Of a DNA stretch of 64,000 nt, positions 1 to 64,000 are shown one piece after another (the first letter of the stretch is position 1; every line of letters begins with the position of its first letter). The notes under the pieces are model-generated. The model was given only the letters and a program-made list of their open reading frames with translations. It was not told where the DNA came from and searched no databases. This DNA is from Liolophura sinensis (Eukaryota > Mollusca > Polyplacophora > Chitonida > Chitonidae): NCBI RefSeq assembly GCF_032854445.1, contig NC_088295.1:70103249-70167248 (forward strand). Reading direction: 5' to 3'. Made by a program: the position numbers and the translations under genes.

Positions 1-370
1 CTGTAATTAACCTATTAAACTAAGGAACACAGCAGGACGGATAAATTGTGAATTTCAAACTAAAGTGACTGCCAACACAGTAGTCATTTGTGTTAATATT
101 TATTTACATGACATTAGTTCATAAAGCCATCATAGGTGACACCATGCTCCTGTCATATAACCACTTGTAATATTTCTGGTAGGTTAATAAAATTACAAAG
201 TTTTGTGAAAGTGCCAGGGCAGAGATGGGACAGGATAAATCAGCTGCTCAGAAGCAGATCTATGTGGGTCAGGCGGTCAATCGGCAAGTGAGGATCTGCT
301 CTACTTCTGACCTTATGTCCACATGCAACCCTTGTGGCCAGGAAGTGGTAGAAAGATAGTATGCAGAAAC

Positions 371-595
371 CACCACAACTGTGGTCTGTACTACCTGTAT
401 AACAGTACTTACAACAACCACAACTGTTGTCTGTACTACCTGTACACCCGTACCTACAAAAGCCACAACTGTAGTCTGTACTACCTGTACACCCGTACTT
501 ACAAAAGCCACAACTGTAGTCTGTACTACCTGTATACCAGTTCTTACAACAGCCACAACTGTAGCCTATACTACCTGTATAGGACTTGTGAGAAA
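371..595. repeat. 45-bp minisatellite, five copies
   Basis: Five head-to-tail copies of a 45-bp unit (core ccacaactgtagtctgta, then ctacctgtacacccgta) with a few substitutions each. Because 45 is a multiple of three, several frames stay open on both strands and give 15-residue periodic peptides; these are by-products of the period rather than evidence of a gene. Confidence 0.85.
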
Positions 596-1632
596 ATGTC
601 ACCCAAAATGTAGGGGAATGTCATCACGTTAATACAAGATTAAGAATAACAAAAATGGTCATGAATATATACGAATACATGTCCACAAAAAATGCAAAAT
701 AAACAAGACAAACACTTACCACACAGAGATCATACATTTATACCTCAATGTAAGTAAATGTAAATTGTATCTAAACTATATTTAGTAGCAATTAAGCTTA
801 ATTAAGCTTAACTAAAAAGCAATTTTAAATTTTGTACAAGTATTTTATGTCAAATGTAAATTTCAAACGTGAGTCTTCATGAGAAATGTGCACGGTACCA
901 GAAAATAGGAAAGGACAGGTTAAAGTGACATGGTCGCCCAAAATTTGGATTTTTAGACAAATTCTGAGTACTCCACCGTTCAAACTGACCATCAATTACA
1001 AATTTTACGCGTGTAATCAGCTATGTTTATCTAATGCAAAATTTGGTTCAGAGTTTGATATAAGCACATGCACAGGTTTCCAAAACAAAACCTTCAACCA
1101 CTGGAGAATTAATTTATCACTGTTAAATTTAACTTATTAAATTTCCAGTAACATGCACAGAATGGCCATGACAATACATTTTAGTCATGATCGGTAATTT
1201 ATATTCTATTTTGACTTGCTTTTAATATAATTTAATATAAATATAAAAGCAAGGATGAGAAAATTCAGAGGGTTTTGACTTTAGAATTGATATAGAAAGC
1301 GTATTAGTAGCAAGGTACATGTAGCCCTTGGCGTTTCCCCATTTCCACAGCTACTTCATGTGTCTGCAATGTTTTATTCTTTTGCAGCGAAAAGAATTAT
1401 ATAAACAGTGACAATTAAGATGCTTGTAAAAGTCCTATTAATTTTCACACCAATATCAGAATTTGGCATTAAAATTGGGCAGATATATGTTATCTTTATC
1501 CACTTCTTGTCTGGAATGGTGTGAAAACAGCTTCACAACAGTTCAGGTGCTGGGCCTAGCTCATTTTTCATCAAGTGATTGAAGCACAAAGTTAGTCAGT
1601 AGATGGGATGAGCAACAAAAACAATTACTTAC

Positions 1633-4600
1633 CCAGACTTTCATCGGATAGGTCAGAAATAGAGGGCACCTTCCGCATGTTACTGACAGGCACACAACGG
1701 TCATTGCTTCCCTCCCCTCCACACACAGGCAAGATGCGGTTCAGACGGCTGATCTCCTTGCATAGCTCCAAGTCAGGATCAAACTACTCAGTGGTCAAAA
1801 GAAAACATACCATTAAGATCATTTAGTTTAGGTCATGGTACTATATTAACACACAAACTCAATCGGTCAGTCACTCAATTGGCCACTTTCTATCCTTTTG
1901 ATGCAAACGTGCAAAAGAACTTTATTTGAACCCACAGACCAAAAGAAGAGATAAACAACCTTCTGGAAAATATGGCGATATCAATTTCCAAACTCCACTT
2001 TGATTAATACCAACTGTGTGTACACAGTGAAAACAAAATACAAATCAAATGATGGTTTGGTGATTTTTTGGAGAAAAAGCCCTCTCCATAAAACACTTCT
2101 TGAGGTGCCCCAGATTCAGTTTACGCTTACTTCACTTTCATACATGACTGCATGTACGTATATAGCACACAAGTTGCACACCAAAACATAAGTACAGGTA
2201 TCACACTCAAACTTCAACAGGTTCAGTGAAAAACAGGGTCAGACATATTTTTAAAGGCTTATGGGTGTATATTATAATAAAGATAAATTCACTATGTTCA
2301 AGCATTGTGTTAAATAAAGTCAATGTTTCTTCAAGCAGTAAAGGATTTATAGACATTCTACAAGATGGTTTTCTTTCCAATCCTTCCAACAATGCCTTGC
2401 ACACTTATTGGTAGAAAGAACTAGAAATCGAGAGATGCTTAAACAAACTTTTCTCGTAGAATGGCCTGCACTGAACAGTCTATACTTGAAATTATTTGTA
2501 AGACAGAAAAGGGGCTGTACATGTATTACAGCATTATCAATTCCTGCAAATGTTTTAACCATGTGATTTTGACAATCATGCCAACCTTAAACACAACACA
2601 AAAGCAGATTACACACTGATGTGAGTATATGTTAACAACAGTATTAAGTAGGGTTAAAGCAGTGTTTTCAGCGGACACAGTACATCTACAGCACAACGTA
2701 TAAAAACAAGCAAAAAGCTGGGGCTGCTGTACCATGCAGTCTGCACAGAAAACATGTGATTGTGTAACAGCTGGGTGGGGTCCACTCACACACAAGTATA
2801 ACCCCCCAAACTCGAGACTTCTGCCCACTTGAGGGAGAGTGGGGGCCTAAGAAGAAGAGAAGCAGTACTTACATGTACATGGCGCATGTTAGGTACAGTC
2901 TCCCAGGTCAAACTGTATGACATTCACAGCGTATAATCATGTGATAATAAGACACAATGCACTGTATGCCACTGTTACATTTATCACGTCTCTCAAATTA
3001 CCCTTATGTACACAGAAACAAAGTTTAGTGCAGGAGGCAAGTTTTCCCCTCTTCTGTGTTTTCCCATGGACTGCAGCTGTAACCATTTCATTGTACGGCC
3101 CTGACACTTTACTGTTATTATTTATACACCAAATACACATGCATGATAGCCCTGAATCCGATATGACCCTATCAAACCTCTGTCCACAGATTCACCCTTA
3201 ATTACATGTGCATGAACTTCAGTAGATGCTAGATCAAACTTAAAAGGGTAAGAGTTATCTGCCAAATATTTTACCTGGAGTAACATATTACAAAGTAGCT
3301 ATATAACTACTTTGAGATCTTGAAGCTGTGAGAGGTATCCAGATCTGTGGTGTGAAAGATACGCTAGCGGAACCCCAGAGGTACTTGTACGCAACACTAT
3401 TAAAACTTGCTTTAATGACGTTTGTGTCCACATACATGTACGTTGTATACCAGTTTGGAACAAAGGCTGTGTAGAATGTTTGACCGGTGATGTTACTGCG
3501 CCCACATCACTTTCCTTATTACCCTTTGTCTCAGGGAAACGTTTGTCAAAGGTTTACCAAAGCTTTAAGTACAAACATGGAAGGAGGGGTGGGTCTAACC
3601 TTGTGCCAAAGAAAAACTAGGTGAGAGTTGTTGACATCCCCATCTTTAAGCAAACGCAGCACCAGCTTCTTTCTTTGAATTAGCGAAACTAGAACACGTT
3701 AGACATTTTGTCTGGCGGGACCCACCAAGGCCAAATTTCACACAATGCCAATACATATCAAGTCTCTCCGAAACTGGCACACAACATGGATAGGGTAGCC
3801 GGCCACATTATTGAATTTTCCTATTTTAGCCATAACTTTGTATTTGTCAAACATGGTTTTCTGCCGGGTTTGTGACAAAGTGGAGGCGGGCTTCTGTCCA
3901 GAGTAACACGTCTGGCGAGTGTTTTGTGGCAAGGGATCACAGCTGACAATGTCCAGCACAGCCTGGCCTACACCTGCACATCTCTGCCTAAACCTCAGCC
4001 AAACTAAATAAACAGTTTTGGAAAAGAAAATACAGTGAGACTGATCATTTGCAAATAACCGCAGAGCATTATCTTCTCAAAAACTTTGTCTTGTATTTCA
4101 ATATCATTTTATTTACTGATTTGTTTGTTTGCATTTTATTTTCTTACATATATTCTGAAGTCAAAACCCACTCCAAATGATCCACTTGTTTGAAATACAG
4201 GTAAGTCAAAATTAATTTATTTATTTGATTGGTATTTGTACACCATACTCCAGAATATTTCACTCATACGACGACAGCCAGCATTCTGGTGGGAGGAAAC
4301 CAGGTACAAATCGGGGGAAACCCACGACCATCTTCATGTTGCTGACAGACCCATATAAGTCAAAAAGATAGATATCAAACAGTACACATCGACTTTATCT
4401 TAAAGAAACTGATCATATTTACTGAGGAGGTTTCAACATGTGATGATATTAACCATAAAACTTCCTCTATCCAGTAATTTTCTGTACATGTAACCTGGTA
4501 ATCAGTTGGATATACGTTGTATGTTTTCTCCTCCTGATGCCATATCCTCTTCATTAACTGAATGCTACAAGATCTTATTTCTCGACTTGATGTGCTATAC

Positions 4601-7366
4601 ATGTATTGTTCAATACAATGAACAGCCATGTACCCTATTATTCAGGTGGACAACTCTAAGGCAAAGGTTCAAGTGAAGATAAATATTCTCATCAAAAAGC
4701 ACAACACCTGTTCAGAAACATCAAAAGCCTTACAGCGTATCCACCTTGTTGTTTTTTTTTTGTACTTAGCAATTAATTTAGCTGACAAAAAGCCAACTAT
4801 GAAATATTTTTAGAAAGTGTCTTATGTCTATAGCTCAGGTTAAAAACAAAACAAGGATTAAGCGCTGTAGTGAGGGAGGTCTGGCGTATGGGTATGGGAG
4901 GAGGGCAGGGCTTCAAGCTTCTGTACACAGGAGTTAAGCTTTTGGCAGACATCCTACGGGGCCACTGGATTGCCTCCACCTCTGTATAGACTGATATACT
5001 CAGGTATTTTTGCAATGATACCAACTATCACTACTTCAAAATCAGAAATCAGACAGTAACATATATTTAGTAGTTTATCACACTAGACAGGAAAATTCAA
5101 ATGTGCCGATAGCATCTGTGTGTTATGCGACATTGTGCATGCTATTTTTGTTTCCATTATGTCTTTTCCTAGCTTCTGTTAAAGCTGTTCTCTATGTGAC
5201 TTTTTACTTAACAAGGTAACAAAGAACATGTTGCATTCTTTCACAATGTTTCCTGTGCACTATGCTCTTAGGCCGAACTAAATCATGAGCAATTCTGAAA
5301 CATTACAGGGTTGCCATTTGGTTTTGATAATGAAAATCAGGTCTTGTTCCTTCACATTAAACAATTATGTTTGATGTTTGACAGATTTGAGAACATTTTG
5401 GCCAAGATATGCTGACTCATTAGGTAAGTCAAGATATTCACTACTAGTTGACAGTCTATGTGATATTGAAATACTCGACTGGCCAGTCACTAAGAACTAG
5501 GTTTAATTTCAAACATGTATTTGTAATGAGGAAGGGGAAAAAAAATTGTTTTTGATTTGCCTTCACTCTACACAATACCATCACTAAACTAGATTCATAC
5601 ACGTGTAAGAACACTGGAAAATTACTCACACCCTGAGTTAAAAAAAAACAATTTAGTGCCTACAAACTACACATTCACACGATGTTTTATAAGCAATCAC
5701 TGTAATTTCTCTATTAGAATGATCTAGACGATAACAAAGCATAAAACTTGGACTGAAAATGAGTTATTGTAGTAAACAATGTTTTGTTTCCGTCAAACAG
5801 CTCTATGATGTCCTGAGAACAGTGGGTATGAATGGGACATGAGGCCCACCATACAAACATACAACTTTGGCTATATAGGAGTTTAAATCCAGCTTAAAAC
5901 TATAACCAGCATAATTATAACAGCTCAGTCACTAATCACTTCATTGATAAAAGTTATACTGGTTGATATTATAAGGGCCAATTCAATTATCTAATCACTG
6001 CCATTGACCCTTGCATTTAACGTAGTCAATAACATTTTGTACTCAACAAAGAATATACAGGTGCATTACATCACAAGTGGTTGATTTCAAATGCCTGAAA
6101 TCTGTACTGAAGTGAACAGTTCTGCAGGGTGAAGAGATTACTCTACAGTGTTGCCATATCAACACATGTTTTATCTCATGCAAGAACACATATATATAAA
6201 AGTATTAAACAGCTTAATGTAGTGAAAAATAAATGCATGGAGCTAGGTAGGAAGTTTAAACCCTGCCAAATCAACTGATAGTTCCCCCAGTTTAAAACCT
6301 TGAAAAATACACCTTTTACAGCCATGGAATGATCTGCAAATGTGAGTGCATAATTAACACATGGCACTGCTGCCTTTAATTACATCATGTTCTCTTAGAT
6401 GTTCTTCCTTAAAGTATTCATTCGACTAAACCAGAAGATACCTGAACATTTCAATTAAGATGGTACTTTCTCAAAATTGAATGTTTAATGTTTCTAATTA
6501 CAATCTTGTGGGCTCAGTACAAGTAATTAGACTGCAATCTTTGCTCAGGCTGATGTGTAAATCTGTTTAAAGTTGTACATTATGCAACAGGTGTGATTAA
6601 GGGAGCTATTACTGACAGTTTCATTCTTGCGTATCTCCACCCTGGCACTTCCCAGCCACACTAAACCCCACCCCAGCCACATCTGTACTTATCTCCTGTC
6701 CAAATCTAGCCTTTGAGGGTGTGCTTATGGAGTTCATGAATGGAGATGGCCTGTGTTGTGAGGGATGCCTTGTAGGAGAGTATGTGGCTGGTGTGTGAGG
6801 TGTAATGAATTCCAGTACACTGTACAGCTGGCCCAGTTAACCTACAGGTACCAGAGGTCACGAGGCTCTAGAGGGGTGGACAGATGCAATCATTTAGATG
6901 AACAGTATGTGAAATGTTGTCATTCTACAACTTCATCCTACACCAGTTTATGACAGAAGTAAATGTTAAGTGTCCGGCCATAACTGGGAAGGTCTTGCAG
7001 CAACCTGCGGATGGTTATGGGTTTCCCCGGGCTCTATTCGGTTTCCTCCCACCATAACACTGGCAGCCGTCATATAAGTGAAATATTCTCGAGTGCAGCG
7101 TAGAGCACCAATCAAATAAATAAATGTTAAGTGTTAATGTTAATTAACTACATGCAACTAATTTTGTGTTAAAACTGTCATTCAACAAGCAGAATGTCAG
7201 GAGTTATCTTTCTTAAACAACACTTTCTACGCGAAAAGTGGAACAGAACTCTCACCTTCTGCAGCTTTAAAGGGTGGGGGATGTAACCCTTTCGCATTGG
7301 CTCATTGGCTGGGAAGAACTCGATGTTTTCCATGCTATAATCCACAGGCGGGTATTCAAGATCCAT
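1633..7366 (-). CDS. Unidentified multi-exon gene, partial model
   Basis: I do not recognise this gene. The clearest part is a start exon: an acceptor at 7370, ATG at 7366, and 37 codons (starting MDLEYPPVDYSMENIEFF) to a GTGAG donor after 7256, phase 0. A second good exon, 1783-1633, has a polypyrimidine acceptor and a GTAAGT donor and encodes 50 residues including ELCKEISRLNRIL and VPSISDLSDESL; it starts in phase 0. Exon 3688-3600 (SLIQRKKLVLRLLKDGDVNN...FLWHK) ends in phase 0 and joins it correctly. A proline-rich piece from 4981 leftwards (RSLKPCPPPIPIRQTSL) has a good acceptor but no clean donor, and at least one exon between it and 7256 is missing from the model because phases do not match. 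The 3' end is unresolved: possible last-exon peptides lie at 243-340 with an AATAAA (minus) at 97-102. No family motif or membrane segment is evident; it looks cytosolic and partly disordered. Confidence 0.5.
4214..4352 (-). mobile_element. SINE fragment (core and tail)
   Basis: Reads, on the minus strand, as the common SINE of this window: a gggtttccccc stretch, ggtttcctcccaccagaatg, an imperfect gtcgtatgagtgaaatattctgg core and a tail ending in caaataaataaat. The tRNA-like head is missing. Confidence 0.75.
6972..7125 (+). mobile_element. SINE fragment (body, core and tail)
   Basis: Same family as the 26,051 copy: starts in gtccggccataactgggaag, continues through ggtttcctcccaccataaca and ends caccaatcaaataaataaat. 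The tRNA-like head is absent. It lies just left of the start-codon exon of the unnamed gene, inside its intron. Confidence 0.8.
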
Positions 7367-8083
7367 TGTCTGACAATAACACAAGGTACATTCTTTCAGA
7401 AATATACTTTTACTCATGAAAACAGACGTCAACATAATTATTAGAAGTACATTATCATAAAAGCATAACAGTGGACATACATCTTACAATGAGTGTCCAG
7501 CTAAAAGTTTGCATATTATTCAACTTATCAACAAGGAACTTTCTCAATATGAATCCAATATTACAGTTTTTGAAGCTAACAGAAATTGAATACGAAATAA
7601 TTCTGTCCCAAATTTATACAAAAAGTGACTCAGTACAGTCAGTAGGCCGAGACTGTACATCAGACTTCGCATGATTGTCCACCTCTGTTAATTATGTTTA
7701 TTGCCTTGGAAAAACAACCTTAACTGTTCAGTCGTAGAAATATGTTTACAAACTGTAACACTTGCACACGCACATGTATGGGCAAATATTAATGAAGATG
7801 GCAAAGCACACTATACTACTGCGCGTCATGCGTATCACCTGACATCGTGTTTTAGCGTGGTGCAACCACAAAACTACAACATATCAATCAAGTTTCGTTT
7901 TGATTTGTATTTGTAACTAACAGTTACCAATTTTGCTGTTCAGCACGCAATGCTTACACACGAAACAAAACAGGTCGAGAACCTCCTGTGGCGGAGGGGA
8001 GGGGGACTGGGGTGGGGAGGCGGCCCTCCTCCCTTCTACACGTAGTTCTACCCCATGGATGCCGGACTTTTGCATTTACTTAC

Positions 8084-8360
8084 GGTTTCAACCTTCTCTC
8101 TTTTCAAGTCCCTCGACTTCCTTCCTCGTCAAATCACCAACACGATATATTTCGACCGTGAACTTGTCGTTCAGTCGCTCAAACGGTAGGTTGTGGATCT
8201 ATTGTCATGAAGGCTCGATAACTTCAACTGCCTCTAGCACACGCTTCAAACCATCCACTCGCTTCTTCAATCCGTCTTCCCTCAACAGGCTGGAGTCCAC
8301 AACGACAAACTTTTTCTGTTCAACAAGTGCCGTTCATAGAATGTTGCATCCTGGGTGATC
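8084..8360 (-). other. Probable non-coding first exon of the left-hand gene
   Basis: This GC-richer block ends, on the minus strand, in a good GTAAGT donor just after 8084, upstream of the acceptor at 7370 that leads into the start-codon exon. All minus frames here are broken by stops, so I read it as 5' UTR. The right-hand border is a guess placed below the CCAAT boxes. Confidence 0.35.
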
Positions 8361-8389
8361 ACCTATTGAATATTCATCAAGGTCTTTCT

Positions 8390-8450
8390 CTGATGTGATT
8401 GGCCAGCGGTGAGCACAGCTTTCAAAGAACGGCCTTCCATTGGCTATTGT
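8390..8450 (-). promoter_or_regulatory. Two CCAAT boxes in a promoter-like block
   Basis: ATTGG occurs at 8398-8402 and 8439-8443, which reads CCAAT on the minus strand, about 40 bp apart and just upstream of the proposed first exon. Paired CCAAT boxes near a GC-rich first exon are typical of NF-Y-driven TATA-less promoters. The assignment is positional inference. Confidence 0.35.
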
Positions 8451-11287
8451 GCCATGGTTTCTGTGTCACGGGCCACATATCTGCTTGACCTCCTTTAAAA
8501 GTCCCGCGTCTCGTGCACCATATAGTGTGTAATTTTAGGGTTGAATTCCAGTTTGTCTGATCATATTCTTTCTTTCAAATGACAGAGTTGTTATTACAGT
8601 TCAATGGCGCAGGTTTATTTGTCGAGTGAAACTGAATCTTATTTACCACTGTATGTACTCCTTTCCACTGATAAGCCATGTGTTCATAGACCAGTTTTAT
8701 GAATGGGGAAGGCGAACAAAGAGTTTGTCACTTGACCTACTTTACGTAAAGCGTCTGGGTGCGTGTTACTGTCGTTTCGGAGATAGCCATACGCATTACC
8801 CTCGTCCCAGGAGCACCTGACTACCAACGAAATCTGGTCGGTGGACCCATCGTTCATAATACATGTACACAAGAGCTAAACAAACACACACAAAATCACC
8901 AGAAAAGTGTTTTCTTGGTATACAAAAATTAAGGCACGAGAAACTTCATCCTGAGACGATACATGTCTGCTAACTTGTGACATGTACACATCAATACATA
9001 TGGCGGTATTGTCATCAACTCATAACAGTGTCAACAACTGTAGGTATATGCACCCCGAGATTAGATTGCACTTATTATGAAAAATATATTACAAGCTGAT
9101 GTAGAACTCCATAGGCCTAGTACACCTAGAAGGTTAGCTTTGATTTGACAAAGATGCTTAAATATCGAAGGCATTGGCCTAAAACGGCAATATTATTTAT
9201 TCCAATGTTTATTACTGTCTCAACTCTTCAAATTAGTATGTCTGTACATAGCATAATAAAAAGATTTCAAAAATCCTTGTGACTCTTACATGAGTGAACA
9301 TTTGATGAATGTGCATAGGTAGACGGGAAGCGGGGTGGGTGGGTGGTGGTAAAAACAAGATTCACCTTCCTTGAGTTCTATGCGTGAGTGTCGACCGTTA
9401 CCTAATTATTTACATTTTTAAAGCCGGTGAAACTAAGCCTATTGTGACATGCCGGATATAACTGACACTCTGGAATCAAATTAGACACTTTTCTTGATTG
9501 AGTGTTTATCAGTTAAAACATCACAAAGAAAAGAAGAGTATTGCTCCCTTTGGCAAATTTCCTAACCAATAGGTATTTTTCGTATTTAAATAGCCATATC
9601 TGCATGTGGTTGATGTATTCATATTGTTTTTACACATTTGATTGTGGCCATGAAATATAGCGATTGGATCAACGTAATTTGGAAAAGCATATACATACGA
9701 CACAAATATAATATATCGTCCTACAGGCCTACCTTTGTAAACTATGGGTGTGTAGTCTATATATATGTAAACTGACATACCACATGCATGCATGGAAATT
9801 AAAAGTCATATATTTCGCTTTTCAATACATTTTTTTGTGAATTGAAGATGAAAAATAAAACTTTTCAAACATATACTGACTGAAACATCAATTATGATAC
9901 TTCTCAGTATATTCAATAATATATAACAGCACAATCTGTATATAAACAATTTGTATACTTAACCTATATGGTCGTGATCTAAGGGTGACTCACAGTAAGG
10001 GAGAAATAAAAGTAAACTAAAGAAAACTATATAAAAAGAGAGTTAAAACGACGAAATATAGGACTGAAATATATAATACATTGATTAATTGATTCATTAA
10101 CGGTATTACCACAGATTCACTTTATATGGGAATATATTTTACGTATATATATATGCTTTTGGGCATGTGTAGAAAATACATTCCCGTTCACGTAAAATAT
10201 TCAAGCAGCAGGACACAGAAGCTGTTGTAAACAAAGTCACCGATATTTTCAGAAATAGCTACAAATTAGCCCATGTGTGCATGCAGGTGCGTGAGAGAAA
10301 TGTATATACCCGAAAATATACGAACTTATCACGTATAAACAGCATCATCTAAGACACAGAGCACATATAGCTATGTATGTAGTTATATATACAGGTCTTA
10401 ATATATGTATAAATGCAATTATAACACTTCAGTGACAGACTTTCTATTTTATATGAGCTACTTTCACACCTTATCTTTTATTTAACCCCAATTGCGATGT
10501 AGAATTTTCATGCCGAGTTCTGGCATGTATATGTATAGGTGAAAATGCACGTTGCGTAAAACACTTCACCCAGTCAAACACTAAACTATACATATGTATG
10601 CAGGTCTATAATAAAAGGTTTTTACAATTTTTATTATCACAACTTTGCATGTATGAAAGATGTTCTAAACAAAGGAGTATATTACCGCTACTCAAGGATT
10701 TTTCACTGATGTAATTATGGTCAGACTACCTTTGACTGTACTGGTTGTTGGCAAAATCATATACCCACATGTGACGTGTAGTAAGACTCTGCAAATGACC
10801 ATATAGTTGTGGAGTAGGGTAACTCTCACCGAGCAGCACATTTGCGAGAGTTACGGAGAGAAACCGTCGCAGATGTGTCGGACTGACAGTAAGGAACACC
10901 AGTTACCGATGTTTACACTCGCATTGAATCTTCACTAGTACAAATTGACCTTAACTGCGTGGTCTCTGTAATTAACTGATCTGTCGTGAGACTCGCCGAA
11001 CCAAAAGGGTACATGGCGATCACGCCTGTTTATGAAAAATATAATCAGATTTTCCTAGCCTATGCGACATCAGTTAGTGAATTATTGAGATGGCTGCCAC
11101 AGCATAGTGTATAGATCCTGAAATTGCCCTTTTTAACTCTTAGTTTGTGTCCAGTCTTGCGATGGACTATTTTCAGTATGTGTTAGTAAGTTAATGTGTA
11201 AGAACATGCGATTAACATTGATTTATTGAAGCTTTAGTGTGCGTGTGAACAGCAGTAAATGTTCCTCATCGCCAATGCTAGTTTCTT
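8451..11287. other. Gene-free AT-rich intergenic DNA
   Basis: Only short random ORFs occur and no exon with paired splice sites and plausible protein content was found. The DNA is AT-rich with short tat/ata runs (for example near 10,140 and 10,390). I see no recognisable element. Confidence 0.5.
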
Positions 11288-11450
11288 CTCCGGCCGTACG
11301 TGGGAAGGTCTGGCATCAGCCTGCGGATGGTCGTGGGTTTCCCGCGGGCTCTGCCCAGTTTCTTCCCGCCATAATGCTGGCTGCCGTCGAATAAGTGAAA
11401 TATTCTGGAGTACGGTGTTAAACACCAAATAAATAAATAAATAAATAAAT
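11288..11450 (+). mobile_element. SINE fragment (body, core and (AAAT)n tail)
   Basis: Well preserved body and core: ccggccgtacgtgggaag, ggctctgcccagtttcttcc, gccataatgctggctgccgt, ending aacaccaaat(aaat)n. The tRNA-like head is missing, as expected from 5' truncation during reverse transcription. Confidence 0.85.
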
Positions 11451-12070
11451 CTTTATTGCCAAACCGCGGCACATTTGGGGCTGTTTCTCTCCGTAACCTT
11501 CGCAACTATACGTTACTCGACGAGTTACCCCACTCCACAAGTAACGGTATATATATACCGACTGCTTATGCTAATCATTGATGCACAAGCAGTGTGAGTG
11601 GAAGGAGTTACGCATGTGTGTATCCATGTATAGTCGTGTTCCATCTGGGTATATCATGTAATATCACTAAATCGGTGACACTTGCATAGGTTCAGTCCCG
11701 ATCTACATCTAATATAAGAGGTTTTTATACTGGTAGTGTTACTAAACTTGCTCGGTGGCTTGGCACTCTGTACAGATAAAAGTATAGACGTATATGCTGT
11801 ATGTCGGCCTGTAAAGTGCATGGTGGAATATACTTCACCGTTTGGATGTCCACAAAGAGACAACGTTTAAATCCGATTTTAGGTATTTCTATAGGAACTA
11901 TCGAGATAATTAAGATGCAAATATTTTGCATATAATATGCTTGGTTGTCCACTTAAATTGTTCATATTGTGTATACCTATACGTTCTTTTTACACGTTAC
12001 ACGTGTATGCATTTAAATGGGAAAACATTGGATAACAATCTATGTGTATAAGCATTTTTACAAAATAATA

Positions 12071-12250
12071 ATTATTCCCTCCGAAAGGGAGGTAATGCCT
12101 TTGTCGGAGATTATTGTTTTATTTGTCTGCAGGTCTGTCTGTCTGTCAGTCAGTTAGTCAGCAGCTTTACGGGAAAGGTTTTTCAGAGATTTGGATAAAA
12201 CTTTATGCACTGGTTGGTCTTGGGCTAGCATTCAATTTCAATTTAAATTT
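12071..12250. mobile_element. Repeat element end with ccctccgaaagggagg hairpin
   Basis: A compact hairpin (ccctccgaaagggagg, 12,077-12,092) is followed by tgtctgtctgtctgtcagtc and a 'tacgggaaaggtttttcagagatttgg' type segment split over 12,160-12,200. This layout resembles dispersed mollusc repeats I know only by appearance; I cannot name the family, and no transposase coding is visible. Confidence 0.4.
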
Positions 12251-13789
12251 TCTATATTCCTTAATCAAATCAAATTTTCTATATTTAACAAGTATGGCCT
12301 CGACTTTGCCTCACAGTAAATATCAGACTTGTTACCTGTACAGTTTGAAAATGATTTAAAAGTTTGAAAAAGGTATAATGCGACCAGCTTTTTCAAAAAA
12401 CCTGATATGGTAAGGCGGGGTATTAATCGGGCCCAGAACAAGAAACTGTGAACGTCGAGTAGCGAAACTTACTATAGCTGTGAGTGACGGCTACTGACAC
12501 ATTCAAAAGGCTACTTATTTTTTCAGTTCTGTTTTACTCATCTTTTCCTGTTATATGGCAAGCATGCGGCTTATAAAGCCCCAAACATGCACTGAAGCCA
12601 TGTATAGGTCATAAAAATTGAAAAATTGCTCCGGTCACACTGAAATATCGTTTGCATTAGACACCGTAGAGTCATGGAAATCCCTGCACTACAAATGTAA
12701 CTTTAAGAAAAATTCTCGAGCATGCCGTTATGCACCAGTCAATTAAATAGATACGTAACAAATGTAACTTTCAGTCTTATACTTCCTCTACGCATAACAT
12801 GTTAATGTTAACGATAGCTAGTAGATCACGTGTGATCTCACCCAGGATTCACGTAGGATGTCGCTATAGTTGCCAAATGTTACGTAGTACCATAGCTGAT
12901 CCACTCTAATTCATGATAACATTTAATGTAGACGGCCTTTATCTTTACACACGCAAAATTATGTTTCCAAAGAAAAAGAAAGTTCCACAAAGATTCGAAC
13001 TTTTCACCGATATGCAACCTTTTCTTCGTAACGATTTCGTTAGTTCACTGTACTGTGGAGGATGCCTGATGGGCGATTGCAGAAATACAGATTTTAAACT
13101 TACTAAAATATAACAAAACTCATCACATTATAAATTTTATGTTTCACACATGAAGACAAACGTTAACCAAAACGAAACTTTGACAACACGTAGAAATACA
13201 CACAGTAAGGTTTCAGTAAAGATATTTCTCTGGCTAACGTTGATCTTCATGCTGTAAACTAAAAACACAATGCCTCATTTGCACGAAAAATTGTTTTTGA
13301 TCGAGCATGCATTTTTGGAGGGTTATTACTCAGCAATCATTTCTTTTTGGCATTATAAATTTTATGAGTGCTTCGACCAAGTTTTATACTTCTGATTGCG
13401 AAATATTCAGAATTGTGCTGGGATTTTGAAATTTGCACTTTCTTATCTTACCTCTCAGGGGACTGATTCTCCACTTTATCGCACCAGGTCCTTTTAGGAA
13501 CTTTATTATCGATTTTGAACCGTAACACGTGCAGTCGATCGAGGTTGATATTTTGTGAAATGTAATTATTTGGGACATTGTAAAATAATGCCAAAGTTTG
13601 GTTGGATTTGTCCTGATCAATTTTTCTCCAAAATCCTGCAGAAATAGCCTCTTTAAAACTTGGTGGTGATTTAGAAAAGAATCTGAATCCAGGGAATTTT
13701 ATAAACAAGTCTTCAATTTTAATATATACAGATTAAGGGAATACTGTGTATATTGTCTATTTGTTCTTAGGTTGTGAAAATCATTATCG
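12251..13789. other. Gene-free intergenic DNA
   Basis: No supported exon. ORFs at 12,913-13,113 (+) and 13,384-13,708 (-) are short, lack splice context and resemble nothing I know. Confidence 0.45.
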
Positions 13790-14242
13790 TTTTACTGAAG
13801 TAGTTCCAGTTTTAGAGCGTACTTCCGCGGTGTGTTTTAGCATCTCCGTGACCTTTTCTTCCATTTGAGTACGTTTAGCAACTACTACTTTTGTTCATAA
13901 AATACCGCTGTAATGTTTTTTTTTTTTTTTTTTTTTGACAATAAAATGTTAGTGTTGTCACTCTTAGCTGCATGATACAAAATGGTCGCATTTCCGGTGG
14001 TTCGACCTGGCCAAAGTCGCTAAATTCGGGCCGGGAAATGTGAGAATTGTTTTGTTTTGTTTTTTGTTTTTTTTTTGTTTTTTTTTTTTGCGAGACAAAT
14101 ATTTCCGAACACAAACCACTGCACCTCCGATTTACCGAAATTAAGTTCAGTATTACAGGTCTGCTCTCGCCGGAGTCAGAAGAAAATTCATTTCATTAAC
14201 TACATTACAGCACATTCCTCTTCACACCATGGATGTGGTTCG
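13790..14242 (+). mobile_element. ~0.5 kb interspersed repeat, copy 1
   Basis: Matches the region 29,420-29,917 in reverse complement. Shared landmarks in order: a 'tttactgaagtagttc' end, 'cttccgcggtgtgtttta', 'tttgttcataaaataccg', a poly-T run, 'atggtcgcattt', a second T-rich run, 'gagacaaat', 'ttcagtattacaggt', 'tcgccggagtcagaa' and a 'cacaccatggatgtg' end. No coding capacity. Two diverged inverted copies in 64 kb suggest a non-autonomous dispersed family. Confidence 0.7.
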
Positions 14243-15724
14243 TAAAAATGTAACAATGGAATCGATTAAAACCTAATGTTTTGGAGCCGATAGACACAGG
14301 TCCTTTGAACCTACCGTTTGATACTAGTCAGTGTGTTTAGTAAGGCTCGGTACGTTATAGTGCATCGTTAGATCAGTTTTAAACCGTCTAAAAGGGTTCA
14401 GATTCTTCATGCGCTACAAAAAATAACAGTGATGTTATTCATTTAAACGTTTACTGTGAGATCACGCTATTGTCCCTGCAGTTGATTATTTTTGAAGAAT
14501 CCACACTTGGTAGTTAGTGGTAGATTGGTGAAAGGTGACGTCTCATCTTCCTTTGGTGTACGGTAGAGCGGGGTTCAAACCCACGAACACAAGGCTCTAA
14601 AACATTCCAGAGTCATCAGGACAGATGATGCATTTTTACTTGTATTGTTTGTAACTGTGGAATCCATGAAAATAAATACCATTTATTCAGGGACAGCCTG
14701 TTTTCAACCCCACCTAAGCTGAACTTAAGTTTCTTTTTTTTTTTTAAAGTGAAAATGAATGTGTACACGTTGGCCAAATCTGCATTCGAAAAACTTCGAA
14801 ATCACTCAGATTCTTTGTCTGGCAATCTAATATTCCGGAGCTGCCGGGGACTTTTTTTTTGCAAGAATCAGCTGTTGCTCGTCTTTTCTTCAATATATAA
14901 ATGTAGTTACAGTATGTATATAGCATGTGTGATCAGTGTATATACGTACACGCCACAAGGACACAATCACAAAAGTCATTGTTAATTTTGCATCCATATT
15001 TCCGGCTCCCTTAATCTTGTATATAAGAAATGATGAGACAAAACACCTAGCCCTCTATGTTCCATGCCGAAAAGATATAGCATGTTTGCGTGCAAACAGT
15101 GGCTTCAATGACGTCAAAAGAGGTGCAAGCTGGTTTTGAACAGTTTTGAAGGCTGCTTGACATGCATGCATGGTTGTTTTGCATATATGAAAGTCCACAT
15201 TTCACGTTCGCAATGATATAAGCTCACGAGAGCGGACGTACATTTCATGTACCGTCATTTCTCGCATCGTTGGTTCATTATTGCGTGTTTGAAACCAAAG
15301 CATAGCGGCACACAGAAAGCACACATATATGGGGTTCTAGACAAGTCGATAGTGCATAGTACATGGTCGCGTGACATTCTGCATATACATCACTAGGTTC
15401 CTTTTATCGAGCGGAAATCATGGTGGTCGTAAAATGAACACTTAAAATGTAAGAGGAGATTTGACCCACTGACATGAAGCTATAAAGAGGGGACTCATTT
15501 CACTGACAAAGATGGTTACAGTAGAAGAAAGAAATAAAGGAAAAGAAATGTGACACACGGGGAATGAGAAAGATCATGGAAAATTTATATCTAAAATTAT
15601 GTGTACGATTTTCTTACGATTTTTTATCGAGACGATTGCGGCTAAGTGTTGGCAATATTTTAACACAGCGATGTGGCAGCATTTCTTCTCTTTGAGCTGA
15701 CTGCATTTTTGTCAGATCACTTTC
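14243..15724. other. Gene-free intergenic DNA
   Basis: Nothing beyond short random ORFs and T-runs near 14,730 and 14,850. No transposon or RNA gene could be supported. Confidence 0.4.
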
Positions 15725-15862
15725 CAAGATATGTATGGATGTATGTATGTGTTTATGTATGTACGTATGTGTTTATGTATGTACATATGTATGTATGTGC
15801 GTGTGTACGTACGTATGTATGTATATGTATGTATGTATGTATGTATGTAAGTATATATGTAC
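15725..15862. repeat. (ATGT)n microsatellite with GTAC interruptions
   Basis: About 138 bp of ATGT tetranucleotides interrupted by cgt, gtac and gtgc variants. Tyr/Val-rich and Thr/Tyr-rich ORFs over it on both strands are trivial products of the repeat. Confidence 0.95.
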
Positions 15863-15884
15863 GTTTGTATGCTTGGGGTTTTTA

Positions 15885-16142
15885 CCTCGTACTTAAGCAT
15901 GTTTTCAGTAATACTGGGTCGAGGAGGCAGTATGTGTATGTTCATATAGGCTACTGTGCCTTCTTGTGGCACATCGAGTTCGCAAAAGTGCTGCCGCCAG
16001 TGAACTATCTTGCCAAAAACACCAGACACAACACCCCAAGCCAGGTATAGGTACCAAGACTGGTATGACCCGACCCGTGTCTGATCCCGTGTCTTCCGAC
16101 TTTGAGGCGAACGCTCTAACTATGAGGCAACCGAAGCACTAC
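15885..16142 (-). mobile_element. tRNA-headed SINE, second family
   Basis: On the minus strand it begins with a tRNA-like head: ttgcctcatagttagagcg as A box, then 'cgcctcaaagtcgg' and a decayed B box in 'acgggatcagacacggg'. The body follows with 'ggcaagatagttcactggcg' and a 'gtgccacaag' segment and runs out in the microsatellite. The body differs from the common SINE family of the window. The left border next to the ATGT array is approximate. Confidence 0.55.
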
Positions 16143-16599
16143 CAAACTATGACCTATAAAGCCAACCTTATTATCTGGACATTTAACTGCAAAGTTGTGG
16201 TAGATCGTACAAAAATTTGCACAGATCTTTTTAGATATACAGTTTTCCATTGTATTTCAGATGACCTTATACTTCATTTTTGTTGTTTTCCCTTCTTTAC
16301 CGCTGGTTCGCTGCAAATACCAGCTGTATTCGAGTCCAGCTGTCGCTGTTTGGGCTTCGGCTTTAATTATGGAAGGTAGTTATGTATCATGACTAAGAGC
16401 GGTGGATTCGTCTAGGCACAACGGTTTTGATAAAACTGACAGCCATCATGCGTGTAATTTCAGAGTACTGGTATGGCGTAAAGCATTAGTCAGTGTTGTT
16501 ATAGCCTCTCTCTCAGTGATCTTATCAATATACACATGTAAATCTCACACAGGCTAGGTTTGGAGAACGAGTGCTGATTATATACCAAACTGATTTCTT

Positions 16600-17170
16600 C
16601 CGTTCCGGTCCCCATCTTTCTGGTTTCCCATGTCGAGTTCTCCATCTTTCTGGTTTCACATGTTGAGTTTACCATATTTCTTATTTTCAGTTTTGAGCTC
16701 CTCACTGGGTTTTGCATTCTTCTGGTTTCCCGTGATGAATTTCCATATTTCTGGTTTCCTATGTTGAGTTAATCGTGCCATCTTTCGATTTTCCAAGTTG
16801 AGCTTACTATCTTTTGGGTTTCCCATGTCGAGTTCGATTACCATTTTTCTCAGGGATTTTTCATTTTCAGTTCACACCTTCCTCGTTTGCTAGATTCAAT
16901 TTATCACCTGTATCGTTTAATTGTCCTGCTCATTCCCTTCCAAGTTTGTCATGCCCAGTTCATCACCTTCGTCGCTTCACATGGTCGGTTCATCAACTTT
17001 CTCGTTCCTCATGTTCACCTCATCACCGATATTCTTTATCACGGCCTCATTTTCAGCTCAGTTCGCACTTTAATTTCTTTTTTTTTTTGCATCTTCAAGT
17101 AACCATCTATCTGATTTCTCATATTCAGCTCATGACCTACTTTTAGCTTTCTGTAATTTCCCACATTCAT
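16600..17170. repeat. Degenerate ~30-bp minisatellite
   Basis: Repeated variants of 'ccatctttctggtttcccat' followed by 'gttgagttt' or 'tcgagttc', spaced about 30-35 bp and decaying to the right into 'ttcatcaccttcctcgtt' variants. Minus-strand ORFs with ENRKM/ETRKM motifs are translations of these units. Confidence 0.7.
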
Positions 17171-17705
17171 ATCATCGCCCGTTCTGCTCATCGGTTTTCT
17201 AGAGCTATGTTGACGGAAATATATATCGGTTGAATAAAGCCTTCTTTCTGAAGAGTAGATACACATGTACATGTATTTGATATTTTGTATATGCATGTAC
17301 AGGTATAAAAAAGCCAAAATCTATATCAACGAACCTGAATCTATGAAGATATATGATATACTCGCATTTCAGATTGTGGATGGATGCCAGCTACATCTTA
17401 TATTGAAATAGACTGATACAGAGTGTATATAGCCTCTATGCTCCTGTGTCTTGAAGCTTCAATGACTTTTCTGTTATGTGAAGAAGAGTGTAGTTTCATA
17501 TTTTTTTTTGGTATTTTCAAACGGTCGGCCCTGTAGCTACAAACTGTCCAGATTTTTGCAGCCTGTCTCTGGCCAAACATAAGCTGTAAATTGTATACAG
17601 TTGGGAAACGTAACGCAATGATCATAATCTATGTACTTCAGCGCAAAATCCTTTGTAGTTTACCTTTAAATTAAAAGAATTTAACTGCGTATATAAATAT
17701 ACATC

Positions 17706-17842
17706 TCCAGCGTAAGTGGGAAGATCTGTGGGTTTCCCCCGGGCTCGGCTTGGTTTCCTCCCACCATAATGCTGGCCGCCGTCGTATAAGTGAAATATTT
17801 CTTGAGTACGGCGTAAAACACCAATCAAATAAATAAGTAAAT
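17706..17842 (+). mobile_element. SINE fragment (core and tail)
   Basis: Core nearly perfect: ggtttcctcccaccataatg, ctggccgccgtcgtataagt, gagtacggcgtaaaacacca, atcaaataaataagtaaat. A stretch of the body between 'gggaag' and 'gtgggtttcc' is deleted relative to the 26,051 copy, and the head is missing. Confidence 0.85.
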
Positions 17843-18985
17843 ATACAACAACTCTGTAAGCACGTTTCGTGTGAATATCGATGGAATAAAAATAGAATGC
17901 ATGACCACAGTAAAAGAAAATAGAGTTGGCGTCAGAAAACTGCATGTACGTACCCCGACCCTGGATGACCGCATTACCATCATGAGTTATTTGGATGAGA
18001 TGTTAGTCAAAGGTGTCTCATATACAACTGTACAAATCAGTATACATGTATCTGTACTTGCAAGTCAACTAGTCAACCATGTTGATGACAATTCATGGAT
18101 GGCTATCTACCATCACTTCATTCATACTTCACTTTAATTATGTACCGGTACATGAACATATATACATACTCTTTTAACTTTGTCCTTGTTAGTATGAGAA
18201 TTTATGACGAATGAACTCAGCAACGAATTTATGGATTTACATTCTAAAATTTTCATTCTAAAAACCTTCTTAAATTTCTTGTCTCGCCCCCATTTTTAGA
18301 TAAATCTTGATTTCTCTCATTAAAGAAAATAAGAAAGTATTTTTCAATTTACAAGCAATTAATATTGTGTAACTTTTGACATTCTGTGGCTATGCCCATG
18401 GCGTTGATGCCTAAAAAATCCGCGGTTCTGCAGCATACAAACAAATTTTTTCTCAGGCAAGTAATTTAAGAAAAAACTTAAGAAATTGCAAGAATTAACC
18501 ATCACTGAATGCCATCCACATCAACCATTCATTTCCACCATCGTAGATCGTGAGTAGTAACTTGCCAAAGGTCCAAGGCTTAACCGAGGCAGTCCGGTTT
18601 CTCTATCCGTTAAACTGACCAACGTACTAACATAAGGGACAGAATCGATCGTGAGCTGCGAGTGTTGGAGTAGACTGCATTTGTAAATTGTAGGTCTTGC
18701 ATACCATTACGGTTTACGTTTCATGGCTCATTGTATTATTTTGTTGTGAGCAAATAAATATATAAACACATCCAGTATTCCATATTTGACGAAATAAAGA
18801 TCTCTTGACGGGAGTATTTGTCATTTTTTGGTTTGTATTTTTTTGACCCCCACCCCCACCCCGCCAAACATATCTAGCTGTACCAGAGCCTATATGAACA
18901 CTCAGGCTGTACCCAGGTTAAGTGGGGGATAACTCCCGTTCAAACAAAAAATTGACGCGTCTGACAGGAGTTTGTTTTCAATGGT
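17843..18985. other. Gene-free upstream DNA of BAG1
   Basis: No supported exon. A plus-strand ORF at 17,871-18,137 has no splice context or recognisable content. A C-rich run sits at 18,847-18,863. Confidence 0.4.
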
Positions 18986-18990
18986 GTGAA

Positions 18991-19003
18991 TAAGATGGCG
19001 GCC
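18991..19003 (+). promoter_or_regulatory. YY1-type motif over the BAG1 start codon
   Basis: The start codon lies inside aagatggcggcc, the classic AAnATGGCGGC consensus of YY1, which in animals often overlaps the initiator ATG of TATA-less housekeeping genes. The VPS26C start (aaaatggcgacc) is similar but imperfect. Function is inferred from the motif only. Confidence 0.4.
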
Positions 19004-22000
19004 GAGGCCGTAACTTCGCTGAAGCTGCAGCTTGTTTACGGTAAGACTGTATCTAAACTCAGTCTTCATGGCATTCAGAAGTATTAAATTACAAAGGTAT
19101 TAAGCAGCTAATGTTTTACGTAACAACCTGTTATTCGTCAAATGGACTTCTTGATTTTTGCAAGATCGACTGTTGCCATGGAGTTCAGGATCTTGATAAA
19201 CATGGTAATTTAAGTATTTAAAGCGTGAGAACAAAACGTATCAAGCCTTCAGCCCTTTATAAAATTTCCGTGACTTTTGCATACACTGCATACAGCGGTC
19301 TACGTTCCTTCCGTATATGAGTTATGTATTTATTTGATTGTTGTTTTACGTTGTGAAAAGGCACTCACGAATATTTCGCTCATAAGGCGGAGGATTGAGC
19401 AAACCGCGGGCAGCGCCTGCGAGTAGAAGCCCACGGCCAAATCGCAGGGTGCTTGAAATCCTTCCCACATATAACCGGATAGGGAGCCAGCATGACAGCA
19501 TGAGCTGTAGTTGAACTCCCATTGGTGAGGGGCTCCTGAGAGGTAGTGTGCGAAGCCCTCGGCCGTGGAGGATGGGGGGGGGGGGGGGGGGCATTGTGTG
19601 GGAAAATTTGTCAGTAAATTTCCAAAGGCCGGTGGTTTACTCCAGGCACTTCTGTTTCCTCTACCCATGAATCTTGACGATCACCATGGTAAAAGTAAAA
19701 AGTACAAATCACCATAAAAAATAATAATAAATTCTTTGAAGCCACAAAACATATCTGGTTGTTATTGTAAGGTATAGCAATATACATGTAGCTGGATTGG
19801 AATTTTGGGAATGAAGGAATTTGACACTATTACATTGGAATTATTTATGTAGCTTTTTATTAGAGCTGTGTGTGGACATTATTGGTGCTCCCTTTTGTGT
19901 AGGTCAGCACAAGGAAGATTTTCAGTTGACCTTGCCCAGTGATGAGGCAGGTGGGGTTCTGCAGGTGAAACACCTGGCTAAAAGAGTGGAGGAAATGACA
20001 GGGGTGCCTCCAGCTAGCCAGAGACTCATCTTCAAGGGTAAGGTGCTGTTTATAGGATAAGTTTTAACTGGAAATAAGATTATCATTGTTCAAGAAAAAC
20101 TTAACATATATATACATGTATGTGTAAATCAGCAACATGAGAAAGTCTCCAACAACTCATAATCGGATGCCACAAGCCGGAATTACACATTCAGAAACAT
20201 TGATAAATATCACAAGCTTTATTATGTGTGTGTTTTAAGACTTGCCATTAAATCCCATTGCTCCATGACAATAGCCACCTTAAAATACAGTGTGGGTTTT
20301 ATTTGAAAAATGGGTAACATTCTGGATCATGCTAATCTGTTTAGGACCTTTTCTGTTATCATGCATAAATTGAGTAAAAGCAGTAAATCTGCTGCTTTCA
20401 TTGAATCTTTATTGGCTAGATTAAAATGATTAAGCGTTGCCGATGCTTTACACAGATGTTTGTCCAACAGTCGCAAACTCAAATCCACCCTCTGGCTTTC
20501 TCTTTTTTTTTTTTTTTTTCTTCCATGATTTTTGTTTGGTAATTGATAATGGCTGCTTACCATATTCTTGTGAACAGTGTGAAAACCTAATCATTATCAA
20601 TCAACCATATTGATGCTTATCTGCACAGTACCACATATTGTTCCATGTTCTTTTCTGATGTCAGATTTGCTTTCATTGTAATATAGGAAAATCACTGAAG
20701 GATCCAAATGCATTGTTGGTGCCAGATGGAATAAAGAACGGGTCTAAAATAATGCTCATAGGGAAAAAGGTACCGGTAATCTCATAAAGTTAAACAGTAT
20801 GACAAAGTCAGCTTTAAGCAAAAACTTTAAGCAAATTGATTCGAAGATAGCATGATGATCATTATCTACGCACAGAGAACTTATTACCAGTTTAGATTTA
20901 TGCCTTGTTTAGGTTTTTACGTCTCTGTTCATTGCCAAAATATATTCAGCTCCAACTTAGTGTGTTCAGAGTGTCTCCTAAACTGAATGCTGATCAATTA
21001 TAATTAAGCCAGACACATATATCTCTATGATTTTATATTGACCTGTTTATTGCCTTGTTACAACAGGTTATTGGAAAGTCTTCCTACAGGAGATAAACAA
21101 ACCATCATCATTATCAATCAGAAATTCACCTGTTCAATTTGACAAAGCAGTGATGAACATAAAAAAATTTGATGCTCATATTGAGGGCTGCCATTGTATA
21201 CGTGAAACATTTTTTAGGAAAACAACAGTCATTTGATTAATAATGATTTTGTTGTTTGCATTTAATGACTCCACATGCATTGTTTTGGATAATTGTGTTA
21301 AGGATCATTGAGGTATTATAGTGTACATATGTATGCTCTTTGCACATAAAACATTGATATTTCTTGCTGTCATCAGCTAGTTGCCGGGGAGACAGAGGAG
21401 ATCCAAAAACTATCCAAGATGGAAGCAGCTATAGTCAAGGAGGAAAAGAAACTAAGTGAAATTACCTCTGACCTTGATGGGATACATCGGGTGAGATTTA
21501 TGAAGCTTTTTTATCATTCAAGGCATGAAATATATGTCCCATCTTCAAAATGATGATGTTAAACTTAAAATTCAAAAAAATTATCTAGTCTGTTATGGCT
21601 AAAGGCTGTTTCAGATTTTGTTGTGAAAACTCTTAAATGGTGTTTGTTTTATATTATTGTTTGCATATATTTGTATATGACCTCAAAGTAGTTTACATGC
21701 ATATATTGATACATCTGACAGAAGTGTTTAAAGCTTGGGTATGAAAAATGTACTGACAAAGTGTGTAACTGATTTCTCATCATTGTATGCTTTAGTTAGA
21801 TTTGCTAAGAACAGTACTGAAAGACTGGGGTATAATTATTAAACAGCTACTCGTCTCTTCACAGGGGTTTCTCCACAAGGATCTCCAGCATACTGCTTTG
21901 GAAAAAACTCAAGAAACATTTGATAGGAACTACTGAATCATTTATGAAAATGTTAGAATCTCTGACTCTCTACAGCTAGGGGAAAATGCATCAGAAGCTA

Positions 22001-23477
22001 GAGCAAAGGAAATCTTTAGTGACAAGGATTCAGGTAATCCCACCTGTGTAAAGGTTGGGTGTATGTTTGCTTTGAAGTGTACTAGAAGTTCATGATTTGA
22101 TTGATTTATTGATTGTTGTTTAATACCACATTCAAAAACTTGTTCACTATGTGGGATGACAGTCAGTTATATGGGTGGAAGAAACCCCTGACCTTTGGGC
22201 TAGTTCTCGACAAACTTTCCCACCATGTGATGTACAGATATGCACACCATAATGGTGGAAGACAAGTGGTCTTCAACAAATGTTAGGCTGCACAGCCACA
22301 AGAGCACAGTAGAGCATCATCTGAATACACTTGTGTGTCCCAGGATGGGAAACCACTCAACCAAGAAATGTTAGGCCTGTATTAGACAGAGAACAAGGAT
22401 TGATTCTGACAAGAGTTGCTCTAGATATCACACTAAGAAGACAGATTTACATGTTTGCAATCATTATTGCCACCATGTAAAGTATGAAATAAAAGTTGTC
22501 ACTCAAGTAAATGCTGTATAAATGACACCTATGTTCTTGTGAGGTAAATAGCAACAACCTAAAGGGGAATATTATCACAATTTTCAATACAGTGAAAAAC
22601 AAAAACTGTCATATTAGTATTAACAGTATTTTGGAGTTTGACATCCTTCCAAAATAAGAATACGGCTTCAAACTATGAAATTTTCACTCTGGGCCAACTC
22701 GCCTACAGGGGACCTGTTTTTGACTGGTGAATGAATGAATGATTATGGCTTAACTCCACACTGGCAATATTCTTTTGACTGGTGACGTCACACAGTGAAG
22801 ACTGTTTGTGATGGAACCAGACGAGGACGTCTGATATGCATTGTCTGACACATGGATTCAATGTAAAGAGACAACAACGGGAAAGTTGCATATTTTTGAT
22901 CCCTTGAGGTGGTAATAGTGTAAAGCCAGATCACCAGCCATTGTTTTGTCAAAAATGGATTGCAGCACAATGTATCAATTTCTGTTGTAATGTTGTACTG
23001 TATGAAATGTGACAACGTCTTCATGATGTCAGAAAAGTATATTTGACATCAATACAACGTCAAGGTGCCACTGCCGGGTGTTTGAGAGGTCCCCAGATCT
23101 GCAGGACACTCACGGTGTAAGGTCAGATGTCATCTAGGTCACTGCTTGATAGGGCATAGATGTGAACTTGTTTCAGACTTTAATTTTACCTATTTTCACT
23201 TTGGATTTTTCATGCTTATTCTGTGCTACTTTTGCAAATTTAGTAGAAACATTCCTCAACATCAAGGTAATAAAATCTCAAATAAACCCAACAATATGCA
23301 TATCCTTGCATCTTTCAGCAGAGTAAGCAGTGCAGTTCAGATATCTTTTGTACCCTATTTTAAGTATTGCTGTTGCATTTATTTATTTATTTGTTTTTTT
23401 TTTTTTGCTTTCAGACCCTATTAAACAGATGTGATGGCTTAGAGCATGGTTTGGAGGATTTATTGTTAAATTCCTAA
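18995..23477 (+). CDS. BAG1: BAG1-like Hsp70 co-chaperone (UBL + BAG), frame breaks in exon 5
   Basis: Nucleotide-exchange co-chaperone of Hsp70/Hsc70. Six coding exons: 18,995-19,040; 19,903-20,037; 20,687-20,769; 21,377-21,490; 21,865-22,033; 23,415-23,477, all GT-AG with matching phases. Exons 1-3 give a ubiquitin-like domain (about residues 9-82; VKHLAKRVEEMTGVPP, then QRLIFKGKSLKD and GSKIMLIGKK). Exons 4-6 give the three-helix BAG domain: IQKLSKMEAAIVKEEKKLSE, GFLHKDLQHTALEK, TESFMKMLESL, LLNRCDGLEHGLEDLL. The chain would be about 202 residues, close to the short isoform of vertebrate BAG1. Oddity: exon 5 is 169 bp (3n+1) and meets a stop at 21,934. BAG similarity continues in other frames, implying one extra base near 21,928, one missing near 21,966 and one extra (or two missing) near 22,006. 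Exon 6 again fits phase 0. This is either sequence error or a decaying BAG domain. A candidate polyadenylation signal lies at 23,769-23,774. Confidence 0.85.
19326..19570 (-). mobile_element. Near full-length tRNA-headed SINE, diverged
   Basis: Minus strand: a decayed head (ctcaccaatgggagttcaac as B-box side), 'tgctggctccctatccggtt', a rearranged middle, then the core and the caatcaaataaata tail. It sits in BAG1 intron 1. A run of G (19,574-19,590) abuts its head end. Confidence 0.75.
22101..22200 (-). mobile_element. Degenerate SINE tail/core
   Basis: Minus-strand tail (caatcaataaatcaatcaaa) followed by a decayed core ('tgtggtattaaacaacaatc') in BAG1 intron 5. More decayed SINE-like sequence, such as a 'caccataatggtggaag' piece, may continue to about 22,400. 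Confidence 0.45.
22730..22775. mobile_element. Short SINE-like fragment
   Basis: 'gaatgaatgaatgattatgg' then 'cttaactccacactggcaat' resembles the start of a molluscan SINE tail motif ('gagtgagtgagt...ttaacgccacattggcaata'). Very short, so only a tentative call. Confidence 0.3.
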
Positions 23478-24100
23478 AGTAATTATTTATTCATACATCT
23501 GTACGAAGACAATTTTTTTGGTGGCTGGTATGTCCATTTTATGAAACGCTCAAAGCCTTAAGATGATCATTTGGTCATTTACATGTCATGTGATTATTGG
23601 TTTTATTGATCGTTCTCTTTTAAAAAATTTGGTAATACAAGAGTACAAGCTCATTTTTGTCTTGCTATCTTTTTAAAAAATTTTTATGTGTCAAAGTACA
23701 ATTTCTTTCCACATGTTGACCGAACTATATTTCGATATAGTCTATGTATCCTATGTATCAAAAAAAAAAATAAACCCAAAAAACAAATGGTTACATAAGA
23801 GAGCCAGTAGACCAAGGGAGATAATTGAAACCAGAGAAGAAACAAGTCAAGGTTCATGGAGTTCTTTCCCTTTAATCCGCATACACGAAGAATCAGATTT
23901 GAATTGCGGTATATTTGTTGTTTATTTACAATATAACATACTTATGTACAATAAAATATATAGACATGCAATATTCATGATTACAACTACATCCTGGCAA
24001 AAGCAATGTAGACATGGTTACAAGGATGAACACAGACACATTAAAGTTCATGCAAGTGGTTTCTGTAAGGGTTATTTATATTTGTGTGGATGTTTTTGGT

Positions 24101-24220
24101 ATTTACTATTTACTTATGTGATGGTGTTTCACACTGTACCCAAGAATATTTCAGTTATACGACGGCATAACACTGAGGGGCTGCACTAGCCTGCAAAACA
24201 CTAAGCCATGGAGGCCTCAC
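24101..24220 (-). mobile_element. SINE remnant with decayed head
   Basis: Minus strand: 'gaggcctccatggctta' head, then a large internal deletion, then 'cgtataactgaaatattctt' core. It joins the head directly to the core. Confidence 0.5.
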
Positions 24221-25106
24221 ATTTTTGTAACCTTTGCTTAAATATTAGCTTAATAGAGCATTTTAATATACACACATAATAGGAAATATTTTAACCAGAT
24301 AAGCTGTGTATATTTGGAGTGTTTCTGTTTGACTTTATTTTGCCCAAGTATATTCACTTCATTCCAACATAATAAGTCATGAATGTTTCTCAAGTAATGT
24401 TGACTTCGTTCTACCATAAGTCATACATGGTGTTTGACATAGCCGGAGATAAACATGGCAGCTGAGCTGAAGACACTGAGCTGATCATTTGAATATCTGT
24501 ATGTATGCTCCTTGTTTTACGTCTTACTTTCTTTCCTCCACAATCTGGCAGTCATATGATGACGACTGATTGTTGAGATACTGGCTTCAAAGTCAGAGAA
24601 AAATATCAAAATATTTAAATTATACATTCAAACTATTTGGTAGCAGGCATTTTGGCAAGTGGGCATTTTGATTGTAATTAGGTTTCTAGTAGATATCTAG
24701 TGAAGCCTCTTTTGTTCTTCCAATAAGCCAAACCACTGTAATGTGTAATATCCTTGAATCAAACGAAGCGACAGAAATGGCCTATATCAATGATAAGACA
24801 GCACTGTACCAGCTTTTGGTCACAGAGATGTACACACAAGACCAAACACAGTTGTCTTAACAGTTATCCTGGCACTGGACAAAGTGATAAAACATAATTA
24901 TTCACATCCAGTGTGGCATCCTTGCCTTTAAGCTGTAACTTCGAATCTAATTCCTTTTGATCTGTCCAAACAAAAAGACTATGGAGCCTTTTCTTAGTTT
25001 AATTAGTTAGAGGGTGACATTGGAACTGCTTCTCATCCAGAAGCATTTGAAATGTTTAAGTAGAGCACCTATGCATCACTTCAGACAACAGACTGCCTCC
25101 ACAACC

Positions 25107-25165
25107 ACAGTGAGGGAGTGAGGGAGTGCTTGGGGCTTAACGTCGCCACATCCACGGTGGATGAT
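25107..25165. mobile_element. Fragment of the 57,996-type SINE
   Basis: 'gagtgagggagtgcttgggg' then 'cttaacgtcgcc' matches the non-tRNA end of the longer SINE at 57,996 ('gagtgagagggtgcttaggg' then 'tttgacgtcgta'). Confidence 0.5.
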
Positions 25166-25248
25166 TATGTACTGGAGCATGCTGCTACTGATGATGCTGA
25201 TGTTGCTGATGTTGAGGATGATTACGTTCTGTACAACACTAGCTTGTA

Positions 25249-28200
25249 TCAGAATCTCGTCAGCTTGATAGGAAAGTTTTCGGTAACGAGGTGATCATCA
25301 TGAAACACAACAACGATGTTTACTTCGAATTCTGGAACAAAATAAAACAAACATTTGCCTTTTCAACTGTCGTAAAGAAAAATGATGAATGTATTCACAG
25401 CAATGTGAGAGGACAAACTTAACACCCATGACATCTATGAACTCTTTTCAGAGTCACATGTATATGTTAGAAAGCTGCCAAAACGAAAGAGTAACTTGAG
25501 TTAGGAGAAAACTCACCGACTTTGAAGTTATTTGTTGATAGTGTAGGGCAGGTGAACAGCCTGGGGAATATCATGTGGATTGGGATAGTGATACCTCGAC
25601 ACACGTCTCCATCTGCTATCTGTATGTTCTGTATCTCTGTAGCTGTACAACACAGGTCAATAACGACAGTGAGCACAAATGGGCGTGGGAAGGGATATCA
25701 GCATCTCCACTTTCTCTACAGAGCTGCCATTTATTATAGGCAGGCTCCTGGAACCTTTGCCTAATTTGATACTTAGCGCCCCCCCCCCCCCCCCCCCCTC
25801 CAAAAAAAACTTTTTGGGAAGTGATCCTACTGCCCCTGGATATAAGACAGCAGCTGAAACAGAGTTTAATTCAAACAAACAATGCCTTTATTTACTGCTT
25901 GAACAACATACAAGACTTACTATGGTAGAATGAAGTCAACATTACTTGAGCAACATTCATGATTTATTATGGTGGAATGAAGTGAATATACTTGGGCAAA
26001 ATATAGTCAAAACGACTTAACCAGCAAATTGTTGCCACTGGACAAATTTGATTTATTATTTATTTATTTGATTGGTGTTTTATGCCATACTCAAGAATAT
26101 TTCACTTATACAACGGCGGCCAGCATTATGGTGGGAGGAAACCGGGGCGGAGCCCAGGGGAAACCCACGGCCATCCGCAGGTTGCTGGCAGACCCTTCCC
26201 ACGTACAGCCGGAGAGGAAGCCAGCATGAGCTGGACTTGAACTCACAGCGACCGCATTGGTGAGACTCCTGGGTCATTATGCTGCGCTAGTGTGCTAACC
26301 AACTGAGCCATCGAGGCCCCCGACGAATTAGAGGGTGAAACTATCTATCAGAAGTATAATCAAATAAGAAGTGTTTACAAAATGACGAGCGAGCAGCACA
26401 TAATCAGTAAAAGCTTTAGTCCCTACCATCTTTGGCATATCCTTCAGCACAGCCACATGTTTCCACTCTGACGAGTTGTAACTCTATTGACTTGATGGGT
26501 GCATTACAGTGTTCCACTATTAGCTGAAACAGTCCACCACAACAAGTAGGTGAATGGCTAAGTAAACACCCAACAATGTTGATGGATTTGTGCAATCATA
26601 CATGTACATGTATACGCACACACACTACAGAATTAGATGATGTCGGGGAAACCAAAGATTAAACCTGTGTTGGGTCATACCAAAGACTTCACCTGCCTGG
26701 CTTGGCCCTCAGTAATGAAAGATTAGAGCAAGAAAATGGGACTCGTTGGCTTGGTGTCTGTGTAATGTGATTGGCTGGGGTGCCATTTCTGGTCTTCTTC
26801 GGCATGATACTTCATCAGCGCCTTGCCACTAGAGGACACAGTGTATGTACATACACCCTATGACCTCTCTTCCTGATATGACTGAAAAACTGTTCAGTAT
26901 GACATACAACCTAAGCATACATGCATAAATACATACATACATAAATACATACATACATAAATACATACATACATACATAAATACATGCTATGTGACTTGA
27001 AGAAAGGTTTTCATACCAAAACATAATGGATCCCTCTAAAGCATATGGTCATCTTGGGGCTGAATATGTGATATGTTGATTAAAAGGCAAACTGGTAACA
27101 TAAACAAATTACAGAGAGAAAGAGAGTGTACAAGCCTGGTGGAGTTTTAATGCAACCTGAACACAGACAACCCTGACTCACTGTGTAAAGAATACATTTG
27201 TTATAAGCAGGAGATATACACTGTATATGACTCACCTCCCCTTGCAGTGGCTTCGAAATGCTGATTGAGGCAGAATTAAGCGTGCCCTTAATTTTAAATG
27301 AAGGAACATTTTGTTTCTGAAATTCAAAAAGAAAAAAACGAACACGTAAACAATCATGTTCTTACAACATATAGTGTACAGCAAAATATAAAAATCTGAC
27401 ATACATTTGACTGAGACATATTTATATAAGATATACATCTTGGTTAAGCTGATTTTTTAATATATTTTTGATATTTGTTATGTCATATTCAACATCAATT
27501 TCTTTTGTATAACTGTGGTCAGACTTACAGGTAGGAGAAATCAGATAAAGTGGACTGGAATTATCATTCATTAACTAGGCCTAATACATGTATACACCAA
27601 CACAACGTCAATTTTTTAAAAATGATTTTTGATTTCTCCTGACAAATGATTAAAATATTCCTGCATATACACACTTTTACTTATTTAATATTTCACTTAT
27701 TTGTCTGAATATTTCAAACTCATAATGCACACCTTGCAGTGGAATATCTTACCTCTTTGACATTTGTTAATGTATCTGGTGTTATACTAAAGGGTACAGA
27801 TTTCACTTTGGCTTTGGTATCTTGCTCCTGCATGAACCAAAAAGAAACTGAAATCATTTAGACAATGACACTGAAAGAGGGCCAACACTATTTTTACAAC
27901 AGTCAAATATTTTTGTATCGATGATAGTGCACAGATCAATTGCTGAGTTTTATTTGTGTTCTCGATTTTAATATGAAAGTTACAAGATGTGTGTATAAAA
28001 AATATTATGTTTAAGAATAAGAAAAAGTCATAATCAGAACTCACCTTATATTCCACTATAAATTCACACTGTTTCTGAAGATCTTTATTCAGCAAAGATC
28101 GCTTGACATCTACTTTTAATGAGTACTGAAACAAAGGAAAAAGCTCCCTGTTATCTACATCTGATTTATTTTCTATTAATGTACATCACAGCTGCAGACC

Positions 28201-30322
28201 TCCTGTTTGTATGTTTGTTTCCAACATTTGAAAATGAACAAGTACAAATTTCAAATGTTGGTAAAGCATGTCCAGAACTTCAATACAATGTTATGATGAT
28301 AAAGTTTGTGCATCTACTAACCTGTATATTGACAAAGACCCCATGATAAGTCTCGTACAACGGTTTGTTTGGTTTTCCCTTGAGGGGGATCTCAAATGGA
28401 ATCTCTGTCTTGCCACTGGGTAACTTGCCTGGTTTGGCCACTTCAAGAGAGTAGTTAATCAACTGGATTGGCTGTAAAGGGCAATTCATCCATGAACAGC
28501 AACTACCCAAACTTCAAGAAGTAAAACTTTGGTGGTACAAATACAGCTTTCAGTAAAAGAAAAATTTGAAACGAAACTAATGCAGTATAAATGTTCAGTA
28601 TAATTAACATGTCAGTAGCTGTCAAACAGTCACTACAATTCTACAAAGGTCAGTAAATCAATTCTAAACATAGGCTTACCGATGCTCCCATAAATGTATG
28701 CACATATAAAAATAAGATTGTATGGTCTGACTTTCCCCAAAATCTGACAAGGAATTTTTTGTTATTATGTACATGACATTTATCAAATCTAGCTGTGCGA
28801 ACACATTTTCCTGTTGAAAATCTTTCACATATAGACTGTTAAAGCATTTGTCTCAATGTATTCTGTTACCTTTAATGAGTTGTAGAAAGCCTCAAATAAG
28901 CCAACACTTTTTGCACTAAGCTGTAAGCTCACTGCCCCCTCCATGCTTAACGTGATACCCTGGTGCTGGAAGTCACTGCGCCCACTGTCCACAACTACAA
29001 CTCCAGCCACCAGATCCTGTGCAAAAAGAATAACATTAAACTGTACAGTGTAGGCTTAAGGGTTGCGAAAAGGAAAATTTTATGGGATTTGTAAAACTGA
29101 TGTTTATGTAATGAGTGACATCAATTCACTGTAGAATCAGCTTTACATAATGGGACATCAGAGATCAAAACATCAACCTTGCTTTTACAACAACTTATAT
29201 CATCTCAAGCCGCAGCTAAGGTTAAACAAGAGGAAAAACAAGTTTTGTTTCAAGGGAAACCAGAACCCATGGGTTTAAAAGCAGTCTGGTTATTGTGCAG
29301 TGCAATTGCAGGATTATAAGGTATTAGCCGCATGAATGTGGGTCAACTGATCTACCCTAGCACTGACATTCCAAGCAATACTGAGCCACCTCAACTGCTG
29401 ATATTAAACAGTAGGTACAACGGATTTGTTGTAGTGAAGGTGTGAAGATGGATGTGCTGAAGCACAGTGGATGAACTGAACTTTCCTCTGACTCTGGCAA
29501 GACCAAACCTGTAATACTGAATCAATTTCTGTAAATCGAAGCACTATAGTTGCGTTTGGTATGTTTGTCTCTCGCAAGAGAAAATTCTCACATTCCCCCC
29601 CCACCCCCCCAAAAAAAATGAAAAAAAAATGAGTTGGCCCGAATTTGGTGACTCGGTCACGATACCCGCAACTAACATTTTATTCAATCATGACCTGGCA
29701 GCATCACTGAAAATGCGACCATTGTGGCAAGAGTGCGAACAGACAACACTTCTACAGCCAAAAAAAAAAACAACGCATAATTTGATCGGTATTTTATGAA
29801 CAAAGTATTGTGCTTCACAATAACGATGCTCTAGGCCGGTTTACATACCAAATTAGAAGGAGATGCTTAAACACACCGCGGAAGTACACTATAAAACTAG
29901 AACTACTTCAGTAAATCAGAAATGCCCTCACAGGATTCTGTCCACATCGTTTCCAGACCCCCAAAAGCATCGTGGATTAATTCTAAGATTCATGACAGTC
30001 AACACCACACACTAACAATGACATAACTGAGCTGCATGTGCCATGTAAGCACTTCTATGTGGTGTGTGTCGTAGCAATGTGACGGAGAAGTGTTGACTAA
30101 CAAATACCGTTGTTGTTGTCAGCCATGCCAGAACTGAGTTGTGCAGTCGTCAGTGACACCGCAAATAACTCACAGAAAATAAAACAAAACAAAACAGAAC
30201 AACATATTTAGAGAAGATTTTTGAGCGATAGTGAACATTTTGCATAAGGTAGCGATCTTACGACTTACTCCATCAGTGTAAATTTTGTTCACTTTCTTCA
30301 GGCGTATATCAATGGTCGCCAT
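25249..30322 (-). CDS. VPS26C: VPS26C (DSCR3), Retriever complex arrestin-like subunit
   Basis: Arrestin-fold subunit that, with VPS35L and VPS29, forms Retriever in the Commander assembly and recycles cargo from endosomes. Nine coding exons (minus): 30,322-30,269; 29,016-28,870; 28,471-28,322; 28,125-28,045; 27,827-27,753; 27,316-27,236; 26,523-26,427; 25,642-25,517; 25,331-25,249. All are GT-AG, phases agree, and the sum is 894 bp, giving 297 residues, the same length I recall for human VPS26C. Diagnostic blocks: QHQGITLSMEGAVSLQLSAK, KPGKLPSGKTEIPFEIPL, LYETYHGVFVNIQ, VKRSLLNKDLQKQCEFIV, RVETCGCAEGYAKD, IQNIQIADGDVCRG, MIFPRLFTCPTL and the C-terminal FEVNIVVVFHDDHLVTENFP. ATG was chosen because MATIDIRLKKVNKIYTDG matches the family N-terminus. 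The gene appears intact. Intron 1 holds a copy of the ~0.5 kb repeat; intron 7 holds microsatellite 26,919-26,988; intron 8 or its flank holds a full-length SINE. Confidence 0.95.
25782..25808. repeat. C-run followed by A-run
   Basis: A long homopolymer C run (with a few t) followed by about eight A, in the last-but-one intron of VPS26C. Length is likely uncertain in any assembly. Confidence 0.8.
26051..26320 (-). mobile_element. Full-length tRNA-headed SINE (reference copy)
   Basis: Best complete copy, about 270 bp, read on the minus strand. tRNA-like head with A box gatggctcagttggttagca and B box gagttcaagtccagct; then ccggctgtacgtgggaag, gggtttcccctgggct, ggtttcctcccaccataatg, ctggccgccgttgtataagt, gaaatattcttgagtatggc, and the tail caccaatcaaataaataaat. 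It belongs to the tRNA-derived SINEs with a conserved central domain reported in molluscs and other invertebrates (Nin-DC or Meta type by my recollection; I cannot decide which). It lies in VPS26C intron 7. Confidence 0.9.
26919..26988. repeat. (ACAT)n microsatellite
   Basis: acatacat units interrupted at intervals by aaat, giving a higher-order 'acatacataaatacat' pattern. Lies in an intron of VPS26C. Confidence 0.95.
29420..29917 (-). mobile_element. ~0.5 kb interspersed repeat, copy 2
   Basis: Reverse-complement partner of 13,790-14,242, with the same order of landmarks and two A-rich runs where copy 1 has T-rich runs. Located in intron 1 of VPS26C, opposite in orientation to copy 1. No ORF. 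Confidence 0.7.
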
Positions 30323-32532
30323 TTTGGACATCTGTATCATGTGACAACTCAAGGGGGCGTGGCAACTTCAAGCTGTATTCATATATCCAACCTTTCTTTG
30401 ATTTGAATGTCTTATCATTTAGTTTTTTTTAACACAGCAGTTTAAGGGATCGCATGCGAGAAAATTTTCTGTCAAATGCAGCAAACTAGCAATAGAAAAT
30501 GAGTTTCATTTTAAGCCTAAAATACTGCCTGAGCAAAAATGTTGTCAATTTTGTCATTAAAAAGAGAATGAATGAAACTCTGTAACAAAATATTTTCAAT
30601 ATATTACAGTCATCCTTGACAAAGGATTTCTGCCTTTGGATTCCACTGAGCAAATATTACATGTAACAACAGGTTTGGCAGATCATGATTTAGGTCGACG
30701 AGTTATCACAGTGTATAGCTGAAATACGTGTATAAAAAAGTCAACATGTATTTCTAACATGTTATGCAGTCATTATCCTGAGGGAAAAAATTACTGAAGA
30801 TTAGTGAAACGCAGTTATGGAAAGTAGATTTTTTTTTTCAAAGAAGATGGAACTGTTGTTATATCCATAGCTAATTGTAACAGTAATTAATAAAGTCGCG
30901 TGTTCGAATCCAGCTCTCGATGTTTCGGCTGCGGATAATTTGAGAGCTGCGGATAATTTGAAAGCAAGAAGTTTTGTGGGTACATAAGAATTTCGCTGGT
31001 TTTCGGGAACACCAGTTTTCTGTACCCATAAAACCACCGTCTTGTCTGTGAAAAATTCTTGAACACGGCGTTAAACGGACGTCAATCTGCCACTAAATAT
31101 GATGTTATATTAGTCTCAGCACCAGTCAAGCAATCAAGCAGTCATACAATCTTGCAGTTTAACGTCAATTTTAAAATGATTTCTACCTACAAAACTTTCC
31201 CCCGCCTTTTCGGTGAGAAATTCTTGAACACGGCGTTAAACGAACGCTAATCACGCAATCAAGCAGCCGTGCAATCCTGGGGTTAAACGTGAATTTGAAC
31301 GTGACTCAACGCCGCTCTCACCGCTGCCTGACTTGAGTGGTATACGTGAGAGGTCGGCGATTCACGGTAATCTGCATGATATGGGACTACCTATACATGT
31401 ATAAATATACTGTACAGCACATATTATATTTGCATGTCCTATATCCCAGATAGGACTTGGCTAGGCTGATAATACCAGAATACAGGACGGTGGAAAAATA
31501 TTGGAAAATAATCCGCATGAATCCTGTATACGTATTGCCATGCAAGCCGAATCTCAGCTACTGTCGGTTGCCGTGATACATACAATACACTGCAACTGTA
31601 ATAAGAATGGTTCGGTTTTACCGAAGGACAGATAATACTGAGGTTATATTGTTCCCGACCTGACACATACGGGACCTATATATACATGTACATGCAATCC
31701 CGTACTACGGTGTATTTGTTAGCTTATATGCGCTAAATGATGATATTTTATAACTGAACTTGATTCAACATCTGTGTATATGCAAAAGTGTAAAACAGGC
31801 TACCACTCCATTCATTTGTATGTATAGAAATTTGTTTCCATTTTTTATTTTAATTCTGAAAGCAAAGTACACGTCAACTTTATTTAAAGCTCAAACAATC
31901 GTCACATACAAGACTTCGCTACTCTGTGGGGTATTGAGCGTTGGGGGTAATTTAGCGGCTATAGTGGTGTAATACTAACTGACAGAGTCACAATGCACTA
32001 TAATGGTGTGAATACAACTCATTGTTCGTAAGCACTAAGGTGCTATAAGACCAGTGGAGAGCTGCCAAGAACAAGTGCCTTACTATGTCAATAACAACTC
32101 ATTATCAGTATATTAATATAGCAGTGCCGGCAGAAAACTTGAACAAAGCAAACGAACCATGAAGATTAAAGGCTCCGAATCGCTCCGATCTGTCCCGAGC
32201 CCCGTCCGGTATCCAGGTAGAATCGCTGCATGTGGTTGTTGCTACCGGGCAAGTCCTTCCTTGTAAACAGCTCTTCGATTTGCCGAAGGGTGGTTGATAT
32301 AGGAACAGTCTGAGGGATCCAGACCTGGTGAACTAAACCCGTTATAGTTTGTTAACCTGGTGATACATCCATCAAATTGTGCTGATATATTCCACACCTG
32401 GCTTGGGGTAAAATGTGAAAACGGTAAATTTATCACACAGATAATAGATAAGCCGTATAAAGCAAACAAGCGGCGCTTTGATTGGCGTGACAAATATCAC
32501 CCCTTTCGGCAAGCTGAGAGATTTGCGACAAG
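30323..32532. other. Divergent VPS26C-SAXO intergenic region
   Basis: Contains presumed 5' UTR and promoters for both genes, about 2.2 kb apart, so probably not a single bidirectional promoter. Repeat pieces lie at 30,885-31,262. No TATA box at a convincing position and no further exon. Confidence 0.45.
30885..31262 (+). mobile_element. Decayed tRNA-like/SINE tail repeats
   Basis: A B-box-like string gtgttcgaatccagctctcg at 30,899-30,918 is followed by two copies of 'aattcttgaacacggcgtta' (31,054 and 31,219 region), the typical 3' part of a SINE, each followed by 'cgtcaatc' or 'cgctaatcacgcaatcaagc'. Looks like two stacked, decayed SINE insertions. Confidence 0.45.
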
Positions 32533-35500
32533 ATGTGTGACGCGGACAAAGTTTCCGACATTCTGGATGAGGAAATTATCAGTAAACTCTGTGACTGTGG
32601 GTGAGTTGAGTTTGTATCTGTATCTACACGGGATAAATGTTATACTGCTCAGGCATGCATATAGTGACCAAGTCCTTGGTGAGGATATGAAGCAGTTAAT
32701 TTACCATTAGATATGCATGGCCCTAAAGGAAAATCCATTCACAGCGTCGGTTATACATTAAGCGCCGTACCAATGCATATTTCATACAGATGTTTTATCT
32801 TAACGATGAACCAAGTATTAGAAGAGCGATTTTTTTTCCTTTCTTGATCCAGAATTATTATTTGCCCCTTATGTTTGGGAATGTTAGCTTATACCGTACA
32901 TAGGCCAACACGTCAGCCGGTTAAATCATGCCTGGTACTCAATGTATGCCCGTAAGATTTGTGCTTGACAGGTCCTGGCTTGCATATTTAAATATAAAGC
33001 CCTAGGCTGTCACCTTCCTCTGGTATACTAATGTGTGTAGCCGAGCAGACATTAACAATAAGACAGACCATAATCTATATAGATTAAGCTATTATCAATT
33101 AATCCGTCATGGGCAAATATATACAAGCGCATTTTATAATTATTTTTTCATGAGCTGATCTGAACACAGAATTTGCTTTTGATTTATTCCGAACTTTTGA
33201 ATGCTGTGGTAAATTATTAAGGGGTTATCGCTAAATCTGAAGGGAGATTAATTAACTTCAGGTTTGCCCGTACAGCAAATATTATAGCAAAGTTAGCTGA
33301 CAGATCGTGTTACTGCTTTTAACAAATTTATACCACATCTCAAAATGTTTCTCCCATGCATGGGCCAATCAAGAGATATGTTGTTGTATTTTTCAGTAAT
33401 TTAATTGACCAGATTGTAACTTTTAGTACATATAAAACCAATAAAAACAATCAATATACATACAAGTATTTATTGTTCATATATTTATGTAACCTTTTTT
33501 TTTACCATACATAACTAAGAATAATTCATATTTGTATATAAAATTGGCGCACATCAAAATGAACACAAGCTTTTATAATCCATGACTGCCTCTGTTTATT
33601 TATTTATACATACGTTTGATTCGGGATTCACGCCGTAGGCCATACTCAATGTTATTTCACTTATATGACCATTGCCAGCTTTATGGTGGGAGGAAACCAC
33701 TGGCAGAGCCCGGAAGAAACCCACGACCATCTTCCCTTTAAAATCTTCCCGTCCCTGGTTTGGCCCCGACTTCAAGATTTGTCACAAACCTGGCCTGGTG
33801 ATGTGGTGTCCTCAGGGTTCTTCGCCAATTCTTCCACTGAGAAACCTGACCTAGTGGTATGGTGTTTCAGGGCTCTTACCGGCTTCCTCTACGAATAATG
33901 TTGACCTGGTGATGTGATGTCCTCAGGGCTCTCCCATATTTCCTCTACCAGTAAAGCTGACCTGCTGACATAATGTCCACAGGACTGCGTCCGCTTCCTA
34001 TTGCTCCACCCATAAGCCTGACCTGCTGAGATGGCGTGTAAGGGCTCTTTCTGGCTTCCTCTGCCAGTAGTTTTGACCTGCTGATATAATGTTCTCTGGG
34101 CTTTGCCCGGTGTCCTCCACCAATAAGCCTGACATAGTGATCTGGTGCCCTCGGGGCTCAGTCCGGGTTTGTCCACCAATAAGCCTAACGTGGTGATGTG
34201 ATGTCCTCAACTGAAGCTCTGTCCGTTTTATTCCACCAATAAGCCTAACATGGTGATGTCCTCAACTGAAGCTCTATCCGTTTTTATTCCACCAATAAGC
34301 CTAACGTGGTGATGTGATGCCGTCAACTGAAGCTCTGTCCGTTTTATTCCACCAATAAGCCTAACATAGTAAAGTGGTGTCCTCAACTGAAGCTCTGTCC
34401 GGGATTCTCCATCAATAAGCCTAACATGATGATGCGATGTCCTCAATTGAAGCTCTGTTCGGTGTTGTTCCCACCAATATACCTAACATAGTGAGGCGGT
34501 GTCCTCAACTGAAGCTCTGTCCGTTTTTTCCCCTCCATTAAGCCTAACATGGGGATGTGATGTCCTCAACCTAAGCTCTGTCCGGGTTACTTTACCAATA
34601 AACTTGACATGGAGATGTGGTGCCATTGAGGCTCTGTCCGGGTTTTTCCAAGAATAAGCCTGACATGATTATGTGATGTTCATCGGACTCTGTCCGAGTT
34701 TTTTAACCAATAAGCCTAACGTGGTGACGTTATGTCCTCAACTGAAGCTCTGTCCGGGTTTGTCCACCAATAAGCCCAACATGGTGAAGCGATGTCCTCA
34801 ACTGAAGCTCTGTCCGGGTTTGTCCACCAATAAGCATAACATGGTGATATGATGTCCTCAACTGAAGCTCTGTCCGGGTTTCTCCGTGTGATGTCCTCAA
34901 CTGAAGCTCTGTCCGGGTTTCTCCACCAATAAGCCTAACACGGTGATGTGACGTTCTCAACTGAAACTCTTTCTGGGTTTCTCCACCAATAAGCCTAACA
35001 TGGTGATGTGATGTCCTCAACTGAAGATCTGTTCGGATTTCTTTACCAGTAAGCCTGACATGGTGATGTGATGTACTCAGCTGAAGCTCTGTCCGGTGTT
35101 TTTTCCACCAAAAAGCCTAACATGATGATGTGATGTACTCAACTGAAGCTCTAGCCGGTGTTTTTTCCACCAATAAGCCTAACATGGTGATGTGATATAC
35201 TCAACTGAAGCTCTAGCCGGTTCCCTATACATGTAGCTCAACGAATTAACCGCCGTTATGCAAGTGAATTATTCTTGAGTTCTGCTTTCAAGCAATAATC
35301 AAATAAGTAAACAAATGAAATGAACATTTGCATTCAAATTTTTTCAACAGGCGCCATAAGAAGAAGTTTCCTCAGATTGCTCAGAAGAAGAACCATGAGC
35401 CCCTGGAGACAGCTTATGGGGCGACATTCCGGGAACACCCGGAAGTCCGGCCTAGATCCAGCAAACGCCCGCCGCCCTCACCACGTGACATGAACCCTCC

Positions 35501-38500
35501 ACCCATGTCTTTTGTTACAAATCAACGCTCCCAATTCCGTCCATTTAGAAATGTAGAAAAGGCTAAGCTTTTGAGACAGGTATGTATCATCACTGACAAA
35601 TTTGCCGTATTTATGTGCTCTTTGCATTATTTGAAGATTTCTACTGTTTTTTCCTTCCAGACGTTTTAGACGATTACATGCTATTTTAATCTTTATATTC
35701 TTCAATTCCATGTAGGTTTCTTTCTGCAAAACGTTCCCTTTGATTTCCCCCTCCAGAGTGGGATAAGCTTCGGTCGATACAAAAGGACAACCATATAATT
35801 CACTGAGGAAATCAGATAGATGAATATATACATAACCCTATATCTAGGAAGATTTTCTCCCCAGGAGGAAACATACCATCCGCCCTCGGGCCGCATGGAG
35901 TTCGATACCAACTATGGGCGGGAGTTCATCTTTAAAGAATCAGAACCGTCGACCCGGCGTGTGGCAGGCCCATCTGATACCCGTGAGCCCGTGTCAGGCT
36001 CTATGACGTCCCTCACCACAGCCAGGGAGCACTTTAAGCAATGGGTGGCTCAACCCCAAATGGCTTTTCAGGAACTTCCCAGTTTTGCCGGTAGGAAATT
36101 ATCACCAGGTTTAAACACATGTGTTTGTCTTAATTCTAGGAAGAATACGGTCGAAACGCTCATCAGTAACGAAACATTGAAACAGCATCATATAATTGCA
36201 TTACTATAACTGTTGCAGACAGATACAGATGAGTATTGGAAAGTAAATGCTTGGAATGTAAGTATTTGGTTAATCTGGATGGCACGCTTTTTCGTTTTAG
36301 TATATATTCAAAATGACGTCTGTTTCGTTTCATTTCACAGGGTCTATATTATATCCGGACAAAAACCCTCTTCCGGAGAGTACGTGTAGGAACTCTTACA
36401 AGGGCAAATACGTGCCTCCGTTGGACACGACCAAGGCCTCGGCGGCGGCGACTAACATAGTCATTGAGGGTAAGTGCTTGGTGAATGTGTACGATGTGTA
36501 CGATGTATACCTCAAACAAGGATGTGTACCTAAATCTTGTAATATTGACCAACACTCCAACGTAGCCTGGAGTCTCAACTCATCTGGAGTCTAGTAAGGT
36601 CTATGTAATTCTTGTAGAATACAAGACAGCCGTGTATTGTTTGCTGTAGTATAAGTCATCGCTCACAACAACAATCCTTGATGAACATTGTAGGTGACAT
36701 GGACCTCGGTACAACTGCCCGAGAAGCGTACAAGGGATTTACAGGCCACCACAGGGCTGTGCCCGCCAATCCACGATCACGGATCAACAATTACCCCAAG
36801 GGACGCTTTAGTGGCGAGACACAGACTAGGCACGACTATGGAGGTTTTAAGGATGGAATTCAGCCCTCACCCCCCAAGCCCATTGACCCTCCTCCACCGT
36901 GTATTGACCTCACCTTTGACAACAGGTAAACAATCGGCTTATATACATGACTGCTATATTTGTTTATTGTCGTAAATGTAGTGACCAGAACAATAGTATT
37001 GTCATGAGACTATTGACATGTACACGGCAGACAATTGTTTACACGAAAATGTTGAGTAATGCAATTGAAAGTCTTAAAATCTGAAATAACATTTTACATT
37101 CGCGAATGTTACTATGCTGAACCAAGTTCAGTTGCTCTTGATCATTAGAACAAATGATGCCATAATGGCTTTCAATAATTAATTGCAAAAATATATAATG
37201 GCAGGGTTCTCTTTGGTCAGTGATAGTCATACCTGTGTTATTTGTGGGTGGGGATTGGGCATGGTTCAAACTGTTGTCGATATTATTAATCCCTGGAAGA
37301 TGCCTGTTGGTGGTAAGTGATTCTAGTCCATATTGAAATAATATTTTGCTATGCTACAACTTAATTTAACATCAGTAATAACGGAACTGAAACACCATAC
37401 GCCGAGGGCATACGACGCAGGGCAATTCACTCTGTCACGGAAAACCGGGGCGATCAATCTATTTATATTCTAACCCCAAACGATGTTTCAAGATTGTCAA
37501 TTTTAAGATCTCTTTTTGGATTGATTACAAAACTGTGTGATTTTACTTGTTTAGTATTACCAGTTAACGTCTGCAGTAAGAGTTTCGATGAACCTTTCAG
37601 TCTGTAATATGCTTCTTGTAGGTAAATAAACACTATCTTTTTATATGTCAGTAACCTACTGCTGATACAAATGTTATTGATGAGTTTTCAGTGGTCAGTG
37701 ACGTGGTGTTCTGATACTATTGTGTATGTAATGCATATATGCTTCGCTTGAGCCGACTGTTCAGTCTTGAATTTTGAATTTGGATTTGAAGTGACTAATT
37801 TTGCTCCCGACTTCCTCTCCTTCTATCCTGTTCTGTACCCTGGTTTTCTTTGCAGGCGTTGTTTTGACACCGAACAGAGAGCGACGTTTAGAGGCCACGA
37901 CATCCGCCAACACCCAGTCTCAGAGAGTTGTAAAAGGGACAAAGAGAACTACCAGCCACCGACTGTCAAGTTTGAGACACAGACTTCTCAACGGGTGGGT
38001 AGATTGTTTATTTATTTCTTTATTTGACTGACGTTTAACACTGTGCTCAAGAAGTTGGGATAGAAAATCACACCAATATAGAAATAACAGTTAGCTAAGG
38101 CTTTTTGCTTTTCAAGTACATAGGTTTGACAGAATCTGTGTTATAAAAAACTGAATTTTCAAGAAGCACTAACCAAAAGCAAACTTAGACAAACACAATA
38201 CCATTAATAAGCAGTCGTCAACTCATCCGATATGAAAAATCTTTGTGTCTCTCACTTGCAGAGGGACTACATGCCCATAGACCTGGAGTCCGCTTTCACC
38301 GCCCGAGCAACGAAACCAGAGCCCAAGATTCACCAAGGAGAGTTCAAGTTTGAAGGTACCACAATGAATAAGGTGTTCTTCCGTAACTGGGGTCCGCAGA
38401 TGAACCCCAGGCCCCGTTATGGGGACTTCCACGAAAGTCACAGCTATGTCCCCTCCACGGAACCTTTTTCTGGGGAATCTACCACCCGAAGAACCTACAC

Positions 38501-38750
38501 CCCTAAAAGATCTGAGGCAACCAAGAACTACAAACCCGACAACAAACCCAAACAGGTGATAGGGAACTTCGACTTCGACACAGAGTACAGACTGTCTTAC
38601 ATAAGCAAAAAGGCGCCCATTTGTAAAGCACAGGCTTACCTCATGGAGCAGGAACTTAAACGCCGCAAAGGTGTCCCCAAAAGCACCGATGGCGTCTGGA
38701 AAGGCCGTCAGCGTGGGCCTGTAAATGTGCTTGTAAAGGTTTCGACTTAA
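32533..38750 (+). CDS. SAXO: SAXO-type stabiliser of axonemal microtubules
   Basis: Microtubule-binding protein of cilia, centrioles and flagella (SAXO1/SAXO2, formerly FAM154). Seven coding exons: 32,533-32,600; 35,351-35,579; 35,865-36,090; 36,341-36,469; 36,694-36,925; 37,856-37,994; 38,262-38,750. All are GT-AG with agreeing phases; total 1,512 bp, giving 503 residues. The N-terminus (ISKLCDCGRHKKKFP, around residue 17) keeps the Cys-rich CxCGRH signature of the family. The rest is low in hydrophobics and carries repeated Mn-type modules spaced roughly 30-45 residues, each with a T-T/E-T-x-x-x-x-Y/F core: MTSLTTAREHFKQW, LGTTAREAYKGF, GETQTRHDYGGF, FEGTTMNKVFFRNW, GESTTRRTYTPKR and FDFDTEYRLSYISKK. 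No signal peptide or membrane segment. Whether it is SAXO1 or SAXO2 cannot be told by eye. AATAAA signals follow at 39,183 and 39,375. Confidence 0.9.
33594..33745 (-). mobile_element. SINE core/tail fragment bordering the minisatellite
   Basis: Minus-strand SINE core and body ('gtttcctcccaccataaagc' reading, then 'aagtgaaataacattgagta'), ending where the 60-bp minisatellite field begins. In SAXO intron 1. Confidence 0.7.
33760..35225. repeat. 60-bp minisatellite with SINE-like motif
   Basis: About 1.45 kb of tandem units. The younger part (34,150-35,225) has a 60-bp consensus: accaataagcctaacatggt, gatgtgatgtcctcaactga, agctctgtccgggtttctcc. The older part (33,760-34,150) is shorter-period and more diverged ('gacctgctgatataatgt'). 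The string 'gctctgtccgggtttctcca' then 'ccaataa' closely resembles the SINE core 'gctctgcccggtttcctccc' then 'accataa'. A period divisible by three keeps minus frames open (SHHHVRLIGGETRTELQL), which is not a gene. Confidence 0.9.
35251..35320 (+). mobile_element. SINE core/tail fragment on the far side of the minisatellite
   Basis: 'taaccgccgttatgcaagtg' then 'aattattcttgagttctgct' and 'caagcaataatcaaataagt' match the SINE 3' part in plus orientation, opposite to the fragment at 33,594. It ends 30 bp before SAXO exon 2. Confidence 0.65.
38009..38055 (-). mobile_element. Short SINE tail next to a SAXO exon
   Basis: 'tatttctttatttgactgac' then 'gtttaacactgtgctcaaga' is the minus-strand SINE tail, starting about 15 bp inside SAXO intron 6. 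Confidence 0.55.
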
Positions 38751-40747
38751 CGACGTTTCGGTCGAAATGGTAATGGCTTTCGTTCTGTTCAAAGGTTTTT
38801 CGAAATATATATCGCTTCCGTGAATGTTTTTTATAAATTGTTCGTCCTACCATAAGGCATGCACGCCCCAGTTTAGATTTGATTGGACATATAACGCATT
38901 CCTCCTATTCCTATTGGGACACACCTTGATTCCTACTGGGACACACCTCAATCAACGTTAGTCCAAGTTTTGCGATCTGCTGTGTATTTACGGACAACGC
39001 GAAGTCCACGAAATGGACCTGTATACCCCTCCCCACTTCCCAGACGCCAAGTCATATTCCCGAGGACAACGATTACGTGTAGCCTACAGACAAAAATTAA
39101 GTCAACTAACTCCCATCGATTTCAAGACGACCATGTCCTTAAACGGTCTCGCGAGTATTATTCGGTAAGACAGGATTTAACCAATAAATGAAATTCTGTG
39201 AAGTGTTTTTCATGTCATAGAATATCTCCGTTATGAAATGTGCACGTTTTCGAAGTGTCAGTATGGTTGTATGGACACAATGTAATTTAACTTTCCTTGT
39301 ATGAAAGATTCAACATACACGTTGGCTTTGTCCGGTATATAAATGCTTACTGCATATCCGTGGTATGCTCTGTAAATAAATGGTCTAATTCAATGAGGCA
39401 CTTGTTTGTGATTCTTAGATAGGAAGTATATACTTTGTATGTAAAGAGGCCAAAACGAGGATATGGAATGTCTGATACTATGTGTCATCAAGAATAAGCT
39501 GTTACTACCAAATTATGTGAGAAATATTTGCTATCAAGCGTTGTATAAGACACTTTTTAAAAACATTCTTAGCTCTGTAATGCCAACGAACGGGTTATAC
39601 AGAGGTAAGCATGTATTACCAATATACACTAAAAATAAAAAATGGCATCTAACTTTCCAAAAATTCCATCAAAATTATGAGAAAAAAAAAAGAGAAGAAA
39701 CCTTTGACGTGATCACATATTGGACTGCATTCAGATGAAAAGTATCGTTTTAAACAAAACAGTAGGCTAGGTACAGTAGGTGAATAGTCTACTCCCTTAT
39801 CTATTCTGAAGGAAAGCGGACAACACTAGTACTGGACACCCACGATCTGGTCGATTTTTATCTGTGTATGCAGTTACGTACTGGCGTCTGATTTCTAACA
39901 AGAGCATACGCATACCCCCATTATAGCACGCCTATTTGCCTCTGCTGACGGCGTAGCACGGGGTTTTTCTGCACAGAGAGAAAAGGTGGCCTCCTTCACT
40001 CATTCATTCATATATACATCCATTCATTTATATACGTAGATCTATGATCTATCGGTGTAAATTCAAACTAGAGTGTAACAAGGATATTTTGTTCCACTCT
40101 CTATAACAAGTGATATTTGTGAAATGAGGATGTGCAGAGAAATATTGGTTAGTGTAGGTTGTTCTTTTTGAGAAGCTGTGTATACCATCAAAAAAATTAC
40201 TTTTTAAAATTAGTTTGTCGTTTTCCACAGTGTATTTGTCTGTCGCGGTGGTTTCGACTTTTGTAGAAAGAAAGATTCTGTCCGGCCTTCTCTGCAATGT
40301 TTGGACCGATTGCACCGATTGAACCAAAACTTGGACAGATGTGAGCCATGCAATCACGAGGCCCACAAGCACGTAAATTTCACTGCATACCCTCAGAAAA
40401 AGTTATAGCGTTGTTATAACACCCTGATAGGGAAATCAGCCATCATATAGTTTCAGTGATGCTTACGAAAGTATCATCATATAGGCCTAAGAGTAAACTT
40501 TGTGAATACAACGTTCTCAATTCAGAACAAGACGAAGTTATGAACTGTTCGTGCGAAGTCGGTCCGGTTTGTGGTTAAGATGCTGCCTCTGATTCACTAA
40601 GTCGCACAAGACGAGATCAATCCCTTTCTCGGACGGCATATTTGAAAGATTTCCTGCTTTCCTTGCTCTTGGGCCTTTGACACGTGCAAGAACTACGCCG
40701 CCTTGGACAAAGTTCTATTGAGACATAAATATAATCTTTGGAAAAAT

Positions 40748-40800
40748 TCATATAAGTGAAAAATTCTTGAGTCTGGAATTAAACCCCCAAAAAATAAATG
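40748..40800 (+). mobile_element. SINE tail fragment
   Basis: 'catataagtgaaaaattctt' then 'gagtctggaattaaac' and an aaaataaatg end match the last ~50 bp of the common SINE. Confidence 0.6.
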
Positions 40801-42667
40801 AACAGATGCAGGCATGTGTTCATAGCTGAAGGCTACCTTTACTGTATTCTGTATAACTTCCAAAGAATCACACAGAATCCTAAAATAATCAGGAACACAT
40901 TTAATAACAGTTTTTCATTTATGCTTGCAATGTTTATTTCAGACCAAAAAATATATCTATACATGTAAATGAAATTAAGTACAGATTGGCACTAGCGTTA
41001 AAATTTATTTTACTTCAATGAGATTCTAAGCTGGCTAGAAACAAGGTTACAACTGTTCTAATCAGTGACAAATATACGTACACGGAATTCCTTTACTCGG
41101 TATAACGATTACTCTGACAAAATACATGCATTTATTAAAACCCATAAAGCTGGCGTGGTGGTGGATACATTAACATAGATTAAAATTACTACCCTTTAAT
41201 GTTAACTGGCATGCTAGATTCCTGCTGAAATATGCGTATATCTCTTCTAACAAAAATACCTGCTACTGACAACACGTACTCAACACGAATCTACACAAAC
41301 AAAATACACTTTACCTTGATTCTATGCTGTACCTTGAAATCAAATAACATACAACGTTGATACCACAAAAATGAGTCATCATTTACCTTAAAACAAACAA
41401 GCTTTATTTACCAGGTAAAGCATCACATCACATAAAATCACATAACATTTAATGAACAAGGCAAATTGAAATCAGGTAATAACCAAACAATAAAATAGCT
41501 TTAATGCAAAAAAACAAAAACAAACAAACAACAAAAAAAACCCCAAACAAACAAAACCAAAAAAAACCCATTAATTACCATTTTGTGTGAACAGGAAATA
41601 CTTGCGAATACAAACAGTGACAATGACTTATGACTAAAAATATTATGATACAAATTGTTCAATTACTGAAGTGAACTAACAGTGTGTTTACTATGTTACT
41701 GTACCATTGCGAAAAATACTAATACATACCTCTGTGAGTTTTGTCATCTCTTTTTATATATATCTCACTACAATAGAGTAAAGTGGAACTGGGTTCATTT
41801 TTATATGTATAAGAGAAAATGAAATTCAAGGAGTTTTTTGTCATTTTCAAGGCTAGTTTAAACATACCATGGTGCCAATAATGGACTATATTTTAAGTCT
41901 GAATTATAGATGCTTTAACTTGCATGCATGTATATTGAATAGTACCCTTGCTTTTGCAAGAAATATCTGCACTTCACCTCTGTAATGACCCGGCCTTGGC
42001 TCAGTTAAAAAAAAAATGAACAGCATATATCACTATGCAGTGCTTCGTCTGGGTCAATATTTTTTTCAGCCAGTCACTTAAGCCACTCAGATTTTGTAGT
42101 AAATACTATTTTTCTTTAGCCATACTTCCTTAGCGGCCATGACTTTTGTAGGTCTCCTTCTGTAATTCGTTTTTATCTGCTTTGGTGTAGCTTCTGGAAT
42201 CAGTTTGGTCTCTTCCAGCTTGATCTTGAGTTTATCAAACCTAACCTTTAGAACAATTGCCCTCAAAATAATGGACCAATGCTTGGTAGCGTGTATATGT
42301 TTTTTTTTTAAAAAAAAAATCATTCCTTTTTTAACCTATCTGTAGGATCCTAGTAAAATGTAATTTTACTAATGTAATCAGAAAAATTTGTTACGAAAAT
42401 AATTTGTAAATTCATTTTATTTAAATGCAACATTATGATCAGTACATTGAGTAACACAGTCTGACAGGAGAAAACCAGACGGCGTACACATTTATGTAAC
42501 GGCACATATTCTGCAACATTTAATTTACTTTGGATAGTTTATTAAGTGGAAAAGTTTAAATTTTTTATGGGAGGTAAATTCATTTACAGGTGTAACTCTA
42601 CCTTGATTTACTTATTTCCTTTGATAATTTTTTTTTCTTTTTTTTTTTTACAATTGGCGATGAAAGG

Positions 42668-42701
42668 ACCCCCCCCCCCCCCAAAAAAAAAAAAAAAAAA
42701 A
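42668..42701. repeat. C-run followed by A-run
   Basis: About 16 C followed by about 18 A. A similar C-then-A junction occurs at 25,782-25,808. Confidence 0.85.
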
Positions 42702-43117
42702 TGCCATGATTCTCATTCGTTATTAACAAAAATGATTTCAGGCGTTATTTAATGTAAGTCAATTTGCAACAATGCTGAACCACCTTCGTCATTTCTGTCA
42801 AGTAATCGTCATACAACAGTGTTGTTGTTATTTCACCGAGACGTGGCCGTTTGAAATGATGGTAAAATCTGCTGAAAAACCCAGAAAACTCTCATGGTAG
42901 ATTTTGTATAACGTTTGTATTTTTTCTTAAGCAAATAAATTTGTTGCCAAAAACATTCGCATTTTTTCAAATTTTATCGCCATTTCAAAATTTTTTTTCT
43001 AAATTTCCTACAAGGGCTAGTGCGAGCGGAGGCCCTGACTATAGCAGAATTATCAGTGAGCGCCCGATATACAGACTCGGCGGTCAGCAGACAATATTTA
43101 AGCTCGGGACAAACTAA

Positions 43118-43210
43118 GATTTTTAAGGAGTTTCCTGGAGTATTTGTCTTTTTTAAGGAGTTTCAAGTACTTGAAAATAAAATTGTATTTTTCAAGGAGT
43201 TTCAAGGACT
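43118..43210 (+). repeat. Three copies of a ttaaggagtttc motif
   Basis: 'tttttaaggagtttcctgga', 'tttttaaggagtttcaagta' and 'tttttcaaggagtttcaagg' within 90 bp. Short local repeat of unknown origin, downstream of CBS exon 15b. Confidence 0.55.
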
Positions 43211-43848
43211 GCGTGCACCCTGTCTATTCATCAAATGCAATCACATGTGCAGTATTACATTTAGACTGGTAACTATGTTCACCGATTGAAGTCATACAGA
43301 ATTTCTGATAGAGCTTCCAAAGATTGTACATTTGAGAATATAATCTATATCTCATGGGAGATAACTCTTGTGTAGCTTTATAAATGACAGTTATATTTAC
43401 TACCCTTGTACGGGCCTGAATATCCCCTCTCAGTGTGCTGTGTTTTCCATAACTCTTCCTCCATCAGTTGAAACTGTACACATCTAACATTATAATTTAG
43501 ATCACATTAACAATGTAAAATAAAAAGTCACATTGGTTATGGCTAAAACACTTTCAGAGAATTATTTATGAGGAAACATGTCATGGTGGCATCATGAGAC
43601 ATACCCAGGTATACATTCAAATACTACATTTTGCATATTCATGTGTATACAAATATAGATGTAAATGTCTGAATAGTGTATTTTAAACAAATCGAGCTTT
43701 GACCTACTCTCAGACAGAATTTAAAATATACATAGATATATATTTTGTCATTTACTGTGAGCGAGAATGTATAAGATGGAGGGAAGCAGAAATATATTGT
43801 ATCACATTTATACAGTGTAGAGACTTCGTTAGTAAGGGAGAAAACTCC

Positions 43849-43982
43849 TCAGATCTGGTCTGTTGTCAGGTGTGTTGTATGCACGTCTTGGGTTTCTCTG
43901 GTTGTGATGAAATTCACCAAATCGATGCGTGTGGCAATTCCAAATATCATTGTCTTGCGTGCCTCATTCCCATGACCAGAAT
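43849..43982 (-). CDS. CBS: CBS alternative last exon 15b (distal)
   Basis: Acceptor ttttattttgttcag, also phase 1, encodes 44 residues ending in [23 protein letters not shown] is plainly homologous to exon 15a (FGIATRID identical) but with a different lead-in ([10 protein letters not shown]) and a longer polar tail ([14 protein letters not shown]). It lies about 3.2 kb downstream of 15a, on the same strand, with an intact frame. Confidence 0.8.
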
Positions 43983-46900
43983 CTGAACAAAATAAAACAA
44001 AACACAAGTAAAAAAGACATTAAAACAAACACAAGCAAATCTGATTCAAGTAACTGAATTCCATCTCTCTGAAAGTAGCCTGTTTAAATGGAATCAGTGT
44101 TGCTGAGTTGTGTTATATACCTACCCACCCTGAGTAAAACTATCATCCTCTGGTAAGTAGCTAATAATCTTCCCCATGTGTGATGCACATATTGGCGGAG
44201 AGCAAGTTATCTCAAACAGGCCCATCTAACAGCCCTCAAATAGCCCTACAAGCTCTGTTGACTGCTTATTATCCCCAATACCCCAAGAGCAGTGGAAAAA
44301 TAAGATTCTTGAAAATTAATTGTCAGAGTCATGGACTGAACTTCAGGGGAAACATTTCCTCCCTGAAGTTTTTCAGGTGTAAGCAGTGTAACCTATTGTC
44401 CATTCATTCCTGCCTTTGAGAAGACTTCTTGTGGACAACCTGCATGGTGACGTACTACTCATGCGTTATAAGAGAACAGTGGTCCACTCAGCTTCGACAC
44501 AAGTCCCTACAGTGCAGGAAAAGGTACACCATCGTATCAGCATTGTAGTAATAAAACATAACTGAGATATCTAAATGAAAGGGAAGTGTCTGGAACAGTG
44601 ACTTTCATACATGGGTGTTATGCTTGAATAGCTAGGGAAAACTACACAGGTAAGGAAAGAATGCTGCGCATGTATAAGAGAATAGAAATGTTACGAGAAA
44701 GTGTAGTGCCTTTGGCAATCAAAAGAAACATGCAGGAGCATTGGGAAATCGAAAGAAACATGCAGGAGCCTTGGGAAATCGAAAGAAACATGCAGGAGCC
44801 TTGGGAAATCCAAAGAAACATACAGGATGCTTGGGAAATTGAAAGAAACATGCAGGACCCTTGGAAAATCTAAAGACACATGCAGGACCCTTGGGAATTT
44901 GAAAGAAAGAATAGGCAACTTGGCCACAGCTGCTGGAATAACCAGAGATTGCAAGTTAACTCATAGATGCTACATGTACTACATGTATCATGAAACTAAT
45001 GGTAACTAGGAAAACTCAGGAGGCTGGAAACCATAAAACAAAGAAGCTAGAGCAACCAATTAAGGCACAGTAAAAGTAATGGAGAAAACTTGAATTTTTA
45101 ATGTGTAGGTCATACTGGTAAATACAGATAAAGAAGGGTATAAGTTATGTGTTATTCTAGTTCTTAATGATAACAATGACCCTTGTTTGAGAAACTGACC
45201 GATTACTTGTTTATCTCTTGGCAAATATTGTCAGACATGGAGGAAACTGAACAGAGGATAGACTTCCATGAATGACTTCTTGCATACATGTACTTGTAAA
45301 GTATGTTCTTTAGTCCAAGTACAAACTTAAAACCACAAAGACATCCTGATACCCACTTTTGGCAGATTAGAGGGTTTCCATGACAACCATTTAACTGGGA
45401 CTTGCGTAAAAGGCTAAACGAACAGCTCATGGATGAAATTTGAAGTCTTATATCATAAATCATTAGCAAACATGTTCTTTAATTTAGCATTAGATATTAC
45501 TAACATAAATGCCATAAAACAATGTGCACATTGTGTACAATACATTGCATTTATTGGCTGTATTTTTATTGGTATAAATCGCCTGGAGTTATGTCAGTAA
45601 CAGCAATGAAATGTTGACATCAGATATGATATATTATTCTGGCCAAATATACGAGGCGTGATTTAATATTGGCATGAGGTATAACAATCAACAAATAATG
45701 CGTCATTATCCACTGGTCATAAACAATAGTGTACTTTGTAAGGGAGCTTACACATGTGTGCGTTTTTTAAGGAACCCGGTGTCGTAACACCACACAATTG
45801 CAAAAAAAAAAACAAAAAACGAAACATTCAAAAAATTCAAATAATCATTTGCAAGTACATGTAAACTGTCATGGCAGAATTCAAATATATCAATAAAACA
45901 AGTGTACAAGAATGGTAGTACCCTTGATACTGGCACATTGTCACCTGCCTTCAGAGAGTGAATACGGTTCAAATCTACAGTTTGTATACAATGTAGTTTA
46001 CAAAATAGCAAAATAATAAAGACTATGATAAAACATGCTGGAATAGAGATCCAGACATTTTGAAACTGTAAAAAAATTCCAACAATTGAAAAATTGATAG
46101 AATGCTTCCATGAATGCAAAATACACACAAAAATCTTGATTTTAGACTGAAGTCACATATTAAAGTTTGTTTGCCACTGAAGCCGAATCATAATTAATTT
46201 ACATGTAAACGATGTACATTACACATAAAAACTTGAATAATATAACTAACAACAGTGTAGAAATGTTACTTGTTTTATATCCTGCCACATGTTCTTTGAT
46301 GGAATAATAACTTCCCACTGAATCAGCAAAAACTTCATCACCTAATTTCCATAAATATACAACAGTCTCTTGAACAGAAGATAGTTCTGTTAAAGACTCA
46401 ACTTTCAATAAATTTTCACGTTGACTTGTAAAGGGACATACATGCAGGGGGAATACATGCAGCATTTGCCTCTAAGAGATGTATCTCACCAGATGAATAG
46501 AGTTGAGACATTTACAATCTACCTGTATGTTCAATGTGTTACGGCACACGGCATGTGTATGAGCTGATAACTTTATGTTTGTATGTATTTCAAAAATGAA
46601 CACACAGGTCACGATTTGACTGGCCCCGGTGAGTCCAACAATAATCACACTTGATCCATACAACGTGTACAAGTTACAAATCCACTGAAATTAACTTACG
46701 AACTACATGCAAGAACATGTAGATAAACTTATTCCCAAGAATTACAACAGTGGAAAGAAACCATGCCAGAATAAAGTGCGTAGGAAGGCTAATCTTAGGT
46801 AACATAGTAAACTTAAAAAAACTCAAAGAAAACAGAAAAAAACCCTGCAAAGATACACCTCTAATACCATAAATCCAGACCACATTTTACAACAAAGGAT

Positions 46901-49900
46901 ATGGATAATACATGTCATATGTGGAAAATCTGAGGGGTTAAAATGAAGTACAGAATGCAAACCCAACAACGAAACATACACCGAAACTGCACATTGCGTG
47001 CAAATAGTTTTCTTCTCATCGGTTTTTAAAATATTACAGATGTCCTCTTTTCTTCCAGATATATAGTTTGAAGTTCAAAGGCTAATACACTACTTTTGTT
47101 ACTGACATTTTACAAAGGTGCCTATGTTATTATTGTGTTTGTAGTATCAAACATTAGGGCCCTATTCATATTTGCCCCTAGTTGTGATAAAGGTCAAAAG
47201 GTCAATACGAGTGGCTATGCCAAAGATCATAACTTTTTTTTCAATCACACCATTTTCTGCATCTGAAACCAGCAAAAAATGAGAAGATTTACAATCCAGG
47301 GAGTTTTCTAGAATAAGACTCGAATGACAATTATAATCACAGATCTGGGCACTAAAAGTTACATGTCTTAATCAATACAGCAACTATGTAGACAGCCATA
47401 GGAAAAGCTTATAGTTATTGAGATCCAGACATTTTGAAACTGTTCACCTTCGAAACACAATTATAATCACAGATCTGGGTATTAAAAGTTACATGTCTTA
47501 ATACAGCAACTGCCTTGAAATGCCTATAGCTACTGAGGTTCAGTCATATTGAAATTATGTACCTTAATGTATCTTACAATGATGTTTTACTATTATGTTT
47601 TGAACAATATTAACACTGAAGAATCTATTTATGCTAAACACAGAACACAAAGATACATGGGTTAAATAAGAAAGCAGGGATATGTACTTATACACTGACA
47701 TCAACGGACAAGAATATATAAGCCAATAAGGTACCAGTGAACAGACATATGGACATATTAAGCAACACCTGTTCACTATAAAGACATCAACCCAATTGCT
47801 GTATGCATTTATGGACTAACTACCGGTGTACTGTATTGATTAAAATGTTTGCGTGTACTTATTACTTTCAATGTCTGACTGTTGTTTATATCAAATACAT
47901 GGGTGAGGATGCTAAGTGGGCCGGTGCAAACCATTGCCCTTTCGTAAGTCCATCATGATCTTTCCCATTTGTGAGGTACACAATTTCATGACATGTTAAT
48001 ATTTTTGAACAGGGGTGCTCACAAAATTCCAAATAGAAAGTTCTGCCAGTGGCACCATGTATCATATGAATGGTTTATTAACTGACTGGTGTGTTTAACG
48101 CCATACTCCATAATTTTTCAATTATACATATATGACATCAATCAGATCTATATGTGAAGGACCCCAGAATGTATGGTAAAAAGTACATAGATTCATCAGG
48201 TTTCTGACAGCCCTCCTGACCTAAAGCCACACACGAATCACTAAGAGCTGGGTTAGTACACTCAACCTCAAAGCCATGGGCCTGATGGTTGCAGTCAGCC
48301 AGCCCCTTAACGATATGACTCACACTTCATGTCTGTAGGTTCACTGAATATGGTTCATTAGCACTAAGAATGAACCATATTCACTGAATATGGTTCATTA
48401 GCACTAAGAATGAACCATATTCACTGAGTATGGTTCGTTAGCACTAAGAATGAACCATATTCACTGAATATGGTTCATTAGGACTAAGAGTATAACGTTA
48501 CATTTCAAATGTGCTTTCTGACCCGAGGAATTATCCAAGATTAATTGCACCAACTACACTGATATGTTCTGTGAATCCAACCACTGAGCTCATATGTCTG
48601 CAGTTTTACACAATTTGGCTCAGTAGTTTTGTAAATATCAGTAATGCAAGCAATGAAGTATAAAATGCCAATAGACAGTGGGTCAATGGTCAGTAAAACA
48701 GTGTTTGACAAGATTCACATTAGACAGGCTTCCTACTATTAAAAGTGTAATTATTGGCAGGACTCTGACAATACCCTTTGGTCCAAGTTGGCTGAAGAGT
48801 AAAAAACCTGATTTTAGGGCAGAAAGTCAATCTATCAATGCTCTGTGCAGTCAACTGACAAGATGAAGAGCAATTAATGGATATCCCCATACACCGTATA
48901 CAAATGACAAATACATTAATTTTGTGGTATGTTAGCACAATCAAGCAGGTCAAGTAGGTTTAGTAGCAACACACAAGACAGACTTTTACATAGAACCTGA
49001 GACATAGCACACTGCAAATAAACAGCAATACTCACATTGTCTTTGGTCGTGGACAACGAGAACAAAATGATCTGTGTCCAATAACCGGGACAAATGCCCC
49101 AGGGAGGTGTCCATGGAAATCTGAAACAGTCAAGGTGTTTAAACATTATGAACAGAAATTAAAGCTTTATTGCTTTTAGATTTTAATATTCATAAAAAGA
49201 TGTTTGAATGAAATACAAATAAACATGCACAAAACTCATGAGACTGTCACATAATGTTACAGACCAATACAAACTGGAGCTTCTCATATATGTCAGATGA
49301 TCTAAACCTAAGTAAATAGCTTTCGGTTCTGAAAATAAAAATTGCAGAGGTTTGTCAACTTTGTTAGATCATCATTCAAATCATTGTTTCTTGAATAACA
49401 GTACCTGTTTGAACTGTTTGTAGGTAACCTTGGAGACAGGGTCCGACCCTCTGACCTTGTTCTTGACAATTTGGGCCATCATGTTGCTAACGGTTACCAT
49501 GCCTTGCACAGTTCTGTAACATCGTGATAAAATCCAGTATGGAAACAATGTCTACACATATCAGGGTGACAAGGTAAAGGTGTTAAGTAATTTGAGGTGA
49601 GCAGAAGATAAGCGGTCCCCAATCCTTATGACAGTTTTGATAAACATGCAGATTTAGACAGGGTTGTTGGGAAACGTTGGGAATTTTGGGTGAATGCTGG
49701 GGATTTTGGGTGAGTGTTGGGGATTTTTGGTGAGTGTTGGAGATTTTGGGTGAGAATTGAGAATTTTCGATAAGTGGTGGGAGGTGGCTTAATTGATAAA
49801 GTCAGTCTCATCATTTTTTTTGCTTGCATTTGCTGGAGGAGATTATGGCACAATCCATATTTTTATTACAGCTGTTTACAAATTATAAATAGCTCACCCT

Positions 49901-52900
49901 GATTCATCCACGACAGGGACCTGGTCAAAGCCTTCCTTGTTCAGCAGGTCCAGAGTTTCCTGTATGGTCACACCTGGGCGAACTGTTAGTGGAGCAAGAA
50001 GACGCAGGGCACTGACCTTCAGGTTCCACCACCTGTTTACAACAAGAAACGTTCATTTGCTGTAGTGGACAAATGTGACTTTGCCAACCCAGCCACTGAA
50101 AAATTAAAAAATTTTCACTTAAAGCAGCAATATTACCTACCAAATTCACTACCACATCAAAATTTGAAAACACTTTAATACTCAAATATCTTCTGAATTC
50201 TTCACAACTTTATCTTCTTACTTTAATATAAGACATCTGTCATGCATAGTCCCTTTCATCCTTGAAGAAAGCAATGGTGCAACACATTTTATGACCGCCA
50301 CCGATCACAAGGGCAAAAAGGCTCTGTTTTCTAATGCAGCTGATCTTCAAAACATGTGCCGTGATTACAGTCTTTCAATCTTTAAGCATTCATTAAAAAT
50401 GAAAATACATGTATCTCCTTCGGGAAATGATGTGTTATACCTGGAAGATTAGAACAAAAAGCAGATATGCTATGATGATAACTGACCAGGCTTGAGACTC
50501 CTCAATGTTTTCATCTATCTTAATGAAGCCTCTCTGACTCATCCAATCATCACTCAAAAACTTTGTCCTGAAATTAACAAAAGTCACAACATCATTTCCA
50601 CATTCCCAAAATTTGTTCAGTCTACAAAAAAAATTTAGGTACAATTTTTGCACACTCATCACCACAAATTTGCAATGAAATGCAAGTGTTGGATTAACAC
50701 TGGTGGGTTAAATTTAAGCAAAAAGTACAGCATGAATGTGGTAGCATATTTACAACCTTTTGAGATTTTTTAAGGATTAAGTAACGAGGACCAAATTCAT
50801 TTCTTCATTTAATTTTTCTAAAATATACTCAATGCAGAGTAAAAATTTTTTTCTTCATAATTTTCCATCCTACATGGTAATGAACTAATTCTAGTGGGTA
50901 ACATACACTTAACAAGTTTTTTTTGCTGCTATCACTACTGCCCCACTAACACTATTTGTGCTACATAATCCATTTGCCACTACAAAATTATCTTTCTAAT
51001 ATAATGCTTTAATTACATAATTTGTTTCCTCTGTTTTCAAATTGCACCAAAGCCACAAAAAACGATATTCACATACATGTAATTCCTGACTGAGTCTGGC
51101 AAAATGACCACACACTTCTGGCCAGACTTCAGGTTAAAGTCCCGGACTGCCTTCAAAGCATTCGCCATGGCCGTTCCACTGCTGCCCCCTGGAGGTACAA
51201 CAAAGACAATCTGTGCTTACATAAAACTATATATACCTAACACCAAAGCAACTGAATTCATATATAAAATCTATATATAAAATTCATATATATTCATACA
51301 ATGCACGAGTGGCAAAGCAAATTTTCTTTTGTGGAATGTTTTAACTGCTTATCAGATATGCAGTGTATAACTTTTTCTACCCTATTATTATGGCCAAGCG
51401 CCGTCATACAAGTGAAATATTCTTGAACACACACCAAACACCAATCAAATAAATAAAATAAATCAAGACCCAGAGATTGTGAAAAAGAAACACGCCACAA
51501 AATGAAGGAGTTTAAGGTTTACTCAGATGGCTGATTTTTGAACATGTTCCGGGGATTCTTACCACAGAGTAATCCTTCCTCTCTCATCAACCTCCTCGCC
51601 ATCACAAATGATTCCTTATCTACAGACTTGTACCATTTGTCTACCAACTGCAGAGAAAAGTATTACAGATGTTTATTTATTTGGCAAAAAAGGCAGAACA
51701 CAGGATTGCCTTTTAATGTATATGTTGTTTGGGAAGTACTTATGACATCAGAAAGGTTTTTCTATTGCAGCAGTTTAACTTCAACAGTACAGTGGATGTA
51801 ACTGTATATATACACATCACCAGACCTACCAAAATGTTCACCTGTTTTTACAGGGAATTATTACAATATGGGGATATATTTCTTCTACGGGGCATTTCCC
51901 TCCATTAATGAACATCTATTCTTGTATTTTGCAAAGTGTTCTTACAGAAAATCTCCACGCAAAATTTTTCGATCCTTCATCACAATTGTTGTAACAACAA
52001 CAAATCTGCGTGTATCTTTGAATACCAGCATAAGGTACACATGTTAACTTGTGTCTCAGACACTATGGTTTGTCTACTGCAGGAGCCTGTGCCAGGTGTC
52101 CTGTTATCCATGTGGTTAACTACCACCTTGGTTTACTGTAGTAGATTACATGTTGTCCACTTTCACATTTGTCCACCACAGCAGGTTACATGTGTTAACT
52201 TCCACTTTGTTCACTACCATAGGTAACGTGTTAACTTCCACTTTGTTCACTACAGCAGGTTACATGTGTTAACTTCCACTTTGTTCACTACCATAGGTAA
52301 CGTGTTGACTTCCACTTTGTTTACTACAGCGGGTTACATGTGTTACCTTCCACCTTTGTTCGCTACAGTAGGTTACATAGAGGATATACAATGCGTGTAC
52401 AAGAGTATGCAATTCATGACCCATTTTATCAATTTTATTAAACAAGTGGTGTAATTTTCCAATGTTCTGAGCCTTTGGCGAAGGACAATGGAAAATTACT
52501 TCCTGAATTTGATAAATTTGATATAATGGGTCATGAATTGCATATCCTATTTATCCTATAATTTATTCTGAGCGGATTAAGGTGGTTGACAGAGAGGTCA
52601 ACGTCTGTTGTTTTAACAAGTATGTAAATGAGATGCGTACTGATATCGATATATGTGAAACGGTTGAAGGCAAACCAAACATTTCTGTAAATACAGTTCT
52701 AGAAAACATTGAGAAAACCTGTGATTTCTGTCAACAGAAAACATAACACATTAGTGTGCTGTAAGACGACGAGCTTTGATTTTTTCAAAAAGGTTGGCAT
52801 TCATAACTGCTCATTTATTAAAACATTTGACTCCAAATTTGTGACATAAATCTTGGTCATATTCCTATGATGTCATGCCAAGTCTTGCAGGTTGCGAGGA

Positions 52901-55900
52901 GCTGTGATTTCGAAAAATCATACTGAACGAAATATTCAAATTTAGGCTTTTTACACGAACAATTCACCTCAAAACTTATTTGCTGCACTAACTGACCATC
53001 ATGGAACTTGGAGAATTCAACAAAACAGTGTCTACGATGTCTTTAAGGGCTTGATTTTGGTTCTGTTTTGGATTTTCTGTGTGATGGTAGACGTGATACT
53101 GGATCAAAAGGTCACAGTGAGAACAGTTATCATGTTCGATACAGAATGGACTAGATCTAAGAATAATTGCTAGTCTCGCTATTTTCTCACCACATCAAAC
53201 AATAGAAGTCTGGTATGCAGTTGTACTTTTTCATTGGATAAGCTTGTCAGTGAAAGTCAGGTGATCAATCAAAAGTTTGGGTTATTTATACAACGCTTGG
53301 AATATTGAAAATTTACACCACTGTTGTTATATCACTGATAAAGGCAAATTATGGGATAAATGTGGTCAACTTCCACCTTTGCAACTGAAGAAATGTTTCT
53401 TTAAAACTGCATGTGACAGAGACAGGTAGACTTCTTGGCGAAGAAATATCAGTCCACTGTGTTACAAGAATGTTTGGTTTCAGTAGCATTTTCCTTTTTA
53501 TTCAATATTCTGTCGGGCCGGGATAACTACACATCGATCATTAAATGAAACTTACTTGAGGGAGTTCAGTCTGCACATGTGAGTGCATGCGCATCCCATT
53601 CAAGGGAAACAACTGAGGGAAAGCATTCAGTCTGTGCATTTAGATTTTCATGTGTGTGTCTTGAGTTGCTCCCTATTACACCTGTGACGCCATTTGCAGT
53701 CCTCCAGCAGCAAAGTTAGCAATGCGGTCCTACAGATGTACATATCTGAGGCAATAGGAAGAGGCCGGGGCTAAAGCATTTTTCCTAATGAAAATGGCTT
53801 CTTGCAGATCTAATTTTGCCGTTGTTATGATAACTGAAGTGTGTCCTTTGGAAGTGTGTTGTTCGGGCCGAAAATGCTGAAGTCTTGCAACAACATTTTG
53901 ATTATAGGAAGGCCATGTAAACTTATTGAGCCTATCTGTCGCTGCAAAAGGTGAACTTTTTTATGGCCTGTCCCCTAGAAATACTGCCTACCGTGGACAG
54001 GTAGACAGGCGATATCAAGATCCTTGCCTTTGTCCAATACAGTAGGTTACATGTGGTTAACTTCCACTTTCCCCTTTTGTCGACTAAAGTATTGTACATA
54101 AGGTTTATTAACTTACACTTCTGTCCAGGACAGTCGGGACAAAGTCATAGCCAATTCCTTCCACTTCATAGAAGCTGGTGTCACTAATGTTGAGAGAGTC
54201 TGGCTCTGCTAACAGAGACCCCATGGGGTCTACTCCAATAATCTGTGGAAAGCATGATAAAATAAACATACAAAATAACCATAAATACCCTAAATGACCT
54301 AAACTTTCGCCCACAGAAATGCATTTTTAGGGGCAAATAATTGTCACAAAATATTATTTTTGATGCTGAAACTTACAATTTTCCAGTAGAATATCATCCC
54401 ACGTTCCAAGCAAACCTCAAACTTAGCACGACTCACAGAATCAAGAAAAATGTGCAAGTTCCTTTAGTGTAATGTGATATTTGTTGTGTCAGTGATATAC
54501 ATATTTATAATGCTTGTAATGTTCCCATGTATTATGTTAGCACACGGTGAATGTAGATCGTCATAACTCCAATAAGTATTTGTAATTACATGTACATGGA
54601 AATATAGAGCAATAAGTATTATTTTGCAGTAATGAGACTGAAGGTCAGACACTCACCTTACAGTTGGGGCAGGCCTCCTTCACTTTACGAGCCACACCTG
54701 TGAGAGTGCCACCTGTCCCAGCCCCCATCACCACCATGTCAACTTGACCTGACAGACACATGACAAAATCAGCCCTCTGGTGACTATGATCAATACAAGC
54801 AGATTTTCCTATGCACAATGTACATGTTACACAATAATCATATTTATGTTATAATCAGGGGATTATTACATGTTTTATGCTTCTCTTACACCAAGTAAAT
54901 ACATACATGTTTGAAAGGTGCTGATACATGTGCAGATTTCTTTTCTTAATAAATGAGATAGACAACTGGCTTTGTTAACCCTTTAAGCCTAGAAGTCTAG
55001 CTTCATCTGCCAAATAAAACTATACACAACATACATAATAACATGCATATCTGCGACAATACTTGAGGATTTTTGAGGACCTTTTACTTCAATTTTCAAA
55101 ATTAAGCCCATTTATAAGTGCAACATAGATACTGATTAATAAGGGAGATGGGGAAAACACTAATAAATGCAAATGAGACATCAGCCTGGTTAAATCTGTT
55201 AAGTGCAATATTTTGTACACAGTCTGTAATCTGTCATTTGTTCCCATGTCATTTGACAGATTACGTAAGAGATACAGGTCTCCTAAAGTAGCACAAGTCA
55301 TATACTTTCCTTGCAGCATCTGAATAAGCTATATTTATCACGCTTCCTGACTGTCTAAAGATAATTTGAAGGCTTGGCTGTCAATCTGTCAATTACATCT
55401 GAGCCTGCAATTTCTTGATAACATGGATGAACTCATGAACTGCCAACAAATAATGTCAAGCACCATGATAGTCTTGTTCATAAATGGTTAAAATGAAACA
55501 AAAGATATCACACACTTACCATCACAAGCTTTTAAAATCTCTTCTGCTGTCCCATCATAATGAGCCAATGGATTGCTGGCATTTCGGTACTACAAAACAC
55601 ACATCAAATGGTATTAGAAGCATACACATGCAATACTATACTTTAGGAACAACCTTCTGTACAAACTTTTCCATGTTGCTCCTATGCCAAAGTAACTTTT
55701 ATGCATGAACTCTCAATGAATGTTTGATAGGAGATGTTAATGTACAGTGTAGATACATTAATAGTTTCCGACACAAATAGGCCATAATTCCTCTTACACT
55801 GAAAAATTCATGTGTGTTTGTGATAGAATCTTTTGTCAAAATCCTCTAATGAATTTCATTTCATTTCAAACATGTAATGATAAACTGATTTATGCTATTG

Positions 55901-58900
55901 TTCATTAAATGGGTACCAGTGTTTTTCCAAGAACAGACGAGTCAATGAAGAACAGACAGGTGAGTTAAGGACTGGGTCAAAGTTTACACATCGCACGACT
56001 CACAGGTGGATTGTAGATACAATATGTACTTGGTGTTCACTTCTGATACAGTGATACAGAGCATCTGGGTCAAGGTAACATACTAGTACAAAAGGTCTTT
56101 GTCTGACCTCATTCTCACTAAACTAGGTCAGAAAAGCATAAAGAGGGCACTCTACTTCACTGCATGACACCAGGAAACATGAAACATAAAGTGGAGCATA
56201 AACCAGCAACTATATTCAAGACTTATTACAAACAATCCAAAGCAATAATAATGTTTAACTCATTTATGAAAAATATTGGTTTATTGGATGCATTTTTAGT
56301 TTAAAATGAGTTTTTTTCAGCAAATACAAATTCAGAGAACAAACCAGATCATAATTTTACACTTTTGTTGCTTGATTTTATGACTTAACATCTCTTCAGC
56401 TCTAAGAGAACTCCAGATCAACATAGTGCCTTTGTATTACACGTACCAGTCCCAGTGCCTCCTGGGAGGCGACACTCAGTGCCACATCTAATGGCCAGTC
56501 ATGGTCAGTTGACAAGTCTGACTTGGTGCCTCCTTTCAGGTTAGACCATATGCTTTCGTTCACATGTGGAATGCACTGTGAGAGTATTGTATACAGATTC
56601 TATGCAAGCCTACCTGATCTAAGATGTGAGAGTTTGGTATTTCTTCCATCAGACGCCTCGCCACCCCGATGTGGGACTCTGGGGAGTCAAAGGCAGCACT
56701 GGTAGGGGTACGCACAATCTCAGCACCTAAAGCTCGAAGAACATCCACCTGAAAGTGAGAGAAGTAAATGTTTTTTTATCATTTGTCATGTTGGCTTGAG
56801 GCAATATTCTATGAAAACCACTGTCTTAATCAAAATGGAATTGCATTACAAGCTAGGATTATTATTTATTTATTTGATTGGTGTTGTATGCCGTACTCAA
56901 GAATATTTCACTTATAGGACGGAGGCCAGCATTATGGTCAGAAGAGACCGAGGGGTGAAGCCCAGGGATAACAATGATCATTAAAACACATGTAATCTTT
57001 TGTAACAATCTGTGTCCAATTTACCCATACTTGCGGTACACTTTAATGTAGCCTGTGTATGTGATCCTGCATGTTGGAACAAACCAATGCTTCTTATCAT
57101 ATCTTGGAGTTGGATTAGAGTCAAAGGTAGACATAAGGTGAGGGATAGTGCCATAACAGCAAGTTATATATGATACAAAGTTTTTCAAGTAATCCACATG
57201 ATCAAATTAGAAACTTATACATTATCCACATATATGTAATTTCCAAAAGTTTCATTTAGGATAATAATGCTTGAAAGTTGCACTATACCTACATTACCTT
57301 TACACCTAGGGGGAATTAATATGAAACCATAATGACACTGGTCAAGTTATAATCAGCTGTAATCTAGAATACTGTATCTACAAATAACTTCAGTGTAAGA
57401 TAAGCATGACAAATTTTCAGAGTTCTTATGGCTCATTTGCACTTCATATCTTTACCGTACATATGCCATTTGCAGTCTTATATACTTATCAACCTGCTAA
57501 CCCAAATCATCAGTAACAGGACATGAGCACATTATGTTAGACTGATTTTCCTGAACAGGATATGTTGTATTAATTTCAGTAAATCATGCCCTGTTTTGTA
57601 TTATCAAATAGGATGCTACAGCCATTGACCAGGGTACATGTACATAGTTGACAGCTGCAAAAGCTGTGCGTGCAACAGACATTACTGTACAGCACTCTGA
57701 ACAAATTTATGAAATATAACGGTGAAACAATGACTGGACTGAAACTGTCAGATTATGTAACTAAGCTAATAAAACAGAAATGAATTTAAAGAATTAAACT
57801 GACTTTTTCATTAATGGGAAGTCCTTGCAGTCTTATCAATATGATGCATATTTTCCATCAGCAATTGATGAATTTCACAATGTGACATCAGGTGCAGGTC
57901 ACTTGCTTGTATAGCAGCATAGACTTAATCTTGATGTCACTGTGTTCACAACCTACATAACCAGCCTAGCTTGACCGTCTAAACAAAGTATACAAGAGTG
58001 AGTGAGAGGGTGCTTAGGGTTTGACGTCGTACTTAAAAATTTTTCAGTCACATGACGATGAAGGAATCCTTAGATTGCATGCAATGTGCCTCCTTGTTGC
58101 AGAACGGATTTCCATCGCTCTTTTATCTAGTGATGCTTCAATGAGACTCCTAACGGAAGGCAAGTAAGCGACCCCGCCCCAGGCATTACACTGGATATGG
58201 GTCAACCAGTCAATGCACTATCCCCTTCCTGCTCAACGCCAAATGAGGAAGTTACAACTTTCTCTTTTAAGGTCTTAGGTGTGACTTGACCCAGGATTGA
58301 CCCTGGAACTACCGCTCCCAACGCAGACACTCTACCAACTGTGCTATCAGGGCCATCAAATATACAAGACAGTTGTCATAATATCCTTTACCTGACCAAA
58401 TTACTCAACATACAAATGTAAATGTACATATAGGAGTCTGATTTCAGTGACAATGCATATGGAAACTGTAATTTTGCAGGATACAGAATGAAAAAATGTA
58501 CAAATGGTCAATGCAATCATTAATCACTCGTAAAATATGCGTATGTCCACAGAGGTGTGAAGTGATATAAATGGCCTAAATTATCAAAGATATATTTGTA
58601 CTGAACTACAAATCTATCTATAGCAAACAAGAAAAAAGGGAGATTATTACCATGTCTTTTTTTTCTGCATGTATATCTGTGAAAATCATTACGTGATCTG
58701 CCTTATGACGTTATATACACTAGCCCTACAAGACAGAAGTGCCAGCCTACTTGAAATATCTGTGCAGGACAAGAGTGCAGAGGGAATAAAACTGCCTACC
58801 TTTTCCATGCTCATCTTCTCTGGCATGACTATGATACACCTGTAGCCCTTGACAGCTGCCCCCAGCGCAATACCAATACCTGTGCACGGTCATCAGCAGA

Positions 58901-60785
58901 GAGAATAGCATAATTCATATCATTACTGTGATTACCAGTATTCTGAAATATCCCTGCACAATACATGCCTGTCGTATCATATCTGACCCTCTCATATTGG
59001 TCTTTTAAAAATGTATGGAACTTGTAAGGTACAATATCATACTAAATATGTCCACCAACTTTCAATGACATATATATTTAAGGATAGCTAAAAAAAATTG
59101 TAGAAAAATTTAAACGCCACCAACAAAATCAAACTTGTCATGTATCAGATTATACTAAGCACATGTTCCAATTAAAAATATTCAAGGGTAGCATAAAAAA
59201 AAATTGCAGGAAATTGAGAAGGGGACAGAGAGACAAGCTGAAAACTTGTACCTTCAAATATCGCTGAAGGGATTATAATAATCATAAATATGTGACAGTG
59301 TCAACAAAACTGGCAAGAGCAATATACTGCATGCACTGGAGAAAAATGAAAACCATGATGGCCCTGAAAAGCTTATGTATTCCTTTTCTTTTCCTCTTTA
59401 TTTAAATCACACACATCAAAATCCTGAAGGCAATTAACACACCTGTGTTGCCAGAGGTAGGCTCAATGATTACATCGCCTTGCTTGAGTGCACCCATCTT
59501 TTCAGCATCCTCAATCATACGTAACCCAATTCTGTCCTTCACACTACCTCCAGCATTGAAGAACTCACACTTGGCCACTGTATTAGGCAAAAACTATATA
59601 TCAATTTTAACTTTCAAGAGTGAGTGTACTAATAAAATTCTATCTTCATCAGAATGTGCAATGTAAGAATATACGACAAAAAAAGAAAAAAAAAATCCAT
59701 TACATCTTACACATACGATTCTTAACATGTGTATACTTAATAATTTCATGAAACTATGCCAATTTTAAACATCCTGGGTCATCCTTGTTAAAGTACAATC
59801 CTGGGTCATCCTTGTTATAGTACAGATGCATATCTGAATTTATGCATTTATTTCCATAAATATACCAGGTAGGACTAAAAGCATGAGCTGAAGAAGACAA
59901 ATAATCAGGATTTTTGTCACCTACAAAGATCACACTCTATTCCTTCCTTCTGTGTGATTCGGTTAATTCGCACCAATGGGGTGTTGCCGATGTTATAGAG
60001 GATGTTGGGTAAGATAGAGGGACATTCTCCACTGCAAATATAACATGAACAAATGGTTTACATACCATTCAAGTAGCAATTACATATTTTATTATTTCCC
60101 AGGAAAATAAATATGAACCACTTATACAGCCTACATGTATCTCGGTGTGGTATATATGAAACCACATATATCTTCTTGTCTTCAAGAATAGTGGTCACAA
60201 ATAAACATCCCATCCCTAAAACTGATCATGAAGTGAAAGAAATACCATAATGATGGATAATGATACAATAACATAGAAGTATAGAAGTAAGACTTAGCTG
60301 AAGCCGTTCTACAGTATAGAAGTAAGACTTGGATGGAGCTGTTCTACAGTATAGAAGTAAGACTTAGATGAAGCTGTTCTGCAGTATAGAAGTAAGACTT
60401 AGATGAAGTCATTCTACAGTATAGAAGTAAGACTTCGCTGAAGCCATTCTACAGTACAGAAGTAAGACTTTGCTGAAGCCATTCTACAGTATAGAAGTAA
60501 GACCTAGCTGAAGCCATTCTACAGTATAGAAGTAAGACTTAGCTGAAGCCATTCTATAGTATAGAAGTAAGGCTTAGCTGAAGCCATTCTAGTCTGAAAC
60601 CACCAAATGTCTTACTTTTTTATCTGTGAATGAGGTGAGTCTTGCTTGGTTTTGGACTGGTGGTATGTACAGCGACTGACCAGGTCGGGTCGCTTCCAGT
60701 CTCGGAACGGGCTTGTGACCGGACCAGAGCCATTCCACTCTTTCACTGGCACTTTCTTAGCCTCTTTTAAACCAACTTTGGACAT
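43849..60785 (-). CDS. CBS: Cystathionine beta-synthase with two alternative last exons
   Basis: PLP- and haem-dependent enzyme condensing homocysteine with serine to cystathionine, first step of transsulfuration; also a source of H2S. Shared coding exons (minus): 60,785-60,616; 60,031-59,925; 59,577-59,443; 58,879-58,800; 56,748-56,614; 55,589-55,520; 54,748-54,657; 54,242-54,117; 51,647-51,563; 51,188-51,077; 50,567-50,487; 50,032-49,898; 49,513-49,405; 49,120-49,036. Last exon is either 47,262-47,162 (540 residues) or 43,982-43,849 (551). Every junction is GT-AG and in phase. Haem ligands Cys39 and His52 keep the 13-residue spacing of human Cys52/His65; PLP lysine is Lys106 in [17 protein letters not shown], phosphate loop [10 protein letters not shown], a CPNC redox-type Cxx[15 protein letters not shown] and CGGSSGTAM follow. 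The Bateman pair begins around [20 protein letters not shown] and continues [21 protein letters not shown] and [10 protein letters not shown]. Start is uncertain: in-frame ATGs also occur at 60,812 and 60,863. Confidence 0.95.
44727..44915. repeat. 30-bp minisatellite, about six copies
   Basis: Unit ttgggaaatcgaaagaaaca then tgcaggagcc, six copies with substitutions. Period is a multiple of three, so both strands show open repeat peptides ([20 protein letters not shown]). Lies between CBS exons 15a and 15b. Confidence 0.9.
47162..47262 (-). CDS. CBS: CBS alternative last exon 15a (proximal)
   Basis: Acceptor ctggtttcag, entered in phase 1, encodes 33 residues ending in TAG: the part [20 protein letters not shown] corresponds to the end of human CBS (MVFGVVTAIDLLNFV). 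The T-x-I-D that I recall contacting the AdoMet ribose in human CBS (Thr535, Asp538) is kept. The tail is short (KYE). See 43,849-43,982 for the competing exon. Confidence 0.85.
47325..47560. repeat. Local tandem duplication, about 125 bp unit
   Basis: 'aattataatcacagatctgg' then 'aaaagttacatgtcttaa' and 'tacagcaact' occurs at 47,330-47,388 and again at 47,459-47,512, each followed by a related 'ctatagctactgagg'/'ttatagttattgaga' segment. Located in the CBS intron just upstream of exon 15a. Confidence 0.75.
48071..48140 (-). mobile_element. SINE tail fragment
   Basis: 'gtgtttaacgccatactcca' then 'taatttttcaattatacata' is a decayed minus-strand SINE 3' end in a CBS intron. Confidence 0.5.
48341..48490. 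repeat. 40-bp tandem repeat, each unit a perfect hairpin
   Basis: Three full units and one partial. Each unit contains atatggttcatt and its exact reverse complement aatgaaccatat around a nine-base loop (agcactaag), so the array is a row of identical stem-loops. One unit has a single arm substitution (ggttcgtt). In the CBS intron before exon 15a. Confidence 0.9.
49659..49780. repeat. ~20-bp minisatellite
   Basis: About five copies of ttttgggtgagtgttgggga with substitutions, in the CBS intron between exons 12 and 13. Confidence 0.85.
51384..51465 (+). mobile_element. SINE core/tail fragment
   Basis: 'ttattatggccaagcgccgt', 'catacaagtgaaatattctt', then 'aacaccaatcaaataaataa'. Lies in the CBS intron between exons 9 and 10. 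Confidence 0.75.
52128..52378. repeat. ~36-bp minisatellite
   Basis: Repeated 'ttacatgtgttaacttccac' then 'tttgttcactacagcagg', alternating with a 'ccataggtaacgtgttaact' variant; about six units. A lone related piece sits at 54,043-54,075. In the large CBS intron 8. Confidence 0.85.
52406..52544. mobile_element. 139-bp fold-back (MITE-like) element
   Basis: Imperfect palindrome over its whole length. The outer 18 bases tatgcaattcatgaccca (52,406-52,423) are exactly complementary to tgggtcatgaattgcata (52,527-52,544); inner parts also pair (gtaattttcc with ggaaaattac; gcctttgg with its near complement around 52,475). Such self-complementary short units are typical of MITEs or fold-back transposons. 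Clear target-site duplication was not found. Confidence 0.7.
52545..54110. other. Large CBS intron 8, remainder
   Basis: About 1.5 kb with no exon, repeat or RNA gene that I can support. Base composition is less AT-rich than flanking introns and no tandem repeats occur until 54,043, so it may be an unrecognised inserted element together with the fold-back at its edge. Confidence 0.35.
56860..56970 (-). mobile_element. SINE core/tail fragment
   Basis: 'tatttatttatttgattggt', 'gccgtactcaagaatatttc', 'ggccagcattatggt' then a decayed 'agaccgaggggtgaagccca'. In CBS intron 4, about 110 bp upstream of exon 5 on the minus strand. Confidence 0.8.
57996..58354 (-). mobile_element. Long tRNA-headed SINE, third family (~360 bp)
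   Basis: Minus strand starts with a good tRNA-like head: ggccctgatagcacagttgg, tagagtgtctgcgttggg, and B-box side tccagggtcaatcctggg. The body has 'gtaacttcctcatttggcgt' and 'gcctgggg', and ends in 'accctctcactcactc' instead of an AAAT tail. Its body does not match the 26,051 family. In CBS intron 4. Confidence 0.75.
60281..60595. repeat. 35-bp minisatellite, about nine copies
   Basis: Unit agtatagaagtaagacttag then ctgaagccattctac, nine copies with a few substitutions; ends about 20 bp before the donor of CBS exon 1 on the minus strand. Such a close array could affect splicing of that exon, which is only speculation. Confidence 0.92.
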
Positions 60786-60863
60786 CTTCAAACAGAACAA
60801 ATTGGTCATTGGTATATCCTGAGCCTTCCAGTTCCCTCCACTTATAAAAATGACCGCCATCAT

Positions 60864-61970
60864 AGGCGTGAAAAATTTGTATATATTTCAATAAACAATA
60901 ACAAATAAAGGACACACTTTGAAAGTCTATCCTAGCAGAGGGTCCAGAGGGTGCCTAGGCCCCAGAAGCTCCATGGCCCTAAATTGTCATACAGCTGAGT
61001 TTTCAACCATTCAAAGTTAATTGGTGCCCCGAGATGAGGGGTCTTAAAAAGTATTAGATCTGGATATGCTGGATCAAATGTTCTCACGTAAAAGTGCATA
61101 TCTGGGCCACCACTTGGAAAGCTGGGTAGCCCCGATCCAATGCCACTGGGTGTTATTGTTCTTTCTTAGCACACACCTCCAGATATACTAAATTTTTTAG
61201 GATTTTAATTTTGATAATGTCATATATTCCTCCACATTTTCACATATAACTGAACCACTTTCAATGAGATTTGTGCACTTTCTTCATTTGCTTTCAGATA
61301 GAAAAAGTACAATGGTTGGAACAAAAACAGAACAAATTTGAAAGATGTAAAACTCCTTTGGGAGAGATATTCAACTGCTTCGGTTTATAGCTTAATGTGT
61401 TTGCTCCTGAAGGCCATCGTTATCATTTTTTAAAGATCACATGAACTTGAACAAAGACGCCATTGATAGTGACACACAACAGGTTGTTACAGAAGGCAAT
61501 ACATGTACATTACACACTGTCCTATTTAAATGCCTCTACCAGCTGTATTGGAAAGAGATAATAAACCAGCTAACATCCTGATGTGTAACAGGTCAGCTGG
61601 TACTGTACACACTGTGGATTGGCACTCAATATATATATCATAGGTATCTGTGGCTGTAAGTGAACAGACACGTACATGTATATGACATTGTGGACTGGCA
61701 GCTAATACACCCATATATGTTAGTAAAGGCTACTGGTCTGGCACTACATACATATGTATATGTGGACTGGCAACCGAATCGGCTGTATTTTAAATGATGG
61801 GGTAACAGTGCCTGATGTGTTACAAGTACATGCTTGATACTGGTTGCTGATACAGCACTGAGCAACTTTTGGTCCACATTGCATGCTTATTTTTGGTACC
61901 AGTACATAGACATAGAATTTTACGGGAACACCTTAACAAGTGTTGTGTTGTACAAGTATGTAAATGAGTA
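60864..61970. other. Upstream of CBS, no gene seen
   Basis: Presumed CBS 5' UTR and promoter. A weak degenerate repeat of 'tgtggactggca' with 'catatatg' pieces lies at 61,610-61,770. No clear TATA or CpG-rich block. Confidence 0.4.
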
Positions 61971-61977
61971 TGGAAAC

Positions 61978-63372
61978 CTCTATGACGAAGAGAATTTGGA
62001 GCTGGTATGATGGTATTGGAGAACTACTGATGGTACTAGGGGACTGAGAGCTGGTATGATGGTATTGAGGGACTGCTGATGGCACTGCAGGACTGAGAGC
62101 TGGTATGATGGTATTGGGGGACTGCTGATGGTATTGGGGACTGCTGATGGCACTCCAGGACTGAGAGCTGGTATGATGGTATTGGGGGACTGCTGATAGT
62201 ATTGGGGACTGCTGATGGCACTGAGGACTGAGAGCTGGCATGATGGTATTGGGGACTGCTGATGGTATTGGGGACTGCTGATGGCACTGAGGACTGAGAG
62301 CTGGCATGATGGTATTGGGGGACTGCTGATGGCACTGCAGAACTAAGAGCTGGTATGATGGTACTGGGGGGCTGGCATGATGGTAATGGGCAACTACTGA
62401 TGGCACTGGGGGACTGAGAGCTGGTATGATGGTATTGGGGGACTGCTGAAGGCACTGGAGGCCTGAGAGCTGGTATGATGGTATTGGGGACTGCTGATGG
62501 CACTGCAGGACTGAGAGCTGGTATGGTAATGGGCAACTACTGATGGCACTGGAGGACTGAGAGTTGGTATGATGGTATTGGAGGACTGCTGAAGGCATTG
62601 GAGGCCTGAGAGCTGGTATGATGGTATTGGAGGGCTGCTGAAGGCACTGGAGGCCTGAGAGCTGGTATGGTAATGGGCAACTACTGATGGCACTGGAGGA
62701 CTGAGAGTTGGTATGATGGTATTGGAGGACTGCTGAAGGCATTGGAGGCCTGAGAGCTGGTATGATGGTATTGGAGGGCTGCTGAAGGCACTGGAGGCCT
62801 GAGAGCTGGTATGGTAATGGGCAACTACTGATGACACTGGAGGCCTGAGAGCTGGTATGATGGTATTGGAGGGCTGCTGAAGGCACTGGAGGCCTGAGAG
62901 CTGGTATGGTAATGGGCAACTACTGATGGCACTGGAGGCCTGAGAGCTGGTATGGTAATGGGCAACTACTGATGGCACTGGAGGCCTGAGAGCTGGTATG
63001 ATGGTATTGGAGGACTGCTGAAGGCACTGGAGGACTGAGAGCTGGTATGGTAATGGGCAACTACTGATGGCACTGGAGGCCTGAGAGCTGGTATGATGGT
63101 ATTGGAGGACTGCTGAAGGCACTGGAGGCCTGAGAGCTGGTATGGTAATGGGCAACTACTGATGGCACTGGAGGCCTGAGAGCTGGTATGATGGTATTGG
63201 GGACTGCTGATGGCACTGGAGGCCTGAGAGCTGGTATGGTAATGGGCAACTACTAATGGCACTGGAGGCCTGAGAGCTGGCATGATGGTATTGGAGGACT
63301 GCTGAAGGCACTGGAGGACTGAGAGCTGGAATGATGGTATTGGGGGACTGCTGATTGCACTGGAGGGCTGGA
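61978..63372. repeat. ~1.4 kb minisatellite of 46- and 49-bp units
   Basis: About 30 units of two interleaved types that share ctgagagctggtatg: type A (49 bp) continues atggtattggaggactgctg; type B (46 bp) continues gtaatgggcaactactgatg. Both end ggcactggaggc. A and B alternate in the right half; the left half is more diverged and A-rich. Overlapping minus ORFs up to 328 codons (Pro/Ser/Gln-rich) are repeat artefacts because 46 and 49 are not multiples of three. Confidence 0.93.
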
Positions 63373-63904
63373 TATTCGATTCTCATACATTTTTAACCTA
63401 TCAGCCCCCCAGCGCCATACCAGGTGTCAGTTCCCCAGAACCATACCAGCTATCAATCCCCTAGCACACACCACGGATCAGTCCCAGGGCCTAATCCACC
63501 CTTCTTAGGTAAGGTACTAGGGGACTTTACTATACTCCTGTATAAACATAACTATTTTCCTGCTATTTGAAGTCCAACAATTCAGAATATAATTTTTACA
63601 CTCGAAGAACCAACTGATGTCCAAAACTCTAGCCTACAAGTAGACCCAAGTAGTACCCCTGAAAGCCTCCATTCTATGGGCTGGCATACTGTACATAGGG
63701 TATAGTGACCTGGGGGATGGGGCATGTTTATGTCACCCTGACCTGCAGAAATAACCTGACCAAGAACAGTTATTGATTTTACACATGATCCAGTTAAGGC
63801 TTCCATATACAAACTACATGTAAATTATGGTTGTGGGCCGGAACATCCACGTAGGAAGGGGGTAATATGACTGCAAGATGTTCACATCATACGCCGATCA
63901 TACA
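63373..63904. other. Intergenic, minisatellite remnants
   Basis: 63,400-63,480 holds units of the neighbouring minisatellite in inverted orientation ('ccataccaggtgtcagttcc', 'ccataccagctatcaatccc'). The rest has no supported feature. Confidence 0.5.
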
Positions 63905-63910
63905 GCCATG

Positions 63911-64000
63911 ATGGCGACCTCAGTGGCTCAGTTGGTTAGTCCGCGAGCGCAGTGTAATGACCCAGAAGCCTCTCACCAATGCAGTCGCTCTGAGTTCAAG
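63911..64000 (+). mobile_element. SINE head, cut by the window end
   Basis: 'gcgacctcagtggctcagtt' then 'ggttagtccgcgagcgcagt', 'aatgacccagaagcctctca' and the start of the B box gagttcaag. Same head as the reference copy at 26,051-26,320, here on the plus strand; the body lies beyond the window. Confidence 0.85.

Follow-up and report, generated by a model that had tools for sequence, protein, structure and literature searches.

One complete cystathionine beta-synthase (CBS) gene lies on the minus strand of the window, by which we mean the whole 64,000-nucleotide stretch of Liolophura sinensis DNA analyzed here. It consists of 14 common exons followed by one of two last exons, 15a or 15b. The coding part of exon 1 occupies 60,616 to 60,809 (homology to human CBS runs from query residue 38; the start codon, and with it the 5' end, is provisional). 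It is followed by exons 2 (59,925 to 60,031), 3 (59,443 to 59,577), 4 (58,800 to 58,879), 5 (56,614 to 56,748), 6 (55,520 to 55,589), 7 (54,657 to 54,748), 8 (54,117 to 54,242), 9 (51,563 to 51,647), 10 (51,077 to 51,188), and 11 (50,487 to 50,567). Exon 12 (49,898 to 50,032), when aligned with human CBS, carries the CBS1 motif, the residues of the Tyr518 pocket, and the FDQ motif. Exon 13 (49,405 to 49,513) precedes exon 14 (49,036 to 49,120), the last common exon, which stops in phase 1, one base (T) into the codon that aligns with human Tyr518. Exon 15a (47,162 to 47,262; 101 nt) encodes a loop of 10 residues, a core of 18 residues, and the tail GKYE before a TAG stop; exon 15b (43,849 to 43,982; 134 nt) encodes a loop of 10, a core of 18, and a tail of 15 residues before a TGA stop. 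Both spliced reading frames are complete, at 1,647 nt with 15a and 1,680 nt with 15b (stop included), and they specify isoforms of 548 and 559 residues. The original prediction of two different tails was right, but it gave their lengths as 3 and 14; counted after the shared TTR, they are 4 and 15.

The predicted enzyme contains the PLP-dependent catalytic domain (PALP, PF00291; 7e-71) and matches human CBS at 1.2e-226 over residues 38 to 548 of isoform b. The positions aligned with human Cys52 and His65, which we take to be the heme ligands of the human enzyme, are both conserved. In the Bateman module, CBS1 scores above the Pfam cutoff at residues 420 to 466; the CBS2 motif is absent from the Pfam output for either isoform and aligns gap-free with human CBS. 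The open frames surrounding 15a and 15b had no Pfam match, and the gene was not among the best-scoring candidates, the only ones scored, in a CBS-domain family search of the genome.

Do both last exons possess credible splice sites? The exon 14 donor at 49,036 reads AAT/GTGAGT, lies in phase 1, and scores 8.3, where the gene's 14 donors range from -1.1 to 10.3 (leave-one-out). TTTCAG immediately precedes 15a, and GTTCAG immediately precedes 15b. Both exons begin with AT and hence both give the split codon TAT, a tyrosine aligned with human Tyr518. The matrix used to score acceptors was built from the 13 other internal acceptors of the gene, a small set whose own leave-one-out scores run from -11.3 to 12.4. 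Of the 350 AGs scanned on the minus strand from about 42,000 to 49,000, the acceptors of 15a (12.7) and 15b (10.4) ranked first and second, the margin for 15b being thin because the third-ranked AG scores 10.2. The coordinates, acceptors, phase, and homology first assigned to the two exons are confirmed. The proposal of two intact, in-phase duplicated terminal exons, potentially yielding two isoforms through alternative splicing or polyadenylation, also stands.

Further duplicated exons were considered and rejected: when the window was searched with both isoforms by tblastn, every one of the 14 common exons matched at a single place, 15a and 15b were recovered, and all other hits were at chance level, with E values of 0.27 or higher. 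Candidate poly(A) signals for a 15a mRNA, two AATAAA hexamers with first bases at 45,570 and 45,555, lie at 45,550 to 45,570 on the minus strand and are not above chance. Base composition predicts about 4 AATAAA or ATTAAA hexamers between 15a and 15b, where 5 occur, and about 7 after 15b, where 5 occur as well. With a frequency not above chance after either exon, poly(A) hexamers were dropped as an argument.

Divergence of exons 15a and 15b

Compared with positions 42,001 to 47,100, the 18-residue core of 15a scored 79, while 60 single-base shuffles gave 32 at most. A search of the whole 609-Mb genome with the 15b peptide matched only 15b and 15a. Over the 18 core codons, 15 of 54 nucleotides differ between the exons and 16 of 18 residues are the same. 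These differences fall mostly at third positions (12 of 18, versus 3 of 36 first and second positions; Fisher P = 1.6e-5); over 19 codons, pS is 0.94 and pN is 0.10, silent sites being saturated. In the loop after Tyr518, which is equal in length in the two exons, 2 of 10 residues are common to both, and first- and second-position changes are far more frequent than in the core (12 of 20 versus 3 of 36; P = 5.8e-5). The exon flanks, compared ungapped, are alike at 23 of 60 nucleotides upstream and 16 of 60 downstream.

For a copy unconstrained since the duplication, taken to account for half of the differences, the probability (P) of retaining 16 of 18 core residues is 0.0044 (0.013 over 12 codons). 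If the free branch carried 35% of the differences, P would be 0.12 over 18 codons and 0.049 over the first 12. Judged from these comparisons, 15a and 15b are old and constrained copies. The test rejects a copy that has been unconstrained ever since the duplication, and recent decay or disuse of one exon stays compatible with it. The suggestion that 15b is a relic of a partial tandem duplication is disfavored, given how rarely a long-free copy would have kept so many core residues.

The AdoMet site and the assembly loop

In human CBS, the segment GVVTAID (residues 532 to 538) is described as one wall of the AdoMet (S2) site (PMC4276868). Both 15a and 15b encode GIATRID, with the equivalents of Thr535 and Asp538 kept, and the FDQ motif is encoded by common exon 12 and is hence in both isoforms; all of these S2-site residues are found in the predicted enzyme. 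The two exons had been predicted to lie at the AdoMet-regulatory site and to differ there. They do border the S2 site, but the contact residues are identical, which weakens the idea that 15a and 15b bind AdoMet differently. The divergence falls at residues 519 to 528, in and just past the human oligomerization loop, and in the C-terminal tail.

Loop 516 to 525 of human CBS is reported to drive filament formation, Tyr518 occupying a pocket on the adjacent dimer (PMC10995199). CBS filaments were described only recently, for the human enzyme. Set against the filament-forming human enzyme as described (PMC10995199), the chiton enzyme keeps the loop length, Tyr518, Gly522, Met529, Phe531, Leu419, Leu423, Val425, and a hydrophobic pocket. 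The Tyr518-to-Met529 span is 12 residues in 15a, 15b, and human CBS, and eight further interface residues are conserved or conservatively replaced. However, human Ile516, which is required for assembly, is Arg in chiton common exon 14, and pocket residue His433 is Glu. Because of these two replacements, filament formation by the chiton enzyme is not assured. The Arg and the Glu could form a charge pair. Since both exons retain Tyr518 and the loop length, any difference in assembly between the isoforms may also be small.

Mammals offer a precedent for splicing at this codon. In human isoform 2, 15 residues from an alternative exon 15 are described as replacing Tyr518, which disrupts filaments and leaves a mainly dimeric protein with half the half-life; the similar major form of rat and mouse is described as having serine in place of the tyrosine (PMC13396399). 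In these forms, as predicted for the chiton, alternative splicing alters the oligomerization loop at the Tyr518 codon. The rodent serine, if it comes from an interrupted codon, would imply an intron after the first base and thus the same position and phase as in the chiton. The outcomes differ: in mammals, an extra internal exon lengthens the loop and Tyr518 is lost, whereas the chiton has a second copy of the entire terminal exon, which preserves Tyr518 and the length of the loop and also alters the tail. Mutually exclusive exons in rat CBS were reportedly described by Swaroop et al. in 1992.

How widespread is the loop? Insect and yeast CBS share the C-terminal pair of CBS motifs with the chiton enzyme, according to the descriptions available (PMC13396399, PMC4133348). 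Both are described as essentially without the loop, and CBS filament formation is noted as possibly not conserved between species (PMC13396399). Fly CBS is described as having Val at the Phe443 position (PMC13396399, PMC4133348), whereas the loop and the FDQ motif are both present in the chiton enzyme. For prokaryotes, we took the best 80 of at least 556 loci matching a conserved 61-residue catalytic stretch; 77 of these had an open frame of at least 250 residues with SGNTG, and the 28 frames of at least 420 residues were aligned, the other 49 and the 3 loci lacking a frame of the first kind being dropped. The loop was absent from all 28 aligned CBS-like frames drawn from those best 80 loci. 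Hence, a loop of human length, as in 15a and 15b, is no general feature of the fold. A whole-protein scan of prokaryotic genomes found no relatives of the complete CBS protein, and no relatives of the last exons were found in viral contigs. Among the papers listed in searches of open-licence PubMed Central, as judged by their titles and abstract openings, we found none on a molluscan CBS exon pair.

Like chiton CBS, IMPDH1 is a metabolic enzyme with a Bateman domain; it forms filaments, and its splice variants are described as differing at their termini and in their response to a phosphomimetic change (PMC7176436). It is nonetheless a different enzyme with a different interface, and its extensions, as described there, are not duplicated exons.

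Discussion

The reading that we favor, and of which we are about half persuaded, is that one CBS gene has in 15a and 15b two functional, mutually exclusive last exons, that these arose when the terminal exon was duplicated in tandem long ago, and that the switch between them probably alters assembly. Use of the 15a acceptor with polyadenylation before 15b would give the 548-residue isoform; skipping of 15a, with the donor at 49,036 joined to 15b, would give the 559-residue isoform. Both predicted isoforms retain the GIATRID nucleotide-binding end of the second CBS motif, along with Tyr518, Gly522, and the loop length, and the exon switch would exchange the C-terminal tail and most of the remaining loop residues. 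Most likely, then, the exons swap the assembly loop. The human loop clasps the neighboring dimer to build filaments, and by homology, the chiton loop may do the same. Functionally, this would probably give two versions of the enzyme whose assembly differs in strength or partner; the difference would extend to stability and turnover but not to AdoMet binding itself. Alternatively, the loop may have diverged under weak constraint alone, or the important difference may lie in the tail.

Perhaps one exon carries nearly all of the expression and the other is an unused or decaying leftover of the duplication? We consider this unlikely, though a serious contender. A copy free for about one-third of the total differences passes the constraint test, and the acceptor of 15b barely exceeds the next-ranked AG; against these points, freedom since the duplication is rejected, and both exons retain intact frames, stops, and acceptors as well as the loop length, Tyr518, and Gly522. 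Somewhat more doubtful is the proposal that both exons are used but serve expression, alternative polyadenylation supplying two 3' untranslated regions (UTRs) to nearly equivalent proteins. The shared core residues, the loop length, and the kept Tyr518 agree with it, and the 3' UTRs would indeed differ, as the 60 nt past the stops do not align. Were only the UTR important, it would be hard to see why the tail and 8 of the 10 loop residues have diverged, although such drift could occur in a surface loop under weak constraint.

Exon 15a might also be internal at times: splicing from a donor at 47,107 to 15b would yield isoform a from a message whose 3' UTR is spliced and which might be a target of nonsense-mediated decay. 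This donor lies 55 nt beyond the 15a stop and scores 7.7, within the spread seen for real donors of this gene; we regard the arrangement as very improbable. Finally, the pair could stem from misassembly or from haplotype copies set in tandem, a general risk in any heterozygous genome, this explanation having nothing further in its favor here. Published heterozygosity for Liolophura japonica is about 1.24% (PMC11068029), and the exon divergence far exceeds it; in addition, the flanks do not align and the terminal exon alone was found doubled. We reject this explanation and give it almost no weight.

Returning to the favored reading of two functional last exons, we see the isoforms as identical over 515 common residues and the next tyrosine, differing just in the loop, two core residues, and the tail. 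RNA-seq data from five tissues (digestive gland, foot, gill, gonad, and heart; BioProject PRJNA973839) are public for Liolophura japonica (PMC11068029). A broader conjecture, which we hold tentatively and think improbable as a whole, is that codon 518 is a recurrent evolutionary switch of assembly: mammals would switch filaments off there with an added internal exon, a mollusc would have independently doubled its terminal exon to obtain loops of equal length that favor different filament types or segregate into filaments of their own, and splicing would set the CBS polymer, stability, and H2S output of each tissue. A mollusc CBS whose human-length loop comes in two versions, each on a constrained exon of an old duplicate pair and entered at the codon where mammals splice in an exon that breaks assembly, would offer a natural experiment on the loop's function.

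Organization of the CBS gene

The minus strand of the window carries a single complete cystathionine beta-synthase (CBS) gene, whose predicted protein matches human CBS with E = 1.2e-226. Fourteen common exons with GT-AG junctions run from 60,809 to 49,036 and precede two alternative last exons on the same strand, 15a (47,262-47,162) and 15b (43,982-43,849). From a putative start codon (the 5' end is provisional), the joined frames encode 548 residues with 15a (isoform a) and 559 with 15b (isoform b). We searched the whole genome (609,464,459 bases in 632 contigs) for further loci: a catalytic exon peptide matched only this CBS locus and the 15b peptide only 15b and 15a, with the proviso that masked or missing stretches could conceal others. 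The human CxxC motif, CPGC, is CPNC in the window protein (54657-54748). A 77-residue open frame without a Pfam match lies directly upstream of exon 1 on the minus strand (60935-61165), and a large minisatellite (61999-63370; 49-bp family unit, ~29 copies) is also found upstream of exon 1. Intronic minisatellites occur at 60278-60591, 52109-52378, 49676-49782, 48340-48489 and 44708-44908, one of which lies in the interval separating the two last exons and another in intron 14, ahead of 15a.

The original prediction that both last exons are intact, in phase and served by good acceptors held up at the sequence level. Exon 14, the last common exon, ends in phase 1 with a T left over, and 15a and 15b both begin with AT. 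Hence, either splice yields TAT, a tyrosine codon that aligns with human Tyr518 in both isoforms. Scored with a small matrix built on 13 other internal acceptors of the gene, the 15a and 15b acceptors were the top two among 350 AGs on the same strand of the region scanned. The lead-ins and tails do differ as proposed: 15a encodes 33 residues from the junction tyrosine and 15b encodes 44, while the loop (the residues between the Tyr518 equivalent and the aligned core) is equal in length and has 2 of 10 residues in common. A fair splice donor at 47107, 55 nt beyond the 15a stop, could link 15a to 15b inside the 3' UTR.

Age of the duplication and constraint on its copies

Across the core, the 18 aligned codons from MIFG to TTR, 15 of 54 nucleotides differ between 15a and 15b (12 third, 2 first and 1 second positions). 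At the protein level, the two exons agree at 16 of 18 residues. Over 19 codons, pS was 0.94, beyond correction, and pN was 0.10; an equal number of differences placed randomly in these codons kept a mean of 8.6 residues, and the observed 16 was reached in 0 of 20,000 trials. In the loop, 12 of 20 first and second positions changed; the core, by comparison, had changes at 3 of its 36 such positions (P = 5.8e-5).

Perhaps 15b is nonetheless a relic of a tandem duplication, as had been suggested? Under a stricter null, applied to the 18 codons of this one exon pair, only a fraction of the differences was assigned to an unconstrained copy. With half of them on the free copy, P was 0.0044, which argues that neither copy has been free since the duplication, if the two diverged at similar rates. 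A relic of that kind is thus disfavored, but the same test is compatible with recent disuse of 15a or 15b, since P rose to 0.12 with 35% of the differences on the free copy and to 0.29 with 25%.

Ungapped alignment of the DNA flanking 15a and 15b revealed no likeness, and the sole blastn match between their neighbourhoods was a 24-nt repeat with no relation to either exon. These results fit an old duplication. Residues absent from human CBS are common to both exons (GIATRID where the human enzyme has GVVTAID, FITTR where it has FVAAQ); hence, barring gene conversion, the duplication probably postdates the split from vertebrates. A 24-nt exact direct repeat flanks 15a, at 47443-47420 in the preceding intron and at 46069-46046 in its presumed 3' UTR.

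AdoMet site and assembly loop

The original prediction raised the possibility of different allosteric control at the AdoMet site. In human CBS this site is reported to comprise FDQ 443-445 and GVVTAID 532-538, with contacts from Thr535 and Asp538 (PMC4276868). In the window protein, FDQ is encoded by common exon 12 and each last exon encodes GIATRID, so the AdoMet contacts are the same in both isoforms, and a difference there is not borne out. From their sequences, both isoforms are expected to bind AdoMet. Fly CBS, in contrast, is reported to have Val for Phe443 (PMC4133348).

The loop differences map instead to human residues 519-528. Formation of human CBS filaments is reported to be driven mainly by loop 516-525, which clasps the next dimer; Tyr518 occupies a pocket of Leu423, Val425, Ile429 and Ile437, and a second contact is made by the packing of Leu419, Leu492, Met529 and Phe531 (PMC10995199). 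In alignment with human CBS, both isoforms have Tyr at the Tyr518 equivalent, Leu, Val, Val and Leu at the pocket positions, and Leu, Met, Met and Phe at the second contact. Counting against likeness to the human interface are two predicted changes, Ile516 to Arg (49036-49120) and pocket His433 to Glu (49898-50032). Human CBS with Ile516 changed to glycine is reported to be mainly dimeric with AdoMet regulation unaffected, and the same source describes the loop as essentially absent from insect and yeast CBS (PMC13396399). One might speculate that an Arg-Glu charge pair serves as a compensating substitute. As a control, prokaryotic CBS-like frames of at least 420 residues, drawn from the best 80 of at least 556 loci, were aligned, and the loop was absent from all 28 of them.

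Parallel with mammalian splice variants

Duplicated alternative last exons are a familiar type of gene architecture, and splice variation at the CBS Tyr518 codon is already known in mammals. We found no prior account of the 15a/15b pair among titles and abstract starts of the open-licence PubMed Central literature. In human isoform 2, Tyr518 is reportedly replaced by 15 residues of an alternative exon 15; this form is described as mainly dimeric and AdoMet-responsive, with a half-life of 6.6 h, about half the 13.3 h of the filament form, and the major rat and mouse isoform is of the same kind, with serine for tyrosine (PMC13396399). If that serine comes from an interrupted tyrosine codon, the mammalian intron would follow the codon's first base, in the same place and phase as in the window gene. 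Splice variation would then fall at one shared junction, used in mammals and offered in the window gene. The means differ, however: mammalian CBS has an extra internal exon, whereas the window gene has a duplicated terminal exon.

What the sequence itself shows is the two exons, their phase, the splice signals and the constraint on the core; we infer that both last exons are used, with polyadenylation contributing to the choice and assembly affected by it. Most likely, the 15a acceptor and a putative 15a poly(A) site compete with the 15b acceptor. Such competition would give two isoforms with identical catalytic and AdoMet-binding parts and a different assembly loop and tail, and the choice between them would tune quaternary structure or turnover. 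Because Tyr518 and loop length are kept in both, the isoforms would be expected to differ in degree or in their choice of partner, not to form an on/off switch.
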